Below, piece by piece: positions 1 through 59,169 of a stretch of DNA of 59,169 nucleotides. This DNA comes from Oehlia diaphana (lineage: Eukaryota > Glomeromycota > Glomeromycetes > Glomerales > Glomeraceae): positions 27,220 through 86,388 of the forward strand of contig QZLH01000289.1 of the NCBI GenBank assembly GCA_003833135.1. The letters are read 5' to 3'. The first letter of the stretch is position 1. Each line of letters opens with the position of its first letter. The translations under genes and the position numbers were made by a program. A model generated the notes under the pieces. That model saw nothing but the letters and a program-made list of their open reading frames with translations, was not told the DNA's origin and made no database searches.

Positions 1-617
1 AGTATGTTTACCGTATACTTTATTATATTTTTTACTAAACATATTTTGCGAACAGTATACATTGTACTGATATGCAGTATGTAAAAATGCGAACTGTATC
101 AAAGATACGTATATATAGTATAAAAACCGTATGCATATTTTTTATAGGGAAATAATAAGAAAAAGTATTTGCAAAGGCTTGACTGGGAAATTTTCGCCTC
201 TCTGATAGGATATGGAGAAATTTTCACCTGATAACTTCTGCGATAATAATTGCGAGAAGGTATACCTGAAACCTTTTGTGATGCAGATTCCTTGTCTCAA
301 ACAACTCTACCACATGCAATTACTGGTTAAAGGAAATTTTATTGATTTCTTTTATTAAAAAATTATGATTTTTGATTGGACCTAGTTTATTGATTGTACA
401 TCTGTAAATTATTACACTGCATTAATTCTTGCAAATAATAATTTTATTTGATAGAATTTCACAATATGATTTGCTATTACGCTAATGCTATGATTACCTA
501 TGCTATAGTGATATTTACTGTAAATTGTAGAATTGGATATCCATATACCCGATTAATATTGTAATCCTCACAAATTCGAGTATTCAGTAAATCAGTTAAA
601 TTATCCGAATATTAGTC
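1..617. other. Intergenic, AT-rich
   Basis: No supported gene. A 48-codon ORF (212-358, plus) has no recognisable motif and could be a coding relic. Short ATAC/GTAT-rich stretches fill the first 150 bases. Confidence 0.5.
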
Positions 618-1310
618 ACCGACATGAATTGACAATATGAAATCTGCTTTTTTAAATCAAAAATAGGAATTTGAATGACTATACATATAGTTGATCTATG
701 ATCAACTATATATAGTAAAATAAAGTAAAATAAAATAAAAAGGTAGTTAATTCAATGTCAAAATTGAAGAAATCTTAGGCCTTGAACAATTTCTGTATAT
801 ATCCAACAGTCATTACGAAATTGGCTTCTTTAATTTGCAGAATATGAAATTACTGTAAGTTTGATCTCTTCGTTTTTCTAAATCAAAAATAGGGATTTTG
901 AATATAATAACACGATATGACCAGTTAGCTTCAAAATTTTAGACCCTGAATATTTCCGCATATATCCTATAGTCATCTATTCAGATTACGAAATTGGCTT
1001 CTTTGGTTTGCAGAATATGAAATTAAGTTTGATCTCTCCGTTTTTCTAAATCAAAAATAGAAATTTTGAATATAACAACACGATATAACCAGTTAGCCTT
1101 GAGATTTTAGACCCTGAATATTTCTGCATATATTCTATAGTTATCTGTACAGATTACAAAATTGGCTTCTTTAGTTTGCAGAATATGAAAGTAAGTTTGA
1201 TCTCTCCGTTTTTCTAAATCAAAAATAGGGATTTTGAATATGACCAAATATAACTGATTCAATATCGAAATTTTTGGACTCTGAATATTTTTCGTATATA
1301 AATACTATGA
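618..1310. repeat. Tandem array, period about 170 bp
   Basis: Three clear units start at the shared phrase (g/a)aaattggcttcttt at about 817, 990 and 1158, giving spacings of 173 and 168. Each continues with tttgcagaatatgaa, a tctaaatcaaaaatag phrase and a gaccctgaatattt phrase. A fourth, more diverged unit containing an AT-rich insertion precedes them from about 618. No coding frame crosses the array. Confidence 0.8.
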
Positions 1311-1500
1311 AATTAACTTTTAAATTTAATATTCCGATCTTGATAGATACATTCTTAATTTGTCTTTATAAAATCTCAACCAAGTTTCTTTAACAAGTTT
1401 ATAACATTTAAAATAAAATAACTAGACGCAGACCAACAGCGATAAAAGGTATATCCCAATTTTTTTTATGTAAGAACTGTGTATTAATATTATCATAATA

Positions 1501-2830
1501 GGTTCTCGTAGTAGCTCTTTAAAGACTAACTCTAAAGTAAGAGAAGTAAGAGAAAAAAGTGTTATTGATTCACCACGTGATAACGAGCATGAGAGTAGTA
1601 ACGAAAGAGAAGTGAGAGCACAGCATGATGAAGCAGACTATCTTGAAAGTATGCTATAAAAATTTTATTTTTCATTTATACCATGCAATGATTTAAATAA
1701 AATAATTTTGATACAAGGTCTTTCAAGAAGTCATGAAAAAACTCCCTAACAAGAAGAGAGAGAAGTTGAGAGGGAGGAGGAGATAGAAAGAAGAGAAAGA
1801 GAAAGAAGGGAAAGAGAGAAAAGAGAAAGAGAAAGAAGGAAGAGAGCAAGAAGAGAAAGAGAAAGAGAAAATAGAGAAAGAGAAATAGAAAGAGAAAGTA
1901 GAAAAAGAGAAAAAAAGGAAAGAAGAGAAAGAGAAAGAAACGAAGAAAGTGAGGATGAAGAAGATGGTAAATTTTTTTTATATTAATTCTACCTTCTACT
2001 ATATGATAAAGAAATGTTAATTTTCTTTACTTCTAATGTAATATAAGATTTTCGTTCCCTGCCTCCTCAATTTAAGAAGATGAGTAACCAATTACAAGTT
2101 TGTAATTAGTTGGTCGCCCATCCAGAGATTTTAAATTTAGCCAACAAAATGCTTACAGCAAAATCGCAGGATACTGGAATTGCCACAGTCACAGCCTGAT
2201 AATGTAAGTATCATGGAAAAATTTATGATTGGCTAAAAACCACTAATGCTATATACCATTATGCCTAACCATAACATAAAAATATAATAATAGGATAAAT
2301 ACAGGCTCTTTGACGAAGAATTAAAATGTCTATTTTTACGAAGTCAAGATCCCCCACGTTCTGCTCTAGAATAGCTCATTTATAAAATATTCAGTCTCGA
2401 ACCGTTCAAAAGAGAAGCCGAAAAACTAACTCATGACACTAGTAAAAAGTTTACTGATTATAGAAATAAATACAACGAAGCAATTATATTGCTTGTGAAA
2501 GATATGCATGAAATAGAAAGGTAATTACTATTTTATTACTAGATTAATACTATTATTATCTGAGTTTATATTTCTTATTATTCTAGAGAAATTCCTACAA
2601 ACATTTCTGACCATAAAGTTAATAAATTTATTTCTGAGGATATTGTCATCAAAAAGTTATTGAGACGACAGCTCGCTGTGGTCGATACGAATAAATTAAA
2701 AAAAATCAGTTCTTTAAAAAAATTAATAGAATTCACGCACAAAAGCTTCAAAATCCATTGGAAGTCCAAGGATCTTGAAGCAATCAAGAAACTTGATTAT
2801 ATTACCAAAGAAATATATATTCCGTCATGA
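1501..2830 (+). pseudogene. Decayed multi-exon gene with R/E-rich segment
   Basis: Several exon-like stretches lie in order on the plus strand. They run from 1501 (preceded by an AG acceptor, ending at an AGTATG donor near 1650), through 1716-1965, 2050-2200 and 2294-2521, to 2585-2830, which ends with TGA. The second segment encodes a low-complexity Arg/Glu stretch. The last encodes a Lys-rich segment containing EDIVIKKLLRRQL. Internal stops break the frames: TAA at about 1748, TAG at 2107-2109 and TAG at 2372-2374. No domain is recognised. The minus-strand ORF over the last segment is an antisense shadow. This looks like a lineage-specific gene or transposon-carried gene that has lost function. 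Confidence 0.55.
1750..1965 (+). repeat. Purine-only (GA-rich) low-complexity tract
   Basis: About 200 bases are almost exclusively A and G on the plus strand, built from gaaaga / gagaaa steps and encoding an Arg-Glu repeat. It lies within the decayed gene. Confidence 0.8.
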
Positions 2831-3275
2831 AGTTGCCTTAACGTCACGAATAATTTGATGGTATATGTTTATATTATTTTTTTTACTTCAGTTATAAATA
2901 ACCATAAGAGAAAGGATTAATGGGAAAATAATTTTTTTGCAAATACAATTAAATAAAAAGCAATAAAATTTTTTATCATCTTTAAATGACTATTTTTAAA
3001 CATTAATGTCCTTAAGAGTTCGTTATAACGTTGTGCATTAGAATTTTTTTTTTTAATTAAAATCAGGTTTTATTTAATTTTTTAAATATATGCTAATATA
3101 TTAATTATTACTATTATCTATAAATATTTCGTTATAACGTGTGCATTAAGCTTGTGCATTGTGATTGTATGATGAGTCTGACCTCTTGTTACAATATACA
3201 ATATATATATATAGTTGTAGAATTTTTGGACTTATTTGTTCAGTTCTATCAATTTCTTATCATATCTAATTAACT
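2831..3275. other. Intergenic with repeated CGTTATAACGT phrase
   Basis: Non-coding. The phrase ttcgttataacgt(t)gtgcatta occurs twice (about 3018 and 3128) as a direct repeat. A TA-repeat stretch precedes the transposase reading frame. Confidence 0.5.
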
Positions 3276-6200
3276 ATGAGAAAGCGATATATATATATAT
3301 ATACTCATAACATTAATAAAAAATCAGAACAACGATATCGGATTCGTAATCACTTCACTAATAGAACTTTAACACTAGCAACCTCATCAACCGCTGCTTC
3401 AAGCTGTTCTCACCAGACCAGTATACAAATATCACCACCTTTGCCAAATGATGATGATAATATGGAAGTTCGATACAATTATGATGATGATGATATGGTC
3501 CCTCAATATGATACAGTCTCGCAATATGAATATGATAATAATGATATGGAATATGATGATGATGACATGGAATATGATGATGATATGAATTCTCAATATG
3601 AATATAATAATGATGATATGATTGTATTTGATGGTTATGAAGAAGATGATGAAGATAATGAAGATGATGATAAAAATGAAGAAGATGAAGAAGAAGGGGA
3701 AGGAGAAGGGGAAAGAAGAGGGGAGGAAGAAGAGGAGAAGGAAGCAGAAGAGAGAGGAAAAGATCATCATCATCAAATTGTTGATGAAGCATTTGATAAA
3801 GATAAAATGTCATCCTATAATGGTGATGGAGAATTTGCCCCATATTTTAAAAATTTTACAACCGCTTCACTTTTCTGTTGGCTACAAAAGCACAATATCT
3901 CTACAAGTGCTTATGAAGATCTAGTTGATATTCTTCACAATTTCAAATTCAATCCTAGTCATGTAGTGAGAAATATTTGAAGATTTTGAGAATGGAGTAA
4001 ACGTCTTCCTCTTATTTCCATATCAGCAAGACCTATCTCCATTTCATTAAAAAAAACTCCATCAATTTCTAAAAGTATAAAGAATGCATATCAATTATCT
4101 ATCAGAGATATTATTTGGTATGTCCTTAATAATCCCTTAATACTTAAACACATGTACTTTGGTCCTGGTATCGATTTTGAAATCAAATCAGAATATTGGC
4201 ATGATACATTGTGGAGGGAATCACCACTTTTTGGTAATGATCAAATAAAGATATCAGGAGGTATTTATAATCAAATTATTGATGTCCTATATTGTTACTA
4301 TCATATTAACTATTTTGTTTGTTTATAATATGATAGTGATATATAAATCTGGTGAGTTTATTTATTATCATGATAATGGGCGGCAACTTGGCAGATTGAG
4401 GGCAATTTTAAAAAATGTCAATAATGAATATCGGCTGAGAATTCAGAAAGTTGTGGCTTATGATAACCTGCCTGGAATATTTAAAAAAAGAGTTCGACAA
4501 GAACATTCTGTTGCTGGTGAAGTATAGCTGCAGAATGAGCCATTTCAAACGATTACAATTTCCCAAGTCCTTGAAAAAGTTGCTGTAATAATAGCATACC
4601 AATGCTGATACATACCTGAAACCGCATTATGAATTACTAAGATAATATATAAACACCAAAACCATTGGCATATTCATGATGCAATATTATCATATCAGCA
4701 TCCTTCTGACTATATCACATTAAGTTCGTCACCACCATCTTTACCAGTGTATAAATTGTTTATCGATTTGTATTTTGATGATTTTGATACATATCGGAAT
4801 GTATACCACTTACTAGGAGGTATATACTTGCAATTTGAAAATATGCCCTCTCATGAAAGAAAATTACTTAAAAATCATTTTGTCCTTGGATTTGTCCCAT
4901 TTGGTGGTAACTTTAATGAGTTTATCTGGCCATTCATTTCTGAAATAAAAGAATTCGAATAAGGAAAACTAATGAAAGTTAATGGTCAGGATGCTTAGGT
5001 GATAGCCAGTTTGGGTGTTGTAACCGCTGATTTACCTCAAGAAAATGATATGGCTGGGGTATTGTGACATAACACTATGAAAGGTTATCACACTTGTTCA
5101 GTATCTCATAATTCGTTAACTGATCTTAACCAAGACCTACAAAAAACATCAAGATATCATCATGTAACTGACAATCAATTTAAAGAAATATTACAAGAAA
5201 GTAATGTATCAGCAAAAAAATGTCTTTGTTCACAATATAATCTGAGGCCGCAGCCCAGCATCTTGGATAACTTGAAGAGGGATAGACATCTACAAACTCC
5301 GCAAGATATCTATCATGCAACTGCGGGAAAAATTAGATGTCTTCTCAAGTTAACATGTGAATTATTTTCACGAGAAGGTGAAGATGATTTTATAAAAATT
5401 TGGAAAGATTTCGAAAAGCCAAAAAAATATTCTCATCTACCAAATCCGATCAGTCATCATGCCAGCTTTATGATGTCTGATTATTTTCAACTTGCAATGA
5501 TAATGCCATTTCTATTATACCGCTTTTTGAAGGTAACGTTTAAATAGTACTGTTACAATAATACTATTATTATATATCTTTATTAATTGCTGGTTTACTA
5601 AATATCTTTTTAAAGGCATCAAGTTTAAAGGAAAGTGAAATAGCAATTATTAAGAAAAATACTGGAGCACCTTGAATTGATTTTGTGCCAAAGAGTGTTA
5701 TTTCATGCTGGGTACATGTTTCTAAGACAATGAAAGCTGTTTTCAGTAGTGAATATATAACAGAAAGTTACAATAACTTGCAAAAATGTCTTCAAGATAA
5801 GTCAATAATACTTCCAAAGGTATAATACTGTTTTAGAAAGCAATATATTTAAAATTTCCTAACAATATTTTTTCTTAATAGGTTTTTGCAGATTTTATTA
5901 ACCTGCCAAATTTACATATAAATATGCATCTTTTAATGCATGCTCAAACCTTCAGAACTCTTATTAATACTCAAGTCGGTATTAAAGAAATGGTTCAACG
6001 CATTTTTAAAGGAATTGTACCAAGTACAAATCATAAAGATATAGATTTGAACTTGATAAAATGATATAATACTCTCTTTGCAATTCGTCATTTATCTGAT
6101 GGTGGAATTGATCTAAGATTTACAGAACCTTGTGTCGAGTTTACAAGTTTAGGTCATTTATTATCAGACTGGTACCTTACCGAGGATAAATCTTCAAATA

Positions 6201-6873
6201 AAGAAGAACAAAATTTTAACAATGATGATGGTAAGGTTTAAAAGAATTTTATCTCAATTTTTTAATATGCAATTATAGTATTAATTTTTTGAAAAATTTA
6301 GTTACATCGCCAGTAGAATTTATTTCCAATATATCCTTAAGAAGAAAAATGTCTAAGAAAGATCAGGATAATCTTCTCCAAAATTTATTAAATTTCAAAA
6401 GCGAATTGTTAGAATCATACAAAGATATGAGATTGGATAGTGCAGCAATTGTATATAATTCAATAAGTTGGTATAAATTTGTATTGTATACAATTGAAGA
6501 AGAAAATGGCATCTTCTCAAAAGTTACCTTACATCTTAATGATTTTATTATGATTAACGATGAAGATTTTAATGAATCTTACGCTATCATCAGAGGAATC
6601 TTCAAACATAAAGGCAACAATGAAAAGTATTATGCCTTTATAGCCGTAGATTAGTTTGAAGATAATAATCAGAAACATCTAATATTGGAATGTCCCCTTT
6701 ACTATCTTTGAACCATAGAAAATCAAAGATGGAGGAGCATTTTTCTGATCAGTGCAATTGATAGTGTAAATAAAATACATTTTATTCATAATTGCAATCT
6801 GGAATGTCAAGATCATTACAATAGTACAAATAGGATTTGGATCAAAAATAATTATTATTTTAAAGCAATATAA
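3276..6873 (+). pseudogene. Tnp2-like (CACTA-type) transposase, decayed
   Basis: A long plus-strand coding track is broken by stops. The intact N-terminal part (3276-3980, 234 codons) is a D/E/N/Y-rich acidic region followed by FKNFTTASLFCWL. Conserved-looking transposase blocks follow: GEFIYYHDNGRQLGRLRAIL (4350s), YKLFIDLYFDDFDTYRNVYH and NHFVLGFVPFGG (4747-4962), YHATAGKIRCLLKLTCELF (5310s), and LPNLHINMHLLMHA after an intron (5900s). The LGG.YLQF.N.P...R layout resembles tnp2-family transposases. Introns are visible at about 5532-5616, 5821-5881 and 6232-6288. In-frame stops include TGA at 3978 and about 3987, TAG at 4525, TAA at 4960, TAG at 4996, TGA at 5065, TGA near 5673, TGA at 6062 and TAG at 6652. 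No terminal inverted repeats were found. Family assignment is by pattern only. Confidence 0.7.
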
Positions 6874-7794
6874 TTATGCTTATTAATTTTATTTGAACGT
6901 TATAATAAAGAGCAATTTTATAATTTTATTAAACCACACCGTGGTGTAGTTAGTTTACATTTTATGTATTTCATTAGAATAATTGGAAATGACCTCTAAA
7001 TACACTATTAAGAACCCTGTTGTACACTTTTGAAAAATTTTAAAAGTTCATCAAAAAAAAGATTCGTCATACAACTTCTTGAAAACAAAAAAGTTTGTCA
7101 TACACCTATTATTTAATAATGGATAAAGATTCATTGTACATTTCTTACAATGTCAAAACTATATTATGTTGATTAGATTTAACATCCCATTTTTTCAAAA
7201 TTAAAATTAGCATGACATCAAAACGGCATCAAGATAGCTAGTGACAGGTGTTTGTATATGTTTGCTGTGGATATAAACTAACCGGATATCCATTTATGTT
7301 AGTAGATCAAGAAATACAATTTCACATGTTTTTACTATATGAATTATCAAGTAATAAAAATACTAAAACACGTTAAACCACTTTTTCATCTTGCTTATCA
7401 TCATTTCCTGACATTAGTTTGTATACCATCACTGCGACAATGTCTCAGTATTTAGTTTCATTTCCAAAGGGTGGGATCTACATAAGCAAGTTGAAATTTA
7501 GTTTAATTTCTCCTTTAATCTTTTATGTATTTTGGTATACCGCTAATTGTATTTATCGCCAGTTTATAAATAAATAAATAAATATAAATATATTTGCTTA
7601 TATGTTGACTATATATTAGCAATATTGCATATATGATAATATGTCATATTCATAAATGTTATCTATCAGTGATATATCAAACAAATTTAGAAAAATTGAA
7701 AGTTTCTGTAAAGTAGTTGAAATCCAGAGTTTACGATAAAATTTATTTTAAAAATTTTCACGCAAAAGTAATTGATACTTTTATTTTATTAAAA
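6874..7794. other. Intergenic
   Basis: AT-rich and non-coding. No gene or clear repeat seen. Confidence 0.5.
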
Positions 7795-8025
7795 GAAAAA
7801 TTTTTTTTTGGTAACCCCTCCCCCTCCCCTCCCCCTTCCCCTGGCCATCAAAAAAATAAAACTAAACAATTTTTTTGGTGCCCTCCTCCCGGCCGCCAAA
7901 AAAAAACAAAAAAATAAAACTAAAAAATTTTTTTTGGTGCTCCCCTAGTCACTAAAAAAAAATAAAATTTTAAAAAAATGAAAAAAAATATTTTTGTGCC
8001 TCCAGCCACCAAGAAGATGAAAAAA
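7795..8025. repeat. Array of C-rich hairpin-like units
   Basis: Four degenerate units of about 60-68 bases share a poly-T run, GGTG, a C-rich centre, a (G)CCACC-like return and then AAAAAATAAAA. In each unit the outer TTTTTTGGT and ACCAAAAAA are inverted, so each could fold as a hairpin. The first unit has the most extreme C-run cluster. Confidence 0.65.
7815..7841 (-). other. Predicted G-quadruplex motif on minus strand
   Basis: Five runs of four or five C (CCCC, CCCCC, CCCC, CCCCC, CCCC) are separated by only 1-2 T on the plus strand. The minus strand therefore has five G4/G5 runs with one- or two-base loops, far above the usual G-quadruplex rule. Striking in such an AT-rich window. Confidence 0.7.
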
Positions 8026-8572
8026 AATGGGTTAAACATTCATCTAAAGTAAAAGAAAGAAATATTAATAATGTTTCTAATTAATCAAAATAAAAAAAAT
8101 AAATTTCAACAGATGTTACAAAACTTACTATTATCGTTTTCCGTTCATCCAAAAGTTCCAAACTTATAAAAAAAATAAAGAAGTGTTAATGAATGTTTCT
8201 AATTAAAAAAAATCCAAGTTTTGCAACAAGTGTTGCAAAATTTACTATTTTAGAATTTCTGATATTTTGAAACCGAAATCTACAAAAAAAAGAAACGAAT
8301 ATTTCTAAGTAAAAAATTAAGAAAGTTTTGAAAGAAACTTCAAAAAAAAGGTAAAAGTGTAAATTATGATATTTAATCAATGTACTGATTTATATACTAA
8401 TAAATAACGTGTTAAATAACACTAAACTAATCATATAAATGCGTCGTCAAGCAATTCCTCTAGTAATTAGAGCCATTTTTATTTTATAACTACCTGCTAA
8501 AGCGAAGTAAAATTCCTGATGTAAAATAAATTGTTAATAACATAAAAAATATTTTAAAAAATTTATTACCTA
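8026..8572. other. Intergenic
   Basis: AT-rich and non-coding. No gene seen. Confidence 0.5.
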
Positions 8573-8740
8573 CTATTTGATTCTGAGAGGACAGTCTTTA
8601 GCTCTGTGAATATCATTCACATCCCAACAATTGAAACATAAATTACATTGATCCTCCAAAAGGTGTGGGCACGTTCCCATTTCCCACCCAGTGCCCATGC
8701 TTGGCACAGTATGCGCACATATTGGGTGGAACCTTTTTTG
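8573..8740 (-). pseudogene. Double zinc-knuckle (CCHC) protein fragment
   Basis: The minus strand encodes CAYCAKHGHWVGN, the start of a C-x2-C-x4-H knuckle. After a frame change it encodes CFNCWDVNDIHRAKDC, a full C-x2-C-x6-H-x4-C knuckle, ending PLRIK and a TAG stop at 8573-8575. Zinc knuckles of this kind occur in retroelement Gag proteins and related nucleic-acid binders. The two halves lie in different frames and no start or upstream domain is visible, so this is a relic. Confidence 0.55.
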
Positions 8741-10150
8741 TAAGTGTCAAAATGGACAATGTCAATAATAAAGTAGATAAAGTAGCAGATGATGACATAA
8801 ATGATAAAATTATTTTTTATTTAATTTTAAAAATTATATATTACTTATATTATAATTATTATTTATAATTTATATAGTTTTTTTATTTGTAATTTTTAAC
8901 TTTTATTTTATATTTTTAGTATAAATTTAATTATAATAATTGTATTTTACTTTATAATACTTAATATGTATTTCAATTTTTTTTTATTTTGATATTTGTA
9001 ACATAAAAAAAAATCATACTAGTTTAATCTTATTTTAAAAGTTATTTTAATTAGTATAATTTATTTAATTCAATAATTTGTACATTATTGTTTACAAAAT
9101 AGTAAAGTTATATATGCATTATTTAGAAGATTTTAGGTAAGTTTTGTAACAAAGCTATAAAAATCACGTGATTTAGTGAAATATTCTTTACCCATTCAAA
9201 AAAAAACTTAAAACTAGTGTTAGAATTAGGTACATACACTATTCTGATTTGCATAATCACTAAAGTTTAATTAGTAAATGAACAAAATCGACCATGTGAA
9301 AAAATAATTATTTTTAATTAAAAAAAAAAAGGTTTTTAAATGATCTGCAAATTTTAAAAAATATAAATTTTTACAGCTTGGTTTCTACAATATCTTACAT
9401 TATTGTTACATATAATAAATATCCTTTATAATTGTTTCGTTTTAGTTTACTTCTTGAAGTAAAATCAAGAATTATATCATTTTTTAAAGTTGATCCTATT
9501 TCAAGAAGTTAACATTTTCATTTATGAATAAGAATGAATAATTTTGTACTTTTCTCAATTTTTTTTTTTTCTCGGCATCATTTTATGGATCAAAATTAAA
9601 ATTCATAATGTAACACTCGAAATTTACTATGTTTCTAAGGAAGTTTATGAATGTAACTATAATGTATTTTTAGAAAATAAAATCTTGTCTCTATAAATCA
9701 TTTTGTTACCACAGTAATTATTTTAAAATTTATTTCAATATAGTTTGATATACTGAAAATCAACTTTTAAATGATTTTTAGGTGATAATGAAACGAGTCC
9801 TGTTTTATAAACTGTCGATGATTCAGAATAATAAGAACTTCAAAAAAAAGATTGTCGACGATATTTTAATTTAAATATAATAATAATAATTATAACGAAC
9901 AATCTCCACATAAAATTATGATAGTTATGGTTAGTTTTTTTTTTAAAAAGAATTTTTTTTTTAAGAAAAACTTGATACTAACTTGATTGTCTTGATTGCC
10001 AAGTTGCTAAGATTTTAGCCCCACAGCCACGTTACTGCAATGTTTACATATTTATTTACACAATGGAAATCTTCGGGGTAATCATTTTTATTAAATGTAG
10101 TACCTTTTCAGCCATTAAAAATTAAATTATAAAAAAGGGGTTCGATTAAT
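8741..10150. other. Intergenic upstream of F-box gene
   Basis: Very AT-rich with poly-A/T runs. No coding frame or repeat family recognised. Confidence 0.5.
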
Positions 10151-10160
10151 TATATAAAAA
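10151..10160 (+). promoter_or_regulatory. TATA-box-like element of F-box gene
   Basis: TATATAAAAA lies 57 bases before the ATG at 10217 and is followed by a pyrimidine-rich leader (ctctttctttttt...). This resembles the core promoter layout of other genes here. Confidence 0.5.
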
Positions 10161-10216
10161 GAAGAAAATTTTCTCTTTCTTTTTTTTTTTTCTTTTACTC
10201 TTCATTTTATATAAAC

Positions 10217-11758
10217 ATGATATTATTAAGAGAAATTATTTTAAATATTGTTGAATTTCTTAAAGATGATATATCGACTTTATATTCATGTATTTTAGTT
10301 AATAGAGAATGGTGTAAAATTATCATTCCTATTTTATGGAATGATACATTTAAAAGAATTAGACCGTTCAATAATAATGGACAGTCACCTGAAGGAAAAC
10401 AATTAATTTCCACTTATATTAAATCATTATCAGAGGAATCAAGAAAATCACTGAAAAAATATGGAATTAAATTTTTAACTAAAGAAAAATCATTATTTAA
10501 TTATTCGGAATTTTTACGAAGTTTAGATGCATATTATTTGAAAGTTTATGTTAGATCATGGTTTTATTTTACGACAAGGGATGATATAGATATTGCGAAA
10601 AAAAATTATAAGACTGAACAAATTCAAATAATGTCAATTGTATTATTAAATCATTTCTTAGAACAATCATCATGTTTAATTTCTTTGAAAATTGCAAGTT
10701 CGGATATAACTGAAGAAATTGTTAAAGCTTTACAAAATAATTCACAAGCGAGGAGTTGTTTATCAAATTTAAAAAGTCTTAAACAACATCATAATGTACA
10801 TCCAGTATCTACTAGATTATTATCACAATTGGCTGAATACTCTTGGAATATTCAACATATAGATGTTGCTATACATAATGAAATATCAGAATTATCAGCA
10901 TTAATCTTTTTTCAAAGAAATTTAAAAAGATTAACAATTCGTAATAAAAACGTTATTTTGGGATCTCGGATTTGTAAAAATTATACTTTATCAAATAGAA
11001 TTGATGATATAGTACCTGCGATATTACATCAATCATCTTCAATGACTCAATTAAAATTAGAATCTATTAAATTTCCTTTGGAATTTCTTAATCAATTTAA
11101 TAATTTAACTGAATTAGAATTAAAATTATGTGGTTATAATCAAGAAGATTTAAATAATTTTACTCAAATTTTATTAAATAATTTGGAAATATTTTTACTT
11201 GAAAGTAAATATCCTATTTATTTAAAACCGTTCGTTGATTTAATAAGAAATTCGGGTAAAAATTTAAAAAAATTTTCAGTACATGGATGTCAAATTGAAG
11301 ATCCTGAAAATGCTCAAAGTATAATAACTTCATTAACAAATTTTTCACCAAATTTAGTTTATTATGATGGTCCTATATTAAAAGATAATATTTTTGAATT
11401 AGAAACAATGTTAAATCAATGTACTCAATTACGTACTCTTTTATTACATCCTTCTATTCCAAGATGTTATTCTCCTATTCCTTCAATTGATTTTGATCCT
11501 TTATTTAATATTATTACTCATAACAAATCTCATAAATTAGAAAATTTAGTTATAATTCATGCTTGGAAAATTTCGGAGGGTGCTTTATTAGATTTTTTTG
11601 AAACTCATAAGAAAAAGAATATTGGTCCTATTCAATTTAATTATGAAAAAGATTGTACAGTATTTCCTGGTATTAGTACAATTTGTAGTAAATATAATGA
11701 TTTTGGAGTTGGTTTAGACTGTAAAATTACTTATTATCCTAAATACTACTATCATTAG
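10217..11758 (+). CDS. F-box / leucine-rich repeat protein
   Basis: An intronless 513-residue protein. Residues 1-45 form an F-box-like helix bundle (LREIILNIVEFL, then YSCILVNREWCKIIIPILW), the typical Skp1-binding start of fungal F-box proteins. The remainder is Leu/Ile/Asn-rich with repeated LxxLxL patterns (for example MTQLKLESIKFP, LTELELKLCGYN, LKKFSVHGCQIE), consistent with degenerate leucine-rich repeats for substrate recognition. It is probably an SCF ubiquitin-ligase adaptor acting in cytoplasm or nucleus. Such proteins are greatly expanded in glomeromycete fungi and the substrate is unknown. The start is supported by an upstream TATA-like box and pyrimidine leader, and by the F-box beginning at the very N terminus. 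It has the same architecture as the protein at 35605-37341 but is clearly diverged. Confidence 0.9.
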   Translation: MILLREIILNIVEFLKDDISTLYSCILVNREWCKIIIPILWNDTFKRIRPFNNNGQSPEGKQLISTYIKSLSEESRKSLKKYGIKFLTKEKSLFNYSEFLRSLDAYYLKVYVRSWFYFTTRDDIDIAKKNYKTEQIQIMSIVLLNHFLEQSSCLISLKIASSDITEEIVKALQNNSQARSCLSNLKSLKQHHNVHPVSTRLLSQLAEYSWNIQHIDVAIHNEISELSALIFFQRNLKRLTIRNKNVILGSRICKNYTLSNRIDDIVPAILHQSSSMTQLKLESIKFPLEFLNQFNNLTELELKLCGYNQEDLNNFTQILLNNLEIFLLESKYPIYLKPFVDLIRNSGKNLKKFSVHGCQIEDPENAQSIITSLTNFSPNLVYYDGPILKDNIFELETMLNQCTQLRTLLLHPSIPRCYSPIPSIDFDPLFNIITHNKSHKLENLVIIHAWKISEGALLDFFETHKKKNIGPIQFNYEKDCTVFPGISTICSKYNDFGVGLDCKITYYPKYYYH

Positions 11759-12261
11759 TTAGAGAATTATAAATAAATGCAATTTGATACGTAAACGCTA
11801 TTAATCACGTGATCCTATTCGATCATATATCGATACTTATGCATCAATTGTATTTTTTCGTACAATTAAGTAAATTAAAAATAAGTATATTAAAAATATA
11901 TATATCTGAGAATTCCTTTACCTTTTTATTTAAGAAAGTTCATTTTTTTATTCATCATTGGATTTGTTTGACTTATTTATTATTGATAAGTAAGATGTGT
12001 TTTTTTCCATTATCCAAATGCATCTTCATTGTTATATTACTAATAATTAAATAATATTAAATTCTTCTCTTTCTAATAATGTGTAGTATGCGTGGGGTTG
12101 TATAATTTTGCATGCATTGAAATAATAAAGAATTATAGTGTATGATATTAGTATATAAACTAATCGTGTAAAGATTTGTAGAACTTATTGTTCCAAATAT
12201 TGTCATACATACTGTAATCAAAGTGTCTAACGTGTGAGACAGATATCTCACAGATAGACGT
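11759..12261. other. Intergenic
   Basis: AT-rich. Short ORFs on both strands lack motifs and look spurious. Confidence 0.5.
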
Positions 12262-12514
12262 TTCAAGGGAATTAATTAGGATTAGAGTTATGGTTAGGGT
12301 TAGGCAAGGAAATTAGGGTTATGGTTAGGGTTAGAATAAGGTTAGACTAGGATTTCAAAACTGTCGGTGAAATGACTTTCGGTAAAATGATCCTATCGGT
12401 GAAATGATTCTGTCGGTAAAATGATCCTGGTGAAATGTCTGTCAGTGGGATAATTGTCGTTGAAACTTTTGTCGGTGATTGTCGGTGAAATGATTATGAA
12501 ATGAACCGGTCCCA
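12262..12514. repeat. Dispersed repeat with telomere-like core and TGTCGGTGAAATGA units (copy 1)
   Basis: Begins caagggaatta, then a core with several TTAGGGTTA/TTAGGGTTATGG phrases (12283-12345), then gatttcaaaactg and at least five degenerate tandem copies of (T)GTCGGT(G/A)AAATGA, ending near accggtccc. The left arm of inverted TCACCGACA units seen in copy 2 (40795-40990) is missing here. Confidence 0.75.
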
Positions 12515-13084
12515 TTTTAATCACCATTCTTTCTTTTTCTTACATTTCTTTTTAAATAATTGTCGCACCTTCATATCATTTGAATCGTTGCTAAAGTTGC
12601 ACATTAGACTTTAGATCGCTTAACCTATGCTAAAAACTCCTCTAGCCGTGGAATAGAATCCGTTTTTACAAAATCTGGAAGATCTTTGTACCGTTCCTAT
12701 AATGTAATAAGAATATTAATACCAGTATAAATTTTTCTTAATAATTTACTGATTCTATAACTTTTTTTTTTTTTTGATGTAAAATTACTAGTTTTCTGAT
12801 GTAAAATTAATTGCTAATTGAGTTTGATAAGTATGATTATTACATAAGATTTAAATGCTCTCGGTATCTTTGAAATTTACAGAAAACATTATGTCGGGTT
12901 CAAAATTTTACTTTGTCCCGAATAATATGAAAACAGCTGTAAAATCTGGATTAGAATTATATTGTCCGGATTAAATCCAAATTAAACATATGATAATTAT
13001 ATATCTAATATATTGAATAATATTATATATATATATTAGATAAATTTTGATTTTTTTATCCTTTTAATACAATATAAATTTATT
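12515..13084. other. Intergenic with possible coding relic
   Basis: The minus strand of about 12590-12700 reads ERYKDLPDFV...IPRLEEFL before stops, suggesting a decayed exon of unknown family. Otherwise AT-rich. Confidence 0.35.
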
Positions 13085-13447
13085 ACACTTCTATTTCTAA
13101 TAATGCTTCATCTTCTAAGTTATTCCAATCTGGCGCAAAAACTTCTATAACTTTCATATTTCATTTTAAAAAGTGCATTTAATCACTGTTCCCTTTTCAT
13201 CCAAGAATGTACATATGCATAGTTCTCACATTCAGAACATTTTGTAAAATAACTATGTGCGATACTTGCATATTTTCTTTTAGTACTGCTCTCTTTTATA
13301 AACATTAATAATTTTTTATTCTTTTTAATAAAAAGAATTATTTTCAACCTTTTCTTCTAATTTCATAGGCAGTAGTTTCTAAATTTGTATTCTTTGAACT
13401 TAAAGGGCTTCGTAAACTTCTATTAGAAGATTCTTTATTATTTTCCA
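13085..13447 (-). pseudogene. Decayed gene fragments, unknown family
   Basis: On the minus strand an ATG at 13445-13447 opens a 34-codon Ser/Asn/Arg-rich start (MENNKESSNRSLR). After frame changes it continues with KCSECENYAYVHSW (a possible zinc-binding C-x2-C pair) and IEVFAPDWNNLEDEALLEIE. Stops and shifts separate the pieces. Coding origin is inferred from residue composition only, and the family is not identified. Confidence 0.35.
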
Positions 13448-13644
13448 TTGTTTACAATAATTTGAGACAAATAGTGATTATAATATAGTAAATCAGTATT
13501 TAACCATTTATATACTAATTCGGGTCCAATCCGCTAATCAATCTTTAAAAATGGTCGAAACCTAGCAAAAATCACATGTTAATGTTTATACAATAAAAAT
13601 TATACCCAATTTTTATATTTTACTTTGTGATGAGTTGTTATTCT

Positions 13645-13709
13645 AGTCAAACTATTTCACAGATATAGGACCAGCACAAGTCCGACTATACTGATTGAGC
13701 TATAGTACC
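13645..13709 (-). repeat. tRNA-like / SINE-like sequence
   Basis: On the minus strand a D-arm-like box TAGCTCAATCAG (compare the pol III A box) is followed by an anticodon-arm-like hairpin (GGACT / GGTCC pairs around a 6-base loop) and then GTTTGACTAG, a weak B-box resemblance. Acceptor and T stems do not pair, so this is not a functional tRNA. It lies just downstream of a LINE tail on the same strand. Confidence 0.35.
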
Positions 13710-14040
13710 TATCCAATCAGACCACCCTTCATAAAAAAAATTCTGCGGAACGGGAGACGTCCGAGTTAATTAAGAAAATTAGAAAAGATAAAAAGATCTA
13801 TTCCGAAGGGGCTATATATTAAAATAAAATTCGTAAAAATTACATGAAAGAGAATAATCTATATTAATGAAAGAATTTAAAAAATTATCTAAAAATTTAA
13901 TCCAAGGAATATTATGTAAAAAATTAGAGGTAGTAAAATAAATCCACATATGCATTTCGTAGAGTTTACGTCTATGATGGTCGTGAAAAGTTACGCGGTT
14001 TCTGATCATTTCTTTGTTTTCGTTTACGCTTAAAGAAGCT

Positions 14041-14600
14041 AAAGGATCTCTTCGTTATATTATTTTCTAATTTCCACTTTTTGAATTTTTTGACATCTGA
14101 CCTTCCAAATATTTTCGTATAGGTCTTTATGAAATCAAATAGAAAATTGTTAATTAGTTTTTGTGGACTTCTCTATAAATACTGCAACTAATTCATTGGG
14201 AACTAGTATATTGAGGTGAATATTGTCTTCAATTGAAGTTGGATGACGTGCCATGAGAAAAGGCCGCAGTAACGTATCGAGTCTTCGTATAAGAGCGGTG
14301 ATTTATCAGAATTATGTGAAATGATATAGAGTAATGTTTCATAAAAATATTCTTAATGGTCAGTAAAATTTCAGGGCAAGTCCGGAAGTGTTCATTAGTT
14401 TCTGGATGGGATCCACAGAAGAAACAAAGTTTCAAATTATTGAGTAAATCCGAGTAGTTTCTATGTAAAATATCTAACGTCGGTAAATTTATTGTCGATG
14501 TCTTGATATGTTGTCTATAATTCATGCGTAAAAAGGATTATAATTAAGCCAATTCTGCCAATTAATTTGATTATCTATTTGTAATATGACGTAATTGTTT
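14041..14600 (-). mobile_element. LINE (non-LTR retrotransposon) 3' fragment
   Basis: The minus-strand frames encode LQIDNQINWQNWLNYNPFY, then after a frame change a segment containing CFFCGSHPETNEHFRTC, and then after another change YENIWKVRCQKIQKVE. The C-x2-C-x8-H-x3-C cluster with ETNEH is the zinc motif found C-terminal to reverse transcriptase in many LINEs (zf-RVT type). The IWK.RC tail fits the end of ORF2. The reverse transcriptase core is absent, so this is a 5'-truncated, frameshifted relic. Confidence 0.6.
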
Positions 14601-14778
14601 TAGAGATTTAAACTTTTGGAATTCTGCCATCAGGCTAAACTTTTCAGAGTGACGACTATATGTTTATGTTAACTCAGGTGACATTTTATGCAGGTGACAT
14701 TTAGAGATCAGACCACAAGTTGCAGATAATCGAGGGGTGTGTAAATATAACGCGGCAGTCACGTGCAGAGACTAACAC

Positions 14779-14785
14779 TATATAA
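14779..14785 (+). promoter_or_regulatory. TATA box of decayed zinc-knuckle gene
   Basis: TATATAA lies 74 bases before the ATG at 14853, with a pyrimidine-rich tract (cctttttctttattttacattctcattctg) between. A well-preserved core promoter in front of a broken gene. Confidence 0.5.
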
Positions 14786-14852
14786 GTAGCTAATTGAGTA
14801 AACCACCGAGTAAACCTTTTTCTTTATTTTACATTCTCATTCTGTAGCCAAG

Positions 14853-15587
14853 ATGTTCAGACGCTCTTCAAATGCAACTAATATAGAACGAAGAAATGAC
14901 AACAACAAAAACAATAAAGTTTGCTGTAAATGCAAACAGCTCGGACATTTCGCGAGGAACTGTTAAAGAAGTTAAATCCAAACCACTCGCAACTAGAAAA
15001 AGCCAAAATACGCGCGTCTCCAAACGTACACGCAAAGAAAAGAACCCAAAGAAAGTAGCGTGGAGTGAAGAAGATGCGGTAAGCAGTTCTTCAGTTACTA
15101 AAGTAAGCCACGTATCTAATCCTGCTTGATCTTTCATCCTTTAAGACACATCGCCAAGCACTCGTCAAGTGTGCCAAGGCATACGTGAAGCTAGACAGGA
15201 AGTACTCTCCATTCCGAATACTTCAGTTGTCGGAGACATACAATATGCAGTGTGTCTCCTTAATCAACAACGTAGAGCTGAAACCTGGCCAGATCAGTTC
15301 GAACCAAAATACGATCTCTCGCATGCAGAGTCTCCATTAAAGTAAGTCAATTGTCCTCCTGTTTTTTCTGTTTACCTTTATTTTTAATTTTATATATTTT
15401 TAGGGAGGCCTTAGATGCGGGCAGAATCATGATGGAATTCTCAGACTTAACAACAAAATTACATCAAGAGCTTAATTAAGATTTTTATTGGGCTGTTAAT
15501 GAAACCTCAAAAATTCTTTCAAAAGTTCTGGGAATGCCATATGATGATGATGATGATGATCTTGAAGATTATGACCTTGGAGAGTGA
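14853..15587 (+). pseudogene. Zinc-knuckle (CCHC) gene, frameshifted
   Basis: An ATG at 14853 opens a 37-codon frame ending in a perfect zinc knuckle, CCKCKQLGHFARNC (C-x2-C-x4-H-x4-C), followed at once by TAA (14964-14966). The neighbouring +1 frame continues with a Lys/Arg-rich segment (KKVAWSEEDA) up to a GTAAGC donor at 15079. After an acceptor at 15145 a third block reads GIREARQEVLSIPNTSVVGD to a GTAAGT donor at 15342. The last exon (from 15404) contains EALDAGRIMMEFSDL, an internal TAA and a poly-Asp stretch before TGA at 15585-15587. Intron phases do not fit a single frame. Probably a Gag-like or nucleic-acid-binding gene with an indel and a nonsense mutation. Programmed +1 frameshifting after the knuckle is the alternative. 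Confidence 0.5.
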
Positions 15588-16320
15588 TAGCTCTATGGAA
15601 GGTTTATACATCAAAAAGTGTATATCTATCGACTCCAACATTAAAATCAAGGCTATTATATCAACAAATTAGTCGATGATAAATAAGTCTATGGTTATTA
15701 TACGTCATCACCCGTGCCTCCACAACATGAATATAATAATATAAGGATTTCGAAAGAAGTATAAATACTATCTTTAGCTTTTGTTCGTTCATAATTCATT
15801 AGAATAAATAAAGCAATTTGCGTAGTCTTTTTACTATATGTAGTATGTTTGTATAATAAAATTTCCTAATTCAGATAACTATTAATTCAATATGTGAATA
15901 AAGTCAAATTACTTCCCATGGAACGTATAGTGATTTTTATTACTTTACGTTACTTATATTGGCGGTATATTAATAAAGTACGGAACGTAATATGTAAGGA
16001 AATGATGTCAGATTTTTTTCCGTTTGTGTTAGACTTTCGTGTTTGACTCTTTGACCTTTGCACGATTTTCAATAATTTCAATATAATAGATGTAATAATA
16101 TTATATAAAGATGGTTTTCTGGAACAATAGGCGAATCACATGTATATGCAAACGTTTCCATAGCTGTTTGCAATATTTCACTATCGGATTCTCCTAATAC
16201 ATATTTACTGAAGATCGAATAGGACCACAAATTACACATTCATTTTTTGAGCAAATATCGATATAAGTAAAAGTAATAATTTCAAAGAAAATAAATAATC
16301 TATAATGTAAAATCATACCT
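15588..16320. other. Intergenic
   Basis: AT-rich, with no supported feature. Confidence 0.5.
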
Positions 16321-16700
16321 GAAATGAATATTCTACAAGTACGAAGTTTATTTTTTGAAGTGTAACGGTAGGATCAACCTTTTTTACGTACTATTGCTCA
16401 TATATTCATGTAAATACAAATCATCAAATAAGTTATTAATTTCTTCATGAGTAGCTGGGTCAATACACAAAATTTCCAATTATGTAATTTCATTCGGGTA
16501 GTCCTATATGTAAAATTTCTTGAGTATCTTTGATAGCTATTTTCAATTTCTCACTTAAGTTTGATTGTATAATGCTGCATTTCGAATTTCTTCCATTGTT
16601 CCCAAATTTTAAATTTTTAAAAACTTGCTCAGGGTAACAAGGCCGAACTAAGAACTCAATGAACTGGCCAAACTCTTGACTACTTGTAACGCGCAACTTA
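16321..16700 (-). pseudogene. Coding relic, unknown family
   Basis: A 68-codon minus-strand frame (16490-16696) contains SSQEFGQFIEFLVRPCYPEQ. In other frames downstream are IDPATHEEINNLFDDLYLHE and VTLQKINFVLVEYSFQV, next to a GTATGA donor-like site. The composition looks protein-coding but frames are broken and no family is recognised. Confidence 0.3.
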
Positions 16701-19060
16701 AAGACATCACAAGACTATATTATGAGAAAGTCCACGTATTTGCGTGATTTTCTATAAATGTTTAAGACCTAAATAATACTCTATTTTTTACAATCAGACA
16801 GATTAGACAGATTGCGAACATAAAACAAAGAAATCATCAAACACAGTTTCATACTTTTTTAATGCTTTATTTACCATAAACCAAAGACTAAAGACATGTA
16901 TATAGGGAAAGAGAATCGGGAAAGAGGAAAAATTTTTTCATTCGAAATTTTATACTTTGATCGAAATAAATCTACAAGGCTAAGCTTTTTTTTATAACGT
17001 CGAGTGTTCGAGAACTTCTTTCCATTAATTCACAGATAATTTAAGAACTACATTGAATCATTTGTTTATTATATTTTAAGTTATTAAAATACATCATTTT
17101 ATCGATCTACTGGTTGGGTGGGTGAATCGGATGTTATTTGTATGATACAGTATACGAATTCATCGTTAAATAAAAGTCACAGGAAAAAAGAATTAAAAAA
17201 TACATCATTATAGTGAGAAATTTAAGTGATTCTTTACTCAAATTTTCTATCATCATTTGAAATTTTATTATATGCAGAATAAACTGAAACTTCCTTTCCT
17301 TTCGCCGCACGGGAAGAGATTGGCTAACTGTATGCTATTTTTTCTAAAAGAGAAATCTTTGATATTTATATATATTATATAAGAAATTCTTGATATACAT
17401 GTACAGTATATGTGGTTTTTTTCTTTTACAGCAAATCCTTTATATATTGTTTTAAAGGTTGTTGGACAGAATGGACTGAATGAAGCTCACATGATACCCT
17501 AAACATTTGTTTAGACCAATTTGATAATTTCGTCAGGACGATCGAAGATAAAATTATAAATTAAAAATGATAACATAAATAGCATAGTATCACAATGATG
17601 TATATATGGTGGAGATTCTTCGGAGTAACTCACTAAAATATTAATAGTATACGTTTTATATGATCATACATATTTATCCACACAAATTATTTTGTTATTT
17701 TGAAAACGCCATTTCAACCGGGAATACATTCCGAAGGCATGCCCTCCAAGCATTTAGCTCAGCTATAACTGTACACACGTTTAAAAAGACTAAAGTTGCA
17801 ACTTTACTGTCGCTGGCCATCTCAAATAGTGATATTAACGCAATGATATGGACTATTGTTCTATGATTGTATATGTCATCGATTGAAACAAATATAGTAT
17901 AACATTGTGTTGAATTTCTTATGCACCAAAAAATCTTAAGGCTTCGCCATGTCACTAAAGAAATAGACACGTGTTATGATTGTGTGCATTGTTTCGGACG
18001 AAAGTGAGAACCAACCGTCTTCATTGGAAAGAAAAATGAAAATCTTGTGTACGCAAATGTTATACCGTGGAGTCTATTAACTATATATACTATATATTCA
18101 ATCTTTTCATTGTACAGACTAGAGACGAAAATGTCTGTCGTGCTGATCCTATTACGAATCATGTGTGATGTTACGTTTTCTTGGCAGCATATAAATGAAC
18201 TATCATGTGGTAACGTAATAGGATCATGTGCAAATCTTACGCGCGAAGATCGTACGCATTGTACGCATTAACATAATTATTTAACAATTATAATAATACA
18301 CCTCAAAAATGCTGTTTATAAAATTTCTTAAGGCAACATGCGCATCTTACGTATTCTCAAATGGTTTAACATGAAATTTAAATTTCATGATTTACATCTC
18401 GATCGGTTTTTTTTCGATTTAACTTGATTGGCCAAGATCTGTTGCGCGTCCGTGTTCTTAATAGAATAATTCAATAATTTTATATCATATTTGCTTGTTA
18501 AACTGTTAAAACCAAATTCGTTCCTATAAAAAAAAAAAAAAAAATAATTAAAGAACAGAAGTAGAGTTGTATATGTTACAATAAGAGTAAAAATGAATTT
18601 AATTATTTAAATAATTTATTATATAAAAAATTTTCTAACTTTCTAACTAGAATGGTGTATTATGGAAAGAATTTATCTAACGATTGTTAAATTGTTAATA
18701 ATAGAAATATATTTTTTTTGTGAAATTATCTCTATAGAATAGACAAAGAAAATAATGGTGGTCAAAATAATAAAATAATAATATAATAATAACTTTTAGA
18801 TTAACGACATAGTGAAAATAATAATATTATTATTACAGTAGTAATAGACAAATTTCTTACTAATCTGCAAAGTTATTATAGATTTCGTTGGTAAACATAT
18901 TAATCATAAAATAAACTTAAAAAAAAAAAGTCAAAAAGTCAAAAAAAAAGTTTAAAAAATGCTTAAAAAAATCTTTAAAAAAAATCTTAAATGTGCTCAA
19001 AATAAAAGTCATAATTGGCATAATTGCATAAATCTTTGCATAAATCTTTTATAATTTTGT
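16701..19060. other. Long intergenic region
   Basis: Holds AT-rich spacer and a somewhat less AT-rich patch at 17.6-18.3 kb, where overlapping short ORFs occur on both strands (for example 91 codons minus, 74 codons plus). None has a motif, splice-consistent extension or start context that supports a gene. Confidence 0.45.
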
Positions 19061-19723
19061 TCAAGTAAAACGATTTTTACTTCTTGATAAGCTTTCAACT
19101 ATTTGTTCCAATATTTCAATATATTCCCGATCAGAATTCATTTCGGAATTGGAAGAAGAATCATTCAATGAACTATTATCAATAAACCTCACGTTATAGT
19201 GAGAAGTATTCTGAACCAAGTTTTGTGAATTCTCCTTGCAAATTGTAGGAAGAATTCGTACATTTGTATCATAAGTTTCTCCACTATCTTGAACATAATT
19301 CACGTTATTGTTCATATGCTTATCCAATACAATTTGAAGGTTATTTTGTTTGTAATTGGATTTTGCTTCTTTAACTAATGAAACATAAAAATTTTTTACA
19401 TGTTCAGATTCTGTATTCCAAGAATTTCTCGTAATCTTTGAAAATTCTCCCATTGAAGGTAATTTCCAATTTTTATTACGACATTCTTTAATTAATGCCA
19501 TTCTATATGCGATAAAAGCATTTGGAAAAGTTTTTGGTCTATTGGTATTGGATTTAACAGCGTTTTTAATTAGATCATTTGTTGTTAAATTTGGAGGAAA
19601 AGTTGGTCTAATATCAACAAAAATATTATTCGAGTTATTATCATTAACATTATTTTGGTCATGTTTTACGTTATTATTAGAATTAACGATAAATAATAAT
19701 TGATTTTTTTGTTTCTTAGACAT
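19061..19723 (-). CDS. HMG-box protein, MATA-HMG type
   Basis: An intronless 220-residue protein. Residues 1-60 are Asn-rich. Residues about 62-127 form an HMG box: RPKTFPNAFIAYR opens helix 1, the central W lies in RNSWNTES, and VKNFYVSLVKEAKSNYK forms helix 3. The PNAF(I)xYR start is typical of fungal mating-type/MATA-HMG DNA-binding domains, which bend DNA and regulate transcription in the nucleus. The C-terminal part is Ser/Asn-rich and ends in a short helix. Glomeromycete genomes carry dozens of MATA-HMG paralogues, so this is more likely one of those than a mating-type determinant. Upstream sequence is lost in a homopolymer tract and the gap at 19832, so the promoter cannot be read. Confidence 0.8.
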   Translation of the reverse strand: MSKKQKNQLLFIVNSNNNVKHDQNNVNDNNSNNIFVDIRPTFPPNLTTNDLIKNAVKSNTNRPKTFPNAFIAYRMALIKECRNKNWKLPSMGEFSKITRNSWNTESEHVKNFYVSLVKEAKSNYKQNNLQIVLDKHMNNNVNYVQDSGETYDTNVRILPTICKENSQNLVQNTSHYNVRFIDNSSLNDSSSNSEMNSDREYIEILEQIVESLSRSKNRFT

Positions 19724-19739
19724 ATTGAGTATATTGGGT

Positions 19740-19740
<1 letters not shown>

Positions 19741-19778
<38 letters not shown>

Positions 19779-19793
19779 TTTTTTAAAAAAAAA

Positions 19794-19831
<38 letters not shown>
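19741..19831. repeat. Alternating poly-T/poly-A tract at gap edge
   Basis: Runs of T and A of 6-24 bases lead into the N run. Low complexity with probable assembly artefact. Confidence 0.7.
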
Positions 19832-20144
19832 NNNNNNNNNNNNNNNNNNNNNNNNNNNNNNNNNNNNNNNNNNNNNNNNNNNNNNNNNNNNNNNNNNNNN
19901 NNNNNNNNNNNNNNNNNNNNNNNNNNNNNNNNNNNNNNNNNNNNNNNNNNNNNNNNNNNNNNNNNNNNNNNNNNNNNNNNNNNNNNNNNNNNNNNNNNNN
20001 NNNNNNNNNNNNNNNNNNNNNNNNNNNNNNNNNNNNNNNNNNNNNNNNNNNNNNNNNNNNNNNNNNNNNNNNNNNNNNNNNNNNNNNNNNNNNNNNNNNN
20101 NNNNNNNNNNNNNNNNNNNNNNNNNNNNNNNNNNNNNNNNNNNN
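19832..20144. other. Assembly gap (313 N)
   Basis: Run of N. Its right edge (20145-20242) repeats the sequence at 37362-37460. Confidence 0.99.
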
Positions 20145-20282
20145 CCGCAGTATTGGAATTTTTTAAATTTTTTATAAAAAAAAAAAAATAAAAAAATAAA
20201 AAATAAAAAATAAATTTTTTTTTTTTTTTTAAAAAAAAAAAAGAAAAAAAAAAAGTTTTTTTTTTTTTTTAATTTTTTTTTT

Positions 20283-20321
<39 letters not shown>

Positions 20322-20988
20322 AAAAAAAAAATTTATTGAACGAACAATATTTTTATTTTTTCTTCTTTTATTTAAAAAAAAAAGACCAAATATTCATTTT
20401 TCTTCAAGAATTTTCTGATTTAACGGAAATTATTTCTTCCAAAATCACGTTTCAAATTCAATTATAATCTACCTATCATTTACCAAAAATGGATATTTAA
20501 ATTTCGGAAGGGTTTTGTATTCATTTTTACAAGTTCAGTTTTTTTAACCATTGTGTGTGCCAAATATCAAATGATCATAGTCAGTTTGCATAAATCATTC
20601 TTAAATACAAATCGAACGAATCGGAAGAAAAAAAATTAAATAATTTACAAACCAATAGTTTATATAAATATTAGTTCGATATCGAATATTGATTTATTAG
20701 AAAAAATTTTTATTCGTTATTTCTGTAAAAACTCCGTAAAAGTGAGCCTTTCATGGATCCAAATAATTCGATAAATTCCGCGATATAATGTTATTAATTC
20801 CGGAAATATGAGCCTTTTACGGAAAAAGATGGAATATAAAAAAAAAACGGGTTATCATGATTGTTTTACTTTCTTACTCGCCAATTTATAGTAGAGACGT
20901 GTAAATATCCATACAAAACATTATACAAGGTTTAACTTTATTATTAGATCTTTATAAGGGAATAAATAAAAATTATTTAGTAGAATAA
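20145..20988. other. Gap-flanking copy, then intergenic
   Basis: The first ~100 bases copy the leader of the F-box gene at 37.36 kb, followed by further homopolymer runs. The rest is AT-rich with no gene. Confidence 0.5.
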
Positions 20989-22122
20989 TTACATAATTAC
21001 TACATTTTGAGAGTCATCATATCCTTTTATATTTTCATTAGATACTTCATAGGCAATTATATCTTTAAGTTGATCTATTAAATGTGGCCAATCATTTAAA
21101 CATTCATAAATTGTTTCCTCCCATAAATCATCTGGCATCATACGTCTTGGAGTATGTAATATTTGAACAAAACGTTCATATAATTCAGAATCTTCACAAG
21201 CTTGTCTATGATCTCCAACATTTACCCTTAATCCTTCCATAATAAAATTCTCGTTATCTCCATTATATTCCATAATATAATCATCATCGGAATTTTTATT
21301 ATAATTTTCTTGTAAATGATTTACAAATCTACGACATTCTTGTCCAAAACAATTTCTTACATTAGTAAAAAAATCTGAGTACGTATTTTCAAAATTTATT
21401 AATTTTTCTGGATAATTTCGTATCATTTTTATATCAACTTCTTGAAATCTTAAGAAACTTTCATCTCTTGATTCTCTTCTACTACCTGTAGTCGCTGAAT
21501 TATATGAAAGAGAGTATGTATCATCATCAATTTCTGATGTTTGATCTGTTGCAACTCCATAAGAAATTTCTTCCTCGTTATCAATTTCAATCTGTGGACT
21601 ACCAATTATTAATTCTTCAAATTTTGAAAGAAGAGGATTCGTAGGATTTATGAATTCACGTAAAGTATCAAACCATTCTCTATCAGGTACAATTTCATTT
21701 TTTGCGTAAAGAACTCTTAAAAATCTTTGCCATTCTTCTTCTGAAGAATTAAAAGATTGTTTAATTTTTTCAAAATCTTGTTTATTAAGAGTAATTAATT
21801 CTTGTACTTTCTTATCACGATTATTAAAATCTTGTAATATATCTTTACGTTCATCTGCTTCATCTATATCAAAAGCGCTTAATGGAGGTGATATAAGTGA
21901 AGAATCTACATAATCAGTTGAAATATATTTTCCTTTAGAGAATTGTTGAGGTAAAGCGAAAAGTTCATCATCAATTTCATCCATATCAACATCATCTTTA
22001 TTTATATTCCCACCATTTTTATGTGAATTTGTTTCTTCAGGTGGTGGTGATAATGATGTTACAAGTTCACCTAACCTAGCTAAGGTTTCTCTTTCAGCAT
22101 TTGTTCGAACGTTTACATTCAT
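20989..22122 (-). CDS. Acidic protein with two PAH-like segments
   Basis: An intronless 377-residue protein, strongly acidic (D/E-rich at 43-60, 180-202 and 279-291). Two segments look related. Residues 130-173 (WQRFLRVLYAK, D.EWFDTLREF, PLLSKFEELI) and 314-356 (LYERFVQILHT, DDLWEETIYECL, PHLIDQLKDII) share the pattern aromatic-x2-F(L/V)x(V/I)L...D..W...L...PxL(L/I)...xx(I). Each is preceded by a similar segment with (D/S)DFxxx(I/V)(R/K). The pattern resembles a paired amphipathic helix (PAH) domain as in SIN3-type corepressors, which would suggest a nuclear protein-interaction role. That is inference from pattern only. TGACGT/TGACA half-sites lie 150-210 bases upstream. A real gene is well supported by length and clean codon composition. 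Confidence 0.7.
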   Translation of the reverse strand: MNVNVRTNAERETLARLGELVTSLSPPPEETNSHKNGGNINKDDVDMDEIDDELFALPQQFSKGKYISTDYVDSSLISPPLSAFDIDEADERKDILQDFNNRDKKVQELITLNKQDFEKIKQSFNSSEEEWQRFLRVLYAKNEIVPDREWFDTLREFINPTNPLLSKFEELIIGSPQIEIDNEEEISYGVATDQTSEIDDDTYSLSYNSATTGSRRESRDESFLRFQEVDIKMIRNYPEKLINFENTYSDFFTNVRNCFGQECRRFVNHLQENYNKNSDDDYIMEYNGDNENFIMEGLRVNVGDHRQACEDSELYERFVQILHTPRRMMPDDLWEETIYECLNDWPHLIDQLKDIIAYEVSNENIKGYDDSQNVVIM

Positions 22123-24684
22123 TTTTAATTATAAATTTAAAATTGATTATTTTTTTTTTTTTTTAATGAAAAATTATTTTATAAAAAAGATTTTTTTTTT
22201 TTTTTTTAGAAACGAAAAAAATGGATTTTATACCGAAAAATAAAATTTTTTGAGGGCATAGTGATATCAAATTTATGACATAATGACGTAAATGATCGTT
22301 GTGACGTTGTGTCACAAAAAATATGACAGTTTTTTTTTCTCACAAGAGAATAAAGAAAAAAAAATGAGTTCCCTCTTTAATCATTTACAATGGGTTCCCT
22401 CTTTTAAACAATCATTTATAAATTGAAAATTGAGGGACACAAAATTTGATCAAATAAGAAAAGATTATCGATCTTGTAAGCTCATACTAAACGTATTTCT
22501 ATTGAAGGAATTTTTTGTGGGGTGATTGTACGTTTAAATTTTAAACCCTTTTTTTTTTTTTAAGAAAAAAATTCTGTGATACAAGATTTAAACTTAAATA
22601 ATCAATGAATGTTACGAATTTTGCCTAGTATAAAAATGAGGCTGTTTGTTCAACTGCGGGAATATGATTGTATCACGTGCTACAAAAGGACATATAATCG
22701 AGATATTCGATTTAAAAAAGTTGTTTACTTAAAGCTTCGTACGTGATCGTGTTTCAACTGTTTCATGTGTCCGTGCTATCATTATGACGCATATATCAAA
22801 TTGAAAAAAAACAATCAAATTCATTTTCTTTCTTTACTTAAATTAGCAAAATTTTTATTCCGGTATTACAATACTATATATTGTTGATTCAAATAAAGTT
22901 AAATCATATACTGTAATTACAATATTTATCAAATTTAATTTATAATCTATAATATTAAAATTAACAATATTATTAATAAATTTGGTTAAAAGTTTTTTTA
23001 AAAAAAGCAAGCGTTCCCGAAGTTCCGAACGGGATTTCCAAGATTTCTAATTGATCGATCACATAAATTACGAACAATATTTCGGTACCTACCGCTACTA
23101 CTTATCGAGAATTGAAGGTTAATGGTAATTAAAAACGTCAATATTACATACTTGATATCGATGAAATAAAATGTTTGTTATCCTGAAAGAAAAAGAATTG
23201 ATTAAAATAAGAAGAACTGGTTAAAATAAAGAATCGGTTAAAATAAACAAAAATGCATTTATTTTTTAAATTTTTTTTTTTCATGAATTCCATCTCTAGA
23301 ATCATAAGATTGAATGTTCCATCTATCCAACGATGATACGATAATACAACATCACTTTGGTTGGTAGGTCGGTAATATAAATAATAGATATTTCATGGGA
23401 ACTATGAAATTAATATATTAATTACGCGTCATATTATCTGTTGTGTAATATTTACTCTAATGATTTTATGCAAAAAAAATATATTTATTAATCATGATTA
23501 TAATTTTTTTTTAATATATCCTAAAAAAAGAATTTCTTATTATTCTTTTTTAGTACTTTGCATAAACTTAAAAGTAAAAAGAAATAAGGTTGAATTTTAT
23601 TTGTTAGTATTAAAGTTTAACTTATGTCACACTTTTATCATGCTTATCTTACTTTAATCATGCTGCGTATTGTGAAGTGATTTGCGATCAATATTAGTAT
23701 TTGATCATAAACGCTTGCGAGTAACATGAACAACATGAACCCTGTTAAATTCTAGATCGTATCGAATCGGATTGACCGAAAGAATGCACAACCAATTAGA
23801 TTGTAGTTACAATTGATTGATTGGATTGGCTATATTATTCGTATGATTCTTTTACACATAGAAAGATCGGTATGACCGACCGCTAACTGCATACAATTTG
23901 CGATCAATCCGGGTCTGATCTAACTCCTTAGATAATTATATTTGTCACCAGATTTCACATGTGAATTCAAAAAGGCAACAATGATTAGTTTCATTCTCAA
24001 TTCGGGAAATGTTAGTGATTAACGTCCTTAGGTTAGGGCAATAATATTTTAAAAAGGAAAACCTTTACAATATTTTAATATTTATTTACAGTAATTTATC
24101 GAACATGCTTGGATCGGATTGGCTATATTATAACTTTCATACATAAGTTGAAGTTTAAATAATATTAATGATACATTTGGGAATAAAAAAATCTAATATT
24201 ATTGGTATTTGACGTAATTAATAATATTAATAATATTAATAATGATTATCTGAAATCTGAAACCAAAAATATCTAAACGGATTAAAAATTTAAATATTAT
24301 GTTAAATGATTAAGAAGAATTTGAAAATAAAAAATAATATTCGAATAATATTAATGTTGATACATATTCAACAACTTACCACATTCAGGCAAGAGGAATA
24401 AATTGGAAAACTCCAAGTATCTTTGTTGAAAAATTCGGAAAACCTAGATGTTTGAGTATATAATTAATAATATTCCTTTAAAACAAATTATGTGTTATAA
24501 AGTAACCAATGTGTTTTTTTTAAAAAAAAAAATTAAACAAAATAATAATTTGTTGCAACTATCCAATACAAAATTTGAACTTGGATTAGACAAAAGATTG
24601 CTGCCACATTTGTACATTTTAAAATGAAATTTAAAATAATTATATTATTTACCTTCTGCTTATAATTTAAAGGAAGGATTAATC
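22123..24684. other. Intergenic between acidic protein gene and PEX7
   Basis: Starts with the promoter region of the minus-strand gene ending at 22122. The remainder is AT-rich with a repeated phrase atcggattggctatatta (about 23825 and 24114). A 65-codon ORF at 23460 has no motif. Confidence 0.5.
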
Positions 24685-26043
24685 TTAACCCGATAAAGCG
24701 GGAGGTTGAAAAATATGAACATTCTCGTCCCAAGCACAAGTAGCAATTTGACCTTCAATATATAAATTATAATCTAAACCTAATACAAATTCAGTATGAC
24801 CATCATAAACTTCTATTAAAGGATTACTTTGTCTTGAAATATCCCATAATCTCATAGTCATATCATAACTTGCACTAGCAATTATATTACTATTATGTGG
24901 AGAACATTTTACTCTTCTTACAGCATATTCATGACCTCTTAAACATAATAATTCATGATCAGATCTTCTCAAATCCCATACTTTAATAGTTTTATCAGTT
25001 GAACCAGTTATTATCATATTTTCTTGATATTTATTCCAATCCATTGAAAGAATTTCAAATCCTGGATGTGCAATTATTGTTTGTATTGAATGAGGAAGTT
25101 TTATATCCCAAATCTTTATAGTTTGATCTCCTGATGCTGAACCAAATAAATCTGGATTATAAGGTGACCATATTGTATTATATACACAATTTGTATGTTC
25201 CACATTAAATGTTGTCAATGATTGCGGTCTATCTGGCGTCCACTTTTTTTTTTTTTTTTAAAAAAAAAATTAAATTAAATATATTATAATATTAACATAA
25301 TTTGAACTAATTTTATATATTTACCAATTTTATTGAATGATCCCATGAACCGCTAACAAAAGTATCCTTTTTAATTAAATTCCATTGTACCGAAAATACT
25401 TCTCTATTATGTTCATGCCAATTTTGAATTGGAAATTCCTAAGAGAAAGAAAAAAAAAACAAAATTAATAATAAATATATAAAATATATACATCAAATAG
25501 ATACATCACCACTGAAATACTAAACTGTTAATGTGATATCCCATAATTTTATAGATCCATCACCACTTGCTGTTACTATTTGATTTTCATTGATTTCACT
25601 CCATGAACAATCATATAATCCGTCTTGTGTATCATAACTAAAAAATAATTAAAAATTTTTTGTTAGGAACGATTAATGATACAAGATTATGATAGAATCA
25701 TTCTTTAATATATATATATATAAATTTTTTTAAAAAATCAAATTATATTTTTATATTATATTACATTCTTACATTCTTTCAACTTCAATACCACCAGGTC
25801 CAACTCCAGTATTTAAAACGAATAATTTTCCATTACCAACCAACCCGAAATTTGCTGATGTAGCACATGCTATTTTATTTTCAAAAAATGGACTAAATTG
25901 TAACTTTTCAATAAATAAATAAAAAATTTCAATTAAAATAAATTATAAATAAATTATGATTATTTAACTGAATGATATATATATAAAATATCATATAAAT
26001 ATACCGAATATCCATTATATCCTTGAGTACGAAATTTCAACAT
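24685..26043 (-). CDS. PEX7: Peroxin 7, PTS2 receptor (WD40)
   Basis: Five exons: 26005-26043, 25773-25903, 25526-25637, 25325-25438 and 24685-25242, giving 317 residues, close to the usual ~320 of PEX7. The first exon gives MLKFRTQGYNGYS. WD repeats follow with PEX7-like landmarks: QDGLYDCSWSE, ASGDGSIKLWD, VSGSWDHSIKLW, NTIWSPYNPDLF, ASGDQTIKIWD, HPGFEILSMDWNKY, GSTDKTIKVWDLRR, GHEYAVRRVKCSPH and ASYDMTMRLWD. PEX7 binds the PTS2 signal of peroxisomal matrix proteins in the cytosol and delivers them with a co-receptor to the peroxisome import pore. All introns are short with GT/AG ends and consistent phases (0, 2, 0, 0). The methyltransferase gene upstream is divergent. Identification rests on motif order along the whole length. 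Confidence 0.92.
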
Positions 26044-26802
26044 GTTTTTTTTAGAAATTTTTCAATAATATATATATATTTATTCCAGTTAAGGAGAAAG
26101 AAAAAAAATATTCTCCATGTGATTAAGATTTACGCCGTATTGATTATCATGGTTATCATGGAATGTAATATCCCGACGTAGTGTAACACTGGATAAAATT
26201 GATCAAAAAATATCAAAAAAAGTTAAATCCTTTAATTTTGGCCAAGTTGGCTAAGATTTAATTTAATATCATTTTAGTCTTCCCTGAAAAGAGTAATTCA
26301 AGTAACTGATGTACGTAACATTTTAGAATGATATGATTTCGTGTTATTAAAAATTATTTGTACACGTGAAATTTCATGCATGTTAATCATATTTAAACCT
26401 ATCAAAGTTAATTCCGATTTCGTTCAATCCCAAAAATCGCTCCAGAACATCAAAGAACACGTTAAATATTATTCTTGTTAATTACGTACGCTTATATTCG
26501 GAAAAATAATATCATCAACCAACCGGAAGGGAAATAAAATGATTAATTATTTACTAAAAATAATCACAACCCGTAACACATGGAAAGTTTAATGCAAGTA
26601 ATTTAAGCCAATAATTTAGATCATAAACTTTATTTAAATAATGAAATTTCTTGAAATATAAAAAAAAAATTTTTTTTTTTCTCTTACTTTTGTTATTTTA
26701 ATTTTTAATAACAAGAAAAAAAAAAATAAAAATAAAAAATAAAAAAAGGAAAAAAGGAAAAAAAAAACATTTAAAAAATAAAATAAAAAATAAAAAATAA
26801 AA
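26044..26802. other. Divergent intergenic region PEX7 / methyltransferase
   Basis: Shared upstream region of two divergent genes. The last 150 bases before 26803 are an A-rich tract. Part of it (26747-26785) recurs at the left edge of the second gap (45331-45369). Confidence 0.5.
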
Positions 26803-27771
26803 ATGGGAAATACGATAACAAAAATAAAAAAATACAATCGTAATAATCGTAATAATCGTAATAATCGTAATAAAAATCAACACAAATCTTTATTTAATAA
26901 TAATGATGATGAAACTATAGATAGATTACAAATTTTACATCATTTTTATAGAGACCAATGGAAAGGAAATTTTAATGCACCGATTAAAGAAATGTTAAAA
27001 AATGGAGGATTAATGATTCTTGATGTAGGAAGTGGAACAGGTACATGGACTTGTGATATGTCAACAGATTTTCCATTAAATTTATATTTTGGGGTTGAAA
27101 TCTTACCAATATTTCCACATGAAAAACCAAGAAATATAGTATTTTTGATAAATGATATATTAGAAGGGTTACCATTTCGTTCAAATTCATTTGATTATAT
27201 ACATTTAAGATTCATGTCATTAAGTTTAAAACCTGATGTATGGCAAGATAAATTGATAAATGAACTTGCGAGAGTTTTACGACCCGGAGGGTATCTAGAA
27301 ATTATGGAAAATGAAATCACTGTTTCAAATCGTGGTCCAAATGTTCAAGAATTTTTTGATAGAGGTAAAATGATTCGCGTTATATATTGTATATAATTTT
27401 TTTTTTAAATGATTCCTCATTTTTTTCTTTTTTTTTTTATATTTCATAAAAAAGTTCATGAAGAATTACGATCAGAAGGTTATAATCCAACCATCATAAA
27501 GTTAATGAAAGAATTTTTAATAAATTCTGGAAGTTTTAAAAATGAAGATATAAAACATACAATAATGTATGTACCTATGGGTGAATGGGGTGGTAAATTA
27601 AGTGAAATGGGATTAAAAACTTATTATTCATTATTAAAAGTATTTGCTAATATGATTAAGATTCCTAAAAAACAAAATATTGATTCTTACTTGGATTTGA
27701 TTAATGAAGAGATTAATAATTATAAATCTTGTATGATCAGCCATAGGTTTGTTGCAAGAAAAAAAAAATAA
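26803..27771 (+). CDS. SAM-dependent class I methyltransferase
   Basis: Two exons, 26803-27364 and 27455-27771, join through a GTAAAA donor and a phase 1 intron to give 292 residues. Motif I is ILDVGSGTGTW (residues 72-82), the SAM-binding loop. The acidic VEI follows the second strand, FLINDILEGLPF corresponds to motif II/III and INELARVLRPGGYLEI (152-167) is the post-core signature of UbiE/COQ5-like fungal methyltransferases. Residues 10-24 are an Asn-Arg repeat coded by a 9-base microsatellite. The C-terminal exon encodes a helical cap (EELRSEGYNPTIIKLMKEFL). The substrate cannot be told. Related small methyltransferases are numerous in fungi and often of unknown function. The start is the only ATG before motif I and sits after an A-rich leader. 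Confidence 0.85.
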
Positions 27772-28154
27772 TTTAAGTAGTTAAATATGATATTTGATCT
27801 AACCTTAGAAATCTTTTTTTGGCGCAAATAAAAAAGGCGAGTATTTACCCCGCATAATTCCTTCGAATGAAAATTTTTTTCTCAAAAAGAACAATGTAAA
27901 AATAGGTATTCATTCATCGAATCATTTTTTAAACATATAATAATAGTTACACTTATTCCCTTGTAATTTATAGACCCTTGCATCTTTTTTTAAAATGATT
28001 ATTTATGTGGCTGTTTATATTTTATAAACAATTATGTAACGTGGAAAAATGAACAGCTTATTGATTACTCGTGAGATCAAACTGATACCATACATCTCAT
28101 ATATAAATAAAAGATTATTTTTGTTCCCTTGAAAATTTTTTTTTTTATTACAAA
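27772..28154. other. Intergenic, methyltransferase to BTB gene
   Basis: AT-rich spacer. Ends with a poly-T stretch just before the ATG at 28155. Confidence 0.5.
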
Positions 28155-29718
28155 ATGTCTACTACAACAACATCTACAAAATTTTTAAAATCCTTATCAT
28201 CCGATTTTACCAAATTACTTTTTAATGCTGATGATTATAATGTTATTATTAAAGTTGGTGACTCGAACTTTAAAGCACATTCTTGTATTTTACGTGCTAG
28301 GTCTCCTTATTTTCATTCAGCTTTATCTAGAGATTGGGCAATGAAAGAAGGAAATAATATTATTTTTGAAAAACCAAATATTTCCCCTAAAATTTTTGAA
28401 ATGATATTAAGGTATATATGATATGTTCTTTTTTTTTTATATTTTTTTTTAAAAAAAAAATTTTTAAAATGATTTTTTTTTTTTCATTTTCATTCATTTT
28501 TATTTTTTTATTTAATTTTTATATAATAGTTATTTATATTCTGGTACCATTTCTCTTGAACAAGAACATCCAACAACTATCTTGGATTTATTGACAGCAT
28601 CAGATGAATTAATTCTTTTAGAATTATTTACTTTTGTAAAAGAATATTTTTTCGAAAAACATAATAAATGGATTAGACAACATCCTCTTCAAATTTTATA
28701 TCATACAATTTTTCGTATTGAAAATTGTTTAGAATTACAAGATTTATGCTTGGAAATAATTTGTGAAAATCCTGAATTAGTATTTGGTACAACAGCTTTT
28801 ACAGCTATAGAAGAATCTGTTTTAATCTCAATTCTTAAAAGAGATGATCTTCAAATGGATGAAATTGATTTATGGGATTATTTAATTCAATGGGGTATCG
28901 CTCATACTTTTAATATTAAATCATCATCAAATTTCAATCCATCTCTATTATCACAAAATGATCTTTTAGAATTATCAGAGACCTTAAAAAATTGTGTTCC
29001 TTATATTAGATTTAATCATATAAATATTAAAGATTTACCTTCAAGATTGAAACCTTTTGAAATTTTATTATTAAATCATAAAAAAATTTCATCAATAACT
29101 TATAATAATAATTCATTAATTAATAATATTAATAATGAAATTACTTCTTTTCTACTTGATTCAAAAATTATTAAATTAAAACATGTGGCTCATATAGCTC
29201 GTTGGATAGATCATCAAGAAGATAAAAATAATATTCGTGATTATAGAAAACTTCCTATTTATGATTTTAAAATACTTTTACGTGGTAGTAGAGATGATTT
29301 TAGTGCAAGTACTTTTCATAAATTATGTGATAATAAAAATGCTACAGTTATTATTATTAAAGTTTTTGGTACAAGAGAAATTATTGGAGGTTATAATCCT
29401 ATTAGTTGGAAAGGTGGATTTTTTGGTTCTTGGATGAAATCACAAGATAGTTTTATTTTTTCTTTAGGTGACGGAGAAAATAATTTAAGAGAATCTTCAA
29501 AATTATGTAGAATAAAACCTGAAAATGTAAATATGGCAGTATTTTGTGCTAATATGAGAGGTCCTTGTTTTGGTTATCGTGATTTATGGATGCCTAATTT
29601 TAATAATTTGGCTATAAATTGTGATAGTGATTGTAATTATTATAATGGTAAAATTATAGAACCAAAAAATTTTGATATTGAAGATTATGAAGTTTTTCAA
29701 ATTATTAAAAGAGAATGA
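28155..29718 (+). CDS. BTB-BACK-TLDc domain protein
   Basis: Two exons, 28155-28411 and 28530-29718, with a phase 2 intron, encode 481 residues. The BTB/POZ fold runs from about residue 15 to 120 (DDYNVIIKVGDSNFKAHSCI, ILRARSPYFHSAL, then YLYSGTISL across the intron). A BACK-like helical region (residues about 130-250, including LELQDLCLEIICENPELVF) follows. The C-terminal TLDc-like domain (about 298-478) has LLRGSRDDFSASTFHKLCDN, VIIIKVFGTREIIGGYNP, SFIFSLGDGENN and a closing FGYRDLWMP. BTB-BACK proteins commonly act as Cullin-3 substrate adaptors. TLDc domains are linked to oxidative-stress responses and V-ATPase regulation. This fusion is heavily expanded in glomeromycetes and individual targets are unknown. 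Confidence 0.9.
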
Positions 29719-30475
29719 TTTTTTTTTTTTTATTTTTTTTTTTTTATTATTGTTGTTGTTATCGTAATAATTATCACATAATCATGTAATCTTGAAATTT
29801 TTTAAATGTCAATAAACTTTATATAAACTTTAAAAAAAAGGGAATTTTTTTAAAAAAGCCATTATTATAATTATATCCTTTCCCTTTAAAATCTAAATAA
29901 TAAATAATAAATAAAATAATAAGAAATTCCCAAGATTGTTTAAATCGAATAAGTTGCTTTTCTTAATGTGGAATTAAACCGATTAAACATTCCAGTTGAT
30001 CATCTCAAAATATTTCACTTGTTTATTATTTAATAGTTTTTTTTTTCTTGGTCCAATTATTCCCATAATCAAAATGAGATTGAAATGTAAACTCTAATTA
30101 TTATTTTGTTAATACGGAGATAAAAATAATTTGTAAAGATATACGTACGCATAACCTGTGTTTACGTAAGTTGTACAGTTCAAAAAAGTAATGGGTTTAC
30201 TTGTTATGGATGTAGGGGGCTAGACATGGAACATCCAGTACCCGGTCCAATACATTTATACATGATCTACATATAAATAAATATACTTTATATAAAAAAA
30301 ATTTTATTAAGATATTATATGATAACAAAATCTATATCTTACATATATAATCCTATATAATCTAATATATATAATCCTATATAATAATAATCTAATGTTC
30401 TTGTTTTTTAAGTTATACATACTTTTGATAAAATTAAATGGATTTAAGACTAGTGTATTAATTATATTATCATTA
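29719..30475. other. Intergenic, BTB gene to Argonaute 3' end
   Basis: Poly-T and AT-rich spacer between the ends of convergent genes. No feature beyond short TATA repeats (30340-30390). Confidence 0.5.
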
Positions 30476-33400
30476 TTAAAGAAAATACATAAGATTTGTT
30501 AATGGCTTGCTCACACTTGCGCAAGTAGCAGAACCTTCTGATGATGATTCGCCTTGCCAAATGGTATAGTGTCTTGCACGATTACAAATTAGATGTGCAT
30601 AATAAGCAGGAGTTACAATAGATATAGACGACGTGCATCTGAATATTAAAAATAATTAAAACATGGAGCGGAAATAATTAAAACTTATGGAGTGGAAATT
30701 TAAAATTATATAACAAACCTTGCATTTAAATAACATAATTTATTAGTTAATGATTGAAAATCATCGGCTTTAAATTTATTGTCGTCGACCAATACGCGAT
30801 AATGTGTAGGACGTCCAGTACCCAGAAGACTGGCATGGGATTGAAGGACTATGTGAAAATACATAATTTACATAATTAATAACTTAATATCATATCAATG
30901 AATCGTACTTGACAATATAATTAATATAAACTTACAAAAGTCAAACTCTTGTTTCACCACAATTCCTGTATCAACAACCGTTCCTGGTCTGCAATTACCA
31001 CGATCACTGTCACGTTGATTAGTTGGCTCAAATCTAATATTTATAAAAAATGTTTTAAGTAATTATTCAAAAATAAAACATAATAGTATAAAACATATAA
31101 TAGCGTAGAAGATTACCTAGTATGATGTCTTTTTTGTACAATAATGAAAGTCAAATTTGGTGGATTGTCACCATATCCTCCTTTAAAGGCCTTTCTCAAC
31201 ATATCTACTTCTACCTCCATAACCTTGCGAAATTGTCCCTCGCTGACTCCATCACGGTAAAATAAAATTCTTTGAGGGAGACGACCATTTTTAGCCCGAA
31301 AAGCTTTTAGTAAATCGATAACCATAAGATCTAGCTCTTCAATGGTCTCATTACGTGGCTCTTTATTCATACTATATCGACCGCTATAAATAGTTGCAGC
31401 CGCATCCATGGAAGCACAAACTGATGCGATACTAGGCATATGTTGTTCATGGACTCCCGAGTGATAAACATCTGCACCAAAAATCATTGTCTAAATATTA
31501 TAATGAAAATAATAAAAATTAATGCAAATACGATAATATGAGAAATAAGCGTAATTATAAATTCATACTTACAGGTACAGAAGATACAAAATCTATTTGT
31601 CCAGTCGATAACGAATAATTCCTACCTCCAAGCTTTGCATTTATTTTTAAACCGACATTTACACAAAATTGTTCGAATCCTTTTGGTTTTCTAATATTCT
31701 TGTTCAAAACGCATTGAGTACGGATAGACAATTCAGTTTCTGCAATGCGCTTAATATCACTATATAAACGAGATCGTTCTCTCATTACAACTAGGACCAA
31801 TTGAACCGGCTCATCTTTATTCATTCTAGCTCTTTCAGCAGCCTGTGTTAATCCCTATAAAATTGATAAATAAAAATTATTATATATGTGTAAAATATTA
31901 ATATTTACTATCAATATGAAATTTAGATTTAAAGAAAATATTAATTATTTACCCTCTTAATATCTCCATGTTGATTAAAAATGACCACTGCTGGCTGATT
32001 AACAATATTCTTTAAAAGATAAAAAAGGGGGGATTAAAAATCATTTTCTATAATAATTTTCCAAAACAAAAGTTTTGTAAAATCTTACCATTCCTTTCTT
32101 GTTTAAAGTTTCAGTTAATTGCCTCCCAAATTGTGCAATTGCATTCTGATGATCACCTGACAACGCTAGTATGGACCAATTAGTTAACTTCTTGCCCTAA
32201 TTTATATTCGAAGGGAAATAAAGATCATCAAAAAAAAAATTTCTCGATTTGTTATTAATATTATTATTATTTAACTTACATCTTGAATTACTTGACTAAC
32301 GAAATTCCAACGTCCTGTATCTACTTTTTGATTTTGCTGACCTCTATCTCTATTGAATGATATTGATACAGGAGGAAGAACACGGCCTATGAAAGATTTA
32401 ACTCATTAAATAACTTTAACACTTTTTATCATAAAGCACAACATAAACGTTAATAAATCCTTACCTTCAACTACTATCATTTCAGTATCAACGCCCATAT
32501 TAATTGATCTCAAGTTTTCGTCTTGACCATAACGAAAAACGTTGTGAATAGCATCTCTGATTGATTGAAAACGTTCACGAGGTTTTACACACGTGTATTT
32601 TATCATATCAGCGCGACCATTATCAGTAATATCACCTTTGAAAGGTTGGTCTAAAAAGATTGTATTTGTAAGTAACATGATGCATAGATTAAAAAAAACC
32701 ACATCGAATTAATCTTGTATTACAAACCTGGTAATATCTCGCAGACCTCTAAAGGAAAACAATTTTTACTAACTTTAATACAAGGAAGACTTCCAAATGC
32801 AAGTTTCATTCCATATTTCTTTGCGAAGAACTGGGTAACTGAAGTTTCCCTTTCTTCTTCATCTCTAAATTTGATATTATTTGCAGAATCTTTTGATAAA
32901 TCATCAATTGAGTATATGGACCTTTTATTATCACCACGATGTAGGACACGAATTCTAAGGGATTTTATTGCCTATTTAAACAATGAATAATGTTTAATTA
33001 TATGTAAATAGAATTTTGACACAAAAAAATTTTAATATACCTTAGCTAATGTCCTTCTGTCTTTATCATCGATTCCACGTCTTAGATCATCTTTTCTACG
33101 ATTTAGGATACCAGCAGCAATATCTACAACGTTTCCAGGTGGACAAAAAATACCAGAACATACATCAACATTAACGGTAAGATCGTCTATAAATATTATT
33201 TATAACGATTTATAACGATGGTTTAGTAAAGCAATAATAGATAAATAAATAAAATTCAAAATTATAAAATAAAATAAAAACTCACTCCATCCTACTCTCA
33301 AAGATTGGCAATGTCCTTGTCTTAACTCAGCACCACCACTCAAAATAACTCTATGATTATTAGAAGCATAAATTCCTCTTCCAAGAGACACATAGTTTGT

Positions 33401-34064
33401 ACGCACTTTGTAATTTAGGTAAGCGTTGAGCGCGTTCATACAAGTTTGAACATTTTTGTTCCATGCTTGCTTTGACTCCATAAAATCCTTTATATGTTGC
33501 AAATTAAATTCTTCCTTAAATTTAATCTTTATTTTAAAAGTTGTGATTTTACCAGCCGGTTCACTTGGTGGGAGAGGTAACTAAGATAAAATAATAAAAA
33601 TTAATAAATGGAATGTATGAATGAATGTATGAATAAAAAATACGAACCTCGAATTCATCGTGTTCCAAGGATAATTTAGTAGAACAATATATCATATCAT
33701 TCCAGTTAAAGATTGGTAGACTTTTACCAAACTTATTTTGTTTTTTGATTTCTTCAAAGACTTTCCAACGTACTTTTTTGCCAATTGTCCTTCCAGAACT
33801 TGAAGTAACATTGTAATTGTATAAGTATAATTTTAAATTTGGGAACTATATATGTGTTTTTTTTTATAATAATAAATTAATAAGTTTAAAAAAAAACGTG
33901 AAAATTTATTAAAAATAAATTATAAATTAGATTTTTACCTTAGAAATTTTAAGGTGATTTGCTCGAAGTTTAACTTTTTGACCTAAATTTCCAATTCCTG
34001 GTCTAGGTGCTACACCTTCTTTCACAGTAATTTTTTCTAATTGTTTTTCGAGATGTGTTGTCAT
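30476..34064 (-). CDS. AGO: Argonaute, complete, DEDH catalytic residues present
   Basis: Fourteen exons on the minus strand: 33939-34064, 33648-33845, 33286-33580, 33041-33186, 32728-32971, 32465-32650, 32280-32386, 32089-32196, 31953-32009, 31573-31854, 31117-31490, 30936-31033, 30719-30848 and 30476-30638. All phases agree and give 837 residues. The N domain starts RPGIGNLGQKVKLRANHLKI. The L1 linker (VNVDVCSG), PAZ (VTQFFAKKY...LPCIKVSKNCFPLEVC), MID, and PIWI follow. The slicer tetrad is visible: Asp in FGADVYHSGVH, Glu in PRNETIEEL, Asp in LFYRDGVSEGQF, and His in PAYYAHLICNRARHY. QKRHHTR and RPTHYRVL are also conserved. The protein should bind small RNAs and cleave complementary transcripts. 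Glomeromycetes have many AGO paralogues, so a specific orthologue is not claimed. Apparent plus-strand ORFs here are shadows. Confidence 0.95.
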
Positions 34065-35604
34065 ATTTATATACTGCAGGAATTTGTGACACGGGAAAAT
34101 TTGACACAGATCCTAGTAGATTTAGAAAATATTAAATATAGCATCGTTAAAAAAAAATTTTTCGCTAAAAAAAACCTGTATTTTTTAAAAATTTATTGGT
34201 AATTTTTATTAAAATAATAAATTATTTTTCCGGATTTCAACCGGAATTCAATTTTGTAACCTTCTAATAATGTTTATCAAACATCGTTCAAATTTTTTTT
34301 TTTTTTAAAAAAATTTCTCTAATTTATTGGTTGTACTTACTTGTGTTTAATTAAAGGTTTACTTTAAACAGTTTAAACTTGTGTTTTTGATCTTTTTTTT
34401 TTTTAAAAAAAGGATAAATTATTTGAGGTAATACGGTACAAAAATCCTTTTTTTTTTTTTGCTTTTGTTCAAAAGAAAAGTAAATTGATAGGAAAAAAGG
34501 ATAAAAAAAATCAAGAGAAATTATCCGGTTCTATATATATAATTTTGTTGTACGAGAGATTTTCCTTTTTGAGGAGACAATAACCATAGGGCTTCTGACT
34601 AGAAAGATAATGCAGTAAGTGTTACTGCGAATTCAATCAACCAAAAAATTCCAAATGAAAAAGTGATAAATGTGGAACAATAAAAAAAAAAAAAAAAAAA
34701 AAATTTTTTTTTTAGGTTTTACTTTCTAATTTAACGGGGATTATTTCCGCCATTTACCGTCTTTTATCTATGTCATCGTACGTTCCACACTAACCTTTAA
34801 TATAACTTTACCTTTTTAAATTGTTATTGTTTCTTTAAAAGTCCTTTTCGAACTTAGAAAAAAGGTTTCATTGAGTTTCATTATGTCCATTGTGACGAAA
34901 ATAGATTTCTTTAATTCATAAATTAATAAAGAATTTCATTACCTTATTAACAGCGTAATTGCGACACTTTAGTAAATTTTAATTGCAAATTAATTCTAGA
35001 GCACAATTGAAAAGAACAATATATATAAATAAATTATCATTCCCCCCAAAAAATATTACAATTTTATTAATTCTTTTCCAACTCCGCAATTCTATACAAT
35101 TTTAGCCCTTGATCTACTATAATTGAGTACTTAACATGAAAATTCACATTATATTTATGTACGTCATATCAACTAATATGGATCATCAGAGATCATTTAA
35201 AATTTACCCAAATTTATCAACTTTTTGACTTTTGTAACGTTTTACGATGATTACAAAAGTACAAATCGAAGGCACAGTACAGGACAAAGGCATTAGGTGC
35301 AGAACAAGAAAATTACGCGTTAAAAAGTGATTTTGATGCAATAGATTTATTATGTATGATATTGTGAAAATGTTAATGATGATAAACTGACAAAAAAGAT
35401 GAATAAAAAGATGAATATATAATAATAACAATAAATGATAACAATAAAAAAATAATAATAAAAATAATAGAAAAATAATAATAATAATAAAAAAAAAATA
35501 GTAATAAAATAAAAATATACAAAATGTCTATAAATAAATAAATAAATATATATATGTATGTATATAAAGTACAGTATATAAAAGTCTTTATAATCCTTAT
35601 TAAG
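34065..35604. other. Intergenic upstream of Argonaute
   Basis: Promoter side of the Argonaute gene. Many poly-A/T runs (for example 34681-34712). ORFs of 75 and 83 codons at 35.2-35.6 kb are low-complexity Ile/Tyr/Phe translations of AT repeats and are not supported. Confidence 0.5.
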
Positions 35605-37341
35605 TTACTCATCCAACTCATCAATATAAGTAGGAATTAGACAAGAATTATTGTCATGTAAGTATTTTGTACATTCAAATTCTCTAAATAATTTAAAATG
35701 TTCACCCTTTGATTCATTATATTCATCCAAATCAATTCTAATATAAAATTCTTCAAATATTACTTGATTCATTTCAATATCAATATATTCATCATAATAA
35801 TAATCATCATCTCCATCACCTCCATCACCTCCATCACTTCCATCACTTCCACTTCTATCATCCCCATCATCTCCATCATCATCTGTGGAATAATATGAAG
35901 TATCACTCATAATAATACACCTTTCATCCAATTGTTCAAGGAATAATGCAAGACTTTGACTTGTAAATACTACCATTAATAAAAATGTAAAACTATATAA
36001 TGAACTTGGTATTGATTTTGAAATTTCTATTGCTAATTCATTTGTTATTGTTATAGGAATTAAATTTTCATAAAATGTTTTTTCATTCTTTAATTCAATA
36101 ATTTCTAATTTCTTTAATGATTTAAATAATAAAGGAATTTGTGGTAAAACATTTGCTGAAATATTTGCTCGAAGATGAATTAAATTTGAACAATAATTTG
36201 TTATATCTTCAATAAGTGAATAAGGTTGTATTATATCATCAAGTAAAAGTTTTGTTAAAATTATATTACTATGAATTATAATTGGTTTTATATCATAATA
36301 TTGTACTGGATTATTATATATAATATTTAATTTCATATTCCTTTCTCGTTTAAAATTATTAATCCTCAAATATTTTAAAGATGAAAGATGAGATCCTTGT
36401 AAATTATTACAATCTATTAATGTTAAAGTTGAAAGATTATAATATTCCATAAAATAATTGAAAGAGTCTTCCTCGTCAAGAAGATCACAAGCATGTAATG
36501 TAATATCTTGTAATGAGATTGGAAAATTAGGACCAATAATTGACATGAAACCTTTTTGAGCAAATGAACAAATGAATTTTTTTAAATATCTTTGAGATCT
36601 TAAAAGTTGACGAATACCTTCATATAAGGAAGAATCAATAAAATTATCATTATCTCGTAAAATTCCTAATTGCATTACTTCAATATTATGACATATATTT
36701 GATAAAGTGTTGAATATTTTTAATTGATCTGGATGGTCACTACATTTAAATTCTCTTAATTTAATTAAACATGAATTAGTTGATGTTAATGATGAGAATT
36801 TGAAAGGATTTAAAAAATTTAAATCTGTTGCTAAATCTAATCTATATAATGTTGGACATTGTAATAAAAACATTTTACATAATTCTTCCGCCATTATTAA
36901 TTGATTTTCAATATTTTGTCGATTTCTTTCTCTTTTAATTTCTTTAGGCCATAATTCTTGTACACTTTTAAATACGCTATGATATTCTAATTCTCTTAAA
37001 TATGATGTATAATTAAAAAATGGTCTTTCTTTACTACAAATTTCCAATAATTCACTTATATTAATATTATTTAATTTTTTTGTTAGGTTAAATCTTGATT
37101 CTGGTGAAAGAAAACTTAAATATGTTATAATCAATTTAGAGGATGGTAAATACCAATTAAATGTATTTCTCCATAATATTGGAATAACATGTCTACAAAA
37201 ATCTCGATTAACCAATAAACAATTAAATAATGTCTTTCTTATATCTAAAATTGTATTAAGAGGGTCATCATTTATTACTTCCTCATTATAAATTTCCCAA
37301 AATATCTTTTCTAAACATAATGACGGTAAAGGTTTTCTCAT
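35605..37341 (-). CDS. F-box / leucine-rich protein with acidic repeat
   Basis: An intronless 578-residue protein. The N terminus (LPSLCLEKIFWEIY, then FNCLLVNRDFCRHVIPILW) is an F-box matching the layout of the gene at 10217-11758. The middle is made of degenerate leucine-rich segments (LTLIDCNNLQGSHLSSLKYL, LIHLRANISANVLPQIPLLF). Near residues 478-518 a Ser/Asp/Gly-rich acidic stretch is encoded by a 9-base minisatellite (35806-35880). A probable SCF-type ubiquitin-ligase adaptor with unknown substrate. The start is the ATG at 37339-37341. The sequence just upstream (37362-37460) recurs at the first gap edge. Confidence 0.9.
   Translation of the reverse strand: MRKPLPSLCLEKIFWEIYNEEVINDDPLNTILDIRKTLFNCLLVNRDFCRHVIPILWRNTFNWYLPSSKLIITYLSFLSPESRFNLTKKLNNINISELLEICSKERPFFNYTSYLRELEYHSVFKSVQELWPKEIKRERNRQNIENQLIMAEELCKMFLLQCPTLYRLDLATDLNFLNPFKFSSLTSTNSCLIKLREFKCSDHPDQLKIFNTLSNICHNIEVMQLGILRDNDNFIDSSLYEGIRQLLRSQRYLKKFICSFAQKGFMSIIGPNFPISLQDITLHACDLLDEEDSFNYFMEYYNLSTLTLIDCNNLQGSHLSSLKYLRINNFKRERNMKLNIIYNNPVQYYDIKPIIIHSNIILTKLLLDDIIQPYSLIEDITNYCSNLIHLRANISANVLPQIPLLFKSLKKLEIIELKNEKTFYENLIPITITNELAIEISKSIPSSLYSFTFLLMVVFTSQSLALFLEQLDERCIIMSDTSYYSTDDDGDDGDDRSGSDGSDGGDGGDGDDDYYYDEYIDIEMNQVIFEEFYIRIDLDEYNESKGEHFKLFREFECTKYLHDNNSCLIPTYIDELDE
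35806..35880. repeat. In-frame 9-base minisatellite in F-box gene
   Basis: Repeats of tccatcacc / tccatcatc with point changes encode the Asp/Gly/Ser tract on the minus strand. Period nine, so copy-number change keeps the frame. Confidence 0.75.
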
Positions 37342-38229
37342 ATTTGTGATCTCCGCAGGCTCCGCAGTATTGGAATTTTTTAAATTTTTTATAAAAAAAA
37401 AAAAAATAAAAAAATAAAAAATAAAAAATAAATTTTTTTTTTTTTTTTAAAAAAAAAAAGGGAAAAAAATAGGATTTTCTTTTTGAGTACAATTTACTTC
37501 AGGAGTGACATTAAATATTAAATATTGTAATGTTACATAAAACCTTAGGCGTTCATTGTTATTTTATAATAATAAACACAAAGATCTCCTTTACCTCATA
37601 ATAAGGTTTTATTTTACCGTAAAGAAAGAAAGATATTACCCATGATAGCATATAAATAAACAAACGCTTTTTCACCCTTTCTTGTAATCTTTATTTATTA
37701 TTTAAATTGTTTACTCCATTTGTACTTCCCTCGCAACTTACCGTATAAGTCCCATGATATGTTAGATTTAAATAAAACGTGGAATTTTGTAAAAAAAAAA
37801 AAAAAAAAAAAAATCAAAAAACTTATAAAAATATAAGAAAGTATTTGCTGCAGCATTAAATACTTTGATATGAAATATAATTATTAACTTAATAGAATCG
37901 ACTATTAATAATATAGAATAAAAAAGTTAGGTAACTAATAAAAAAAAATACATAAATCATAACTGGGGTAAAATATAATTTTTGATGTAAAAGATCATGT
38001 GTCATAAATGTAAAATAGATATAATTGGATAGAAAGAAAGTTTTTCTTTCTGAAATTATGAAAACTTCACCAAGGTAATTAATTTCTTAAGGTAATACGA
38101 AAAATTAAATATAAAATAAATGCTTATAAAAATATAGATGACAATATATATAATATATCATAGATAAAATATTGCTATATACTATTTTGAAATTGAATAA
38201 TTCATAGCATAATATTTATATATATCTTA
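37342..38229. other. Intergenic upstream of F-box gene
   Basis: Includes the ~100-base low-complexity leader copied at the gap edge (37362-37460), then AT-rich spacer with a 24-base poly-A (37789-37812). Confidence 0.5.
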
Positions 38230-38570
38230 ATTTAATTTATAATTATAAAATAATTTGAAATAAAAGTAGGCGAAGGATATCTTTTAACGATATAATAACA
38301 ATTTCGAATAATTTGAAATAAATTTAGCAAGAGCATCTTTAATTTATGATTATAAGAAATAAAAGTAAGAGATGGGTAATATCTTTAATTTACGATTGGA
38401 ATTAATTTGAAATTATTGTAAGCGAAGGGTATGATTATAAGAAATAAAGGTAGGTAAGCGATTTAATTTACGATTAGAAGAAATAAAAGTAAGCGAATGG
38501 TTTATCTTTAATTTACGATTTGAATAATAATTTTGAATAATTAGAAATAAAAAATAAACGAATGGTAGAT
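38230..38570. repeat. Degenerate tandem repeats around AGAAATAAAAGTAAGCGA
   Basis: Five or so imperfect units contain (g)aaataaaagta(g/a)gcgaa(g/t)gg followed by tatctttaatttacgatt, with spacing about 55-80 bases. They lie directly downstream of the small gene at 38591-38878. Confidence 0.6.
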
Positions 38571-38590
38571 ATAATCATCGATGTATGTCT

Positions 38591-38878
38591 TTAAAAAGGA
38601 GATCCATTAAAAAGTTGGTTTGTGAATGGATCATTTGTGATTTGTATTGGTAAATGTTTCATATGATTTAATGGATATTTAATTTCACGTCTTAGCTTTC
38701 TTTGATTTCGACGTTTATGAATAATGCGAGAAACAGTAAACCGATTACCAATAGAAGAGGAATTAGAGGGTTCTTTGTAATTACTAGTTGCATTACATTT
38801 TTGATCTTTAAATAGACCATTTAATGAAGTATGTTTCATTTGAGTTAAATTTGTTGGTTGTTGCTTATGATCTATCAT
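38591..38878 (-). CDS. Small basic protein, ITND-GSPF family, copy 1
   Basis: A 95-residue protein with no recognised family. A polar N-terminal half contains HTSLNGLFKDQK. A basic middle follows (RIIHKRRNQRKLRREIK), and the protein ends in LPIQITNDPFTNQLFNGSPF directly before the stop. The same ending occurs in the genes at 41983-42216 and 44285-44686, which argues that this reading frame is real. A TATATAAAA-like element lies about 100 bases upstream. The basic centre may bind nucleic acid or act as a nuclear signal, which is inference only. No signal peptide or membrane segment. Confidence 0.65.
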   Translation of the reverse strand: MIDHKQQPTNLTQMKHTSLNGLFKDQKCNATSNYKEPSNSSSIGNRFTVSRIIHKRRNQRKLRREIKYPLNHMKHLPIQITNDPFTNQLFNGSPF

Positions 38879-40199
38879 AATAACGAAAATGTGTTTTTTT
38901 TTTTAAGAATCTATATTTTTTCTTTGATACTGAAGGGAATTATTGAAAATAAAGGTTTACTGAAAAAAATGTATATTTTATATAAAAATATTACATTGGA
39001 CTTAAACTAATCTTGAAATAGTCTACTTCAAATTTTTATAACCCAATTTTCCTCAATCCAATAATTTGATTGGCAATTGGTCATAGGAATAAAAATTGAA
39101 TCTATAAACTGAACGAAATACATTAAAATTTCCATTAAAGTTGCTGCTTTTTTTTTCTTTTTAAAAAAAAAAAAAAAAAAAATGCTGAACGTAAAGAAAT
39201 AAATATACGTGTAAATTTGATTTGTCGATTTAATTTAGAAAGTTTTTTAAACCCATATCGGTTTTAATATAACATCCAGGGGTCTAATTAAAAATTCATT
39301 TATTAATTTGTATGTTTGATCATTTATTTTAAGCGAAACAATGATATACAATACAAAGCATATAATCATGTAAATCATGTTTACATTTATATTGTTTATA
39401 TTGTTGACAAATAAGGTTTTAGGTTTCATCCCTTTCAAAGTATTGTGGGGAACTTTATATTTATATCACATGTTATTCGAACGTCAAACATATATTGTGG
39501 CTATCCCACATGACGATCTGCTGGCTTAGTAAGAACATGTTTTTGTTTCTTTACATTATTTGACCCAATATGAGATCAACAAGTCATACACATGGTACAA
39601 TTATGATACTTTAATTAAGATACCACATCCCCTAATAAAATAAAAATAAAAATATAAGAATCGCGCTCATTAGGAATTTCTTTTCTTTGTATCGCGACGC
39701 AAACAATATAATCATAATTGGAGCGATTGTAGTTTTTTTTTGATTTATTTGAATAACTATAATAAATGAAAAAAAATATTTTATGTTCATGATCATAGTC
39801 ATACTAAATCTTGAGTTTATTATGTTTGTTAATAAATTCTTACGAAATAACAATAATTTTGAATTAGAAAACCACACGTGTAATATACAAATATAAAAAT
39901 TTATGATTTGAACTATTTTTTTCAAACCTGTCATTATTCATTTAACCTTTGATAATCACATCAATGCCATAACAAATACCGTAATATCAGATCAAATCAT
40001 TTTGTTCATATTCGCCATGTTACACTATTTATTGCCGGATATAATTTCATTTATTAAATTTTTTTGTGAGAAAAAGGAAAGACAAATAAACTATCAAACT
40101 ACTATGCTAATTATATAAACTTTATTATGTGTTATCATTATCATGTAAGGGCAATAAGGCAGCCGGGATATAACCGCTTCGATTGTTCACAGCGTGGCG
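38879..40199. other. Intergenic
   Basis: AT-rich. ORFs of 63 and 100 codons on the minus strand have no motifs or conserved family and look spurious. Confidence 0.45.
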
Positions 40200-40383
40200 C
40201 AGTGATGGCAAATTTGAGGTTAAAATGATGAAATATATCACGTGTAATTATAAATTTGTAATTCTGGCCGTAACATTATATTTAAATGAAATGACAAATG
40301 ACCTCAAATGACTAGGGCCATTTAAAGGTCATTCGGGGGTCATTTGTCATTTGATCAAATGACCTGGTCATTTGCCATCACTG
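40200..40383. mobile_element. MITE with hAT-like terminal inverted repeats
   Basis: A 184-base element with perfect 14-base inverted ends: CAGTGATGGCAAAT (40200-40213) and ATTTGCCATCACTG (40370-40383). The interior contains further inverted phrases (TTTGAGG / CCTCAAA, ATTTGATCAAAT) and repeated CAAATGACC. The CAGTG.TGGCAAA end resembles hAT-type termini. A clean 8-base target duplication is not seen; both flanks carry GTGGCGC. No coding capacity. Confidence 0.75.
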
Positions 40384-40794
40384 GGCGCCGTGGCGCGCAA
40401 TGACAGACTATTCAGATTTCCACATACTTCCACGCTGAATATATCATTTCCCGAATTCATTTTTCGATTGTTCATTTACTGAACTAGATCATTACCCGAA
40501 ATTCCAATTTCCCCTAATATTGATACCCAGAATGGATTAATTAATGATATATAGGTTTCATTACATTTTACGGAACATGAAAATGATTGACTTCATTTGA
40601 TTTATAAAACTAAAAATAAAATAATATTAATTAACAAAAATTTTATTCAAATACCATGTGTTTTGCCACAGGGTATTTGGAAATTATTGAAACTATGCAG
40701 ATTTCCACACATCTCCACAATATTTTCATGTGGATTTTAACTGTATAATGTAAACCAAGTTGTGTTGTGTCGTTAAAAAAACAAAACAATCCCA
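40384..40794. other. Intergenic
   Basis: No gene seen. A 70-codon minus-strand ORF (40643-40855) runs into the foldback repeat and is not supported. Confidence 0.45.
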
Positions 40795-40990
40795 TGATGA
40801 AATGACCGGGACATTTCGCAGACAAATGTTTCACCGACAACCACTTCACCGACAAGGGAATTTATAGGATTAGAAATTAGGGTTAGAATTAGGGTTAGGA
40901 TAAAGTTAGGGTAAATGGATTAGGATTTCAAAACTGTCAGTAAAATGATTGTAGGTAAAATGACCCTGTCGGTGAAATGGCCAGACCCAT
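40795..40990. repeat. Foldback repeat with telomere-like core (copy 2)
   Basis: The left arm has TTTCACCGACAA and CTTCACCGACAAGG. The core has GGATTAG, TTAGGGTTAGAATTAGGGTTAGG (40877-40899). The right arm has CTGTCAGTAAAATGA and CTGTCGGTGAAATGG. Arms are inverted relative to each other, and ends GACCGGGACATTT / AAATGGCCAGACCC are roughly inverted. It matches copy 1 at 12262-12514 over the core and right arm. Confidence 0.75.
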
Positions 40991-41924
40991 ATAGATTTTC
41001 GAAATGTGCTTCCCATTCCGGTACGTTGATTAGTAATTATTAAGTAATCATTATATTTATAAGAAAAAATTAAGTAATTTTTTAGAACAAAAAATTTTGA
41101 CGAGTGTGTATATTGCATATACAGTATATATATAGTCATATGATAGTAAAAGTTTCGAATTTAAATCGAAGCGAGCGCCGAGAGAATCTTTTGTAAAATC
41201 CCATAAAATCACGTGATATATGTGATATGACTTGAATTCACTTGAAAAAGTAAATTATAAAAAGATTTCTACTTTATTGAAAAAGTAACAAACTTCATTT
41301 TATTATACAAAAAATTTTTTGTTGTATTAGAACCAATTTCAATTAAAGCAGGTAAAAATGTGATTATTACAAGAAGGAAAGCTGCAAAAATATTTAGTAC
41401 CACTTAAGGGCTACTCAATATATAAATAATAGAGTTTAAAGTTATATTCCGTAATCATGCTTTATTAAACTTGATTAGGAAATTCAGTTTAAATTTTGAT
41501 AAAACAAAGATTTATTCAAAAATATCTTTGTATAACGATATTTAATTGTTAAATTGTTAACAAAAATGTACTCACAATAGTTATTGAATTATCATTGAAA
41601 ATCTATTTTTGCTATCCAAAGATTCGGGTACCAATTCCCAATATGAATTTACATGAATTACGTAAGCTGATAAATGACTTACATAATAAACTAAGATGAT
41701 AACGGTTAACTTATTGTTAAGAAAACAGAAAAGAAAATAAGGTTTATTTGGATCGGGTACTTGAAAAGGATAAGTAATATGCAGATAGCATAATTAACAT
41801 AATTGTTTTTACTATTTTAACATGATGATAAGATAAAATCTTATGCACAATATCCTTTTTTTATTTAATTCTTTTTAATCGATTTGATTAATATACGAAA
41901 GTTTATCAGAAATATCAATTTTAT
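40991..41924. other. Intergenic
   Basis: AT-rich, with no supported gene. Confidence 0.5.
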
Positions 41925-41933
41925 TATATAAAT
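41925..41933 (+). promoter_or_regulatory. TATA box upstream of small protein copy 2
   Basis: TATATAAAT lies 58 bases before the ATG at 41983, followed by a C/T-rich stretch (cttttcctctctttttttttc). This is the same promoter layout as the F-box gene. Confidence 0.5.
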
Positions 41934-41982
41934 ATCAAATAAAAAATCTTTTCCTCTCTTTTTTTTTCAAATCTATGCTAAT

Positions 41983-42216
41983 ATGGTGCCAAATAATATT
42001 ATGCGCTCATCCGTTTTTAATCGTCGTCAAAGAAGATTTAACAGCGACGGAAATGAAAGGCGTCAAAAGCGTAAAAATATTGATAAAATATATAAGAGAC
42101 GTGCGCGTATTCCGGTTAATAACGAAGACACATTAAGTCGAATTGCACAGCTGCCTTTACAAATTACAAATGACTCATTTGCATCTCAACTTTTTCACGG
42201 ATCTCCTTTTTATTAA
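41983..42216 (+). CDS. Small basic protein, ITND-GSPF family, copy 2
   Basis: A 77-residue, strongly basic protein: FNRRQRRF and ERRQKRKNIDKIYKRRARI in the first half, ending LPLQITNDSFASQLFHGSPF plus Tyr. It is on the opposite strand to copies 1 and 3. The C-terminal block is nearly identical to copy 1 while the N-terminal part is unalignable, which suggests that the C terminus is the functional constraint. TATA box and pyrimidine leader are in place. No known domain. A zinc- or membrane-related role is not supported by the sequence. Confidence 0.65.
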   Translation: MVPNNIMRSSVFNRRQRRFNSDGNERRQKRKNIDKIYKRRARIPVNNEDTLSRIAQLPLQITNDSFASQLFHGSPFY

Positions 42217-44284
42217 ATATAAAATTGGGTATGTTTATTATGGTTATTTTATAACTATGTTATATATTTTTTCACTATGTTCACAATATTATATTTTAAT
42301 TGGCGCGTTCAGATTATATAACGGTATATATCCAATCATAACGTTGCGAATTGGGTCATTAATTTCGTAAATTTTTATAGTAAAATATTTTTTCTAACTA
42401 ATTTATTCCTTAAGTTTGCGAGTTTTTTACAACTTATATTTCAAAATTTACGAATTTCTTTTATAATTTGTTTTAACATTTTTTTTATTTGCATTTTGTA
42501 ATTGATATAGAGTAATATATAGTCGTAGCCTATAGCAGTAGCTCTTTTGATTATTTACTCTTCTTTTCTTTTTTTTTATTCTACATAGCGCAAAACATGT
42601 ATTTTCCGCGTTAATTAGATCTGAAGTCATTTGTCATATAACATGAAAATATATTAAAATATGATATAATAAATATCCTCTTAACGGTCAATTTTTTGTA
42701 AAAAATTAATCGTACGGAAATTGTAATGTATCCCGTTAAGACGGGTTGTAATGTATTCCGTTAAGACGGGATATCCGATACAGTTTTTTATAATTTATAA
42801 GTAAACAAACATTGTATTATGGTTAAACAATCAGACCAGTTTTAATATAAAAAGAATTCGTACCCATTAATTAATTAAAAATAATTATAAATTGAAATGA
42901 AAAAAAATAACATTATTATTATTATTATTATTAACAATTGTTCGAATTTTTTTTAAATAATCCAATAAAGTGCTATGAAATTTTTAATATCGGTCAAATT
43001 ATATAATTGATTGTAGTTGTACGTTAATTTGTTGAATTTTTTTTACCCCTGACGGTTTCAAATTTTAAATTTTGTTCAATTCAATAATACCATATAAATA
43101 TTTCTCTTTACAATTTAGAATAATTCATTAATGTTCTAAATTATTTGGTAACCCTTGATTTATTTGTAAATGTTTCCGATACACAAGGTAAAAACATCGA
43201 TGATTATTGCCTTAAATTAACATATGATGAATTTCTAATAAAATTTTCATTGAAATGAAATTAGATGACACAAAAATAATAAACTTGGTTCTTCATACCC
43301 GGCTGGGTCAGTTTTTGTTAAAAAAAAAATTCTTTATATTATTACTATACCAGGTAAAATTAAAAAAATAAATTTTTTTTAATATGAATTTTATATATAA
43401 AATTTTAAAAACCGGGTCGTCGGATCATATGAAAATCAAAAGCCACTTAGGATTAGATGATAGTGTCATTACATGCTTTTTAAATTTTTTTTTAGATAAT
43501 TCTCAATAGAAAATAAAATGCGATAAAAAAATCGATTTCTTATAAGCAAATTTCATTTTATTTAAAAAAAAAAAAATTATTTACTAAATTAGAATTTTAA
43601 CGAAAGAACTAAATACTTGGACCAGCTAAAATATTTTAATAATTCTAAATCATGTCGTAACAACTATTTTTGGCGAGTATAATCAGCCCTGAACAGGAAT
43701 TGTTTGTCACGTCTCTAAATTTCGGACATGATCCGAATATTCCCGTTCGAGCAAATTTCTTTTGAAAGTTTATTAGGACCAAATAAACGCCTCCCTAAAC
43801 TTGTGATGGTATTTAATGAATCCAAATATTTGGTAATTGCTGTACATTAATACTATTGGAATCGTGTTCTTCCAAACTGAGAGATTGCGTGGAATAAAAA
43901 AAAAAATGACACAATACACATATTTATACGTCGTATGCGGAATATGTCCGGTGGTGATCACAAATATCTACTACGTGCAAATAATTTCTATTATTTAGAA
44001 TAGGACAGAAATTTATTGATAGCACTTTCAAAGCATACGAAGTTGTTTCTTCGATATATTCCTACATAATTTTAATAACGTTTGGGACTTTGGGTGTTGA
44101 TTCATACATAAAATGTATTCGTTTTGTTCATTGTAAGTTGTAAGTTGTAACCATGTTCTATCTCATATTCTACAACTCTCAGTAGTTACATTATACATGA
44201 ATTTGCATAGTACGTTTAATCTATATATGTATTTACTGTATATCCCTTAACAATCGAATATAATCATCGTTGTACTGTATATCT
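42217..44284. other. Intergenic with short repeats
   Basis: AT-rich. Contains a 25-base direct duplication (42721-42770) and an ATT microsatellite (about 42914-42932). No gene supported. Confidence 0.5.
42721..42770. repeat. 25-base tandem duplication with palindrome
   Basis: TTGTAATGTATCCCGTTAAGACGGG is followed immediately by a copy with one change (C to T). Each unit carries the inverted pair CCCGT/ACGGG (CCCGT-TAAG-ACGGG), degraded to TCCGT in unit 2. Confidence 0.85.
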
Positions 44285-44686
44285 TTAAAAGGGAGATCCA
44301 TTAAAAAATTGATTTGTGAATGAATCATTTGTAATTTATGATGTTATTTGTCTAATATGATTTATATACTGTATATATATATATTTGAAATCATAATTTC
44401 GAGTTCTTAGTTTCCGTTGAATTCGACGTACACGAAAAATACGATTGTACTGAGGTACGTGATCGTAGGTAGGATTGAGCTGAAGTAGCAAATTGATTAT
44501 CCTCTGAGTAACCATTAGTCGCGTTAGATGCTTGATCTGAAAATCACAAGAAATGTTTAAGTTATCGCATGGATCAATTGGAACACTTGGTGAAGTATTT
44601 TCCACTTGGGCTACATTTATTAGCTGTAAATCTTTATCAATAATTTCGGTAAAATTGGATTCATGAATATCTTTTAAATGGTTCAT
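44285..44686 (-). pseudogene. Small basic protein, ITND-GSPF family, copy 3 (nonsense)
   Basis: The minus-strand frame from ATG at 44684-44686 runs 116 codons to a TAA at 44336-44338. In the same frame directly after that stop the sequence reads ITNDSFTNQFFNGSPF and then a second stop. Aligned with copy 1 (NHMKHLPIQ before ITND), the stop replaces the Gln codon, as a CAA to TAA change would. The middle shares RIFRVRRIQRKLR with copy 1 (RIIHKRRNQRKLR), and HTAMNHLKD resembles HTSLNGLFKD. Either a recent pseudogene or a truncated paralogue lacking the conserved tail. Confidence 0.65.
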
Positions 44687-45238
44687 CGCAGTATGTAAAT
44701 CAAATAATTTTGGAAAAAATTAGGGAAATATAAGACGCGTATGTATATATTGCATATACTGTACGTATATATTATTGTTTAAATCGAATCGAACACTTAA
44801 CGAGTGGATTGTCTTTTGTTTTCTAAATTAATTTTATATAGAAACCGTTAAAAAAAAATAATTTGTAAAATATAAAATAGATTTTCACCTAATCAAAAAA
44901 AGTAGTAAAATTTTTCGTTGTTAATTTATCGAAAAAAAGAAATTTTTCATTGTTAAATATAAATTGTCTTAAAATCGGTTTTAGAGGTTCAGATTCGTTT
45001 ATATATATATATATATATTTTTTAAGAGTCCGATCCAAATAAGAACATAATTTATTTTTTAAATCCATTTATTAAACAATATTAAAAAAATTTATTTGAT
45101 TTGATAAAAAGAAATTAGTTCTCCGTATGATTAGGTAAAAAAAAAATTTATTTTTTCTTTTATGTATATTGATTATTATTATAAAATAAGAAATAAAATA
45201 AATAAATAATATTTATTTATACACACCGTATATTACGA

Positions 45239-45279
<41 letters not shown>

Positions 45280-45369
45280 TAATTAAATATAAAAAAAAAA
45301 AAAAAAAAAAAAAAAATAAAAAAAAAAAAAAGGAAAAAAGGAAAAAAAAAACATTTAAAAAATAAAATA
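44687..45369. other. Intergenic and low complexity before gap 2
   Basis: AT-rich, ending in long poly-A. 45173-45250 recurs right after the gap; 45331-45369 recurs at 26747-26785. Confidence 0.6.
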
Positions 45370-45767
45370 NNNNNNNNNNNNNNNNNNNNNNNNNNNNNNN
45401 NNNNNNNNNNNNNNNNNNNNNNNNNNNNNNNNNNNNNNNNNNNNNNNNNNNNNNNNNNNNNNNNNNNNNNNNNNNNNNNNNNNNNNNNNNNNNNNNNNNN
45501 NNNNNNNNNNNNNNNNNNNNNNNNNNNNNNNNNNNNNNNNNNNNNNNNNNNNNNNNNNNNNNNNNNNNNNNNNNNNNNNNNNNNNNNNNNNNNNNNNNNN
45601 NNNNNNNNNNNNNNNNNNNNNNNNNNNNNNNNNNNNNNNNNNNNNNNNNNNNNNNNNNNNNNNNNNNNNNNNNNNNNNNNNNNNNNNNNNNNNNNNNNNN
45701 NNNNNNNNNNNNNNNNNNNNNNNNNNNNNNNNNNNNNNNNNNNNNNNNNNNNNNNNNNNNNNNNNNN
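45370..45767. other. Assembly gap (398 N)
   Basis: Run of N between duplicated edges. Confidence 0.99.
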
Positions 45768-45827
45768 TTATAAAATAAGAAATAAAATAAATAAATAATA
45801 TTTATTTATACACACCGTATATTACGA

Positions 45828-45858
<31 letters not shown>

Positions 45859-47181
45859 AAAGGGTGGTCCTAGCGTTTCAACCAATAGAAATTATTTCCG
45901 GAAAAGTACACATGATGAATTGGTTTACGCCAATAGCTACAAAGGGTTTATAGCTTTTGAAAACAAGAGAAAAAATAAATCGGAGTTCATCATTTACGAA
46001 CGCCACGCCAAAAAAATATTGATGAGATAATTTTCATTTAACCAAAATAAGCGGTTGATCGTACCAAATATAAATATTTCCCAAGAACAAGGTCCTGCGA
46101 GTGCAGGTCTTGTGGTCCAACATTTCAGTTTAAATATAAATGCTATTTTATTTTTAACAATTGATTATTTTCCCTTTTTTAAATGAAATGAAATACATTA
46201 ACAGTTAAATTTTGTGGCTAGCAAAATCAATTACGAATATTTACCAAAATGATCGTAGTCCCAATAATAATAGTTTAAACAACAAAGTTTGTCTTTCATT
46301 AACAAACCAAGAACACGTTCTTAAATAACAGACTTCTAATTATGCTTCACAAGTGGGAAGATTACTTCTATGTGTAGTCAAATTTAAACTCGGGGAAGCC
46401 ACCAAGGTAGAATAATAAAAGAAATTTCAGAAAACGCAATCAAGATAATTTACTGAACCTGAAAAAATGATCAAGAAGTGTAATGAACCGGATGAAATAT
46501 CTTAATAGATACCATACAATTAACTTAATAACATTAAAGAAATTGATAAAGATGATTTGCTACAGTATATTCAATAGCGTGGAATTATTTCACCATTGTA
46601 AGTGAAGATTAATCTTAAACTCTTAAATTACGTATCCGTATAAGCCAATCTAACATATCTCTATATAAGTTTGATATCCTTTTGGAACCTTAACTCGATA
46701 ATCGATCAGTATATAAAAGAAGAAATATTGGAATAGGTGAATTGCCTTATTTCATGTTTACTTTCATGACAAAATTCTCTTCTCATATCAACCTCCGGTT
46801 TGGGATACTTCTCAAGAAAAATTAATTGTATACCCATGAAAAATGGAATCATCAGGATCAAAAGTTGCACGTGAACCAATTTGCTCTTTTAAGCTTCAAG
46901 AATATCCAAGACCAAGAAGTTTGTTTATGAACTGAGCATTGAAATTAGAATCTGATAGTATGATAAGGTTCGGTTGTTATCGTCCACCATTTTTAGAGGG
47001 GCATTTAAACATATGTGTTGTTATATGTTTACCAAAATGTAGATTTTTAAAAAAATAGAAGGGGTGAGTACGTTAAACAAACAACCATGTTGGAACGGCC
47101 TAGTAATATAGCAATATTTGTGGGTCAAGTAAAATACTCAAATTTAGAGATCTTACCTACTCATAGATGCAGAGGCAGGCA
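45768..47181. other. Intergenic after gap 2, coding relics possible
   Basis: The first ~75 bases repeat 45176-45250. The rest is less AT-poor than its surroundings but shows no continuous frame. It may hold the 5' part of the decayed gene that follows. Confidence 0.4.
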
Positions 47182-48350
47182 ATGAAATCGGTTTACATAT
47201 TTCGTGATTTTCGTCAAACTTATTTTAAGGGAAGACTACAACCGCACTATTCAGAAATCGGCTCTAAAACAACTTCTATCGCCAAACTCAAAAATTATCC
47301 AACGAATTACTTTTGTTAACAGAGTACTGCATGCAAATCTCACGATACGAATTCCTTGGTGTGAGAATTTTTTTATTATAATGAATTTATTTATGATAAT
47401 TAAAGCAGTGTCTCTTGTTGCCAAAGGTTTAACATCGTTTATACAAGGTCGGCTACAATAAATGGAGTTCATTCCATCAGTATTTCTTTAGAAAATTGGG
47501 CGTTATCACCACAATGTACTGTGTATTAGGGATTTATTAATTAGAACAACCTTTCTAATTCATCTAATGGAAAAATTTACGTGTGTATTTATGAATTGAC
47601 GCATCTTATGAATGGATTTTATATCAATATTATTTCAAATATGAATCATTTATTTCTAAATTTTTAGTATATGAATATTAACCATTCATTCTTTCCACCT
47701 ATGATGTCAGATTGGGCTATCAAAGATCTTTTAATCAAGTACGCATTTATGGCGTGATTATTGAACAAAAAAAGAAAATAGATCAAGAAATTTTAATAGT
47801 CTTGCTGTCTTAGACAATGTTAGCTGTTTATCAACGACTTTATCAATGGGAATCAAACTTATACAGAATATATGAACCTATTGTAACATTGCTCTACGGT
47901 AAAAGTGATTATAATTGTTCATTAATTTACAAATGTACTTTGTAAATATTTATCAAACGCCACATTAATTGTTTCTCTTTATTCTCCTATTTTAATAAAG
48001 GTTCAGTAACGACCGTAATCAATATCAAAATGGATCTCATAATTGGAAGTGCACATTGCTAACATAACTGTGATGTGTACGATTAATCACTTCTTGCCGA
48101 AGTTATTAGGTAAGCATTGTTTATTTGATAAGTGGAATCGAGGTTCATGATAGAGAAAGAAAATATTATTATTATTATTATTCAACACAATTATTGATCT
48201 TTATTTCCCTTTAGTATATCAAAGCCCGCGTGCTAATAGGTATACCAATTTTCTTGCACCAAAAGATTATGGAGGTCCACAGCATATTTACATTTATAAA
48301 AAATATCATTGGACAGATAGAAAATAAAGAGCAGGATTCCTTTTGGGGTA
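47182..48350 (+). pseudogene. Decayed multi-exon gene, unknown family
   Basis: A single plus-strand frame from ATG 47182 keeps protein-like composition for 191 codons despite several stops (TAA, TGA, TAG). It includes TYFKGRLQPHYSEIGSKTT, GVHSISISLENWALSPQCTV, GKIYVCIYELTHLMNGFYI and SFFPPMMSDWAIKDLLIKYA, to TGA at 47755. The +1 frame then continues (LAVYQRLYQWESNLYRIYEP) to a GTAAAA donor near 47900. Exon-like blocks at about 48002-48111 (SVTTVINIKMDLIIGSAHC) and 48213-48348 (QSPRANRYTNFLAPKDYGGP, to a GTACGT donor) follow. No family recognised. Clearly a nonfunctional gene copy. Confidence 0.5.
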
Positions 48351-51300
48351 CGTGATTTTTTTCGTTGGCTTTTTTTTTTTGAAACAAGTTCCTAAAATAA
48401 AAGGGTGGAAGAAATTTAAACATGGGATTTACGGTAACGAAACTTTTCTAATATTTCCTTATACAATATTCTTTCTTTTTCACGATTCTTTATCTAAATT
48501 AAACGTTCAATCTCTAGCTTCAAGATTTTCCTTCAAAAAAAAAAAAGAATCAATAGTATAGTAGATATCTAAAGAAGAAAACGAAGTTAGCAAACAAAAA
48601 AAACAGAAATAATGATGATGATGAAAAAGCAACAAATAATAATAAAATTTACCTCTAGAAGAACATGTGAAACCGATCAAGTATCTTCACAAGAAATAGC
48701 CACATTACGTGATGAAGAATCATGAGGTATATACTAACAAGTTCGCGCTATCCCAAACATCCAACATTTGGTTAGAAGTAATATTTCATCCGATATATAA
48801 TTAAAATAAGTAACATGCTCCCAATTGCCCTATCATGCATGAAATACAAAATTAAATAAAGTTTTGTGATGTAATTCAAATTTCTTCTCTATTTAATATA
48901 TTTAATATTTTTGTTCTATACACGATGATTTTCAGAATTTGTTTGATTAGTTATCTAAGAATAAAAAAGTTGGTTGATAAAACATATAAAATATCAGATA
49001 TACAGTATATAATAAATTTAATCAATATAAATCTTTTAAAAAATATAACCATATATTTATTAAGTTCATCTTAATAACTTATTATAAAAGTATAAACTAT
49101 ATATTAATTTATATTAATTGTTATCATTGGTAATTTTCACCAATCCTGATTTCTTAAATTTAATAAGATTTATAGTTATTTTATATGCGAATTTACAAGA
49201 AAAAAATTTCTAAAGTTAAAAAGGCTATTTTTCAGATAATTTTTTTTTAAAAAAATATGCAAAATTTTGATTTTTTAATTTTTTACTTTTTAATAAAATT
49301 TTTTTTAATAAAAATTTCAAAATTTTATTATAGTTATCATTAAATTAATAGGATTCTGAAAAATATATATAAAGGTAAAATCCAGTTAAAAAAAATTACT
49401 ATTAAATTTTAATATTTCAATACCAATTACTTTTTTAAAAAATACTAAAAAAAAAAGATTCATATAATTTTTTAAATTTATTCTGAATATTATCAGATTT
49501 ATTAATTTAAGAATTTTCTAATTTTAATTTTTAGTTGAAATTAAATGGTAATAACTATAAATACTGGTAAAATTTAGAATATCTATTTATATATATAATT
49601 TATATAAAAATTTATAAAATTAAAAACTTATTATTTGAATTAGTTAAAATAATTTTAAAAAAAAATACAATAATACTAAATAGTTTTGATTTTTGAATAA
49701 TTTAAAATTTTTTTATTATAAAAAATTTATTTTTTATATTCTTATTAAATATTATATTAAAATAGCTTTATTTAAGTATAAAAAAATAATTTTTATTTAA
49801 TTAAAATAATGAAAAATTAATAAATAAAAAAAAATTAAAAATTAGCATTATTATAAGTATTATATTTATATTTATAAAAATCTATTTAATTAAAATAATA
49901 ATAATTTAAATAAATATTATTATAAAAAATATATTTTTTTTATATAAAAATTTATATAGGTCATAATTAAAATTATTTTTTATATTAAAATTTAAAAAAT
50001 TATTTGCAAATTTCTTAATATTTAAATTCAGTAATTCAATTTTAATGATTTTTTTTTAAAACTATAAGAATTAATAAAAATTATAAAATAAAAAAAAAAT
50101 TTATTAAAATTAAATTATTAAATGCTAAAAAAATATATTTAAATTTTTTTAAGAAAATGGGTTAAATATATTTTAAAGATATTTAAAATTTTATTATAAC
50201 TAATTTTTTATAAAATATATTATATTAATCAATATTATAATTATATAAATTGTATTTTTTATTTGTTATCTTAATTTTTTATTTATATTATTAGTAATTA
50301 TCTAAGCTAATTCTATTAGTATAATAATTATATTTCGTTTTGCAATATTTAATTTTGTAATATATATTTTACATATATTTTTTTTATTTTTTTTTTTTAT
50401 ACTTAAAAATAGCAGTATATATAGAAAATAGAAAGAACTACAAAGAGACTACAGTGCATACAACCTAGTCTCAACAAAAAAATTTTTAAGCGGCCAAATT
50501 TTTTATATTATGTAATACTTAATCCTGTAATTTTATTGGTCAGATTTATTTAATTTAAGTTATAATTCTTAATTCTAGTTAGAATTATACATAATTTTAG
50601 CCAAATTTACATAGTTAATAATTAAATGAAAGTAATTTTAGCCAAATTTACATATAACTCTAGTCAGAATAAAATGGCCAAATATTTAATTTAATAGTAA
50701 AATATTTCAACTTTGAATTGCTACTACTTTATTAAAAAATACTTTACAGAAAATTTAAAAACATAGTTTAATTAAGCTTAATCTGGTTTATCATTGTACG
50801 TTTATACTTCATGTTTATCTTTTTTTTTGAATGAATAGTAGTGATTTAAATTTTATCAAATTTAATTGCTGAGACTAAGTTGTATGCACTGTACAATTAA
50901 ACATAACTAATGGTACCCTATTTGCTAATACAATGGAAGTATATCCTATGAGTCCATATATTTTTATGATTTCAAAATTTTTTTGTTTACAATATTTGCA
51001 ATATAAAAGAAATTAATATTAATTAAATCTTTTTTTAGTTATTTTTAAAAGTGTTGAATAATTTTAATTTTAATAATTAGTATAATTTATTTAAAAAATA
51101 TATATTATAGTATTATGTATTAATTATAAATATAAGTAATTTAAATTGATTAAAAATTTCTTTTAAGTATAATATATTACTATATATAATAAATTATTTT
51201 AATTTTTATTTTATAAAAAAATTATATAATATAGATAAAAAAATATAAAAAAATTGCAATTTGCATTTATTAATATTTAATTTAATAAAATATTTATAAA

Positions 51301-52092
51301 GTAATTTAGTTATAATATTAAAAAAAATGGCCTGTAAGTATTTAAATAAAAGTTTATAAATAAATATTTAGAATTCTAAAAAAGCCTTATATTATAGTTT
51401 AACAAAAAAAAAAAAAAAAATTTACTATTAGTTTTTATTTTTTTAGAGCTATGGTGGCTGTCATCTATAACCACACTAATATTATGTGACTTCAAATTTT
51501 TATAAATTGTAAATTAAATAGTAAAAAGAAAAAACTAAACTGATGAAATGATAGAGCAACATGTACTGAACATTTCTATCAGATTATTTTATAGAATTTA
51601 ATAAGACTTTTAATTAATATTATGGGTTAAAGTTGGATAATTCTATTAAGTAATAATAAAATTTTGGACTAGTTTTCATGTAATTTTTAAATTCCATGGA
51701 AATCCACAAGAATTACATGTAATATGTCAAAAAAAAAAATTTTACCGCTCACGCGGTAATTAATATTTTAACAAAGTACTTTAAAAAATAAGTTACACAA
51801 TATAAATAAATAAAATTTTAAATTTCAGATTATTGTTTGCGTCTTTAATATTATAAAAGAAAAATAATTTGTAATGATTTTTATAGCGGAATAGTACTTT
51901 AAACATTTCGCCATCATAAAGAAAGAAGAAATAAGACGGAGCTTAATTTATATATATGCAAAAGCGCGTGAAAACCAGAAGTGTAGTACTTAATTATCAA
52001 ATCTGCCAATCAGCAATTGCCCCATTTAGATTAAATGAAGTAATAAAAAAAAATTGTCAGTTAACAGTATTTTCATTCTTATTCTGCCAAAA
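48351..52092. other. Extremely AT-rich block upstream of SRP receptor
   Basis: From about 48.85 to 51.9 kb the sequence is nearly all A and T with no coding frame apart from the embedded MITE (50452-50891). The last ~200 bases before 52093 are of ordinary composition and should contain the SRP-receptor promoter. Confidence 0.7.
50452..50891. mobile_element. Mariner-like MITE with TA target duplication
   Basis: Inverted ends CAGTGCATACAACCTAGTCT (from 50452) and AGACTAAGTTGTATGCACTG (to 50891) match except for one base over 20, and continue imperfectly (CAACAA / TTGCTG). TA dinucleotides flank both sides (50450-50451, 50892-50893), as in Tc1/mariner insertions. The element is 440 bases with no coding frame, and carries a repeated TTTTAGCCAAATTTACATA phrase inside. 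Confidence 0.85.
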
Positions 52093-55000
52093 ATGCTTGA
52101 TTTCTTTACAATTCTAACGAAAGGTGGAATTGTTCTTTGGTCTAAATCTTTTACTCGTATTACTTCGTCCCCGGTTAATTCTTTAATTGGAGATGTATTA
52201 ATTGAAGAAAGGGCTGGAGAAAATAGCTATACTAAAGATTCTTATAGCTTAAAATGGACATTCGCAAATGAACTAGATCTTATTTTTGTGGTAAATGTCT
52301 AATAAAGTGAGTTGACTTAGTGAGTTTGTCAACTACGGCTCCTTAGTGTTTTTATTATATATATATTTATATATATATTGATACTTAAATTTATTATAAC
52401 GAATATTTATTTAACTAGGCTGCTTATCAAAAAATTCTTCAACTTGCATATATTGAAGAACTTCTTGCTACTGTCAAGAAATTCTTTTGTGATAAATTTG
52501 CCAATCTTATTAAAGACTCTGGTAAACTTCACAAATTCGATTTTGATGAGGATTTTGACGCAATATTAAATAAAATCGAAGAAAAGGATTCCAAGGTTTA
52601 AAATATTCTTTAATATTGTTAAATTCTAAAATGTGGATAATTATTAATCTAATTATTTAGTTTATTATTTTTTTAGAGTCATGAGAAGTTATCTAAACCA
52701 CGACCATTTGAAAAAACTAAAAAATTTAAAGAAACTGCAGAAGGATCGAAAAAACTTAGTTAGTAAATTTAAAATAATATTATCTTATCGGTTTATTTTT
52801 TTAAGGGATAAATTTTTATGATAAAAATAATCTTCTTTATTCAGGCGTGAGTGACATATCAAAACCTCCTACGAACCCAATTATCAGTGAAGATGAAATT
52901 GCTCGTAATATTGAAGAACTTCATCGACATAAAGGAAAGCGTGGACGTGGTGGACGAAAACAGTCTGGAACTGGTAGACCTAATGTTTCATCAGAGTAAG
53001 TATAAGAGCAAAAACGGATTTATTTTAAAAAAGCTTATTTTGATTTATAATTGTTTATTATATAATAAAGCGAAAAGAAGCAAGCTAGAAAGAAAACAAT
53101 GCGTGTATGGGATGATAAAGTGTCAAAAACAGAAATGGAAAGTTTGGATTATAGTGGAGATAAGGGTGATAGTGATAAATCGTCATCAGTAGATCCACAA
53201 AATTTGGTTGACCAAAATCAATTGGGTCAGTTTCAGGATGGGTATTATGAAGTACAAGATATAGGTCAAGATGACGACGAGGATGAATTTGAAGAGGATG
53301 ATTATGATGAAACAAACGACACTTCAGTCGAAAATAATAGCGGATCTAGCATATTGTCATTTTTTAAAAATATTACCGGACAGAAAGAAATTACAGAACA
53401 GGATCTTGTTCCAGTATTAGCGAAAATGAAGGAACATTTAATTAAAAAAAATGTTGCAGCTGATATTGCAGCTCATTTATGTGATTCCGTTGCAAGAAAT
53501 CTTGTAGGACAAAAGACCGGAAGTTTTAAGAGTACGTGATTAGTATGTTTATGTTTTGAATAAATTTTATTAAGTTTCTTCATTAAATTAATCAAAATCA
53601 ACTCAAAAAAGGCATTCAGTCAACTGTGAAACAATCCATGGAGATGTCATTGAAACGTATACTCACACCAAAGACATCAGTTGATTTGCTGCGTGATATT
53701 GCGCAAGCTCAGTCCAATTCACGTCCTTATTCGATTTGCTTTATTGGAGTAAACGGTGGGTTAAATTTGTAAGATAAATAATTAAAATAATGATATGCTC
53801 ATACACTTATAATTTATATAGGTGTTGGTAAATGTTTTGCAAAGGGAACCAAAATTTTAATGTATGATGGTACACAACAAAATGTCGAAGAGCTCAATGT
53901 GGGAAATCAAATTATGGGAGATGATGATAATCCGAGAACTATTCAGTCTACTACGAAAGGTGAAGGCATAATGTACCGTATTATCCCGAATGATAAGGGT
54001 CCAGCAAAATTTTTCGAATGTAACGATCAACATATTCTTGTACTTAAATTTGCTGCTGAACCATACATGCGAAGTGAAGAAATTCCCATCATAAATCGTA
54101 GTCCAAGGATTCGCCTCTTTTGGTATGAATATGACGCACAGAATAATATGATCGTTAAAAAGAATGATTCTTTCTATTACGGTCCTGGCGAAGATTATCC
54201 TAAAAAAGAGGTAGCCAAGAGAGCAGCGATACGAGAAATGGCGAGAAGACCCAATCTTGTATCATCAGATTTCATTTGGGAGATACCAATTAAAGATTTC
54301 TTGACTGCGTCGGATGAAGTACAACGAAGTTGTCTTATGTTTAAGCCAAATCAAGTTATTTTTAAATCGGTACAAGGAAGATTTCGCGTTATTTTAAGCA
54401 AAATTCTTGGAGTCAACCCTACTAATTCTCAAATTTCGGCTGCTTCATGGCTTGTTGGTGCTTGGATCGGTGGTGGAATTGTAAAATCACCTATTATTTA
54501 TGTTAATGAAAATGAAAAGGAGATTTTAAGAGCTATAGAGCAATACAGTGAAATGTTGAATTGGAGATATATGAAAGAATTACATAAAGCTAAATTAGAT
54601 GATTCAGAATGGAAAATTTCATTTATGAGCGATTATGATATTGAAAACGGGTTCTATGTCCTTCTTCAAACGTTGGATATTTTGGACACTAAAAAAGTGC
54701 CACCAGTTATTATGACTGATGAACTTGATCAGGTTTGATTAATTTTGCTTTGATGTAATAATTAATTCGTTCAAGAGAAAAATTTGTGAATTAACTTTTT
54801 TTTTAATTCGAATAGGTTCGCTTGCCTCTACTCGCTGGAATTTTAGACATTAATAGCCATTTGCTAGAAGAGAACAGAATTTACAGATATGTTTACCGGT
54901 CTCTTCACGAGCGATGTGAACAAATCTGTAATCTGGCAAATTTATCAGGGTTTTATTCTACAAACATAGTTGCAAACATGAAAGAGTGTTCAGATAATAT

Positions 55001-56130
55001 AACAACCCCATCTTGTACGATTATCAGTGGCAATAAGTTAGAAAAACTTCCTTTAGTTGTCTCACGTAAGAAAGTATTCAGAAATCGTGATCATCGCAAA
55101 TTTAATCGCGATATGGTATGGGGATTTAAAGTAGAAAAAGTTGGCCTTGGGTCATATTATGGGTTCAAGGTTGATAAAAACGAGCGTATTTTACTAGCAG
55201 ATTTGACAGTGAGTCATAATGTGAGTCTTATTTAATCTATCTATTTACTTATTTTATTTTTTTTTAGAAAAGCAAATGCTTTTTTTTTTTGATTAATTAT
55301 TAATTAATTATATATATCCTCTCTTATTAGTCCACAAATTTATCAAAGACTTGTTTTTGGTTATTACAAAACGGATTAAAGGTCCTTATTGCAGCATGTG
55401 ATACTTTTAGATCAGGTGCCGTAGAACAATTAAGAGTACATGTTAGGAATTTGAATGCTTTAGGTCAAAATTCAAATGTTGAATTATATGAACGTGGATA
55501 TGGAAAAGATGCTGCTGGGATAGCAAAGGATGCTATTAATTACGGTATGTATAAAATTGACTGCGGTGGAGACTTGTTGTTGACATATTTTTACATTTTT
55601 AGCCAAAATAAACAAATTTGATGTTGTATTGATCGATACGGCGGGACGTATGCAGGACAACGAACCATTAATGCGAGCGTTAGCTAAGGTATGATACTGA
55701 TCGTATATATTTTACGCGATCTTTTTGAACTAATTTAATTTACACTATTAGTTGGTTTCGGTAAATAATCCCGACAAGATTATATTCGTCGGTGAAGCAT
55801 TAGTTGGCAATGAAGCCGTTGATCAACTCACGAAATTTAATCAAGCTTTGAAAGATTTTTCAGGGTTACAAGATCCAAGACATATAGATGGAATGATTTT
55901 GACGAAATTTGATACAGTTGATGATAAGGTTTGGCGGAAATGATATTAAAGACTATCATATGGTAATCAAACACCAATCTAATATTTTTTATTTGGAACA
56001 GGTTGGGGCAGCCTTATCAATGACTTATACAACCGGACAACCGATTTTATTCGTTGGAACCGGTCAAACGTATACAGACTTAAAGAACATGAGAGTTGGA
56101 CATATTATTCACTCTCTTCTTAAAGAATGA
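52093..56130 (+). CDS. SRP101: SRP receptor alpha subunit with in-frame intein
   Basis: Twelve exons: 52093-52290, 52419-52595, 52677-52758, 52845-52995, 53071-53531, 53612-53755, 53822-54732, 54816-55220, 55331-55544, 55603-55688, 55752-55928 and 56002-56130. Phases agree and give a 1044-residue precursor. Removing the 435-residue intein leaves 609, near the usual ~600-640. The SRX domain opens [16 protein letters not shown]; a charged linker follows, then the NG domain: [27 protein letters not shown] / STNLSK (P-loop, split by the intein after Lys408), [64 protein letters not shown] and [11 protein letters not shown]. It is the GTPase of the ER membrane SRP receptor that takes ribosome-nascent chain complexes from SRP. 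An upstream in-frame TTG is not needed. Confidence 0.95.
53833..55220 (+). mobile_element. Intein (435 aa) in SRP-receptor P-loop
   Basis: Starts at Cys (TGT 53833) with block [14 protein letters not shown]. Block B is [12 protein letters not shown] with its His at intein residue 67 (the usual Thr three places before is Asn). Dodecapeptide endonuclease motifs are [10 protein letters not shown] (206-215) and [10 protein letters not shown] (305-314). Block F is [15 protein letters not shown] and block G is [10 protein letters not shown], ending at Asn 435. The next extein residue is Ser (55331). This is a class 1 Hint intein with all main splicing residues. Both LAGLIDADG motifs lack the catalytic Asp (Gly and Asn instead), so homing activity is probably lost. 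A spliceosomal intron (54733-54815) interrupts it; another (55221-55330) sits exactly between Asn and the +1 Ser. Confidence 0.93.
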
Positions 56131-57179
56131 AATTTGAGGCTCACAAGTCAGTCTGATTTAATGATGAACGTGGTGAACGCTTTGAACATTTAATATTTAA
56201 TCAAAAATCAAATTATTATTAGTAAGAAATTTTTTTTAATTTAATTTTTATTTATTTAAAAATTTGGGGAACTGAGAAAATCAATAATTATTTTATTTTA
56301 TTTTATATGTTTTTATTAATTGATCATTATTAATTTAACATCATTTCTGATCAAAATCAATGGTTTAATGATAGAGAATACATGTCAGAGAGAATACGCG
56401 TGATAGAGTGAACACTTGTGATAGAAGAATATGTATAGTAATGAGAATACGAATGTAGAGAATGTAGTACGTGTATAGAGAATACTTGCTGAATAAAAAA
56501 ACATAAAAAAAGAACTATAATAATAAATAAAAATCAAAAATCAAAATCAAAATCAATCAGATCAAATCTAATAATCATTTCTCATTATTCAAGTTATTAG
56601 TAATTGAGGCCTTGAAACGTGTATTTTTTTAATTTAGTTTAGTTGTCTTTCCGCCGTCATAAAGAAAGCACTTTGAATCTTCAATAATTCAGAATTTCAT
56701 ATACTAGAAACTTAAGTTAAATTCATTGCTATTTGAATATTTATATACAACCTGAATTTGTAACAATAATGAATAAAATATATGTTTATTAAATAACAAT
56801 TCATTTACAAATATAATTTAGTGGATTCTATATTAAAAAATAATAATATAACATGAAATAAATAAAAAATAAACAAACTAGTTCGTTTTCTGGTAATGGT
56901 AATTTGACCCTGTATGAACCCTCCTATATGAAACACAATATATGCGGATCAAGAAGGCAATATGTTAGTTATTGTGTAAAATAAATAAAATAAACAGACC
57001 ACCTTCATAGAAGGCGGTGGCACTTAAGTTAACTTTATCATCATATTCCTCTCATCGTGAGACGTGCTAATTGGTAATACCTCTGCAAAGCTTCTATACC
57101 TCCAGAAAGGGATATAGAGTATAAAATGATCTGCTTACAGTAAGATATTGTAGAAATGTCTCCATCGCCATTATACAGT
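56131..57179. other. Intergenic, downstream of SRP receptor
   Basis: 3' region followed by short repeats built on agagaatac / gatagag (56370-56490). No gene. Confidence 0.5.
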
Positions 57180-57660
57180 ACAAAGCTGTATCGTAATTTC
57201 TGATATCGATTTAAAAGACCGAACTATAATTTCTGGTAACGGTCCTGTCCCGCGCAGTTGACACAACGTACATCCTTTTAAATTTCCGCGCCGAACTGTA
57301 GGATTAGGCCAGACCCCATAATTTCTGGAAGCGGATTGGGCACAGCGTATATCATTTTAAATCTCCGCGCATATGATTGAAAGTAGATAGGCATAATATT
57401 TCATAATGACTCTTTCCGATAATGGTTACCGTAATTTCTGACTACGGATTAGGTCTGAACTTGTAATATCTTTTCTCTTTACTTTTACATTTTTTTTTTT
57501 TTTTTGGTTTTTTTTCATTTCACCTTTATAAAACCACTTTACAAAAGTTTCCTACAGGACCGAATTACCGTAATTTCTGGTAACGGTCTTGTTTCACTTT
57601 AAATTTCTGCGCGTGTGATTGAAAGTAAATAGGCGTGATATTTCATAATGGTTATATCTG
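57180..57660. repeat. Imperfect repeat cluster around ATTTCTGGTAACGG
   Basis: Phrases (c)cgtaatttct(g)gtaacggt, tttaaatttccgcgc and gattgaaagta(g/a)ataggc(a/g)t(a/g)atatttcataatg recur two to five times in the same orientation. The units differ by insertions, including a poly-T tract at about 57490. Confidence 0.65.
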
Positions 57661-58131
57661 CATATGGCTTCATATGTTGCGCACAAACTTTGTTGAATAA
57701 TGTGCGCTTTGTACACATAAAGATAATCTGAATTTCAACAGGGGCCAAAGTATTAAATGTTTCTTTTAAAATATATATTCACATAATAATTATTGATTTG
57801 GCGAAGGTGCGGTTGTTAAGGGTTTGAGATAATGAGGTTTTGAGAGGTTCATAAGGTTCTTGAAGTATTGTAATGTGAGGTTCAGAGGTTCGTGAGTTTT
57901 TTATGAGGCTCGTGTAGTTTTGTAAGGTAGGTTTGTGAAGGTGAAAGAAACAATAAAAATTTTTTTTTTGGGGTTAAAAAGAAAGCAATGAAAACGAAAA
58001 AAAATAAACTCCTGGATCATGATTTTATAGGATTTTATAATTGATGGCACGACACGTCTAAAAATAGTAAAATAATTAAAAAACGCGTCCACCTTTTGGA
58101 AATGATCAACAAATCAACAATTTTTTGCCTA
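57661..58131. repeat. Degenerate GAGGTTC(G/A)TGAG-type repeats, then spacer
   Basis: From about 57800 to 57940 short G/T-rich phrases (gaggttttgag, gaggttcataaggttc, gaggttcagaggttcgtgag, gaggctcgtgtag) repeat irregularly. The rest is AT-rich. Confidence 0.5.
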
Positions 58132-58450
58132 CAGTCAACTCAGTCAACTCTTATAACGAATTTTGATAAAACGACAATATAACGGATCTTCAGTGTGGTA
58201 CAGATTTTAAAATATGAAAAAAATCTCATTATACCGAATTTACTAATTAAATGCCGTATACCGTTTAACGAAGTAAATTTTATAAACCGTATATGAAAAA
58301 GGTCCCTTTTAATAACGAATTTTCTTTTATAACGAATTTTTTTTCAATATAACGAAGATATTTTGTGTAACTTCGTTTTTGCATTATACAATATACCAAA
58401 ATTTTCCGGATAATACCAGATTTTCCCGTCATATTAACATAACGAGGCGT
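58132..58450. mobile_element. Possible pogo/Tc1-like element end
   Basis: A TA is followed by CAGTCAACTCAGTCAACTC, then TTATAACGAATTTTGATAA and many ATAACGAA phrases to about 58450. CAGT starts with nearby TATAACGA are typical of pogo-like DNA transposon ends. No matching inverted end is found in the window, so this is tentative. Confidence 0.3.
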
Positions 58451-58581
58451 CGAGGCCTGATCAGCTCGGAGTATTTCTTCACCCCTTTTTTTTGTGTGCC
58501 ACCAGGTTCATGGCGCGGCAATTTTCAAAAATAAGGCATTAAGGATTTTTTCTTTAGTATAAACTTACCGTATAATGTAGT

Positions 58582-58793
58582 TGTAATTTCACCTGCTCTG
58601 CAAGTTTACTTAGGATTCGGAAGAAAGTTTTGAAATGTCAATTTTGACTTTGCATATAGATGATTGATTTTACCGTCTTTGCTGATCATTTTTAAAATTA
58701 GCGAAAAAAAAAAATTTTGTCAAATAAGTTGATAACGATATTTAAAACTGCCTTCTTCGCTTTAAATAAACTTGCAGAGCAGCAAAAATTACA
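58582..58793. repeat. Foldback repeat (212 bases)
   Basis: The arm TGTAATTTCACCTGCTCTGCAAGTTTA (58582-58608) is inverted at 58767-58793 with a few mismatches (TAAACTTGCAGAGCAGCAAAAATTACA). The interior is non-coding. Confidence 0.75.
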
Positions 58794-59070
58794 CCTAGCT
58801 AGTAAAATTTAAAGGCAATTACAGTAATTTATATTAAAAAAAATTTATTTGTTGCGCCACATCAGTTGGCTGCACCACAAGCCTGTCACACACAAAATAA
58901 ATTTCATTTACCAATTATTTCCAAAAAAGGACTAACATAATTTTTGATAAGACTTGATATATAGCCTTCAAAATTGGGAGGTAGTGGGTTAATTAAAGAA
59001 ATGGTTTTTAAGCGTAGTTGGTTATGTTTTTAATAGTTTCGTTTTTAATTATCCCACCGTTAAGGTTGCT

Positions 59071-59169
59071 TGCCGAAACCTTCTTAATAACTGCCGAAAC
59101 CTATACGGAAAATGCCGAAACTATATTAAATCATATTAAAAATCCTGCCGAAACTTTGCCGAAATGCCG
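59071..59169. repeat. TGCCGAAAC tandem array, cut by window end
   Basis: TGCCGAAAC or a one-base variant appears at about 59071, 59092, 59113, 59145 and 59157, with a partial copy at 59165. The first spacings are 21 bases. It probably continues beyond the window. Confidence 0.7.

Follow-up and report, generated by a model that had tools for sequence, protein, structure and literature searches.

The SRPRA locus and its protein

The window (the whole stretch of DNA analysed, 59,169 nucleotides) lies on contig C289 of a 108.8-Mb assembly of 1672 contigs. It carries a gene model with 11 GT..AG introns that translates into 1044 amino acids with zero inner stops, and this translation equals, letter for letter, the NCBI protein P0001 of Rhizophagus diaphanus, which in taxonomy is the same organism as Oehlia diaphana (Glomeraceae). 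The gene and its features are as follows.

52093..56130, forward strand: gene for SRP receptor alpha (SRPRA), 12 exons, 1044-aa precursor and 609-aa extein
53746..53832, forward strand: part of the P-loop preceding the intein, GVNGVGK, with a 66-nt intron inside it at 53756-53821 (sequence)
53833..55220, forward strand: intein coding segment, 435 aa, 50.3 kDa, with one intron within (Pfam, PDB match, gene model, fold match)
53833..53871, forward strand: block A with the nucleophile Cys1 (sequence, alignment)
54022..54033, forward strand: block B, N64-D-Q-H67 (alignment)
54448..54477, forward strand: first LAGLIDADG-type motif, catalytic Asp replaced by Gly (54472-54474); PI-SceI has YLLGLWIGDG
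54733..54815, forward strand: intron within the intein, 83 nt (gene model)
54831..54857, forward strand: second LAGLIDADG-type motif, LAGILDINS, with Asn (54852-54854) in place of the catalytic Asp; PI-SceI has LAGLIDSDG
55215..55220, forward strand: penultimate His (H434) and terminal Asn (N435) (sequence, alignment)
55221..55330, forward strand: spliceosomal intron at the intein/C-extein junction, 110 nt, AAT/gtgagt..tag/TCC
55331..56130, forward strand: C-extein, from the +1 Ser of the P-loop (STNLSK) through the stop (gene model)

The joined extein, queried as a provisional 583-aa join and not as the final 609 aa, matched the Pfam families SRP54 (PF00448, 1.8e-50), SRP-alpha_N (PF04086, 1.1e-47) and SRP54_N (PF02881, 7.7e-14). 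By this domain content, an SRX domain together with SRP54-type N and G domains, the host gene is SRP receptor alpha.

An intein within the P-loop

The insert lies between the Lys and the Ser of the SRPRA P-loop, GVNGVGK^STNLSK. It matched Pfam Hom_end_hint (PF05203) at 9.9e-22 over residues 1-434 and PI-SceI in the PDB at 2.9e-17 over residues 1-435, and on these two matches we rejected a chance reading frame. The predicted fold, from a structure model of moderate confidence (mean pLDDT 64.7, pTM 0.44), matches PI-SceI and a Prp8 intein. An NCBIfam scan of P0001 gave only a weak match (0.0026, far under the cut-off), of the first intein residues to an intein-containing protein model. All class 1 intein residues are present (C1, H67, H434, N435 and the +1 Ser), and the same splicing residues are kept in the SRPRA inteins of R. 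irregularis, R. clarus and Funneliformis caledonium; the SRPRA intein is probably splicing-competent. We are highly confident that this is a class 1 PI-SceI-type intein in the SRPRA P-loop, with predicted self-excision, by which protein splicing alone would complete the GTP-binding loop.

A sequence-only reading of the window had placed an intein in the SRPRA P-loop, within a frame continuous across introns, and both points are borne out by the intron set, the open frame and the identity with P0001. Its span of 435 residues at 53833..55220 proved exact, with the 83-nt intron at 54733-54815 left unplaced. Block A, the block-B His, the penultimate His, the terminal Asn and the +1 Ser that it listed are all there by sequence or alignment, the Hint-profile search that it proposed returned the Hom_end_hint match, and its statement that no intact G1 motif exists before excision holds, the intein sitting within GVGK^S. 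It missed the dead endonuclease, the junction intron, the eIF5B intein and the broken gene copies described below.

In the course that we propose, the spliceosome would remove 11 introns, of which one lies within the intein and another abuts its 3' end exactly, and translation would give the 1044-aa precursor. Cys1 would then attack the Lys-Cys bond, the N-extein would be taken over by the +1 Ser, and cyclisation of the terminal Asn would release the 609-aa receptor with GVNGVGK joined to STNLSK.

The segment might instead be removed from the mRNA, by alternative splicing from 53755 to a microexon at 55201-55208 and on to 55331, in frame and intein-free. A 570-aa protein of R. irregularis DAOM 197198w (P0039) is annotated without the intein and reads GVNDLTSTNLSK, and the same splice sites exist in the window too (a donor after 53755, the 8-nt microexon and 55331), with the frame open. 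However, the GVNDLTSTNLSK product is without the P-loop Lys, so normal GTP binding is not expected of it. Nor can GVGKST be restored by an intron that begins directly after GGTAAA, where the bases read TGTTTT; the closest donor, at 53828, falls within the GGTAAA codons. Moreover, mRNA removal by itself would not preserve Cys1, His, Asn and the Hint core across four species. Removal at the RNA level is therefore highly improbable, and P0039 is most likely a gene-prediction product.

Other SRPRA copies in the genome

Five further SRPRA copies or fragments were located: those on C1490, C994, C334 and C1131 (loci L009, L011, L012 and L013, respectively) have intein pieces, and that on C99 (L022) is a 5' part. 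Exon-by-exon comparison revealed stops inside single exons in all five. On C1490 this comparison matched neither the N-extein nor the last exons; stretches of the intein are missing from C334 and C1131, and C99 has nothing beyond exon 6. The similarity of the C1490 copy continues into the downstream flank of the gene (window 56127-57489). Across the organism's own genome, PF05203 matched C192 and C289, plus C334 under the cut-off, and PF14890 had zero matches.

A second intact or intein-free SRPRA was not found in the assembly by a search that scores best candidates only, which makes this result strong and not absolute. From the lack of another intact copy we infer that functional receptor has to come from the window copy and that the intein of this copy has to be spliced out. 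ER targeting would then depend on protein splicing, as both this result and the keeping of the intein in four species suggest.

The presence of five other copies or fragments demonstrates that SRPRA copies do die in this genome, and the window copy could itself be dying, with an intein that no longer splices and another gene supplying SRPRA. Yet it is those five copies that are the broken ones, within the reach of a best-candidate search that does not strictly exclude a missed copy, whereas the window copy has 1044 open codons, a G domain 95% identical to that of Funneliformis and its splicing residues kept. We find a dying window copy scarcely credible, and we continue to read it as the functional gene.

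Distribution, conservation and loss of the endonuclease

The intein search covered ~5.8 billion proteins, and the extein search gave 6756 matches, the best 120 of which were examined. SRPRA with the intein, always at the same site, was represented by five rows: R. diaphanus, R. irregularis (two rows), R. clarus and F. caledonium. Among the 120 matches listed, the Hint domain was absent from ten SRPRA models of other Glomeromycotina species. The loop is uninterrupted, reading GVNGVGKSTNLSK, in seven of these ten intein-free rows; the other three (P0042, P0045 and P0050) are without a cleanly readable loop and were not counted as clean empty sites. The comparison of orthologues that the earlier reading called for thus gave presence in four species and an empty, joined loop in 7/10 intein-free rows. 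As far as these rows go, the insert appears confined to Glomeraceae.

Identity between R. diaphanus and F. caledonium reaches 95% over the G domain and 94% over the N domain, compared with 75% over the SRX and linker part and 69% over the intein. The intein thus diverges faster than the G domain and at roughly the rate of the SRX and linker part. Within the intein, Hint-N is 83% identical, the linker 69%, the HEN-like part 61% and Hint-C 76%, making the HEN-like part the fastest to diverge.

Both LAGLIDADG-type motifs lack the catalytic Asp in all four SRPRA inteins compared; the environmental relatives P0006 and P0007 retain both. An active LAGLIDADG homing endonuclease has two catalytic acidic residues, and the SRPRA intein has neither. 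With both lost, the intein is probably no longer mobile. We suggest that it entered by homing into the Walker A codons of SRPRA, probably in an ancestor of Rhizophagus and Funneliformis, that the endonuclease was probably lost after entry, and that the intein has probably been inherited along with the gene since then, as the loop would come back only if the intein were removed precisely.

The intein may alternatively have been domesticated, such that conditional splicing (responding to redox state or temperature, for example) gates the supply of SRP receptor; the sequence-only reading had raised conditional control as a possibility. The full-length 435-aa intein has been kept in four SRPRA copies despite the lost endonuclease Asp, a hint of continued use for the extra domain, and regulatory roles of inteins are among the topics of a eukaryotic survey (PMC5784728, in the passages available). 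However, retention can also be accounted for if imprecise deletion is harmful and the former endonuclease domain serves in folding, and within the intein conservation is lowest in the HEN-like part (61%). Domestication is unlikely, in our judgement, and simple inheritance of a probably immobile intein is the reading that we prefer.

Insertion site and relatives

Two intein searches yielded 68 proteins with an intein (38, then 30 new; the five SRPRA rows are included). Among these listed matches, the intein sits at GK^[ST] in 47, at G^[CST]GK in eight and elsewhere in five, and the site is unreadable in eight; hosts among the relatives include helicases, AAA and ABC ATPases, UPF1, eIF5B and thymidine kinase. 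One environmental CDC48-like protein (P0157) has two related inteins, one in each P-loop of the same protein. In the available part of PMC5050341, Lys^Thr is named as the 'classic' place of P-loop insertion, frequent in bacteria and archaea. As the P-loop Lys^Ser/Thr position is already a known intein site, GK^S is neither special nor new; it is the SRPRA host that is new, as far as our searches go.

In a 29-row tree, rooted for drawing only, the SRPRA inteins group with the intein of an ABC-F type ATPase of Paraglomus occultum (P0160) with support of 99/98, that row standing on a long branch. Helicase inteins join next, all inside one 14-row group (98/89) to which the eIF5B inteins belong as well. 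P0160, the closest relative in the tree, shares the K^S junction of SRPRA (GRNGIGK^STLL). It differs in its host protein and its long branch, and by eye it has lost only the first LAGLIDADG Asp. The nuclear hosts that PMC5784728 names, in the available passages, do not include ABC-F.

The same genome encodes a second intein, in eIF5B:

3450-2293 of C192, reverse strand: eIF5B intein (L010), 386 aa, GHVDTGK^T

The eIF5B intein of Glomeromycota resembles that of SRPRA in belonging to the same 14-row group and in its P-loop position (GHVDTGK^T), degenerate LAGLIDADG motifs and junction intron. Unlike the SRPRA intein it is 386 aa long and resides in another host GTPase, and the two are 33-43% identical, depending on the stretch. 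We considered the eIF5B intein of this genome as a direct donor and rejected it, the Paraglomus ABC-F intein (on its long branch) being closer in the tree.

Additionally, the SRPRA intein can be set against two known systems. TerL1-a-type P-loop inteins of prokaryotes and phages have bacterial or phage hosts, whereas SRPRA is a fungal nuclear gene with introns and a +1 Ser. The yeast VMA1 intein (PI-SceI) is alike in its Hom_end_hint family, full-length match, predicted fold and location at a conserved site of an essential enzyme, but it has both catalytic Asp, whereas the SRPRA intein has neither and sits at GK^S. The context of the VMA1 intein is CGK. It lies between Gly and Cys (PMC2814812, in the passages available).

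An intron at the exact 3' end of the intein

The SRPRA junction intron starts right after the terminal Asn codon and ends right before the +1 Ser codon. An identical arrangement, AAT/gtaagt..tag/ACC, is found in eIF5B of the same genome. With 11 introns over 3134 inter-base positions, the chance of an intron at a given SRPRA position is ~0.35%. In three of the broken copies (C1490, C994 and C1131) the intron, altered, still stands between CATAAT and TCCACAAAT; on C334 the junction stretch is too altered to tell. Of the 11 introns of the gene, the junction intron scores highest against the eIF5B junction intron, and this likeness is not significant (142/2000 shuffles reach the score).

A third case may come from UPF1, for which two environmental inteins (P0155 and P0156) were located at GPPGTGK^. 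After its HN, P0156 continues with VSIAYW.. and stops 24 residues later, whereas its close relative P0155 reads HN-TVTSAT; the two share 364/376 aligned N-extein residues. From this difference we infer an unspliced GT intron exactly after the terminal Asn of P0156. As to a possible viral origin, a scan of IMG/VR with a five-row intein alignment gave 96 encoding stretches, of which 80 loci were kept (best-segment identity 24-54%). His-Asn codons followed by an intron donor pattern had two matches in these 80 loci, both outside the intein match.

It is possible, if doubtful, that the intein and the abutting 3' intron form one composite mobile element, inserted as a unit at the boundary between the Walker A Lys and the Ser or Thr of SRPRA, eIF5B and UPF1. 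If this is true, the left part of the element leaves by protein splicing and the right part via the spliceosome at the RNA level, and the 3' DNA junction need not be exact. The other of the two remaining explanations is that old introns at the codon boundary between Lys and Ser or Thr served as landing sites. Homing endonucleases are reported inside spliceosomal introns of mirusviruses (PMC12768974, in the text available), and therefore a connection of the spliceosome with homing elements is not without precedent.

Discussion

The commonest nuclear intein hosts named in the accessible text of PMC5784728 are Prp8, VMA1, RNA polymerases, ThrRS, GLT, CHS and eIF5B, with eIF5B inteins in Chytridiomycota and Glomeromycota. 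The same text gives two inteins for R. irregularis, with hosts unnamed. In the survey's table the nuclear inteins add up to 184, whereas its totals imply 186 (257 less 71), and therefore an SRPRA entry in its supplement is possible. We found no report of an SRP receptor intein by title, abstract or passages, in a literature without most subscription papers, which agrees with the sequence-only reading, where SRPRA is not among the nuclear hosts named. As far as these searches go, SRPRA is a new host for a known kind of P-loop intein, and it extends the short list of nuclear intein hosts, here in plant-symbiotic fungi.

The lineage of the SRPRA intein has entered several unrelated NTPases at one and the same position of Walker A. 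Of all these features the junction intron most deserves to be followed up, as an intron shared at the exact 3' end of the intein in unrelated genes raises the question of how nuclear inteins reach new sites.

In co-translational targeting to the ER, SRP receptor alpha serves as the docking GTPase. Among AM fungi, in two genera, the active-site loop of this receptor would be absent from the translated protein until the intein is removed, and the whole ER-targeting pathway would then depend on protein splicing.
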